DNA of 30,080 bases from a virus. Shown one piece after another: positions 1-30,080 of this stretch (positions within the stretch are counted from its first letter, which is position 1; the number at the start of each line of letters is the position of its first letter). The translations under genes and the position numbers were made by a program. The notes under the pieces are model-generated. The model worked only from the letters and a program-made list of their open reading frames with translations, was not told where the DNA came from and did not search any database. The DNA is taken from positions 1-30,080 of the IMG/VR virus record IMGVR_UViG_3300030106_001893; one strand, written 5' to 3'.

Positions 1-132
1 TTTATTAAGGCAATGTGGGGTTCTTGTTTGATTGGAGAAGAAATTATTAAAAAACTAACGCCTAAAATATATAAAAGACAAAAAGAACTTTTTGAAGACA
101 TAAAAAAAGATTGGAGGTTCGGCACAATGTAT
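1..132. repeat. Left copy of the near-identical terminal overlap
   Basis: Bases 1-132 match 29949-30080 without gaps except for substitutions at 9 (g/a), 36 (a/t), 48 (t/a) and 55 (c/t). Bases 56-132 are identical over 77 bases. All four differences are in third codon positions or leucine first position and are synonymous (Lys, Gly, Ile, Leu). This looks like a circular contig overlap between strain variants more than a biological direct terminal repeat. Confidence 0.9.
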
Positions 133-414
133 ACAAGCAGTATTTCAAATTTCAATATTTCAGCCGACTACCACTTAGACAGAAACAATATTAAAGAAAC
201 CGTAAATATAATATTTACAAAAAGAAATAATTCAAAAGGGGGTTGTTTAAATGTACCGGACTATAATGTTACCTTTGAACAATCGGACAATAGTATGTTA
301 GTTTATCCGGCTTGGAGAAACGTTCACGGTGTAACTCCAATTAAAAAAACATCGGATAACGGTTATAGAAACTCCTTAATATTTTACGGTTTAAAAGCAT
401 TTAAAGGAATATAA
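1..414 (+). CDS. TET/JBP-like 2-oxoglutarate/Fe(II) DNA dioxygenase, C-terminal part (gene split by the map junction)
   Basis: This is the 3' part of a gene that begins at 29562 and crosses the circular junction; the frame is open from base 1, so the ATG at 13 is internal. Joined, the protein is 266 residues. The double-stranded beta-helix core is here: the metal-binding HxD in YHLDRNN (H187 and D189 of the joined protein), then GGCLNVPDYNV, the second metal histidine in NVHGVTPI (H238) and the 2-oxoglutarate-binding arginine in GYRNSLIFYGLK (R252). This order, and the GG-L-P-Y and HG-TPI signatures, fit the TET/JBP family, which hydroxylates the methyl group of 5-methylcytosine or thymine in DNA. 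The glycosyltransferase gene directly upstream supports a DNA-modification role. Substrate is not decided by sequence. A generic 2OG oxygenase is the alternative. Confidence 0.8.
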   Translation, partial: FIKAMWGSCLIGEEIIKKLTPKIYKRQKELFEDIKKDWRFGTMYTSSISNFNISADYHLDRNNIKETVNIIFTKRNNSKGGCLNVPDYNVTFEQSDNSMLVYPAWRNVHGVTPIKKTSDNGYRNSLIFYGLKAFKGI

Positions 415-416
415 AT

Positions 417-770
417 ATGGACGAAAGTAGACACATAAAAAAAGAAAGCGTTTTAAAAGCTTTAGAAAGTAGTTTAGGAGTTGTCACAGTAGCTTGTAAG
501 TCGGCGGGGGTTCCAAGATCTACATATTACAAATGGTTAAAAGAAGATAAAGAATTTTATAAAGCGGTTAAAGATATTGAAAACATTGCCCTTGATTTTG
601 CAGAAAGTCAATTACATTCACAAATGAAAGACGGCAATACTTCGGCAACAATTTTTTATTTAAAGACTAAAGGAAAAAAACGGGGTTATGTAGAAAGAAG
701 CGAACTAGACTTATCGTCCGGCGACGATCCGATTAAAATTAACGTAAACATAAAAGGGGTTGAATATTGA
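417..770 (+). CDS. terS: Terminase small subunit (HTH DNA-binding)
   Basis: Protein of 117 residues located two bases after the preceding stop and directly before the large terminase, the standard place for the DNA-recognition subunit of the packaging motor. The N-terminal half reads as a homeodomain-like helix-turn-helix (ALESSLGVVTVACKSAGV then PRSTYYKWLKEDKEFYKAV), followed by an acidic helical region (DIENIALDFAESQLHSQM) typical of phage small terminases that oligomerise. The C-terminus is short and polar. Role: binds the packaging site in concatemeric phage DNA and loads the large subunit. Identification rests on the HTH pattern, size and synteny. Confidence 0.85.
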   Translation: MDESRHIKKESVLKALESSLGVVTVACKSAGVPRSTYYKWLKEDKEFYKAVKDIENIALDFAESQLHSQMKDGNTSATIFYLKTKGKKRGYVERSELDLSSGDDPIKINVNIKGVEY

Positions 771-2070
771 AGCTAATTTTACTCACACACAAGAACAAGC
801 AATAACTTATTTGTTTGACAAAAATACAACCGAAGTTTTATTTGGAGGAGCTGCCGGTGGTGGCAAATCTTGGGTTGGTTGTAGTTGGTTGATATTGATG
901 TCTTTAAAATATCCGAAGACAAGATATTTAATGGGGAGGTCAAAGTTAGATAGTTTAAAAAAAACAACCTTTAACACTTTTTTAGAAGTCTGCGAAACTT
1001 GGAATATAAAAGCCGGTAAACATTATAATTTTAACGGAGGTTCTAATGTTATTACTTTTTATAATAGATCGGAAATTATTTTAAAAGATTTGTTTTTATA
1101 TCCGAGCGACAGAAACTTTGACAACTTGGGTTCTTTAGAAATAACCGGCGCCTTTATAGACGAAGCAAATCAAATAACAGAGAAAGCTAAAAACATAGTA
1201 GCGTCGAGGATGCGTTATAGACTCGATGATTATAATATAATTCCTAAATTATTAATGACTTGTAACCCCGCAAAAAATTGGGTTTACACTCAATATTACA
1301 GACCATCAAAAGAGGGTAAACAAAAACCTCATAGAAAGTTTATTCAAAGCTTGGTTGATGATAACGAGTATATTTCTAAATATTATAAAACTCAATTACA
1401 AACTTTAGACGAATTAAGTAAACAAAGATTATTATTTGGAAATTGGGAATATGACGCAAGTAAAGATAATTTAATAGAATATGACGCTATTATAAATATG
1501 TTTGAACAAAAAGGAGTTGAGGGCGAAAAATACATTAGTTGTGATGTTGCGCGTTTTGGTAGCGATAAAACCGTTATTATGTTATGGGAGGGGTTATATA
1601 TTAAAAAAATACAAACATTGCTTAAAACGTCTATAAATGAGGTTGTGGACGCTGTTAGGCAAATGCAACAAAACCATCAAGTTAATTTAAGAAATATTAT
1701 TGTAGACGAAGATGGAGTTGGTGGAGGGGTTAAAGATTATTTAAGATGTCAAGGTTTTGTAAATAACGCAAGACCAATAAAAGGGGAGAACTATCAAAAC
1801 TTAAAAACACAATGCTACTATAAATTAGCCGACTTAATTAACAAAGGACAAATTGGAATTAATTGTAATGATATAAATATTAAAAACAATATTATAGAAG
1901 AGTGCGAACAAGTTAGAACTAAAGACGCTGACAAAGATAACAAACTACAAATTATTCCAAAAGAAACGGTCAAAGATATCATTGGAAGATCGCCGGACTT
2001 TTCCGACGCTTTAGCTATGCGTATGTATTATGAAATTGATCAAACTTTCGGAAAATATTATGTACAGTAA
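760..2070 (+). CDS. terL: Terminase large subunit (ATPase-nuclease packaging motor)
   Basis: Protein of 436 residues with all hallmarks of TerL. The ATPase half has Walker A GGAAGGGKS (residues 29-37), Walker B ITGAFIDEA (128-136) with the DE pair, and coupling motif LLMTCNPAKNW (164-174). The RNase H-like nuclease half starts around 255 with ISCDVARFGSDKTV (D262), then IIVDEDGVGG (D316/D318) and SPDFSDALAMR (D413/D416), the three acidic positions that bind metal. It docks on the portal and pumps DNA into the prohead, cutting concatemers. The start used is TTG at 760, overlapping the terS stop by 11 bases; the first ATG in frame is far inside, so a non-ATG start is needed, though the exact codon is uncertain. 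Confidence 0.96.
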   Translation: MNIEANFTHTQEQAITYLFDKNTTEVLFGGAAGGGKSWVGCSWLILMSLKYPKTRYLMGRSKLDSLKKTTFNTFLEVCETWNIKAGKHYNFNGGSNVITFYNRSEIILKDLFLYPSDRNFDNLGSLEITGAFIDEANQITEKAKNIVASRMRYRLDDYNIIPKLLMTCNPAKNWVYTQYYRPSKEGKQKPHRKFIQSLVDDNEYISKYYKTQLQTLDELSKQRLLFGNWEYDASKDNLIEYDAIINMFEQKGVEGEKYISCDVARFGSDKTVIMLWEGLYIKKIQTLLKTSINEVVDAVRQMQQNHQVNLRNIIVDEDGVGGGVKDYLRCQGFVNNARPIKGENYQNLKTQCYYKLADLINKGQIGINCNDINIKNNIIEECEQVRTKDADKDNKLQIIPKETVKDIIGRSPDFSDALAMRMYYEIDQTFGKYYVQ

Positions 2071-2103
2071 AGGGAGGAACCCCGCACGTTTAAGTCCCTC
2101 CCT
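2071..2103 (+). terminator. Terminator-like hairpin after terL
   Basis: Directly after the terL stop, agggagg (2071-2077) can pair with cctccct (2097-2103), a 7-bp stem with a 19-base loop. The downstream T-run is poor (four T at 2110-2113), so it is a weak intrinsic terminator at best. It sits in the 118-base gap before the tail chaperone, where a transcription boundary is plausible. Confidence 0.35.
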
Positions 2104-2169
2104 CACACCTTTTGACTAACTAAAATTATAAAAAACCGCCGCAAATATAACACAATAAACTAAATATGC

Positions 2170-2188
2170 AAATTTTCTATTTAATATT
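2170..2188 (+). promoter_or_regulatory. AT-rich leader motif (aaattttctatttaatatt) before the tail chaperone
   Basis: A sequence of the form AAATTT(T)CTnTTTAATA lies directly before the ATG at 2189. Very similar sequences precede the ATGs at 15827 and 26233. Two of the three sites follow hairpins that may end transcription. It may be a phage-type promoter or translation enhancer. No host-type TAnnTTTG is seen here. In AT-rich DNA such similarity can arise by chance. Confidence 0.3.
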
Positions 2189-2833
2189 ATGAAAGTCAAA
2201 ATAAAAAAAGACGGTAAACAAGAAACTTATAACATCGTCGAAAGTTGGAAAGAAGTAACATTAGAAAAATTTATATCTATTAATTTAGACGTAAACAATA
2301 AAAGCAAAACAAAAGAAGCTAAAGAAACAATAGCTTTACTTTCTAATTTACCGAACGAAATTATTAATGAACTTTCACTTAAAAACGTCGTTCTAATATT
2401 AGATAAACTTGCGGAAGTACAAACCGAGACAAAGGGAATTTTAGAAAAAATATATGTTATTGATGGTGTAGAGTACGGCTTTCATCCGGACTTATCGGAA
2501 ATAACTTTAGGTGAATACGCAGACATAGAAACTTTTGTAAACCGAGATTTACAAAAACATCTTCCGGAAATAATGGCTATTTTATTCAGACCGGTTGTTG
2601 CAAAGGAACAAGACGTTTATACAATAGAAGCTTACGACGGGGATATAAGTTTAAGAGCAGAAAAAATGAGAAAGATGAACGCGGAACAAGTGCAAAGTGC
2701 GCTGGTTTTTTTTTGGATTTTCGTAAAAGTCTTCGTAGCGATTTTGCCGTTGTCTTTGATTCGGGCAGCCAAGACGAAGATGAACAAATTTACGGAGAAA
2801 GTTTCGCCGAAAAGTGGGGTTGGTTTGGCGTGA
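2189..2833 (+). CDS. Tail assembly chaperone, unshifted product (G-like)
   Basis: Protein of 214 residues in the zero frame. The first 175 residues look like a folded, acidic alpha/beta chaperone domain (SWKEVTLEKFISINLDV, VIDGVEYGFHPDLSEITLGEY, LPEIMAILFRPVV). After a run of nine T at 2706-2714 the zero frame continues into a hydrophobic, basic 39-residue tail that looks unconserved, while the -1 frame carries a recognisable chaperone C-terminal domain. In siphophages such chaperones are made as a short and a frameshifted long form and assist folding and assembly of the tape measure. The alternative is that the T-run carries a sequencing indel and there is one continuous 260-residue gene. 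Confidence 0.7.
   Translation: MKVKIKKDGKQETYNIVESWKEVTLEKFISINLDVNNKSKTKEAKETIALLSNLPNEIINELSLKNVVLILDKLAEVQTETKGILEKIYVIDGVEYGFHPDLSEITLGEYADIETFVNRDLQKHLPEIMAILFRPVVAKEQDVYTIEAYDGDISLRAEKMRKMNAEQVQSALVFFWIFVKVFVAILPLSLIRAAKTKMNKFTEKVSPKSGVGLA
2706..2714 (+). other. Probable -1 frameshift site (T9 slippery run)
   Basis: Nine consecutive T flanked by gg on both sides. The zero-frame codons are gtt ttt ttt tgg. Slipping one base back after the ttt ending at 2713 gives ttg gat ttt cgt and joins the 175-residue N-terminal domain to the 85-residue -1 frame open to 2970, making 260 residues. Homopolymeric slippery sites are known for tail chaperone frameshifts in siphophages. Confidence 0.6.
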
Positions 2834-2970
2834 TGCATAGACTTTGTAACCAAGATATAAGCAAACTTTCAACAATTACTAAATTGAAGTTGTTGGAGTG
2901 TTTAACTTGGTTAACATATGAAATTGATTTAAATGCGCAAAATAAAGTAAATACAAATTATGGTAAATAA
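2713..2970 (+). CDS. Tail assembly chaperone C-terminal extension (reached by -1 frameshift)
   Basis: An 85-residue reading frame without a credible start of its own; the best candidate, TTG at 2713, lies in the T-run. It contains YGESFAEKWGWFGVMHRL followed by CNQDISKLSTITKLKLLEC and LTWLTYEIDLN. The WGW-x-L-x-DI-K...L-L pattern is what I associate with the C-terminal domain of tail chaperones in Bacteroidetes phages. It is most likely translated only as the tail of the long form of the preceding gene. Its stop overlaps the next ATG (2960) by 11 bases, giving tight coupling to the following tail gene. Confidence 0.65.
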   Translation: MDFRKSLRSDFAVVFDSGSQDEDEQIYGESFAEKWGWFGVMHRLCNQDISKLSTITKLKLLECLTWLTYEIDLNAQNKVNTNYGK

Positions 2971-3502
2971 TAAAACATATAATAACGTTACGAACTTCTT
3001 ATGTAGACTCGGAGAGTATCACGAGCAAATATCAACGGTTTCAATCGGTGACATATACGATATTAATTTAGAAAAAATGGAAAAGCTACCTTTGCTTCAT
3101 ATTAACCCAACTAATGTAGTTACGGGTGATAGCGAGTTAGTTTATAACTTCCAATTATTTATTTGTGATATTGTAAGCGAAAGCAATGTGCAAACTAAAC
3201 AACAAGCAGATTTAACTAAATTAATAAACCAAAAAAATAATGAGCAAGAAGTGTGGAACCAAACATTAGAAATTGCTACGGATTTTATTGGTATGTTAAG
3301 ACACAGTTCTCGACAATCTTTAGCCGGAACAAATGATATAAATTTTCCTTTATATTTTACACAAGATCAATTCACGATTGAGCCGTTCCAGGAAAGATTT
3401 GATAATATGCTATGCGGTTGGGTGTTTAGTATTGGCGTAAAAGTTATAAACGATTTCGACACGTGTACGATACCGGTTGAAAATTTAGGAGCGGGTTATT
3501 AA
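2960..3502 (+). CDS. Putative tail completion/terminator-like structural protein
   Basis: Protein of 180 residues, soluble and mixed alpha/beta, with no signal peptide or membrane segment. Segments such as KLPLLHINPTNVVTG, LVYNFQLFICDIVSES and MLCGWVFSIGVKV resemble a common Bacteroidetes phage virion protein found beside tail genes and often predicted to be a tail terminator or neck protein. The ATG at 2960 lies within the preceding frame. Position between the tail chaperone and a gp10-like protein (4807) agrees with a tail-end role. Function is inferred from synteny and general shape, not from a diagnostic motif. Confidence 0.5.
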   Translation: MVNNKTYNNVTNFLCRLGEYHEQISTVSIGDIYDINLEKMEKLPLLHINPTNVVTGDSELVYNFQLFICDIVSESNVQTKQQADLTKLINQKNNEQEVWNQTLEIATDFIGMLRHSSRQSLAGTNDINFPLYFTQDQFTIEPFQERFDNMLCGWVFSIGVKVINDFDTCTIPVENLGAGY

Positions 3503-3567
3503 TGAAATTTAGAATAGGAAAATATAAAATAACAATAGGGTTTTTTAAAATAACAATACATATATGA
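3502..3567 (+). CDS. Possible micro-protein, 21 residues
   Basis: An ATG at 3502 overlaps the preceding stop as TAATG and its own TGA overlaps the next ATG as ATGA, so the tiny frame is exactly coupled on both sides. The product is basic and beta-prone, with an internal near-repeat (KITIGFFKITIHI). It could be a genuine micro-protein, or a leader that carries ribosomes to the gene at 3564. No family is recognised. Confidence 0.35.
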   Translation: MKFRIGKYKITIGFFKITIHI

Positions 3568-4337
3568 ATTACGAAGATCTGTTAGAAAAGCTTGAAGCAA
3601 TAAGTGTTAAGTTTGAAACTTATGACGATTATCCACAAGCGGCGGTTAATAATGCTAAAAGAGCTATTAAATATAAAAAAGAAAAAGGCACAACTTGCGG
3701 GACTATTATAGGTTGGCGAAGAGCCGCACAAATCGCATCAAAAAGTAAGATTAGCAGAGAAACGATTTCAAGGGTTGCAAGTTTTAAAAGACATCAGCAA
3801 AACAAAGACGTGCCTTATGATGAGGGTTGCGGCGGAATAATGTGGGACGCTTGGGGAGGTTCGGCAATGATTGAGTGGGCAATAAAAAAACTTAAACAAA
3901 TAGACAAAGAAAAATTAGCTAAAGTTGGAAAACGAGGAGGAGTTAAAAAAAGCCCTAAAGCTCCAAAAAGTAAAACAAAAAACCCAAATCCAAAAGGAAA
4001 AGGAACGGCTAGAGGAGATGCTAAAACAAGTCGAGGAGCTAAAGTATCTTCGGCTGATTTAAAAAAACTTCAAAAAAAGTCAGATGATTTTAACGCAAGA
4101 TATAAAGAAAAGTTAGGATATGGAGTGACGGTCGGTCAGCTTAAAGCCGTATTTCAAAGAGGGCTTGGAGCTTTTAACACTTCGCATTCTCCAAATGTAA
4201 AGTCAGCAACTCAATGGGCTATGGCTAGAGTGAATGCTTATTTATATTTAGTTAAAAACGGAAGACCGCAAAACAAAAAATACACAACAGATTACGATCT
4301 GTTACCAAAGAAACACCCAAAAAGTAAAAAGAAATAA
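3564..4337 (+). CDS. DUF5824-like phage head-associated protein, two domains
   Basis: Protein of 257 residues. Domain 1 (about 1-115) has TCGTIIGWRRAAQIASK, ISRETISRVASFKRHQQNKD and CGGIMWDAWGGSAMIEWA, a module common in tailed-phage head or portal-linked proteins. A Lys/Pro/Gly-rich linker (about 118-155) joins it to domain 2 (about 155-257) with GVTVGQLKAVFQRGLGAFNT, WAMARVNAYLYLVKNGRP and DYDLLPKKHP, the pattern I associate with DUF5824. Both modules recur in phage structural operons, but the biochemical role is unknown. The C-terminus is very basic (KKHPKSKKK), compatible with DNA or capsid-interior contact. The linker may be flexible or processed by the phage protease at 12644. Confidence 0.55.
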   Translation: MNYEDLLEKLEAISVKFETYDDYPQAAVNNAKRAIKYKKEKGTTCGTIIGWRRAAQIASKSKISRETISRVASFKRHQQNKDVPYDEGCGGIMWDAWGGSAMIEWAIKKLKQIDKEKLAKVGKRGGVKKSPKAPKSKTKNPNPKGKGTARGDAKTSRGAKVSSADLKKLQKKSDDFNARYKEKLGYGVTVGQLKAVFQRGLGAFNTSHSPNVKSATQWAMARVNAYLYLVKNGRPQNKKYTTDYDLLPKKHPKSKKK

Positions 4338-4357
4338 TAAATAAATAAAATAAAAAA

Positions 4358-4807
4358 ATGGCAGATTTAGTAACAACAATTAGCGAAAGCGTAACGCTTA
4401 ACGGTTCTTTAAGAGGTTCTTCAAATACCGTAACAACAACGGGAATAGTTGACGTAATGGAAAGAATATTAACTTGTGCGCATTCAAACACTACAACGAT
4501 AGCGGTTTTTAATTCTACGCCCCACGGAGCAGCCGGAGCTTTAGATTTAGAAAATGCAAAATATATTAGAGTAACAAATCTTAGCACAACCGAAGCAATG
4601 GATTTAGCAGTTGTAACAGAAAACACTAACTATCAGGTAGTTATAACCGCCGGACAGTCTCATATACTTTGTCAAGCGGACACGGCGGCTATTGCGGAAG
4701 CGGACACCTCTCCAAACTTTCCAACGCTTGAAGACATAGTAACTTTACAAGTTCGCCCTAGATCAACGACCGACGTGCAAGTTGAATTGTTTGTTGGATT
4801 AATATAA
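4358..4807 (+). CDS. Small beta-rich virion protein, function unknown
   Basis: Protein of 149 residues, Thr/Ser/Ala-rich with few lysines and no membrane segment (VTTISESVTLNGSLRGSSNT, ERILTCAHSNTTTIAVFNS, IRVTNLSTTEAMDLAVVTEN). This composition and the short alternating hydrophobic segments fit a beta-sandwich virion surface or decoration protein. It is preceded by a 20-base A-rich leader, typical for this genome's structural genes, and its TAA overlaps the next ATG as TAATG. The fold resembles proteins of Bacteroidetes phage operons, but I cannot name a family. Confidence 0.5.
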   Translation: MADLVTTISESVTLNGSLRGSSNTVTTTGIVDVMERILTCAHSNTTTIAVFNSTPHGAAGALDLENAKYIRVTNLSTTEAMDLAVVTENTNYQVVITAGQSHILCQADTAAIAEADTSPNFPTLEDIVTLQVRPRSTTDVQVELFVGLI

Positions 4808-5349
4808 TGGAAACGCCTAAGCTAGAAAGATATTTAAATAGTTTTGCTTCTAGTGTAGTAAGACAATCTAAAGAATCGTTGGCTTCTTCTAAAGGTTCGA
4901 CTAGACTAGGAGCTTCTATAAGATCGGAAGTTATTATGGAAGCAAACGGTTATTCTATTAAGTTTTATATGTTGGATTATGGTGAATATTTAGATAAAGG
5001 AGTTTCGGGAAATAAAGTTATGAGAAGCTATAAAAACTATAATTTAGTTAATCAAACATCACCATATAAATATACTAATAAACAACCACCTCCGGATATT
5101 CTTTCGCGTTGGATAAAAAAGAAAGGAATAAAACCAAAAGGACTAGGTAGGGGAAGAGACAAAAACACCGGACAGTTTATTTCTAATTTAGCTTTTTTAA
5201 TTGGAAAGAAAATAAAAGCTAGAGGTATTCCAAGCTTGAGTTTTTTTTCTCAACCTTTGGGCGTTAACTACGCAAAATTAAAAGAAGAATTATTGACGGA
5301 TTTTACAGAAGATGTTAAAACTTATTTAACGACTTTTTATAGACCATAA
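4807..5349 (+). CDS. HK97 gp10-like neck/tail completion protein
   Basis: Protein of 180 residues containing SIRSEVIMEANGYSIKFYM then LDYGEYLDKGVSGNKVMRS, the pattern of HK97 gp10-like proteins in which a beta strand leads into YG-x-x-x-DKGV. The rest includes PPPDILSRWIKKKGIKPKG and a basic region ending in IGKKIKARGIPSLSFFSQPL, also usual in Bacteroidetes members of this family. These proteins sit at the head-tail joint and help attach tails to filled heads. Translation is coupled to the preceding gene by TAATG. Family assignment is fairly secure; the exact ring position is inference. Confidence 0.7.
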   Translation: METPKLERYLNSFASSVVRQSKESLASSKGSTRLGASIRSEVIMEANGYSIKFYMLDYGEYLDKGVSGNKVMRSYKNYNLVNQTSPYKYTNKQPPPDILSRWIKKKGIKPKGLGRGRDKNTGQFISNLAFLIGKKIKARGIPSLSFFSQPLGVNYAKLKEELLTDFTEDVKTYLTTFYRP

Positions 5350-5359
5350 AATTAAAACG

Positions 5360-6805
5360 ATGGCAGTATCACAAATATTACAAGCACCAAGATTTACAAC
5401 TTTACCCGTTGGGCAAGAAATTATATTTGTCGTTTCAAATGACGACGCGGTAGCTTTTCAAACAAAAGTAAAATTTAGAGCGGAAGTTCATATAGGAACG
5501 GAGCCGCCCAATCTTTCAACCGGAACCGATGTTATAGGTACTTTTAAAACAACACCGAACAACGCGGGAGTTGGAATATTTGATTTAAGAACTATAATAG
5601 AGAATTATGTTAGCGCGGATAATATGGCGACAAATAACACTCAATATAAAGGAGTTACAACAACCGACACACAAAGACACCCTTTACATATTATAGATAA
5701 ATTTTCTAAAACAAATAACACGGTTAGATATTTAGCGATTCAGTTTTCGGTTGAATTTTTAGGAGCTACGGATAGCGCCGGAAACCAAGACGACAATATA
5801 GTGAGACAAGCCGTTGGCACTGCGGTTAATTCTGACGGCTTTACTTTGTTCAACGGTTATTTAAAATATACAGACAAATTAGTTAGTGAATTAGCTTCAG
5901 ATGATTTTGGTTTTGATTTATTTGATTTTAAACCGGCGGTTGTATTTCCAACGGCTAACACAAGAAAGTTTCTAACCAACGCTCCAACACAACTATTTGC
6001 AAATATAGAAGATTACGGAACTCTTTCTTTTTTACAAACTAGTACAACTTTATGGGATAATGTTAACCAAGTAGACTTTGAGTATTACGATTCTAGCGGC
6101 TCATCTATTGGAAGCGATACGGTGTTAAAAGATTTTAGCAATGGCGCGGCTGATAATTATTCGGCGGTATCTAAAAAACAATTATTACATCTCGGTTGTT
6201 ATCCGGCTAATTTAAGAAATTGGAGCAGCACATTTCAAACGTTAGTAACTAACGGAACTATACAAGGGGGTTATTATACAATTGAATTGCAAAACGCAAG
6301 TAATTTAGCAGCAACACAAAAATACACAATCAACGTTAATTGTCCGAACGAAAGACAATTCGAAAGCATAAGATTGTGTTGGCTTAATCAATGGGGAGTA
6401 TGGGATTATTATACTTTTACTTTAAAATCAATTAGAACGATTAACACTTCGGGAACCGAATACACTCAACTTGAGGGATCGTGGAGCAAGAGAAGATATT
6501 ATGTAGACGGATATAAAGGCGGCAAAAAAGCATTTAGAAGAAACGCAACAGAAAAAATATCTATAAACACCGATTATATTACACAAGACAATAATGTTCT
6601 TTTTGAAGAGCTTATGAATAGTCCGGAAGTTTATTTATTAGACGGCTTCCAAACAGATGAGCAATACGCGGTCTTAAACAATTACGTTACGCCGGTTAGA
6701 ATAACAAATAAAAGTTTTACTAAAAAAACAACCGCTAATAATAAGTTAATACAGTATAGATTTGAAATAGAAAAAAGTTTAACCTTTAGAACACAAACAG
6801 TTTAA
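5360..6805 (+). CDS. Putative distal tail/baseplate protein
   Basis: Protein of 481 residues, beta-rich and aromatic, with N-terminal strands (TTLPVGQEIIFVVSNDD, QTKVKFRAEVHIGTEP) and a C-terminal region around FESIRLCWLNQWGVWDYYTF, RRYYVDGYKGGKKAFRRN and EVYLLDGFQTDEQYAVLNNY. This C-terminal block is characteristic of a conserved minor tail family in Bacteroidetes phages and prophages. The following gene begins within its stop (TAATG), and the larger one encodes a baseplate-like protein, so both probably form the tail tip. No enzymatic motif is visible. It is unlikely to be the tape measure, since coiled coil is lacking. Confidence 0.6.
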   Translation: MAVSQILQAPRFTTLPVGQEIIFVVSNDDAVAFQTKVKFRAEVHIGTEPPNLSTGTDVIGTFKTTPNNAGVGIFDLRTIIENYVSADNMATNNTQYKGVTTTDTQRHPLHIIDKFSKTNNTVRYLAIQFSVEFLGATDSAGNQDDNIVRQAVGTAVNSDGFTLFNGYLKYTDKLVSELASDDFGFDLFDFKPAVVFPTANTRKFLTNAPTQLFANIEDYGTLSFLQTSTTLWDNVNQVDFEYYDSSGSSIGSDTVLKDFSNGAADNYSAVSKKQLLHLGCYPANLRNWSSTFQTLVTNGTIQGGYYTIELQNASNLAATQKYTINVNCPNERQFESIRLCWLNQWGVWDYYTFTLKSIRTINTSGTEYTQLEGSWSKRRYYVDGYKGGKKAFRRNATEKISINTDYITQDNNVLFEELMNSPEVYLLDGFQTDEQYAVLNNYVTPVRITNKSFTKKTTANNKLIQYRFEIEKSLTFRTQTV

Positions 6806-9612
6806 TGAGCGTACAGTTAACAGTTTTTCCTCAATATTTTAACGGATTACAACCGTTGAATTTGTTTCAATTAGAGTATTTAATAGACGGGAGCGACTTT
6901 ATTTCTATAAACACTTCTCCTAGTTATACTTCTTCGGTTCCTACGGCTTTAGATGACGCTTTAGTTAATCAACCGCCAACAATTCCTAACTCTTTTTATA
7001 GGTTTAGAAGTTCTCATAACGGTACTCCCTCGCTTCCAACGGAAAGCAGCGGTGAGTTAGTTTTGTTTGGAGCTTCGGGAGTTACTCAATGCGGAGTGTA
7101 TCAGCGTATAACAAATTTAAACGTTGGGCAAAATTATGATATTGTTATTGATGTAGCAAGTTCAGCAATATCCGGTAGTTTTTTAAGCGTTGCGGTTTAC
7201 GACGGAACTAATATAGTAACGGCTCCTTTGTTTAACGCTAACTCAACTACAATTCCAACGGTTTCTTTTACCGCTACTTCACAAGATTTAACCTTAGCTT
7301 TAACTTTAGTTTATGTTGGTTCGGCTCCAAGTGCGGTTGAATTTAATATAGAAAACGTTTCGGTTTCTCCTCAAGTTACAAGCCCCTCACTCGACGATGC
7401 TAACTTAAGTAACGGTCAAATAATTTTAGATCTTTACGAAGACGAAGACATTCCTTTAAGTTTAAGTGTAGATGATTTTAAAAACGTTGCCGAAAAGGTT
7501 CAAAGCTATTCAAAAGCTTTTAAACTTCCGGCTACAAAAAGAAACAATAAAGCTTTCGACAACATATATGATATAACTAGAACTGACGACGGAATAGTTT
7601 TTAACCCGTATATAAAAACAAAATGCGAATTAAAACAAGACGGATACATATTATTTGAGGGTTATTTAAGATTAATAGATATAACAGACCAAAACGGAGA
7701 AATAAGTTATAATGTAAATTTATATTCGGAAGCTATCGCTTTAGCAGACTTCTTAGAAAACAAAACTTTAAAAGATATTAATTTAAACGAATTAAGACAC
7801 GAATATAATAAAACTAATATTAAGCTATCTTGGAACGATTCAAGCACGGGAATAACTTATTTAAATAATAATACGTCGGGATTTAGAGACGCTAACTCCA
7901 CTATAAAATATCCTTTTGTCGATTGGAACCACCAATTTACAGTTGACAATAACGGCAATCCGGAACTTATAAGTTTAGCTTCTGCGTTTCGTCCGTGGAT
8001 TCAAATTAAATATTTAATACAACGTATTTTCCAAGACAGCCCATTTGTTTTTGAAAGCTCTTTTTTTGACACCGCCGATTTCAAAAAATTATATATGGAT
8101 TTTAACTGGGGAGGAGAACCGGAGCCGCATTCAGATATGGCTACGGGAAGCGGACAAAACGAAAATGTGGCGGGAGTAAACGCGGGTACAAGTTTTACGC
8201 GACTTAGATACGATGTAGAAACTTTTAGTAATTCAGATGAAATTGGTTACGACGATAGCGCGACTAAATTCACGGCTTCTTTCGATAATCAACGTTATCA
8301 AATAACTTCTTCCTTTGTGATTAATTATACCGGTTATACAACTCCAAGCTCTTATGATTTTGTTGGTGAGGTTGCGTGGGTAAAATATAGCGCGGCGGGG
8401 ACTCAACTTTCTCAACACTTTACACAAAACGTTATCGCCGTAGGAACCGGAGCAACTTTTAACACGGTTAATGTTAGTTGTAACGGAACGGTTTTTTTGA
8501 ATACGGGTGAGTTCCTTGTTCCGTCTTTTAAAAGATTTAGTAATATTTCAACGCTTACGCAGGTTTATTTAAATAACCCTAGTATTTCGTGGAACGTAAA
8601 CGCTAACACAACTATTCAAGTAGGAACATCGGATATTGCAAGTGAAACTTTAGTTGAGAATTTAAGAGGAGAAATTGGACAGTGGGAATTTTTAAAAGGG
8701 CTTTTTAATATGTTTAATCTAATAGCAATACCGGACAAAAATAATCCTAATTTAATATTAATAGAACCCTATGGAGATGTGTTTATAAATAACACAAATA
8801 GCGGAAACACATCGGATCTAAGTTTAGCTTCGAGAAGTATTCAACACGACTGGACAGAAAAAATTGATATTGAAGAAATTAAATTAACACCTTTAACAAA
8901 TCTTAAAAAGAAAACTTCTTTTGTTTTTGAACAAGATGACGAAGATTATGCTTTTACTCAATATAAAAGAGCCACGGGCGGTTTTGCTTACGGAAGTAAA
9001 ATTTTCGACGCTAGTGGTTTTACAATATTAACGGGTGAAGAAGAAATAAGCGCTTCTCCTTTTGCGGCTACAATACTTAAGCCGTTAGATCCCGCTTATC
9101 CGGACTTTATAGTTCCGTCTATTTATAGTTTTAGCGCAGACGAGGGAGACACTTCCGGCTTTGATAATTCTCCGAGAATATGTTTCAATATGGGTAAAAA
9201 GACTTTAACAAGCTGCACTTATAAAATACCGGCGCAAAACGGGGTGACTGGTAACGCGGCTGAAGATGAGTTTTTGCAGTTCGGACACTTAACCGCCGTT
9301 CCTACTGTTGTAAGTTCGCCCCCCGCAACAACGGACACTCAAGATTTTAATTATGGCGAATGTCAATACTTTCAAGGAGTAGGTCAAACAACAAGTAGAA
9401 ATTTATTTAATCAATATTGGCTGCCTTATTACGGTGAGTTATACCATCCGGACACAAGAATAATGACGCTTAAAGTTAATTTGAATGCGGGTGATTTAGC
9501 TACGTTTAATTTTTTCGACACAGTCTTTATTAAAAATAGAGAATTTAGAGTTAATAAAATAGATTATAAACCGAACGACTTAGCAACAGTCGAATTTATA
9601 CTTATACCATAA
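6805..9612 (+). CDS. Large baseplate/tail-tip protein with carbohydrate-binding-like N-terminal region
   Basis: Protein of 935 residues, the largest in the genome. Residues about 60-190 resemble a jelly-roll carbohydrate-binding module (SSGELVLFGASGVTQCGVYQ, YDIVIDVASSAISGSFLSVA, VEFNIENVSVSP). From about 208 a conserved tail module starts: LDLYEDEDIPLSLSVDDF, VQSYSKAFKLPATKRNNKAF and KCELKQDGYILFEGYLRLID, a pattern common in flavobacterial phage tail-tip proteins. The remainder is beta-rich, with WEFLKGLFNMFNLIAIPDKN near the middle and a C-terminal GDLATFNFFDTVFIKNREFR. Likely a tail hub or receptor-proximal structure; the N-terminal module may bind host polysaccharide. No catalytic lytic motif is apparent. 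Confidence 0.65.
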   Translation: MSVQLTVFPQYFNGLQPLNLFQLEYLIDGSDFISINTSPSYTSSVPTALDDALVNQPPTIPNSFYRFRSSHNGTPSLPTESSGELVLFGASGVTQCGVYQRITNLNVGQNYDIVIDVASSAISGSFLSVAVYDGTNIVTAPLFNANSTTIPTVSFTATSQDLTLALTLVYVGSAPSAVEFNIENVSVSPQVTSPSLDDANLSNGQIILDLYEDEDIPLSLSVDDFKNVAEKVQSYSKAFKLPATKRNNKAFDNIYDITRTDDGIVFNPYIKTKCELKQDGYILFEGYLRLIDITDQNGEISYNVNLYSEAIALADFLENKTLKDINLNELRHEYNKTNIKLSWNDSSTGITYLNNNTSGFRDANSTIKYPFVDWNHQFTVDNNGNPELISLASAFRPWIQIKYLIQRIFQDSPFVFESSFFDTADFKKLYMDFNWGGEPEPHSDMATGSGQNENVAGVNAGTSFTRLRYDVETFSNSDEIGYDDSATKFTASFDNQRYQITSSFVINYTGYTTPSSYDFVGEVAWVKYSAAGTQLSQHFTQNVIAVGTGATFNTVNVSCNGTVFLNTGEFLVPSFKRFSNISTLTQVYLNNPSISWNVNANTTIQVGTSDIASETLVENLRGEIGQWEFLKGLFNMFNLIAIPDKNNPNLILIEPYGDVFINNTNSGNTSDLSLASRSIQHDWTEKIDIEEIKLTPLTNLKKKTSFVFEQDDEDYAFTQYKRATGGFAYGSKIFDASGFTILTGEEEISASPFAATILKPLDPAYPDFIVPSIYSFSADEGDTSGFDNSPRICFNMGKKTLTSCTYKIPAQNGVTGNAAEDEFLQFGHLTAVPTVVSSPPATTDTQDFNYGECQYFQGVGQTTSRNLFNQYWLPYYGELYHPDTRIMTLKVNLNAGDLATFNFFDTVFIKNREFRVNKIDYKPNDLATVEFILIP

Positions 9613-10463
9613 TGCCAAACGTACCATTCATAACGGGTTTAGAAGTAAAGCCAAATAAAATAAGAGAAGATGGCGTAGTTAGTTTTACAGACGGAACTAA
9701 CGAAATAACGCCAAATCAATTTCAATGCGAAGCTTACGGCTATATTTACGACATACAAGCTAGAGTTTGTCGTGCATACCCTTATTATCCGGAAATTGAA
9801 ACCGTAAGTAAAAAGTCAGATAATAATACACAAGGAGACGAAAACGAAATTGTTTCGGGAGCCAAGAACACTTATATAATGGGGCAGAATAATACTGCCG
9901 CAAATAGAAGTAAAAATAATATTCTTGTCGGAACTAATAATATAGCTAACGCTAAAATATCTAATAACGCAATTTTTGGAATTGGAGGAATGGGAGTTAT
10001 TGACGGAGCTATGATTTTTGGCGGCAACGCTTTAACGGATAGACAAGGAACGAGACAGACAATAACTTTAATGTATGGTTGCGAGACAACGGACGGAACG
10101 ACAACTGATAGTTTTGTCAACAATACCGAATTAAAATTTTTCTATCCGGAAGCAAACCGAGTATATTATTTTCAGTCAGAAACTTTAGCCGTAAGGGTTG
10201 GCGGTAGTGCTGCGGGATCGGTTGGGGATTTTAAAGCTTGGGTTGAGCGCGGGGTAGTTGTAGCGGACGGAACCGGAAATTTAAGTATTGATAGAAGCAG
10301 AACAAGTCCCGCGAGTAGCGGTTCGGTGAGCGGTTGGAGTCCAATAAACGCGGTTGCAAGTAATTATTTTAGACAAACAGTCAAGGGGGCAACCGATATG
10401 ACAATTAAATGGGTTAGCACAATAAGATTTATGCAAATATGGACGGGAGTAACAATTCCTTAA
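9612..10463 (+). CDS. Putative tail fibre / receptor-binding protein
   Basis: Protein of 283 residues. An N-terminal adaptor segment (about 1-55) is followed by an Asn/Gly-rich stretch with spaced NN and hydrophobic residues (NEIVSGAKNTYIMGQNNTAA, NILVGTNNIANAKISNNAIF), typical of trimeric fibres and YadA-like left-handed beta-rolls. The C-terminal 130 residues are an all-beta globular region (ETLAVRVGGSAAGSVGDFKA, FRQTVKGATDMTIKWVSTIR) suited to receptor contact. Coupled by TAATG to the large baseplate gene, matching the usual place of a fibre. Target receptor cannot be read from the sequence. Confidence 0.6.
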   Translation: MPNVPFITGLEVKPNKIREDGVVSFTDGTNEITPNQFQCEAYGYIYDIQARVCRAYPYYPEIETVSKKSDNNTQGDENEIVSGAKNTYIMGQNNTAANRSKNNILVGTNNIANAKISNNAIFGIGGMGVIDGAMIFGGNALTDRQGTRQTITLMYGCETTDGTTTDSFVNNTELKFFYPEANRVYYFQSETLAVRVGGSAAGSVGDFKAWVERGVVVADGTGNLSIDRSRTSPASSGSVSGWSPINAVASNYFRQTVKGATDMTIKWVSTIRFMQIWTGVTIP

Positions 10464-10475
10464 AATTATAAAATT

Positions 10476-12608
10476 ATGGCAAAAGAAGAGTTAATATTAG
10501 ACGTAAAAGCAAATGTAAGCGGCGCGACAAAAGAAATAAAAGATTTAGGAGTTTCGCTTAAAGATGCTGAGGGAAATGTAAAAGAATTAAACGAAAGTTT
10601 TGAAATACAAAAAGAATTAGTTTCTGAATTAGAGATTGAGTTGTTAAAAATGAAGCAACAACAATCGATTAATTCTGACTACGAGAATAGTGTTTCGGGA
10701 CTTAATGATAAAATAAGAGAAACTACTGTTTCGCTTCAACAAGAAAAGATTGGTTTAAAACAAGTTTCAGCCGATAGAAAGAAAGCAACAGATGTGCTTC
10801 GATCAATGGAGAAAGCGCAAAAAGACCAAGTCAAACAAGCTTTTGCCGGTATAAAACACTTCAACATAATGGGTGTTTCTTTAAGACGTTTAAGGTTGAT
10901 GACTAGAGCGGTTATTCCTGGATTTAAATTAATGTTTAAAACAATAAAAACCGGAATAGCTTCAACGGGAATTGGTTTAATTGTTATTGCTTTAGCTTCA
11001 ATTGGAACCGCTTTAGCAAGAACGGGTAAAGGCGCAAAAGCTTTTAAAGCGATTTTAGCGGGATTAAGAGAAGTAGTTAACTTTTTATTAAAACCGTTAG
11101 AGCTGGCGGGTGACGCGCTTTTAACCTTATTTGGTGTTGATGACGCTCCGGCGGTTGATGTAGTTGCTCAAATGAAAAGCGAAATTGATAGTTTAAATAA
11201 TTCTTTAGGTGATATTGAGTTACAACAAATAAAAAATAAAGCAGCAAATAGAGAAAATCAAAAAATAGTTGATGATATTACAAAGTCGGAAGAAGAAAGA
11301 TTAGCGGCTTTAGAAAATATATATAACACAAATAAAACATCAAATCAAGAAACTTTAGCAAATCTTGAAAGACAAGTTTTATTACAGACAGAAGTAGCAA
11401 GAAAAGCAAAAAGTGCTTATGATTGGCACAACGACGGAAGAGCCGAACAAGAAACAATGAACCGTCTTAAAGAAGAACAACTCAATGAAGAGAAAAATTT
11501 ATTAGCATTACAGAAACAATTAGCAAATTTGCAAGACGAAATGTTAGTGGCTGAAGATAATTTCGAAAAAAATATTTCTAAGGTCAAATCTTTTAATATT
11601 AATAAAGCGGCTGAAGAAGAACAAGAACTTGCAGATAAAAGAAAAAAATGGAGAGAAGAAAGAAAGAGAGGTGAACAACAATTAGCTAATATAATTTTAA
11701 AGTTAGAGCAAGAAGCCACATTAGAAGCGTTAGAAACTGACGAAGAGGTAGAAAAAAAGAAGTTAGAGTTTAAAATGAAAAAAATGAAAGAAGATATTGA
11801 AAACTCTAAAGCGTCAGAAAAAACAAAAAATGAAGCTCTTAAACTGTTAGAAGAAGATTTTCAAAATGATTTGCAAGAAATAACAGATAAGTTTAAAGAT
11901 AAAAATAAAGAGAAGCTAAAAAAAGAAGCGGAAGACTTAGAAAAAATAAGAAACCAAAATTTACTAGCAGAAGAAGAAGATGAAAATCAAAGACAATTAA
12001 AACTCTTAGAAATACAAAAACTAGCCGAACTTGATAGGATTGCCGAACACAAAAACTTTGCGGAGTTGAAACTAGAAATAGATGAAAAATATGCAAGAGA
12101 AGTTGGTAAAGTAGAAAAAAAAATAGAAAAAGACCAAATAGCGAGAGACAAAGCCGTGTTAGACGCTAAAAAAGGAATGGGTATGCAAGCACTTAAATTA
12201 GTTGAGGGCTTTGCTGGTGAGGGTACTAAAGTAGCTAAAGCGGCTGCGGTAGCTCAAGCAACAATTGCCGGAACGGAGTCAGTTATACAAACTTTTAAAA
12301 CAGCTTCGGCTTCGCCTTTAAACGCTGTTATTCCTGGATATAATTTTGCACAAGCCGGTTTGGCTGCCGGTTTTGCCGCTATGAATATACAGAAAATATT
12401 AGCGGGTGAGGGACCAAGCGCGGGAGACGACGGAGGTGGAGGTGATGAAGAAGTTGTTAATACAACTCCCGCTCCTCAAATGTTAAGCGGCTCTTTCAAT
12501 TTAGAGGGCGCAACGGCTCCGGAACCTCTGAGAGCTTTTGTTGTAACCGACGATCTCACAAACAGTCAGAACCAATTAGCAAACATCCGAAGAAGATCAA
12601 CAATATAA
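10476..12608 (+). CDS. Tail tape measure protein
   Basis: Protein of 710 residues with the composition of a tape measure: long charged coiled-coil stretches (about 15-120, 250-360, 385-580), a hydrophobic helical segment at about 165-215 (GIGLIVIALASIGTALARTG, GLREVVNFLLKPLELAGDAL) and an Ala/Gly-rich hydrophobic C-terminal part (GTESVIQTFKTASASP, FAQAGLAAGFAAMNIQKILA). It sets tail length, is chaperoned by the product at 2189 and may help pass DNA through the inner membrane. By the usual 1.5 angstrom per residue for helical tape measures, 710 residues would give a tail near 105 nm. The very end (TDDLTNSQNQLANIRRRSTI) is a familiar terminus in Bacteroidetes phages. Confidence 0.85.
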   Translation: MAKEELILDVKANVSGATKEIKDLGVSLKDAEGNVKELNESFEIQKELVSELEIELLKMKQQQSINSDYENSVSGLNDKIRETTVSLQQEKIGLKQVSADRKKATDVLRSMEKAQKDQVKQAFAGIKHFNIMGVSLRRLRLMTRAVIPGFKLMFKTIKTGIASTGIGLIVIALASIGTALARTGKGAKAFKAILAGLREVVNFLLKPLELAGDALLTLFGVDDAPAVDVVAQMKSEIDSLNNSLGDIELQQIKNKAANRENQKIVDDITKSEEERLAALENIYNTNKTSNQETLANLERQVLLQTEVARKAKSAYDWHNDGRAEQETMNRLKEEQLNEEKNLLALQKQLANLQDEMLVAEDNFEKNISKVKSFNINKAAEEEQELADKRKKWREERKRGEQQLANIILKLEQEATLEALETDEEVEKKKLEFKMKKMKEDIENSKASEKTKNEALKLLEEDFQNDLQEITDKFKDKNKEKLKKEAEDLEKIRNQNLLAEEEDENQRQLKLLEIQKLAELDRIAEHKNFAELKLEIDEKYAREVGKVEKKIEKDQIARDKAVLDAKKGMGMQALKLVEGFAGEGTKVAKAAAVAQATIAGTESVIQTFKTASASPLNAVIPGYNFAQAGLAAGFAAMNIQKILAGEGPSAGDDGGGGDEEVVNTTPAPQMLSGSFNLEGATAPEPLRAFVVTDDLTNSQNQLANIRRRSTI

Positions 12609-12643
12609 AATCAAATAAATAACTTAAAAACCCATTTAATAAT

Positions 12644-13363
12644 ATGCCTTGTAAAAAATGTAAAGACGATAAATATAAGCACGGAGAAACCGGAGAATGT
12701 AAATATGATTCTAAAGGTGAGTGCGAAGAAGATAATAAAGATTATTACGAAGACTTAAAAACAACTAAGATTGTAGAATTATTAGTGAGCGACGATAACA
12801 AAGATTTAACAATTGACGCGATATCACTAGTAAATTCTCCGGCTATCGAACAAGACTTTGTTTATTTTGGTAAAGAAAAAAATAACTTGACTTTAGCGAA
12901 AATAGATGAAGAAAAAAGAATGATTGTTTCTCCGGCTCTCATACCAAACAAACAGATATTTAGATACGATCCGAATACAGATAGCGAGTATTATGTTTAT
13001 TTTAGTCCGGAAACCGTAAGAAAAGCAAGTGAACTGTATTTAAAACACAATAATCACCATAAAGCAACTTACGAACATCAAGATAGAGTAAGCGGCGTCT
13101 TAACGGTTGAGAGTTGGATAAAAGAGGGAGAACAAGACAAATCTAAACTTTATGGATTCGATTTACCAAATGGCACCTGGTTCGTTAAGATGAAAATACA
13201 AAACGAGGAGTTATGGAATAAAATCAAAGCGGGTGAGCTTCGTGGGTTATCTATTGAGGGATATTTCACCAATCGATTCGAACAGATGCAAAAAAGAGAA
13301 CCGACCGATGAAGAAATACTAATAGCTTTAAACGAAATAATAAACCAAAATAAAACAAAATAA
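12644..13363 (+). CDS. XkdF-like prohead serine protease
   Basis: Protein of 239 residues matching the XkdF-like domain: ISLVNSPAIEQDFVYFG, MIVSPALIPNKQIFRYDPNT, YYVYFSPETVRKASELYLKH, KATYEHQDRVSGVLTVESWI, YGFDLPNGTWFVKMKIQNEE and LRGLSIEGYF. In this family the conserved His (ATYEH) and Ser (GLSIEG) are the candidate catalytic residues of a herpes-type prohead protease that cuts scaffold and capsid termini. The N-terminus adds a short Cys-rich segment (CKKCKDDKYKHGETGEC) that could bind zinc, unusual but seen in related Bacteroidetes phage proteins. It directly precedes scaffold and capsid genes, as expected. Confidence 0.85.
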   Translation: MPCKKCKDDKYKHGETGECKYDSKGECEEDNKDYYEDLKTTKIVELLVSDDNKDLTIDAISLVNSPAIEQDFVYFGKEKNNLTLAKIDEEKRMIVSPALIPNKQIFRYDPNTDSEYYVYFSPETVRKASELYLKHNNHHKATYEHQDRVSGVLTVESWIKEGEQDKSKLYGFDLPNGTWFVKMKIQNEELWNKIKAGELRGLSIEGYFTNRFEQMQKREPTDEEILIALNEIINQNKTK

Positions 13364-13396
13364 AAAATAATCTATTTAATTAAAAACAACAAAACT

Positions 13397-14143
13397 ATGG
13401 ATATAAAAGAAAGAATATTAGTTGCTTTAGGTTTAGAGAAGCCGGAGCAAGAAATTACTTTAGCGTTTCAAGCTAAAAGCGATGACGGCACTATATTTGT
13501 ATCAACTGCCGAAGAATTAAAAGACGGAGTAGATGTAGCCGTTTTAACAGAAGACGGGACTACAATACCACTTCCAAAAGGCACTTATTCAACGGCTGAG
13601 GGTTTAACTTTTAGAGTTGAAGAAGAGGGTGTTGTTTCTGAGGTTATGGAGAAAAAAGAAAAGAAAGACGAAGACGAAGACGAAGACAAAAAGGAAGAAA
13701 AGGAAGAAATGAAGAAGAAGAAAAAAGACGATGAGGACGAGGAAGAAATGAGAGAAGAAAAGGACGAAGAGGAAGAAGAAAAGAAAATGAGAAAGAAAGA
13801 CGAGGAAAACAAGTACGAAAGCGAAGAAATGCCGGACTGGTATAAAAAGACTTATGAAGAAATGAAAGATAAAGTCGACAACCTAATGGACGCAATCGCA
13901 GACTTAAAATCTAAAATGGGAGTTAAAGAAGAAGATGTAAAAATGAAAGAAGAATTATCTTCTCAAGAAGAGGTGATAAAATTAAAAGAAGAAAACGAAA
14001 AATTAAAGGTTGAATTAAAGCAATCACCTGCGGACGCTCCAATTAATACAAACAGATTTAGTTCGGAAAGAACTCCTTTATCGAGAAAGGAATATAAAAA
14101 ATTATCTAAACAAGAAAGATTTTTATACAATTTAGGAAAATAA
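13397..14143 (+). CDS. Head scaffolding protein, highly acidic/charged
   Basis: Protein of 248 residues. After an N-terminal region of about 75 residues (FVSTAEELKDGVDVAVLTED, GTYSTAEGLTFRVEEEGVVS) comes a very long Glu/Asp/Lys tract (about 80-145) with almost nothing else, then helical coiled coil (MKDKVDNLMDAIADLKSKMG, VIKLKEENEKLKVELKQ) and a basic C-terminus (RKEYKKLSKQERFLYNLGK) that probably binds the capsid shell. Position between protease and capsid gene and this design identify a scaffold. It should be removed or degraded by the XkdF-like protease. Confidence 0.75.
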   Translation: MDIKERILVALGLEKPEQEITLAFQAKSDDGTIFVSTAEELKDGVDVAVLTEDGTTIPLPKGTYSTAEGLTFRVEEEGVVSEVMEKKEKKDEDEDEDKKEEKEEMKKKKKDDEDEEEMREEKDEEEEEKKMRKKDEENKYESEEMPDWYKKTYEEMKDKVDNLMDAIADLKSKMGVKEEDVKMKEELSSQEEVIKLKEENEKLKVELKQSPADAPINTNRFSSERTPLSRKEYKKLSKQERFLYNLGK

Positions 14144-14169
14144 ATATTAATAATTAAAAAACAAAAAAA

Positions 14170-15084
14170 ATGGCATTTACGACCACATCAAATTTTAGCG
14201 GTAAAGCGGCTGGATTTTATATCAGTGCTGCTTTAAAAGAAGCTACATCGTTAGATTATTTAACAACGATAGAGAACATTAAATTTAAGAGTAACATACA
14301 ACGTATGGCGGGAAGCGGCGTTGTAGCGGATGCGACGTGTGATTTTACGGACGCGGGAACTTTAGCTTTAACTGAGAAAGTTTTAGAACCTAAGAACTTG
14401 CAAATCAATTTAGATCTATGTAAAAAAACATTACTAGATTCGTGGGAAGCATTACAAATGAGAGCGGGAGCGGGAGCACCTCCTCCGGCGTCTTTTGAAG
14501 ACTACGTTATTTCTTATATGGGTGAAATTATTGCTCAAGCTACAGAAGAAAGTATATGGGAAGGAACTGCGGTAGCGGGTAAATTCAACGGATTTTTAGG
14601 AGCTACAACTGGTTTACTTTTACCTGGAGTTGACGCTACAGTTATTCAATCTTCTGCAAGTGCGGCTTATACTGCGGGGAACATTATAGCTAACTTACAA
14701 ACTTTGACGGCTGATATGGCGGCTAATATTTCTCCAATATTGAGAAAAGAAGATTTACACATTTATATGAACCCTAAGACTTACGCTTTCTATATTTCAG
14801 CGGTTTCGACTTTAGGTTATGTAAACGCTTATAATATGAATGGTGACTACGAGCCGGTTTTCGAGGGCTATAAAATTGCAGTATGTCCTGGAATGGCTGA
14901 CAATCAACTGGTTGCTGGTGAGAAGTCAAACTTATTTTTCGGCACTGATCTGTTAAGTGATCACACGAGAATCACGCTGATGGATATGGCTAATTTAGAC
15001 GGCTCAGATAATATGAGATTAGTAGCTAGATATTCTGCGGGTGTTCAATCGGGAGTTGGAGCTGATATTGTAAGACAATCGTAA
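14170..15084 (+). CDS. Major capsid protein (HK97 fold)
   Basis: Protein of 304 residues, the usual size for an unprocessed HK97-fold capsid protein. Recognisable parts are a mostly helical N-arm (GKAAGFYISAALKEATSLDY), the long spine helix area (FEDYVISYMGEIIAQATEES, IWEGT), the P/A-domain stretch LRKEDLHIYMNPKTYAFYIS, and EPVFEGYKIAVCPGMADNQL with NLFFGTDLLSDHTRITLMDM. It is preceded by an A-rich leader and followed by a hairpin that could set the ratio of capsid to tail transcripts. It forms the icosahedral shell with the products of the preceding protease and scaffold genes. Confidence 0.9.
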   Translation: MAFTTTSNFSGKAAGFYISAALKEATSLDYLTTIENIKFKSNIQRMAGSGVVADATCDFTDAGTLALTEKVLEPKNLQINLDLCKKTLLDSWEALQMRAGAGAPPPASFEDYVISYMGEIIAQATEESIWEGTAVAGKFNGFLGATTGLLLPGVDATVIQSSASAAYTAGNIIANLQTLTADMAANISPILRKEDLHIYMNPKTYAFYISAVSTLGYVNAYNMNGDYEPVFEGYKIAVCPGMADNQLVAGEKSNLFFGTDLLSDHTRITLMDMANLDGSDNMRLVARYSAGVQSGVGADIVRQS

Positions 15085-15102
15085 TAAAACAAATTAAACA
15101 GA

Positions 15103-15124
15103 AGTGGGGGCTTTTGCCCTCACT
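15103..15124 (+). terminator. Terminator-like hairpin after the major capsid gene
   Basis: agtggggg (15103-15110) pairs with ccctcact (15117-15124) over eight base pairs, one of them G-U, with loop cttttg. The T-run that follows is short (cctttaacctt), so it is likely a partial terminator or an mRNA-stabilising 3' hairpin between capsid and tail-tube genes. Confidence 0.55.
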
Positions 15125-15151
15125 CCTTTAACCTTAAAAAAATAAATAAAT

Positions 15152-15739
15152 ATGGCGTGTACTGCACTAACAAAGGGAAGAGGGTTAGACTGTAACCGCA
15201 TCGCGGGTGGTGTTAAAAATGTTTACTTTTCGGTATATTCGGATTTTGGAAGTACTGATTGGAATTACGATAGCACAAACCCACAAGAAATTGATTCAAT
15301 TGATTTTAATTCTAAAAGCATATACAAATACGTTATGCCTTTAGGCGTTGCTTCGGTTACTGACACAATAACTGGCTCTACAGAAAACGGCACAATATTT
15401 TACACACCTACTGTAAATATTATGCTTAATAAATTAACAAAAGAAGATCAAAATCAAATTAAGCTTTTAGGTCAAACTAAAGTTAGAATATTAGTTGAGC
15501 TTAACGCTAAATTAGCTTCCGGACACGATGTTATTTTGGCTTGTGGTTTCGAGAACGGAATGGACTTAAATACGGGGACTATTGACTCCGGTGCTGCGTT
15601 TGGTGATAGAAATGGTTACACTTTGACTTTCACAGGAATGGAGTCAAGACCGATGGCGTTCTTGGAGGATTATACAACTTCTATTTTTGATAATAGCGGG
15701 TTTACAAATAAAGGAACTCCGTTTGTTGTTTCAACATAA
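15152..15739 (+). CDS. Major tail tube protein
   Basis: Protein of 195 residues with the tail-tube pattern of Bacteroidetes siphophages: GRGLDCNRIAGGVKNVYFSV at the N-terminus, then SIYKYVMPLGVASVTDTITG, GTIFYTPTVNIMLNKLTKED, QNQIKLLGQTKVRILVELN and NGYTLTFTGMESRPMAFLED. These fit a beta-sandwich with an N-terminal signature and a long loop used in hexamer stacking. It lies after the capsid gene in its own segment bounded by a hairpin upstream and a strong terminator downstream, which fits a protein needed in high copy number. Confidence 0.85.
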   Translation: MACTALTKGRGLDCNRIAGGVKNVYFSVYSDFGSTDWNYDSTNPQEIDSIDFNSKSIYKYVMPLGVASVTDTITGSTENGTIFYTPTVNIMLNKLTKEDQNQIKLLGQTKVRILVELNAKLASGHDVILACGFENGMDLNTGTIDSGAAFGDRNGYTLTFTGMESRPMAFLEDYTTSIFDNSGFTNKGTPFVVST

Positions 15740-15766
15740 TTCTTGGTTGTTTATATATATTAAAGG

Positions 15767-15793
15767 GAGTAACTTCGGTTACTCTTTTTTTTT
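15767..15793 (+). terminator. Intrinsic terminator with UUCG tetraloop
   Basis: gagtaac (15767-15773), loop ttcg (15774-15777), gttactc (15778-15784), then nine T (15785-15793). A perfect 7-bp stem closed by C(UUCG)G, with a long T-run, is a textbook rho-independent terminator. It follows the tail tube gene and separates the high-copy structural genes from the accessory block. Confidence 0.92.
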
Positions 15794-15808
15794 GCAAATA
15801 AATATTAG

Positions 15809-15826
15809 AAATTTCTCTTTAATAGT
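15809..15826 (+). promoter_or_regulatory. AT-rich leader motif (aaatttctctttaatagt) after the terminator
   Basis: Same form as the motif at 2170-2188 and 26208-26227 (AAATTTCT-TTTAATA). It begins 15 bases after the terminator T-run and ends at the ATG at 15827. Because transcription must restart after the terminator, a promoter is expected in this 87-base gap, and this motif is the only recurring signal in it. No TAnnTTTG is visible here. Confidence 0.4.
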
Positions 15827-16306
15827 ATGATACAAGCAACAACGGAGACAAATTTAACGGCTTTTATACAAACCGAAGACAATAGGATAGACACTTCGGT
15901 CGGCAGCGATAAGATAAGACATCTAATAAAATTTACTAATGATTTAAGCGGTTCGTTTCAATACGCTTATTCTACAACACATTTTATAAGCGATCGTTAT
16001 ACAAAGTTAGAATTTAATTATAATTCAACTCCGGACGTTTACACGGGCGATATAAACCTTAAACCGTCGGGCTTTTGGAAATACGAAGTTTATGAGGTTG
16101 CGTGGAGCGGCGCGGTCGCTATAAGCGTCGGTAACGCGCCAATAACAGAAAACGATATACTACCCTCAGGACCAACGCACGGTGTCGTTCAGGGGCTTGT
16201 AACAAAAGGTAAAATGTATGTTTCGGATAAAGACGGAACTCAACAAGTCCAATATAATCAACATACACAAGAACAAGGAACAAATTATATTTATTACGGA
16301 AATTAA
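15827..16306 (+). CDS. Virion-associated protein, function unknown
   Basis: Protein of 159 residues, all-beta and aromatic (LIKFTNDLSGSFQYAYSTTH, YTKLEFNYNSTPDVYTGDIN, GFWKYEVYEVAWSGAVAISV, GPTHGVVQGLVTKGKMYVSD). It resembles a small structural protein frequent in Bacteroidetes phages near capsid and tail-tube genes, perhaps a baseplate or fibre accessory. It is the first gene after the terminator at 15767. I recognise the pattern but cannot name its function. Confidence 0.5.
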   Translation: MIQATTETNLTAFIQTEDNRIDTSVGSDKIRHLIKFTNDLSGSFQYAYSTTHFISDRYTKLEFNYNSTPDVYTGDINLKPSGFWKYEVYEVAWSGAVAISVGNAPITENDILPSGPTHGVVQGLVTKGKMYVSDKDGTQQVQYNQHTQEQGTNYIYYGN

Positions 16307-16317
16307 AAAAATAAGAA

Positions 16318-16593
16318 ATGGCAATTGAAAACGTACAACAATTATTAACAGAACAACTAGGTAAAAACGGCGGCACAGAAATATTCACAACGGCAGCTCA
16401 AACAAGTAAAGATTATTACTGTGTTTACTTTCCGGTAAATAGTGTTATATCAAGTATAACGGTAGCAGACGCGACGGGTGAAAGCGCTTTAGAAACTACT
16501 ATGCCGGCGGGAACAACTTTATTTATGAATGTTACTGCAATACAATTAACAAGTGGAATTGGTATAGGATATCACGAGGGAATAACGACTTAA
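16318..16593 (+). CDS. Small virion-associated protein, function unknown
   Basis: Protein of 91 residues with a short N-terminal helix (VQQLLTEQLGKNGGTEIFTT) and beta segments (KDYYCVYFPVNSVISSITVA, ATGESALETTMPAGTTLFMN). The combination appears as a small unknown protein in Bacteroidetes phage structural operons, typically beside LamG-domain proteins as here. One base separates it from the following gene, so translation is probably coupled. It may be a decoration or fibre-assembly protein. Confidence 0.5.
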   Translation: MAIENVQQLLTEQLGKNGGTEIFTTAAQTSKDYYCVYFPVNSVISSITVADATGESALETTMPAGTTLFMNVTAIQLTSGIGIGYHEGITT

Positions 16594-16594
16594 T

Positions 16595-17314
16595 ATGTTA
16601 GCTTTAAAATTAGGAAATAATATAGGCGGCAACGCAAATAGAAACTCTTTTAGCAATGTTTTTTCTTTAGACTACGATGGTGTAGATGATTACGTTGATT
16701 TAAGCAGCGCAAAAGCCGAGTTAGATGTCGCTAAAGGAACTTTCTCGGCTTGGGTTAAATTAGAAACTACAAGTATAAACGCGCCGGTTTTTAAATATTA
16801 TGTAAACTCTAATAATCAAATAACTATTATTTATCTTCATTCTAGCAATCAAATAAAATTTATGTATAAAGCTGCGGGAACTAACACGCAAGTTCAAGCT
16901 TCAACGAGTATAGAAAACGACGGAAGATTTCATCACGTTGCATTAACTTGGAACGTAGACAGTAACCGATTATTAGCTTATATAGACGGAGTCCAATTCG
17001 GAACAACACAAACCGGTTTCGGCACTTGGAGCGGTACTCCTAGTGTTTTCCATTTAGGTCATAATGCTTTATCGGGGAGTGATTTTTGGAAAGGCAATAT
17101 TGATGAGGTTGCGGTATTTGATGAAGAAAAAAGTACCTCACAAATAGTTGAAATATATAATAACGGAAAACCGAGTAACTTAGTAGGAGCGGCTGATTTG
17201 GTTGGATATTGGAGAAACGAGGAGGGCGCAGGAACAACAATAGGAGACCAATCAGGACAAGGCAATTCGGGAACTTTAATTAACGGCACAACTTTTAGTA
17301 CAGACGTACCTTAA
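16595..17314 (+). CDS. LamG/concanavalin A-like domain virion protein
   Basis: Protein of 239 residues. Residues about 25-210 form a LamG/ConA-like jelly roll: FSLDYDGVDDYVDLSSAKAE, KGTFSAWVKLETTSI, DGRFHHVALTWNVDSNRLLA, YIDGVQFGTT and NIDEVAVFDEEKSTSQIVEI, followed by GYWRNEEGAGTTIGDQSGQG. These motifs are diagnostic for LamG_3-type lectin domains, which bind glycans. There is no signal peptide, so display on the virion, by way of the short N-terminal segment (LALKLGNNIGGNANRNSF), is more likely than secretion. Probable role: attachment to host capsule or environmental polysaccharide. Confidence 0.75.
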   Translation: MLALKLGNNIGGNANRNSFSNVFSLDYDGVDDYVDLSSAKAELDVAKGTFSAWVKLETTSINAPVFKYYVNSNNQITIIYLHSSNQIKFMYKAAGTNTQVQASTSIENDGRFHHVALTWNVDSNRLLAYIDGVQFGTTQTGFGTWSGTPSVFHLGHNALSGSDFWKGNIDEVAVFDEEKSTSQIVEIYNNGKPSNLVGAADLVGYWRNEEGAGTTIGDQSGQGNSGTLINGTTFSTDVP

Positions 17315-17324
17315 AAAATAAAAT

Positions 17325-17543
17325 ATGAAATACGTTATATTTGAAATGATAAACTCTAATTTAATAGATTTTAATCTTGTAGAAGAAACAAGCTTAGAGA
17401 CTCTTCGATTGTCGTTAGATAACACGAAATGTATTTTAAAGTTCAAAAACGAAACACCCGCTTTTTTAGTAGGTTTACAACAATACAACCAAGAAGAAAT
17501 TCTTGAAATAACAAGTAATTCTCAATGGTATAAAGACGAATAA
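17325..17543 (+). CDS. Small conserved-looking protein, function unknown
   Basis: Protein of 72 residues (FEMINSNLIDFNLVEETSLE, FKNETPAFLVGLQQYNQEEI), alpha/beta, acidic, no membrane segment. It sits between the LamG protein and the portal, one base before the portal ATG. Similar small genes occur directly upstream of portal genes in flavobacterial phages, so a structural or assembly role is likely, but no motif identifies it. Confidence 0.5.
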   Translation: MKYVIFEMINSNLIDFNLVEETSLETLRLSLDNTKCILKFKNETPAFLVGLQQYNQEEILEITSNSQWYKDE

Positions 17544-17544
17544 T

Positions 17545-19581
17545 ATGAATGATAAAATTTTAAGTATAAACCTAGAAACACAAACGGCTCCAATTATTCA
17601 AGAAGTAAGAGGGAAAGATTACATCGAATATGGTACTGATGACTGGAAAAACCTCTATCCGCAGTTTCTTATAGATTTATATTATAATTCATCTACACAC
17701 GCCGCTATAATCAATGCAACGGCAGAAATGATAGCGGGTGAAAATATTGTAATAGATAGCGACGACGAAAACTTGGATATGTACGTTAAACTAAAAAAGT
17801 TTTTTAGACACGCAAATAGTAAAGAAACCTTGCATCAAGTTATAAAAAAATTAGCTTTTGATTTTAAGCTTCAAGGTGCTTATGCAATACACGTTATTTG
17901 GAACAGAGAAAAAACAGAAATATCTGAGATTCACCACGTACCGGTTGAAAGAGTACGCGCGGGAAGACCAAACGCAATGGGTAAAGTTGACACCTATTTT
18001 ATCAGCGCTGATTGGAGCAATACGCGAATGAATAAACCTTATCCAATAGCCGCTTTCAACACTAAAGATAGAACGGCTGCAAGTCAATTAATATATGCGG
18101 GATCTTATTCGCCGAATATGGACATTTACCACACTCCGGATTACATCGCGGGAAACAACTGGGCTTTAGTGGATCAGAAAGTAGCTGAGTTTCATCTTAA
18201 CAATATAGAGAACGGCTTCAGCGGGAGTTACTTTATTAGCTTCGCGAATGGTGTGCCGACGCAAGAAGAGCGCTACCAAATAGAGCAAAGCTTGATTGAT
18301 AAATTCAGCGGCGCCAAAAACAGTGGTAAATTTGTACTCACATTTTCTGATGATAAAACAAGAACTCCGGAAATAACTCCTATAACTGTAAGTGACGCGG
18401 ACAAACAATATTTAGCTCTGCAAGAACTGTTGGTGCAAAATATTCTAACGGCGCATAGAGTTACTTCTAAAACGCTTATGGGTATTGATAGCGCAACCGG
18501 TTTTTCAAGTAATGCCGACGAATTAAATGCGGCTAGTAACTTTTATCACAATACAGTAGTTCGAGGATTTCAGTTAAATTTACTTGACACTTTACAAACT
18601 ATTTTCGCGGTTAACAATATGGATTTAGAAGTTAGTTTTGTTCAATTAAAACCAATAACAACTAAGTTCACAAACCAAGATCTAGCAGCCGTTTTAACTC
18701 AAAACGAAATTAGAGAAGAGCTTGGATATGCTCCGTTAGAAGAAAATGTAGAGGTCAAAGAAGATTTAGCTAAAGTTGGAAGTATGATAACCGACGGAAT
18801 AGAACTACCTTTGTTTGAAACAAAAGAAGAAGCCGAAGCCGAAGCTAAAAAAATAGGTTGCAAAGGAAGCCACGTGCATACGCAAGATGGGAAAGAATAT
18901 TATATGCCGTGCGAAAATCACGAACAAATAAAAAAGCTTGATTTAAGTGTAAAAACAGAACTAGATTCATTTTTAGATACGTTGGAGGATATTCCGGAAG
19001 ATTGGGAGCTTATAAAAGAAGAGGTCGTAGACGGAGAACATATGGAGTTTGATTACGAAAAGGAACTAAACAATTCTATGAACGAGCAAATAGAGTTAAC
19101 TTCGACGGGAAGAGCAAACCCTAACGCAAGATCGGAACAAGACGGATTAAATAAAAACAAAACCGCTTTTTATAAAGTAAGATATGTTTATACTAACGAT
19201 AACTTTTTGGTAAACGAAAGCGGAACGGAAAGAGAATTTTGTAAAAAAATGACTGCGGCTAAAAAAATATATCGTAAAGAGGATATAATGCGAATGGAAA
19301 AAATAGCAGTTAATCCAGGTTTCGGTCCCTACGGAAGCAATAAATATTCGATATGGTTATACAAGGGTGGACCCAACTGTCACCACTTCTGGCTCAGACA
19401 AGTTTATAAAGCTCCGAAGACCGATGAAAACTACGTCTATTATCCGGACAACATTCAAGACGATAAAAATATAGGATATACAAAAGCAAAGAGCGAGGGA
19501 TTTACCGCAAAAAAGAATGATAATTTAGTAGCAAGACCGCCAAAAAGAATGGTTAATAGCGGCTACTTAGAACCAAGATAA
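17545..19581 (+). CDS. Portal protein with C-terminal extension
   Basis: Protein of 678 residues. The first ~400 are a portal: YIEYGTDDWKNLYPQFLIDL, YNSSTHAAIINATAEMIAGE, KLAFDFKLQGAYAIHVIWNR, LALQELLVQNILTAHRVTSK and NQDLAAVLTQNEIREELGYA, the last being the typical end of portal domains. The extension adds a Cys/His segment (C439, H443, H445, C456, H459) and a domain with FYKVRYVYTNDNFLVNESGT, REFCKKMTAAKKIYRKEDIM and GPNCHHFWLRQVY (C612-H613-H614), known in Bacteroidetes phages as a portal-linked minor head module. It forms the DNA gate at one capsid vertex. Placement at 17.5 kb, far from terL, is unusual. Confidence 0.88.
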   Translation: MNDKILSINLETQTAPIIQEVRGKDYIEYGTDDWKNLYPQFLIDLYYNSSTHAAIINATAEMIAGENIVIDSDDENLDMYVKLKKFFRHANSKETLHQVIKKLAFDFKLQGAYAIHVIWNREKTEISEIHHVPVERVRAGRPNAMGKVDTYFISADWSNTRMNKPYPIAAFNTKDRTAASQLIYAGSYSPNMDIYHTPDYIAGNNWALVDQKVAEFHLNNIENGFSGSYFISFANGVPTQEERYQIEQSLIDKFSGAKNSGKFVLTFSDDKTRTPEITPITVSDADKQYLALQELLVQNILTAHRVTSKTLMGIDSATGFSSNADELNAASNFYHNTVVRGFQLNLLDTLQTIFAVNNMDLEVSFVQLKPITTKFTNQDLAAVLTQNEIREELGYAPLEENVEVKEDLAKVGSMITDGIELPLFETKEEAEAEAKKIGCKGSHVHTQDGKEYYMPCENHEQIKKLDLSVKTELDSFLDTLEDIPEDWELIKEEVVDGEHMEFDYEKELNNSMNEQIELTSTGRANPNARSEQDGLNKNKTAFYKVRYVYTNDNFLVNESGTEREFCKKMTAAKKIYRKEDIMRMEKIAVNPGFGPYGSNKYSIWLYKGGPNCHHFWLRQVYKAPKTDENYVYYPDNIQDDKNIGYTKAKSEGFTAKKNDNLVARPPKRMVNSGYLEPR

Positions 19582-19583
19582 TT

Positions 19584-20174
19584 ATGGGAACATACGTTTT
19601 ATTCATATCAGAACAAAAATTAAAAGATAGCACGGCTATCAATCTAAATGTAAGCACGGAATTGTTATTGCCATATGTACGACAAGCACAAAAACTGTAT
19701 GTAGAGCCAAAACTAGGAACAAAGCTTAACCAAAAAATAAAAGATCTAATAACCGCCGGAACGATTGGAAACGTTGGAAACGAAAACTATAAAACTTTAT
19801 TAGATGATTATATAGGTGATATGCTACCGAATTGGGCTTTTTATCACGCAATACCGTTTCTTAGATTTAAAATTGAAAACGGCAATATTTATTCTAAAAC
19901 AAGCGAAACGGGAGAAGCTTTAAGTACAGAAGAAGCACAACATTTAAGAGAAGAAATAAGAAACACCGCAGAATATTACACAGAAAGAATGATTGAATAC
20001 ATAACAAATAATCAACCAAGCTTTCCGGAATATAATCAAAACAGCGGTGCTGATGTTTCTCCGGATAGAAACGCTTATTATAATGGTATGAACTTAGAAA
20101 GACCAATGAAACAAGGAACTAAATTAACTTTAAGAAACTTCTTGAACGCAAGTGACGGAGGGGGTTGTTGCTAA
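19584..20174 (+). CDS. Head-tail connector (gp6-like/DUF6712-like)
   Basis: Protein of 196 residues, helical, with VSTELLLPYVRQAQKLYVEP, KLGTKLNQKIKDLI, NYKTLLDDYIGDMLPNWAFY and TEEAQHLREEIRNTAEYYTE. This matches a head-tail adaptor family of Bacteroidetes phages (DUF6712-like), related in role to HK97 gp6, which forms a ring under the portal. It follows the portal by two bases, the normal location. The C-terminus ends in GGCC. Assignment by pattern and synteny. Confidence 0.7.
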   Translation: MGTYVLFISEQKLKDSTAINLNVSTELLLPYVRQAQKLYVEPKLGTKLNQKIKDLITAGTIGNVGNENYKTLLDDYIGDMLPNWAFYHAIPFLRFKIENGNIYSKTSETGEALSTEEAQHLREEIRNTAEYYTERMIEYITNNQPSFPEYNQNSGADVSPDRNAYYNGMNLERPMKQGTKLTLRNFLNASDGGGCC

Positions 20175-20293
20175 TGAAAAAATACTACAAACCAAAAATT
20201 AAAAATGTAACGAAGCTTAAGTCTTATTTAGACAAGCATAAAACGAATAAAGATGAACGATCTAAAAGACACACTTCAAGTAGGAATAGCTAA
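20174..20293 (+). CDS. Small basic protein, 39 residues
   Basis: ATG at 20174 overlaps the connector stop as TAATG, and the stop overlaps the following holin-like gene by 41 bases. The product (KKYYKPKIKNVTKLKSYLDK, then a basic Ser-rich tail) is strongly basic with no hydrophobic segment. It could contact DNA or a head component, or serve only to couple translation into the lysis cassette. No family is recognised. Confidence 0.4.
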   Translation: MKKYYKPKIKNVTKLKSYLDKHKTNKDERSKRHTSSRNS

Positions 20294-20411
20294 CGGAAGC
20301 GCGATTGGTTTTAGTATAACTGACTGCAACGAAATATTAACGCTAGTTTCTTTAATATTAGCAATATCATTCACAATATATAAATTCGTAAAATTTGAAA
20401 ACAATAAATAA
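20253..20411 (+). CDS. Holin-like small membrane protein
   Basis: Protein of 52 residues with ANGSAIGFSITDCNEILTLV then LILAISFTIYKFVKF, one clear transmembrane helix ending in a basic tail. Short proteins with the GxSxTDxNExLxxxSLxLAI pattern are common in Bacteroidetes phages close to lysis genes. Likely role: membrane pore or lysis partner. Its gene overlaps both neighbours or abuts them (its TAA at 20409-20411 is followed directly by the ATG at 20412). Confidence 0.6.
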   Translation: MNDLKDTLQVGIANGSAIGFSITDCNEILTLVSLILAISFTIYKFVKFENNK

Positions 20412-20537
20412 ATGGCTCGTAAAACTATTAAAATGGTTGTTAGAAGCCATAGAAAAAAACGAAAAGGAATACACTCCAAAAATGCAAGTAAAAGTCAAAA
20501 CGCCTATAAAAAACAATACAAAGGACAGGGACGTTAA
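20412..20537 (+). CDS. Small very basic protein, 41 residues, overlapping the peptidase-like gene
   Basis: ATG directly follows the holin-like stop. The product (ARKTIKMVVRSHRKKRKGIH, then Ser/Asn/Lys-rich and ending YKGQGR) matches a style of tiny basic protein, KKxGxHSK...YKxxYxGQGR, that I recall from Bacteroidetes phages beside the lysis or head genes. The 3' half overlaps the next gene in another frame. Role unknown; DNA or RNA binding is possible. Because the family pattern is good, this frame probably sets the start of the next gene downstream of 20395. Confidence 0.55.
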   Translation: MARKTIKMVVRSHRKKRKGIHSKNASKSQNAYKKQYKGQGR

Positions 20538-20934
20538 CTTATTGATAATAAGGGACACTTTTACTAATAACTCTACTTTAGGTCAGCTTTTTTTAAACGG
20601 AGAAAAATTCTGCGAAACTTTAGAGCTACCGTATAGAGAAAACCAAAGAAGCGTTTCTAGCATACCGGCTGGAGAATACAAAGTTAATCTAAGACCGGCA
20701 AGACAAAGCGCAACTAGAGACTATTTACATTTAATAGTTGAGGACGTACCAAACCGCTCATATATTTTATTTCATAGGGGTAATAAACCCTCGCATACTA
20801 GGGGTTGCATATTGGTTGGGCAAACTCGTCAACAAGACTTTGTTGGTAACTCAACTTTAGCAATGGATTTACTTATGAAAGAAATTTTAAATTTAGGAGG
20901 AGAAAACATAAAATTAATAATCAAAAATAAATAA
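20482..20934 (+). CDS. DUF5675 protein, probable peptidoglycan-active lysis enzyme
   Basis: The core (from about 20536) reads LLIIRDTFTNNSTLGQLFLN, FCETLELPYRENQRSVSSIP, AGEYKVNLRPARQ, VEDVPNRSYILFHRGNKPSH and TRGCILVGQTRQQDF. The TLE-P, IPAGxY, H-GN and GCIxVG motifs are those of DUF5675, whose His and Cys recall L,D-transpeptidase-type catalysis; proteins of this family occur in phage lysis cassettes. The frame is open back to a TTG at 20395, but the 20412-20537 gene overlaps that part, so ATG 20482 is chosen; TTG 20542 is also possible. Surrounded by holin-like genes, so endolysin-like activity on the host wall is inferred. Confidence 0.7.
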   Translation: MQVKVKTPIKNNTKDRDVNLLIIRDTFTNNSTLGQLFLNGEKFCETLELPYRENQRSVSSIPAGEYKVNLRPARQSATRDYLHLIVEDVPNRSYILFHRGNKPSHTRGCILVGQTRQQDFVGNSTLAMDLLMKEILNLGGENIKLIIKNK

Positions 20935-20936
20935 TT

Positions 20937-21080
20937 ATGGAATGGACAGAAATTTTATTAGCAATTTTAGGGATTGCAGAAATAATCGTTAGACTTACAC
21001 CAACAGAAAAAGACAACTCAATATTAAATAAAATAATGTGGGTGGTTGACAAGCTTATCCCTAACAAAGTAAAAAAATAA
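20937..21080 (+). CDS. Small membrane protein, holin/spanin-like
   Basis: Protein of 47 residues. An N-terminal hydrophobic helix (TEILLAILGIAEIIVRL) is followed by TPTEKDNSILNKIMWVVDKL and a basic end (IPNKVKK). The RLTPTxKDNSILNKI pattern is a familiar small phage protein in Bacteroidetes genomes, next to lysis genes. Two bases after the peptidase-like gene, and its TAA overlaps the next ATG as TAATG. Second holin or antiholin is a fair guess. Confidence 0.6.
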   Translation: MEWTEILLAILGIAEIIVRLTPTEKDNSILNKIMWVVDKLIPNKVKK

Positions 21081-21802
21081 TGAATAATCGGTTTAGATTA
21101 AAACCTCACGAAATTCAAGCTTTATATAAAATGCGGAAAACCGAGACTAGAAACGTTCTAGTCGTCGGTGATCTGCACGAACCATTTTGTTTAGACTCTT
21201 ACTTAGATTTTTGCATTGAGCAATATAATAGCTATTCTTGTAACCAAGTAGTTTTTATTGGTGATATAATCGACAATCATTATAGTAGTTATCACGAAAC
21301 TTCTGCTGACGGAATGGGTGGTTTAGAAGAGTTAGAGTTAGCAATAAAAAGAATTTCAAGATGGTATAAAGCTTTTAGTAAAGTAGGAACTAAAGTTATA
21401 ATAGGTAACCACGATCGTATTATAATGCGTAAAGCACAAACATCAGCTATTCCAAGCAAATGGATAAAATCTTATAAAGAGGTTTTACAAACTCCGAACT
21501 GGGATTTTGTTGAAAGGTACGAACAAGACGGAGTTCAATATATACACGGGGAGGGCGGCACGGCTAGAACCAAATGTCGGGCTGATATGATGAATACGGT
21601 TCAAGGGCACCTACATACTCAATGTTACACCGAGCATTACGTTGGAAAAAAGTTTAGAGTATTCGGCACGCAGGTCGGTTGCGGTATCAATCACAAATCT
21701 TATGCAATGGCTTATGCAAAGTATGGAAAACGACCGGCGGTTGGAGCTGCGGTTATATTAAACAACGGAAAAACACCCCTCAATCTTTTAATGCCGCTTT
21801 AG
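21080..21802 (+). CDS. Calcineurin-like metallophosphoesterase
   Basis: Protein of 240 residues with the full metal-binding set: GDLHEP (30-35), GDIIDNH (61-67), GNHD (109-112), HGEGG (from H156) and GHLH (176-179). These five motifs bind two metal ions in phosphodiesterases, phosphatases and nucleases of the family. A helical insertion (YSSYHETSADGMGGLEELEL) separates motifs II and III. It is the last gene before the early promoter and is coupled by TAATG to the small membrane gene. Substrate is unknown: nucleic acid end processing or cyclic nucleotide hydrolysis are both possible. Confidence 0.85.
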   Translation: MNNRFRLKPHEIQALYKMRKTETRNVLVVGDLHEPFCLDSYLDFCIEQYNSYSCNQVVFIGDIIDNHYSSYHETSADGMGGLEELELAIKRISRWYKAFSKVGTKVIIGNHDRIIMRKAQTSAIPSKWIKSYKEVLQTPNWDFVERYEQDGVQYIHGEGGTARTKCRADMMNTVQGHLHTQCYTEHYVGKKFRVFGTQVGCGINHKSYAMAYAKYGKRPAVGAAVILNNGKTPLNLLMPL

Positions 21803-21851
21803 GCGTTTACCCCTTTACAAACCAATTCTTGTTAAAAAAAACGTTTATAAA

Positions 21852-21882
21852 TTTGTTTATATAAAATTAATTTGTATCTTTG
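21852..21882 (+). promoter_or_regulatory. Bacteroidetes-type promoter for the early region
   Basis: TTTG at 21852-21855 and TATCTTTG at 21875-21882 give TTG-N19-TAnnTTTG, the -33/-7 consensus of the Bacteroidetes housekeeping sigma factor. It lies in the 106-base gap before the first early gene (ATG 21909), leaving about 20 bases of 5' leader. It is the only clear host-type promoter I can see and marks entry to the replication and modification genes. Confidence 0.75.
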
Positions 21883-21908
21883 TACTATTATTAACTAAAA
21901 AATATATT

Positions 21909-22133
21909 ATGTACAAATTAACGCACAAATTAACCGGACATTCTTTTAAGTTGTCTTTTGTAGAAACCGCAGAGTTCTTTTACAAAAAAAACGCAAACGG
22001 AGAATATATAAATTTATTCGAGGATTATCAATTAGAAGAAGTAAAAAAAATTGATTATGATTTTTGGTTGCTTACAATTTCAACGACTATAATGGCTTTT
22101 ATTTCTTTGTATTACTTTTTAAAATGGAACTAA
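21909..22133 (+). CDS. Small membrane protein, early
   Basis: Protein of 74 residues, first gene behind the early promoter. A soluble N-terminal part (HKLTGHSFKLSFVETAEFFY) is followed by a C-terminal transmembrane helix (FWLLTISTTIMAFISLYYFL, ending KWN). As a first-expressed membrane protein it may affect host physiology, for instance superinfection or receptor blocking, but this is inference. Its stop overlaps the next ATG as TAATG. Confidence 0.55.
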   Translation: MYKLTHKLTGHSFKLSFVETAEFFYKKNANGEYINLFEDYQLEEVKKIDYDFWLLTISTTIMAFISLYYFLKWN

Positions 22134-22429
22134 TGAATTATAAGTGTATAACTTGTTCTTTTTATAAAAAGAATATTTATGAAGACGCTCCGGTCAATGT
22201 TACCTTTTTTGGAACCGAAGAGCAAGTAAATAAAGCAAGAACTAACTACTCAAATGAAACGGGTTATAACGTAGACGAAACCCACGAAGTTAAGCTTGAG
22301 CCAAAAGGTTCTTATTGGTACAATATTTATGGAGACGAAGCGGACGCAATAAATAAAAGGACAAAAGAAAAACTAGAAAAACTAAAAAAATTATATATAA
22401 ACAACAATAAAAAAACTTTAATATTATGA
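22133..22429 (+). CDS. Early protein of unknown function
   Basis: Protein of 98 residues starting at the TAATG ATG (an in-frame ATG at 22124 is also possible). The N-terminus has CITCSFYKKNIYEDAPVNVT, then FFGTEEQVNKARTNYSNETG, EVKLEPKGSYWYNIYGDEAD and a basic helix rich in Lys. The CxxC at 4-7 might bind metal. It overlaps the following gene by ATGA. No family recognised. Confidence 0.5.
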   Translation: MNYKCITCSFYKKNIYEDAPVNVTFFGTEEQVNKARTNYSNETGYNVDETHEVKLEPKGSYWYNIYGDEADAINKRTKEKLEKLKKLYINNNKKTLIL

Positions 22430-22728
22430 ACAAATCAATAATTAATCACACTTTTGAAACTAACGAGCCAACAAGGGAAGAGTTAGAGAGAGAATTTATG
22501 AAAATGCCGGAGCTAGAAGAAAAGACTAACGAAGATGTAAGTCAAGAAAACAATCATAAAAGACTCAATATTCATACGTTTATGGCTCACGAAAATGAAG
22601 TAGCAATTGCCGGAACTGACGAAAACGGAGAAGAATTAACTGTTTGGTTCGATAGCTACGAATTTATTGAATGGATAGACAAAGAACACATAAAAGAAAA
22701 ATTAACTAAATATATAAAACAAATATGA
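22426..22728 (+). CDS. Small acidic early protein
   Basis: Protein of 100 residues, rich in Glu and Asp (TNEPTREELEREFMKMPELE, TDENGEELTVWFDSYEFIEW), ending in a basic helix (DKEHIKEKLTKYIKQI). ATGA overlaps join it to the genes on both sides, so the block 21909-23024 is one translational unit. Acidic early proteins often mimic DNA or inhibit host enzymes, but nothing here shows that specifically. Confidence 0.5.
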   Translation: MNKSIINHTFETNEPTREELEREFMKMPELEEKTNEDVSQENNHKRLNIHTFMAHENEVAIAGTDENGEELTVWFDSYEFIEWIDKEHIKEKLTKYIKQI

Positions 22729-23024
22729 AAACAACAGTAAACTTTTACGAATTTAGACGTTGGTTTGAAGAAAACAGACCGAAAACATTTAGCTATTTAG
22801 GATTGCGCGGTTTATTTGACTACCTCGAAGAATACGAAGAATCTACCGGTGAACAAATTGAGTTTGATCCTATTGCTTTATGTTGCGAATATACGGAATA
22901 TGAAGACTTAGAAGATTTTCACTGTTATTACGATCCGGAAGAATATCCGGATAAAGAAACTATACACGATTACACTCAATTAATTGAGTTAGACGACGAA
23001 AGTTTTATAATACAAAATTTTTAA
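22725..23024 (+). CDS. Small very acidic early protein
   Basis: Protein of 99 residues with clusters of Glu/Asp/Tyr (FRRWFEENRPKTFSYLGLRG, LFDYLEEYEESTGEQIEFDP, DLEDFHCYYDPEEYPDKETI). The net charge is strongly negative with a single basic stretch near the N-terminus. It could be a DNA mimic such as an anti-restriction or nuclease-inhibiting protein, which would suit its early position, but there is no family match to support it. Confidence 0.5.
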   Translation: MKTTVNFYEFRRWFEENRPKTFSYLGLRGLFDYLEEYEESTGEQIEFDPIALCCEYTEYEDLEDFHCYYDPEEYPDKETIHDYTQLIELDDESFIIQNF

Positions 23025-23040
23025 TAAATAAATAAATTAT

Positions 23041-23433
23041 ATGAAAACCGAGAAATTAAAAGAAAAATATCTAAAATACGAATTAACAAAAGACGACGTG
23101 TTTAAACATCAACACTATATAATTATAACTCGAAGCGGAATAGAAAAAATTCAAGCTATTGAAAATATCAAAATATTTTTTGACGTTGTAAAGTGTGAAA
23201 CAAATTTTGCGGGTGTTAAAGCTACGGCAAAAAAAGATGAAGTAACAATTGAAACGTTTGGATCTGCTTTAAAAGGTCAATCGTTCAAAGACGGTAACAC
23301 AAACACTTGGTATGTTTTAGAAATGGCTGAGAAACGAGCTTTGTCTAGGGCGGTTTTAAAGCTAACGGGCTTCTATGAGTTAGGAGTATTTGGAGAAGAC
23401 GAAGCGGAAGATTTTAAAAAAATTAATAATTAA
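23041..23433 (+). CDS. Possible recombination/ssDNA-annealing-related protein
   Basis: Protein of 130 residues containing YIIITRSGIEKIQAIENIKI, VKATAKKDEVTIETFGSALK, TNTWYVLEMAEKRALSRAVL and KLTGFYELGVFGEDEAEDF. The MAEKRAxxRAxLKL-x-GxYxxGVFxEDEA block is conserved in a Bacteroidetes phage family located by single-strand binding proteins, and resembles the helix found in phage annealing and Rad52-like proteins. Two genes upstream of the SSB-like gene, consistent with a recombination or ssDNA function. Family and function are inferred, not certain. Confidence 0.5.
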   Translation: MKTEKLKEKYLKYELTKDDVFKHQHYIIITRSGIEKIQAIENIKIFFDVVKCETNFAGVKATAKKDEVTIETFGSALKGQSFKDGNTNTWYVLEMAEKRALSRAVLKLTGFYELGVFGEDEAEDFKKINN

Positions 23434-23444
23434 AATAAATAACT

Positions 23445-23651
23445 ATGTACAAAATTAAAAACTTGAAACAACTTAACACCGACTCACCTTATTACACGGA
23501 ATTAAAAAAAGAATTAAAACTTATTAAAAAATGGAATAAGAACGGTGTTGTAAAATGTAAAGTAGAAACAATTAGCGGTTATGAATATATTATAGCCGAA
23601 GATAATTTAGAAAAAATAAAAACTAAGTCTAACAAAAAAACTAAAAAATAA
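23445..23651 (+). CDS. Small basic protein, early
   Basis: Protein of 68 residues (YKIKNLKQLNTDSPYYTELK, KNGVVKCKVETISGYEYIIA) with a Lys-rich end. Its TAA overlaps the next ATG as TAATG, so it is translationally coupled to the SSB-like gene. No known domain; possibly an accessory DNA-binding protein. Confidence 0.45.
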   Translation: MYKIKNLKQLNTDSPYYTELKKELKLIKKWNKNGVVKCKVETISGYEYIIAEDNLEKIKTKSNKKTKK

Positions 23652-24007
23652 TGCAAATAAGAGGAAAATTAATTAATATACTTGAAGCCGAAAGCGGAAC
23701 AAGTAAAAACGGGAAAGCTTGGGAGAAACAATCTTGTATTGTTGAGACAGATAATAAATATAATAATATTGTTTGTGTTACCGCTTTTGGAGAAGAAAAC
23801 GTTAAAAATCTTAATAAATTAAAAGTAGGTAACGGAGTAGCTATTGATTGCAATATATACTCAAGGGAATATAAAGGTAAATTTTATAATCAAATAGACG
23901 GCTGGAGGTTTGCAACAAGTAACGGAGAAATAGAAAATTTTTCTAATGATAGTAATAAATTAAGCGATGCGGACGACTTTATTACTTCGGACGATATGCC
24001 CTTTTAG
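23651..24007 (+). CDS. ssb: Single-stranded DNA-binding protein, DUF3127-like OB fold
   Basis: Protein of 118 residues with an OB-fold pattern: GKLINILEAESGTSKNGKAW, EKQSCIVETDNKYNNIVCVT, AFGEENVKNLNKLKVGNGVA, IDCNIYSREYKGKFYNQIDG and WRFATSNGE. The WEKQ...CVTAFGE...G...D..I.SREY-G-F-N-I-GW set fits DUF3127, an SSB-like family of Bacteroidetes phages. The C-terminus is acidic and ends DDMPF, the tip that recruits replication partners in SSBs. It protects ssDNA during replication. Confidence 0.85.
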   Translation: MQIRGKLINILEAESGTSKNGKAWEKQSCIVETDNKYNNIVCVTAFGEENVKNLNKLKVGNGVAIDCNIYSREYKGKFYNQIDGWRFATSNGEIENFSNDSNKLSDADDFITSDDMPF

Positions 24008-24009
24008 AT

Positions 24010-24519
24010 ATGACCGAAGAATTAAATTTTAAAGCAATATGCGATCTAGCAACAAAGACAATGGGTCTGCCGCAGGGCTCATTGTCTAAAACTAGCAGAA
24101 AAAAAAATCTTCAAGTAGTTAGACAAGTCGCAGCTATTATTGGAAGAGACGAAGAAAATATTCATAGAAAAATAATTGGTAAAATATTAAATAGAGACAG
24201 AAGCTTAATCAATTATTACGAGCATACACATAAACCAAATTACGCGAGTTATCCTCTTTATAGAGAAACTTTTAATAAAATATATAAAGCTTACAAAGAT
24301 AACGAAAACACAAAAGAGTTTTTTTATGACGCAGATTTTATGAAAAAATTTTTAATAAAAAACGGAGTCAAAGAAACTAATGAATCTGATATTAAATTAG
24401 TCGTTAAAAGCGGGCATTGCGAGTGTCAAATTAAAACTAACTACTTCGAATTTTCTCAGCAAATTATAAACATTAAAAAAGCTTGTAAAGAGTATCATAT
24501 AACAATAAATGTTTTATGA
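24010..24519 (+). CDS. DnaA domain IV-like DNA-binding protein
   Basis: Protein of 169 residues. The N-terminal part reads LPQGSLSKTSRKKNLQVVRQ, VAAIIGRDEENIHRKIIGKI and LNRDRSLINYYEHTH, matching the C-terminal DNA-binding domain of DnaA: SRK...RQ-A, then IG-x-x-x-RDxSxIxxYxxxH, the helix-turn-helix that reads the DnaA box. There is no ATPase domain. A C-terminal region of about 90 residues (EFFYDADFMKKFLIKNGVKE, SGHCECQIKTNYFEFSQQII) is unassigned. Probably an origin-recognising initiator or host DnaA competitor, just upstream of a replisome organiser. Confidence 0.75.
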   Translation: MTEELNFKAICDLATKTMGLPQGSLSKTSRKKNLQVVRQVAAIIGRDEENIHRKIIGKILNRDRSLINYYEHTHKPNYASYPLYRETFNKIYKAYKDNENTKEFFYDADFMKKFLIKNGVKETNESDIKLVVKSGHCECQIKTNYFEFSQQIINIKKACKEYHITINVL

Positions 24520-25148
24520 AGAACTTGTTAAGCAGCTCAGCTTTTATTGTTTTGAATAAAGAATTAGCTCGTAAAATAGGTTTAAAAGAAGCGGTATTAT
24601 TAGCAGACTTAATATCTAAAGAAGAATATTTTTTAAACAAAGGTATGACCGACGGTTGGTTTTTTAATACAGAAGCTAATATTCAAGAAGATACAACCTT
24701 AACTCCTTTTCAACAAAGAAAGTGTATTAAAAATCTTAAAAACAATAATATAATTGAAGTTAAAAGAAAAGGAATACCGGCAAAACAATATTTTAAAATT
24801 AACGAACAACAAGTTATTAAGTTTATAAACAACTTGTCATCGACAAACTTAACTACTATTAATAATAATAAAGAAATAAAAATAACAAATAAATATTTTA
24901 AAAAGCCAAACGTTGAAGAAATTAGTAATTATTGTTATGAAAGAAAAAAAATGGGTAAAAATAATATTGACGCCGAAGCTTTTTATGATTTTTACGAAAG
25001 TAAAGATTGGATGGTTGGAAAATCTAAAATGAAAGATTGGAAAGCCGCAGTTAGAAATTGGGAAAGAAGAGAAAAAAACAATCCAAAAAAAATGAGCAAA
25101 CTACATTCACAAATAAACGCCTGGCAAGAAGCAAAAAAATTATTATGA
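24516..25148 (+). CDS. Replication initiator/replisome organiser (DnaD-like)
   Basis: Protein of 210 residues. The N-terminal half is a winged helix domain (SSAFIVLNKELARKIGLKEA, VLLADLISKEEYFLNKGMTD, GWFFNTEANIQEDTTLTPFQ, QRKCIKNLKNNNIIEVKRKG), typical of phage replisome organisers. The C-terminal part has EEISNYCYERKKMG and AEAFYDFYESKDWMVGKSKM then KDWKAAVRNWERREKNN, a conserved tail in phage primosome proteins that binds DNA or helicase loader. It overlaps the DnaA-like gene by ATGA. No phage helicase follows, so it presumably recruits the host DnaB. Confidence 0.8.
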   Translation: MKNLLSSSAFIVLNKELARKIGLKEAVLLADLISKEEYFLNKGMTDGWFFNTEANIQEDTTLTPFQQRKCIKNLKNNNIIEVKRKGIPAKQYFKINEQQVIKFINNLSSTNLTTINNNKEIKITNKYFKKPNVEEISNYCYERKKMGKNNIDAEAFYDFYESKDWMVGKSKMKDWKAAVRNWERREKNNPKKMSKLHSQINAWQEAKKLL

Positions 25149-25513
25149 AAACTTTAGAACAAGAAAATTTAAAAGACTTGAGTAAAAAAGTTTTAGACCT
25201 TATAGCTAAAACAAGCGTAGAAATTGGGCATAAAACAGATCCTCAAACTTTAGCAAATTTAAGTAAAATATTTGCAAACGATTTAATGACCGAAAAAAGA
25301 TTTAAAAGCTTGACTTTCAATCAGATAGAAGAAGCTTTTTATATTGGTGTTAGATTTGGTAAAGACGAACCTTTTTTAAATATTAGAACTTTTTATAAAT
25401 GGACTTACGAGCATAAGAAAAAAGTTGATAACGCATATTATCAAGTCCACACATTAGGACAAGCAAAAGAAAAAACCTTATATTATCAAGAACCTTTAAA
25501 ACAACTAAAATGA
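25145..25513 (+). CDS. Replication-associated protein, unknown function
   Basis: Protein of 122 residues from ATG 25145 (ATGA overlap with the preceding gene). Helical: DLSKKVLDLIAKTSVEIGHK, DPQTLANLSKIFANDLMTEK, TFNQIEEAFYIGVRFGKDEP and FLNIRTFYKWTYEHKKKVDN. The FxQIxxAFxxGVRxGxxEPFLNIRTFYxW pattern is one I recall beside replication organiser genes in Bacteroidetes phages; it may be a helicase-loading accessory factor. Gene order supports a replication role. Confidence 0.6.
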   Translation: MKTLEQENLKDLSKKVLDLIAKTSVEIGHKTDPQTLANLSKIFANDLMTEKRFKSLTFNQIEEAFYIGVRFGKDEPFLNIRTFYKWTYEHKKKVDNAYYQVHTLGQAKEKTLYYQEPLKQLK

Positions 25514-25818
25514 AAACAAAAGACAAAGTAAGATACTGGCTAGAAAAATACTCGCATTTAAGAGACAATGATTATAAATTATGCAGTAATATTTGGAACG
25601 AAGAATTAAAAAAATACGTTGATATTGATAAAACAACGGCTAGAGATTTTTTAAGAATTTACTCTTTAGGAAAATTAACATCGGCTCCAAGTATTAAAAG
25701 AGCTAGAGCAAAGCTCCAAGAAGAGTTTCCGTCTTTACGAGGAGAAAAGTATTATATAAGAAAAGGAGTTGCGCAAGAAGAATGGAGAAGAAAACTTGGA
25801 TATGAAAACAATAAGTAA
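25510..25818 (+). CDS. Conserved phage protein next to NinG, unknown function
   Basis: Protein of 102 residues, helical and basic (KDKVRYWLEKYSHLRDNDYK, LCSNIWNEELKKYVDIDKTT, SAPSIKRARAKLQEEFPSLR). The motifs SxxSIxRxRxKLQExFPxLRGxxY with preceding LRDNDxxL are typical of a small protein found in replication regions of many tailed phages of Bacteroidetes and Firmicutes. It overlaps its neighbours at both ends (4 and 17 bases). Role unknown; DNA binding is plausible. Confidence 0.65.
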   Translation: MKTKDKVRYWLEKYSHLRDNDYKLCSNIWNEELKKYVDIDKTTARDFLRIYSLGKLTSAPSIKRARAKLQEEFPSLRGEKYYIRKGVAQEEWRRKLGYENNK

Positions 25819-26209
25819 ACTTAAAAAAGAACTAGACAAATGGTTTAGTTTGTTTATTCGATTAAGAGACGCGGACAGCAACGGAAACGTTGTTTGTTTT
25901 ACTTGCGGTGTAATTAAACATTATAAGTCCGGAATGCAATGCGGACACTTTCAAAGTAGGAGACACTTAGCCACAAGATTTGACGAATTAAACTGTCAAC
26001 CCCAATGCGTTAAATGTAATATGTTTGAACAAGGAGAACAATTTAAATTCCATATTAAACTAAATGCAAAATACGGGGAGGGAACTTCTTTAGATCTACA
26101 AAAAAAAGCAATGAGAACCGTCAAGTTTACTAGAGAAGATTATAACGAAAAAATTAGTTATTACAAATCAAGTGTTAAAAACTTAAAAAAAGATAAGCAA
26201 ATAGATTAA
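25802..26209 (+). CDS. ninG: NinG-like recombination protein
   Basis: Protein of 135 residues from the ATG at 25802 rather than the upstream in-frame TTG-type starts. It has an N-terminal helix (ISKLKKELDKWFSLFIRLRD), then VVCFTCGVIKHYKSGMQCGH (C32, C35, C47, H49), FQSRRHLATRFDELNCQPQC and VKCNMFEQGEQFKFH with C65, C69 and C72. This is the zinc-binding, HNH-like core of NinG (Rap), which in lambda-like phages nicks recombination intermediates. It is the last gene of the run beginning at 24010. Confidence 0.85.
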   Translation: MKTISKLKKELDKWFSLFIRLRDADSNGNVVCFTCGVIKHYKSGMQCGHFQSRRHLATRFDELNCQPQCVKCNMFEQGEQFKFHIKLNAKYGEGTSLDLQKKAMRTVKFTREDYNEKISYYKSSVKNLKKDKQID

Positions 26210-26227
26210 ATTTCTTTTAATATAATT
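26208..26227 (+). promoter_or_regulatory. AT-rich leader motif (aaatttcttttaatataatt) upstream of the sigma-like cluster
   Basis: Matches the motifs at 2170 and 15809 in the AAATTTCT-TTTAATA core, and lies 5 bases before the ATG at 26233. Here it overlaps the end of ninG and is not preceded by a terminator. Possible phage promoter or translation-enhancing leader. Confidence 0.3.
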
Positions 26228-26232
26228 GTCTT

Positions 26233-26589
26233 ATGACGAATCCAATATTTGCTAACGAAATACACAAAGCAACTATTGAGGTTTATATTGATATGTGCAA
26301 ACAGTTTACTAAAGAAGTAAGCTCCGAAACGAAATACAAAAATTATCTTGATGTTGTTAAAACTGTTATTGATTATCATAACGGCTACGGCAACGGAATA
26401 AAACAAAACAATTTTAACGATTGGTTGATGATTATACCTATTAATTTAACCGTTGCAACAAACGGTTTTTTTGCAGCTTTAGAAAGTAAAAAAAATTCAT
26501 CTTCTATTAGATCTTATAAAGTAATTTTAGAACAGTTATTGCAAGAAACCGTCGATAAACTTAATTTACTTGAATTAGAAAATGAATAA
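26233..26589 (+). CDS. Early/middle protein of unknown function
   Basis: Protein of 118 residues, helical (FANEIHKATIEVYIDMCKQF, TKEVSSETKYKNYLDVVKTV) with a conserved-looking FNDWLMIIPINLTVATNGFF segment and C-terminal helix (SYKVILEQLLQETVDKLNLL). Preceded by the leader motif, and overlapping the sigma-like gene by 8 bases, so the two are translated together. It might modulate the sigma-like protein, but no motif supports a function. Confidence 0.5.
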   Translation: MTNPIFANEIHKATIEVYIDMCKQFTKEVSSETKYKNYLDVVKTVIDYHNGYGNGIKQNNFNDWLMIIPINLTVATNGFFAALESKKNSSSIRSYKVILEQLLQETVDKLNLLELENE

Positions 26590-27151
26590 GATATATATTG
26601 AAATATCAAAATTATCAGATGAATTTAGAAAAATAGCATACGGATTGTCTACCGATACGGTCAAAATAAACGACGCGGTTCAAGAACTAATGTTATATTT
26701 TTTACAAATGAATCCGGATAGACTAAAAGAAATTTATGATAAAGACGGGTTAATAGGAATTAAAAAATATGGAGCGGTTTGTTTGAGAAGATTTATAACA
26801 AGCAAAAAAAGCCCTTTTTATTATAAATACGATAAATATTATAGAAACTTAGCCACAACTTATAAGACCGATAGTTCTATCGGTATACGTCAAGCTTACA
26901 ATTTTAATAAAAGTATTTACAATTTAGCCGAAGAAATACCAGATATTAAACAATATGAAAAGCTAGAAATGATTGATAATGAATTAGATAAGCTTTACTG
27001 GTACGATAAAGAACTTTTCAAATTATATTATTACGAGGGCAATACTTTAGATTCACTTGCAGCTAAAACTAAAATAAGTCGTAATAGTTTATTTACAACT
27101 ATTGATAAAGTAAGAACGTTAATTAAAAATAAAATTAATGAAGATTTATAA
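26582..27151 (+). CDS. Sigma-70-like transcription factor (region 2 and region 4)
   Basis: Protein of 189 residues arranged as a small sigma factor. Residues 31-90 look like region 2 (INDAVQELMLYFLQMNPDRL then GAVCLRRFITSKKSPFYYKY), and 138-187 like region 4 with a helix-turn-helix (WYDKELFKLYYYEGNTLDSL, AAKTKISRNSLFTTIDKVRT). A linker with TYKTDSSIGIRQAY lies between. ECF-like sigma factors of about 190 residues share this layout, and phage versions reprogramme host RNA polymerase. It could read the recurring motifs at 2170, 15809 and 26208. Region 2 is weakly conserved, so a region-4-only regulator is possible. Confidence 0.7.
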   Translation: MNKIYIEISKLSDEFRKIAYGLSTDTVKINDAVQELMLYFLQMNPDRLKEIYDKDGLIGIKKYGAVCLRRFITSKKSPFYYKYDKYYRNLATTYKTDSSIGIRQAYNFNKSIYNLAEEIPDIKQYEKLEMIDNELDKLYWYDKELFKLYYYEGNTLDSLAAKTKISRNSLFTTIDKVRTLIKNKINEDL

Positions 27152-27272
27152 CCCTTTAGAAAAAGACAGTTTTATTATGCAATTTGGTTTTACAAGTCCA
27201 AATTGGGAGCGTTGTTCGGTCAATAATTTAAAGTTACAAAAGAAAACTAAAAAGAAAAAAAGTGTCAAATAA
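27138..27272 (+). CDS. Small protein, 44 residues
   Basis: ATG at 27138 lies within the end of the sigma-like gene (14-base overlap) and the TAA overlaps the next start by 11 bases. Product: YNPLEKDSFIMQFGFTSPNW then a Lys-rich tail (KKTKKKKSVK). The overlaps at both ends and lack of another gene in this gap support it as coding. No family recognised. Confidence 0.45.
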   Translation: MKIYNPLEKDSFIMQFGFTSPNWERCSVNNLKLQKKTKKKKSVK

Positions 27273-27666
27273 ATTTTTTGTTCCAAATAATATATATAAA
27301 GATCGAATTGCTATATGTAAAGATTGTAAATATTATTTAAGTTTGCTAGGAAACTGTGGAATATGTAAATGTTTTATGAAAATAAAAGCTAGACTTGCTC
27401 CAATGGAGTGTCCAAAAAAATATTGGAATAAGACAACCGAAATAAAAACTCCTAAAGATTTACCGGAAGAAATAATAAAAGAAATAAAAAACGTTTGGAA
27501 AGATTTAAAAACCGGAAGAGCTAAAGATGTTTATGCTAAAAACAGAATGATTGAATTGTATAACACAATTTATAACACTAATTATAGTCCAAACACAAAC
27601 TGCGGAAGCTGCATATCCGCTTGTTTTGACGGAATAAAAAAACTGTACGAAAAATATAATGCTTGA
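27262..27666 (+). CDS. Zinc-ribbon protein
   Basis: Protein of 134 residues with a GTG start (27262). Near the N-terminus CKDCKYYLSLLGNCGICKCF forms two CxxC-type pairs followed by a Cys-Pro (MECPKKYW), the pattern of small phage zinc-ribbon proteins. A second Cys group lies at the C-terminus (NCGSCISACFDGIKKLYEKY). The middle is helical and basic. May bind nucleic acid or a host transcription component. Similar proteins are common in flavobacterial phages. Confidence 0.65.
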   Translation: MSNKFFVPNNIYKDRIAICKDCKYYLSLLGNCGICKCFMKIKARLAPMECPKKYWNKTTEIKTPKDLPEEIIKEIKNVWKDLKTGRAKDVYAKNRMIELYNTIYNTNYSPNTNCGSCISACFDGIKKLYEKYNA

Positions 27667-27787
27667 ATTTTTAAAACATATTACGGGTTTATGCGGAGAA
27701 CCGCACCCTAGTTTACTTACCTTAATATGGGGAACACCTTTAATAAGTTATTTAATATATAAATTAAAAAAAAATAAAAATGAATAA
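27659..27787 (+). CDS. Small membrane protein, 42 residues
   Basis: ATG 27659 overlaps the preceding stop by 8 bases, and its TAA overlaps the next ATG by 8. The product starts LEFLKHITGLCGEPHPSLLT, then one transmembrane helix (LIWGTPLISYLIYKL) and a Lys-rich end. The GLCGEPHPSxxT pattern is a repeated feature of tiny phage proteins in Bacteroidetes. Role unknown; not near the lysis genes, so a holin role is less likely. Confidence 0.55.
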   Translation: MLEFLKHITGLCGEPHPSLLTLIWGTPLISYLIYKLKKNKNE

Positions 27788-28016
27788 TATACCGAATTAT
27801 TATATTGGAGAAAAATATAAAATAGAAGCAAGAAAAGTAATTGAGGATTTCCAAGCCGACAATTATAACTTAGGTACTGCTATAACTTATCTTTTAAGAG
27901 CGGGAAAAAAAGAGGGAAACCCAATAGAACAAGATATAAGAAAAGCAATAGATCATCTTAACTTTGAACTAGAAAGAGTGCAAAGCGATACAAGAACCGG
28001 AGGTTTAGCAAGATGA
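27780..28016 (+). CDS. DUF3310 protein (nucleotide kinase-like)
   Basis: Protein of 78 residues: YKIEARKVIEDFQADNYNLG, TAITYLLRAGKKEGNPIEQD and IRKAIDHLNFELERVQ. The EAxxVIEDF...NLGxAxxYLxRAGKKxGNxxxQDIxKAIxHLxxE pattern is diagnostic for DUF3310, a small helical protein common in tailed phages and related to nucleotide-handling proteins. It overlaps the following gene by ATGA. Exact activity is unknown. Confidence 0.8.
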   Translation: MNNIPNYYIGEKYKIEARKVIEDFQADNYNLGTAITYLLRAGKKEGNPIEQDIRKAIDHLNFELERVQSDTRTGGLAR

Positions 28017-28273
28017 GTTTATACAAATGCGAATGCGGTAAACAAGAAAAATATTTGGGTAAGGTAACTTTAAAATATATAGACGGAAAATTTAGAGCGG
28101 TAGAAGCTTTATGCGAATGCGGTAAATATATGGATAGTAAACCGTTAGAGGGTATGCCGCAAATAATAAGAACAGAGGACTCTTTAAACAAAAACGCCAA
28201 AAGAGAAAAGCTATGGGATAGCGCTAAAGAAAAGTTAATAGGTGAAAGAGGAGTAAACGATAACTATAAATAA
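28013..28273 (+). CDS. Zinc-ribbon phage protein, function unknown
   Basis: Protein of 86 residues with two metal-binding pairs, YKCECGKQEK and ALCECGKYMD, a zinc ribbon near the N-terminus, and a basic helical tail (EDSLNKNAKREKLWDSAKEK). It directly follows DUF3310, and is found in similar places in flavobacterial phages. It lies just upstream of the DNA-modification genes; a direct link is possible but not shown. Confidence 0.6.
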   Translation: MSLYKCECGKQEKYLGKVTLKYIDGKFRAVEALCECGKYMDSKPLEGMPQIIRTEDSLNKNAKREKLWDSAKEKLIGERGVNDNYK

Positions 28274-28298
28274 ATTAAATAAAAATATATATATTAAT

Positions 28299-28856
28299 AT
28301 GAAATTAAAAGTAAACGAAATAAAAGAAAACATAAGCAATCCAAGATTAATAAAACAAGATAAGTTTAAAAAATTAGTTCAAAGTATAAAAGACTTTCCG
28401 GAAATGTTAGATTTAAGACCGATTGTTATTGACGAAAATAATATTATACTTGGAGGAAATATGAGATTTAAAGCTTGTGTTGAAGCGGGAATTAAAGAAG
28501 TACCGGTTAAAATTGCTAAAGGATTGACGGAAGAACAAAAACAAGAATTTATTGTAAAAGACAATGTAGGTTTTGGTGAGTGGGATTGGGATATTTTAGG
28601 AAACGAATGGGATAACAAGAAGCTGGGAGATTGGGGTATGGACGTATGGCAACCGGAGGAAGAGGTGGACTATTCTGTTTTAGATGATATTGATTTAGAA
28701 GAAACATTAGAGAACAAACAAGCCGGAGTTAAAAGAGCTATAATGATAGAGTTTGACGCCGAACATTATGAAGAAGCAAATAATCTAATAACACAAGCAA
28801 GAAACGAAAAGAAAAATATAGGTTTGATGATTTTGAATTTATTTAAAAATGCCTAA
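28299..28856 (+). CDS. ParB/Sulfiredoxin-like nuclease-fold protein of the DNA-modification cluster
   Basis: Protein of 185 residues. The ParB N-terminal fold is seen in LKVNEIKENISNPRLI, KFKKLVQSIKDFPEMLDLRP, IVIDENNIILGGNMRFKACV (GGNMRFKA at 52-59 is the GxxR-like motif) and EAGIKEVPVKI. A domain with EEQKQEFIVKDNVGFGEWDW and WGMDVWQPEE follows, as in phage ParB domains fused to or paired with DNA modification enzymes. Here there is no methyltransferase part. It overlaps the glycosyltransferase by 8 bases and is the first gene of a block with TET/JBP-like enzymes; in such clusters ParB-like proteins are thought to guide or process modified DNA. Role is inference. Confidence 0.75.
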   Translation: MKLKVNEIKENISNPRLIKQDKFKKLVQSIKDFPEMLDLRPIVIDENNIILGGNMRFKACVEAGIKEVPVKIAKGLTEEQKQEFIVKDNVGFGEWDWDILGNEWDNKKLGDWGMDVWQPEEEVDYSVLDDIDLEETLENKQAGVKRAIMIEFDAEHYEEANNLITQARNEKKNIGLMILNLFKNA

Positions 28857-29565
28857 AGTTTTTGCATTATATTACGATAGATTTAACGACGCGACAACTT
28901 CGGAAGCTTTATTTGAAGCCGGTATTGAACACAATATATTATGCCATAACAATAAAAACAAATTTAAAAATATATACGGAATAATAAACGAATCAAATAA
29001 ACCTAAAGGAATACAAAACAATTTTAATTTTGGTTTAGATTTATTGTTTGATAATGAGTGGGGTATTTTTATTTCTGATGATTATAAAAAAAGTTATAAG
29101 ATAGATCGACAAAAAAACAAATTTGTAGAATGTGAATTAAAATATGTTTACGATCAACTTTGTAAAACAATAAAGTTAGCAGATAAAATAGGAGTTAAAC
29201 TTGTAGGTTTAAATTCAACGGGAAACATTTTATATGCTAGTAAAAAATATGGTAAATACGGATTAGTTGACGGAAGACTTTTCGCAATAAAAAAAACTGA
29301 GTTTAGATGGCGAGACGATATATCTTGCATAACAGATTATTATGCTACAATATACCATTTAAATAAATACAAAGGAAATTTAATATTACAAGATTGTTAT
29401 GCAGATTTTGAAAGATACGGAGCCGGAGGGATTGGAACTTTAGAAGAAAGAGCAAACGACAAAAAAAAAGATATACTTATTTTAAAGAATTTATATCCCA
29501 ATAACGTAATAGTAAAAGACAAGAAAGGACAACCAAAAGGAACACACATAAAAATAAAAAGATGA
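28849..29565 (+). CDS. TET/JBP-associated glycosyltransferase (GT-A-like, TAGT)
   Basis: Protein of 238 residues. Features of a GT-A-type enzyme: a starting strand PKVFALYYDRFNDATTSEAL, NFGLDLLFDNEWGIFISDDY with acidic pair D77-D78 where such enzymes bind metal and nucleotide sugar, NILYASKKYGKYGLVDGRLF, then RDDISCITDYYATIYHL and RYGAGGIGTLEERANDKKKD. Together these agree with the glycosyltransferase family found with TET/JBP oxygenases (TAGT), which transfers a sugar to hydroxymethylated pyrimidines. Its stop overlaps the dioxygenase start as ATGA, so the two are made in fixed ratio. The sugar and target base are not deducible. Confidence 0.72.
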   Translation: MPKVFALYYDRFNDATTSEALFEAGIEHNILCHNNKNKFKNIYGIINESNKPKGIQNNFNFGLDLLFDNEWGIFISDDYKKSYKIDRQKNKFVECELKYVYDQLCKTIKLADKIGVKLVGLNSTGNILYASKKYGKYGLVDGRLFAIKKTEFRWRDDISCITDYYATIYHLNKYKGNLILQDCYADFERYGAGGIGTLEERANDKKKDILILKNLYPNNVIVKDKKGQPKGTHIKIKR

Positions 29566-30080
29566 AAACAATAAAACTAAACAAAGTCGAGCATAACACT
29601 ACAATAGGAGAGAAGTGCCCTTATTACGAACCAAACATTAAAGAAGATTGTTTTTTAGAACTAGACGGAGAAATTATTGGTTTTTATATAAGCGACATTT
29701 CTAAATATAGTAAAAAGTTAAGTTTATTATTAGCGGTAGCCGATAAAGAATTTAGAAGTGATAATGTTCCGAAAAGCTTGATGAACTCAAGACTTTTAAC
29801 AAAAGGTTATGATGATAAAGGTAAAGCAATATATCAATATAATTCAAGACAATATAGCACAATTTTAGGATCTATCGCTCCAAAAGCACATCTAAGAAGA
29901 CCATATCCAACTATTTCTTCAACGCATAGAGAAAAGAAAGCAAAAACTTTTATTAAAGCAATGTGGGGTTCTTGTTTGATTGGTGAAGAAATTATAAAAA
30001 AATTAACGCCTAAAATATATAAAAGACAAAAAGAACTTTTTGAAGACATAAAAAAAGATTGGAGGTTCGGCACAATGTAT
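29562..30080 (+). CDS. TET/JBP-like 2-oxoglutarate/Fe(II) DNA dioxygenase, N-terminal part (continues at 1-414)
   Basis: Starts at ATG 29562 (ATGA overlap with the glycosyltransferase) and stays open to the right end, where it continues in frame at base 133, giving 266 residues. This part holds residues 1-173: CPYYEPNIKEDCFLELDGEI, NVPKSLMNSRLL, APKAHLRRPYPTISSTHREK and FIKAMWGSCLIGEE, then KKDWRFGTMY. The N-terminal region with conserved-looking HLRRPYPTISSTH precedes the catalytic core. No methyltransferase is fused to it. The metal and 2-oxoglutarate residues lie in the other part. The gene is the last of the ParB-glycosyltransferase-dioxygenase run and directly precedes terS. Confidence 0.78.
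   Translation, partial: MKTIKLNKVEHNTTIGEKCPYYEPNIKEDCFLELDGEIIGFYISDISKYSKKLSLLLAVADKEFRSDNVPKSLMNSRLLTKGYDDKGKAIYQYNSRQYSTILGSIAPKAHLRRPYPTISSTHREKKAKTFIKAMWGSCLIGEEIIKKLTPKIYKRQKELFEDIKKDWRFGTMY
29949..30080. repeat. Right copy of the near-identical terminal overlap
   Basis: Partner of 1-132, offset 29,948. Differences from the left copy lie at 29957, 29984, 29996 and 30003 and are all synonymous in the dioxygenase frame. The final 77 bases are identical. It indicates a circular map and variant strains in the sample. Confidence 0.9.

Follow-up and report, generated by a model that had tools for sequence, protein, structure and literature searches.

A predicted minimal DNA hypermodification cassette of ParB-like, glycosyltransferase-like and TET/JBP-like genes with an exchangeable middle gene in a small marine phage

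Introduction

The pairing of a TET-type oxygenase with a glycosyltransferase and that of a ParB-like protein with a TET-type oxygenase are both already known in phages. Phage operons for C5-cytosine hypermodification combine a C5-methyltransferase, a TET enzyme and glycosyltransferases. The cassette described here resembles them in its TET-type oxygenase and predicted DNA glycosyltransferase, but it is without a C5-methyltransferase, has a single transferase and is linked to ParB and terminase genes. The TET-associated glycosyltransferases (TAGTs) of family PF20691, represented by the beta-glucosyl-HMC-alpha-glucosyltransferase of T2/T6, are comparable in their GT2-related GT-A fold, their occurrence in phages and their base-oxidation partner (PMC13216743), although the protein studied here lies below PF20691 detection. 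In kinetoplastids, base J is made by JBP1/2 and the J-glucosyltransferase. If thymine is the substrate of the phage cassette, both pathways would hydroxylate T and then glucosylate it, whereas the phage has a different targeting protein and a compact operon.

Also related in gene content are the ParB-TET loci of actinobacteriophages, namely Mycobacterium cluster B (Stinger, Prince), MakoManhole, Tonitrus, Ottawa and Altadena, which share a ParB gene, a related TET/JBP gene and, mostly, a position by the terminase. In those loci, the partners are an amino-acid:DNA transferase (ADDT) and/or a P-loop kinase, and the oxygenases are distant, with ~25-31% identity to the one analysed here. For the Rhodococcus phage Tonitrus, a system for thymidine hypermodification has been published (PMC11955845). 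Altadena, an Arthrobacter phage, is the only one of these actinobacteriophages with a TAGT, which is located 3' of TET in the order ParB, TET, TAGT and PIG-L deacetylase; the row of TET, TAGT and GlcNAc-type deacetylase genes (L145:4539-6828) suggests that an N-acetylated sugar is trimmed after transfer in this phage, leaving an amino sugar on the DNA. The cyanophages MED4-184, MED4-117 and P-HS2 have the same order of ParB, one middle gene, TET (45-51% identical), small terminase subunit (TerS) and large terminase subunit (TerL). Their middle gene, however, encodes an FkbM-type methyltransferase (PF05050), which predicts O-methylation and not glycosylation. As far as checked, the features that are new in the present locus are a three-gene version free of a C5-methyltransferase and the use of the middle position as an exchange slot.

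Organization of the cassette

The window, which is the whole stretch of DNA analysed here, covers the entire virus record IMGVR_UViG_3300030106_001893 of 30,080 bases. The initial annotation of this DNA had described three overlapping genes, the last of which resumes at positions 1-414, and these ORFs were found as described (Table 1). A 132-base repeat at the two ends of the record lies within the oxygenase gene. The near-identical relative 3300030118_000555 (contig L002) spans the junction and contains one intact oxygenase gene; its sequence can be aligned with 581 bases at the right end of the record and with 600 bases at the left end, and the 132-base overlap is the same. Joined in this manner, the oxygenase has 266 aa, as in L002, to which it is the same at 265 of 267 positions (stop included). 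A broken oxygenase gene or a mis-joined contig was therefore rejected, as L002 crosses the junction with the gene intact. Since the left repeat copy is the one that matches L002, the two ends of the record probably represent different strain variants. Once closed, the genome would measure about 29.95 kb. A genome of 30 kb had been considered an unusually small carrier of such a system, which was not borne out, given that relatives of 28-37 kb are common.

Table 1. Positions of the cassette genes, terminase genes and terminal repeat in the window.
Feature	Position	Strand	Remarks
ParB-like protein, 185 aa	28299..28856	+	ParB_N domain and conserved C-terminal part; PF02195 over cut-off
GT-A-fold glycosyltransferase-like protein, 238 aa, TAGT-related	28849..29565	+	S76-D77-D78 at DxD position
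ATGA stop/start overlap, transferase/oxygenase	29562..29565	+	-4 overlap
TET/JBP-like dioxygenase, N-terminal part, 173 codons	29562..30080	+	phrog_6059, E 7e-12
TET/JBP-like dioxygenase, C-terminal catalytic part	1..414	+	Pfam Tet_JBP PF12851 over cut-off
Catalytic residue codons	H187 172-174; D189 178-180; H238 325-327; R252 367-369	+	joined protein
Terminal repeat, left copy	1..132	+	agrees with contig L002
Terminal repeat, right copy	29949..30080	+	4 mismatches to 1-132
Terminase small subunit	417..770	+	phrog_309 (E 6e-11) and others; directly 3' of the oxygenase, same order in relatives
Terminase large subunit	760..2070	+	54% to Flavobacterium phage 11b, 50% to Cellulophaga phage phi10:1 terminase large subunit

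The oxygenase

The Tet_JBP model PF12851 scores 38.0 bits on window positions 1-411 alone against a cut-off of 34.9, and 39.0 bits on the intact protein of L002. The residues H187, D189 and H238 of the HxD...H iron triad and R252, the 2-oxoglutarate arginine, are present in the joined 266-aa protein where they had been proposed, and all four are invariant among 48 aligned relatives. An AlphaFold model (pLDDT 93.6, pTM 0.89) was compared with the PDB; the best 26 matches are all TET2, CcTet, NgTET1 or CMD1 (E 3e-11 to 1e-7), with FTO and AlkB ranking below these TET-type structures. The modelled double-stranded beta-helix is thus nearest to TET structures, and the structural comparison, proposed earlier as a check, places the fold inside TET/JBP. 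Because of the Tet_JBP score, the invariant triad and arginine and the TET-type structural neighbours, the oxygenase can be assigned to the TET/JBP family by profile and model, and it would oxidise the 5-methyl group of T or 5mC in DNA. The labels 'queuine tRNA-ribosyltransferase' (phrog_6059) and 'DpdA-like' are wrong for these oxygenases in light of the Pfam and structure matches. The former label is widespread on phage TET/JBP oxygenases in isolate records, and the latter was encountered once.

The transferase

Pfam (including PF20691) and PHROG profile searches gave no match for the transferase of the window, nor did a search against phage isolate records; its relatives come from environmental viral contigs alone. 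A sequence search of the PDB with the transferase profile yielded nothing convincing. The AlphaFold model is confident (pLDDT 93.3, pTM 0.91), and Foldseek retrieved GT-A enzymes from the PDB with it, TarP being first (E 6e-6, TM 0.53) and B4GALNT1 also matched. Against a viral structure library, several TET-Associated Glycosyltransferase proteins were matched with TM values of up to 0.81, together with a phage beta-glucosyl-HMC-alpha-glucosyltransferase. The proposal of a GT-A-like transferase resembling TAGTs is upheld by these neighbours. TAGTs have independently been placed at a GT-A fold adjoining GT2 in 2026 (PMC13216743).

Across a family alignment of 33 sequences, R11 and D77 do not vary, and D78, N60 and D163 hardly do; D77 and D78 belong to the DxD-like metal site. 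PF20691 is matched by 18 of the 33 aligned relatives (best 5.6e-20) and phrog_842 by 27. The subgroup of the window remains below the PF20691 cut-off of 27.5 bits (L003, 16.5; L091, 17.9), whereas the sister-group protein of L056 reaches 42.2 bits, and a profile-profile comparison of this subgroup with the TAGT-positive group gave a probability of 94% (E 1.3e-7, 162 columns). By these profile comparisons, the transferase shares common ancestry with PF20691 members without being one of them; it is best described as a distant TAGT-like protein and probably represents a sister subfamily of TAGT. It would transfer a sugar to an oxidised DNA base.

The ParB-like protein

The presence of a ParB domain in the first gene is confirmed by the ParB_N model PF02195, which scores 28.4 bits against a Pfam cut-off of 26.3. 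The protein also matches ParB phrogs as well as phrog_498, labelled 'DNA methyltransferase', and is 31% identical to the ParB adjoining TET in cyanophage MED4-184. Phage ParB-like proteins that are encoded beside DNA-modifying enzymes do not necessarily have a role in partition, and the protein of the window is a probable DNA-binding or targeting partner, judging from its domain and neighbours. Two candidates in the cyanophages were rejected. The 'DNA methylase' beside TET in MED4-184 (L006:4299-4940) is ParB-like and no methyltransferase, and the gene next to it, which was considered as a homologue of the transferase, is the FkbM-type methyltransferase. In the Bacteroides phage BS-TP3 (L148), a ParB gene is followed by genes for a methyltransferase-domain protein, TerS and TerL; DNA-modifying enzymes may generally be partnered by a ParB encoded beside the terminase.

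Conservation of gene order

The order ParB, a middle gene X, TET and terminase prevails in 136 loci. Where X is GT-like, it overlaps TET by four bases in 88 of 101 loci, and the ATGA junction of the window is not a matter of chance since the -4 overlap recurs in this manner. Transferases of the window type occur in ~50 loci and are nearly always flanked by ParB and TET; two of their contigs stop short of where TET would lie. A coupled action, in which hydroxylation is followed by glycosylation, had been deduced from the ATGA junction; this strict neighbourhood and the recurrent overlap fit such a reaction sequence. Two loci deviate from the order. One contains two tandem ParB genes and a TET gene for a divergent 303-aa oxygenase that precedes the window-type transferase (L130:1354-4139), and the other has ParB and transferase with no oxygenase ahead of the terminase (L119:2273-3692), possibly through loss of TET.

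The arrangement is widespread, is present in isolates and is not in itself new. ParB, TET and terminase occur together in the Mycobacterium phages Stinger and Prince, the Microbacterium phage MementoMori, the Gordonia phage MakoManhole, the Arthrobacter phage Ottawa and the cyanophages MED4-184 and MED4-117. The cassette genes of Tonitrus are separated from the terminase by a few kilobases, and the stretch examined around the cassette of Altadena showed no terminase. The large terminase subunits encoded behind the same cassette belong to different families.

The middle gene as an exchange slot

Occupants of the middle position were surveyed in a sample chosen by similarity to the query and were classified by sequence clustering, with GT classes set by a threshold of 35% identity. 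GT-like proteins (101 loci, single linkage), FkbM-type methyltransferases (9) and two groups of P-loop kinase-like proteins (3 + 3) were distinguished. PF05050 scored 44-48 bits in the two FkbM-type occupants examined, and the kinase-like ones had weak scores with generic P-loop Pfam models. Some loci have ParB and TET without X, and others have genes for a PLP-enzyme, an unknown protein and kinase-like proteins 3' of TET. When the class of X was mapped onto a quickly built tree of 81 oxygenases, 35 changes were needed against a possible minimum of 12, a number made unsure by several long branches and a short search.

The clearest evidence for replacement comes from pairs of close relatives, of which there are five, including L016/L022, in which the ParB proteins are 96-98% and the TET proteins 88-98% identical. 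In L036/L047, ParB (97%) and TET (98%) enclose X proteins of 27% identity; the corresponding values are 97%, 97% and 23% in L023/L025 and 98%, 96% and 24% in L017/L018. In L039/L041 (ParB 98%, TET 98%), a kinase in one contig stands where the other has a glycosyltransferase. At the nucleotide level, the contigs of these last four pairs, which come from different samples, are ~90-97% identical at the end of ParB, 42-60% over the next 60 bases and 82-97% over the first 60 bases of TET. Such a collapse of identity at the gene boundaries of close pairs shows the exchange to be a clean gene replacement. At the level of sequence, the middle gene thus behaves as a replacement slot with unrelated occupants between ParB and TET proteins of 96-99% identity, and its exchange would alter the finished base. 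A literature search, whose coverage did not extend to the main papers, found no description of slot exchange, and no priority is claimed.

Several further loci extend the range of gene content. In L063:5496-8070 and L061:1154-3913, the genes 3' of TET encode a PLP-type enzyme, the unknown phage protein phrog_3271 and a P-loop kinase-like protein, a series resembling a longer hypermodification pathway. The ParB and TET genes of a betaproteobacterial MAG (L138:7075-8004) flank a gene for an unrelated 309-aa protein with no Pfam match, which may represent a further type of tailoring enzyme. In addition, phrog_800, a 'terminase small subunit' profile of 511 positions, matches the P-loop kinases encoded in hypermodification loci, pointing to fusions of a kinase with TerS.

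Discussion

The folds, catalytic residues, operon structure and slot exchange are established by the comparisons above. It is likely that the cassette is a minimal post-replicative DNA hypermodification operon with a replaceable tailoring slot. In the proposed mechanism, the ParB-like protein would bring the enzymes to the DNA, where the TET/JBP oxygenase would hydroxylate the C5-methyl group of a pyrimidine; with thymine, the most likely substrate, the product would be 5-hydroxymethyluracil (5hmU). The GT-A transferase would then attach a sugar, taken from a host nucleotide-sugar, to the newly formed hydroxyl group. The terminase genes adjoin the cassette, and modification may take place just ahead of packaging. 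In related phages, ParB and TET are retained but the transferase has given way to a member of another TAGT-like family, to an FkbM-type methyltransferase or to a P-loop kinase, so that X would decorate the hydroxyl with a sugar here and with a methyl or phosphate group elsewhere. The modified product presumably protects the phage DNA, for example from restriction.

Regarding the base, a cytosine-C5 methyltransferase (PF00145) is carried by six of the 78 related records that were searched whole. It is absent from the record of the window, from nine isolates and from the other 72 related records, an absence that is firm for the isolates and soft for those records that are fragments. Thymidylate-synthase-family proteins (PF00303) were found in none of 28 records, and the oxygenase would replace pre-replicative hydroxymethylation of the thymidylate-synthase type. 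Among the part of the window ORFs that was scanned, no 5-hmdU DNA kinase or amino-acid:DNA transferase was recognised. In relatives, genes adjoining a homologous ParB-TET pair encode ADDT (PF18724; Gordonia, Mycobacterium) and Ploopntkinase3 (PF18751; Gordonia, Arthrobacter), both of which belong to thymidine hypermodification; the pathway is reportedly described by Lee 2018 and Lee 2022. The published assignment of Tonitrus to thymidine hypermodification points the same way. The ADDT and kinase neighbours are found in distant relatives, with oxygenases of ~25-31% identity, and extending the thymine argument from them to the window is indirect. All DNA contains thymine, which does not have to be methylated beforehand. 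Because C5-methyltransferases are rare and thymidine-hypermodification enzymes stand beside the same oxygenase in relatives, a route from thymine through 5hmU to glycosyl-5hmU appears likelier than a cytosine route, and thymine is judged to be the probable substrate with good confidence. The earlier proposal that a pyrimidine methyl group is hydroxylated can be narrowed from pyrimidines in general to, probably, thymine.

The same cassette could instead act on 5-methylcytosine and generate glycosyl-5hmC, with the substrate made by the phage, as in the few PF00145-bearing records, or by the host. Phage TETs characterised so far reportedly act on 5mC according to Burke 2021, which speaks for this route. 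The TAGTs of T2/T6, which add glucose to glucosylated 5hmC, also count in its favour (PMC13216743). Set against the scarcity of C5-methyltransferases and the thymidine-hypermodification enzymes sharing the locus in relatives, both 5-methylcytosine as the substrate and glycosyl-5hmC as the product are unlikely. A target other than DNA is the least probable of the readings weighed here: the middle enzyme would act on a host glycan, a protein or a nucleotide-sugar, leaving the oxygenase alone to produce 5hmU or 5hmC. The PDB neighbours of the transferase are indeed cell-wall and lipid glycosyltransferases, and ParB-TET loci without a middle gene exist. However, the window-type transferase is almost never found apart from ParB and TET, the -4 overlap is conserved, and a hydroxyl acceptor is all that the alternative occupants (methyltransferase, kinase, other TAGTs) have in common.

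The purpose of the mark could also differ, in that ParB might direct a few modifications to a pac-like site to be read by the terminase, thereby serving packaging or maturation and not defence against restriction. The position of the cassette directly upstream of the terminase in most loci and isolates, the site specificity implied by ParB and the ParB-methyltransferase-TerS-TerL order of the Bacteroides phage are consistent with such a role. Fast swaps of tailoring enzymes beside near-constant ParB, TET and downstream DNA fit escape from host recognition better, and the terminases behind the same cassette belong to differing families; a packaging mark is accordingly considered rather improbable. 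Within the preferred reading of a protective hypermodification operon, a more specific proposal is that ParB and a thymine oxygenase form a fixed chassis writing 5hmU, whose finishing enzyme is exchanged by recombination in the conserved flanks, such that near-identical phages switch base chemistry. This proposal is tentative, with chances a little short of even. If true, it would resemble serotype switching and would form part of an arms race with host defences that sense modifications. The finishers would comprise several glycosyltransferase families, a methyltransferase, kinases and, in relatives, amino-acid transfer, and unreported bases would be expected, e.g. 5-methoxymethyluracil in cultured Prochlorococcus phages.

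Small (30-kb) marine phages of this kind offer a natural series, otherwise alike and with a predicted difference in a single DNA base modification, from which it may be possible to learn which host defences read which modification. Specific modified bases are further predicted for culturable isolates, as is a bacterial counterpart to base J synthesis. As for the host, the terminase neighbourhoods of Flavobacterium phage 11b and Cellulophaga phage phi10:1 are without an annotated cassette. The large terminase of the window is nearest to those of these two phages (Table 1), and a ParB-GT-TET-TerS-TerL locus is present in a Flavobacteriaceae genome assembly. Together, the terminase kinship and the locus in this assembly make a host among the Flavobacteriaceae likely.
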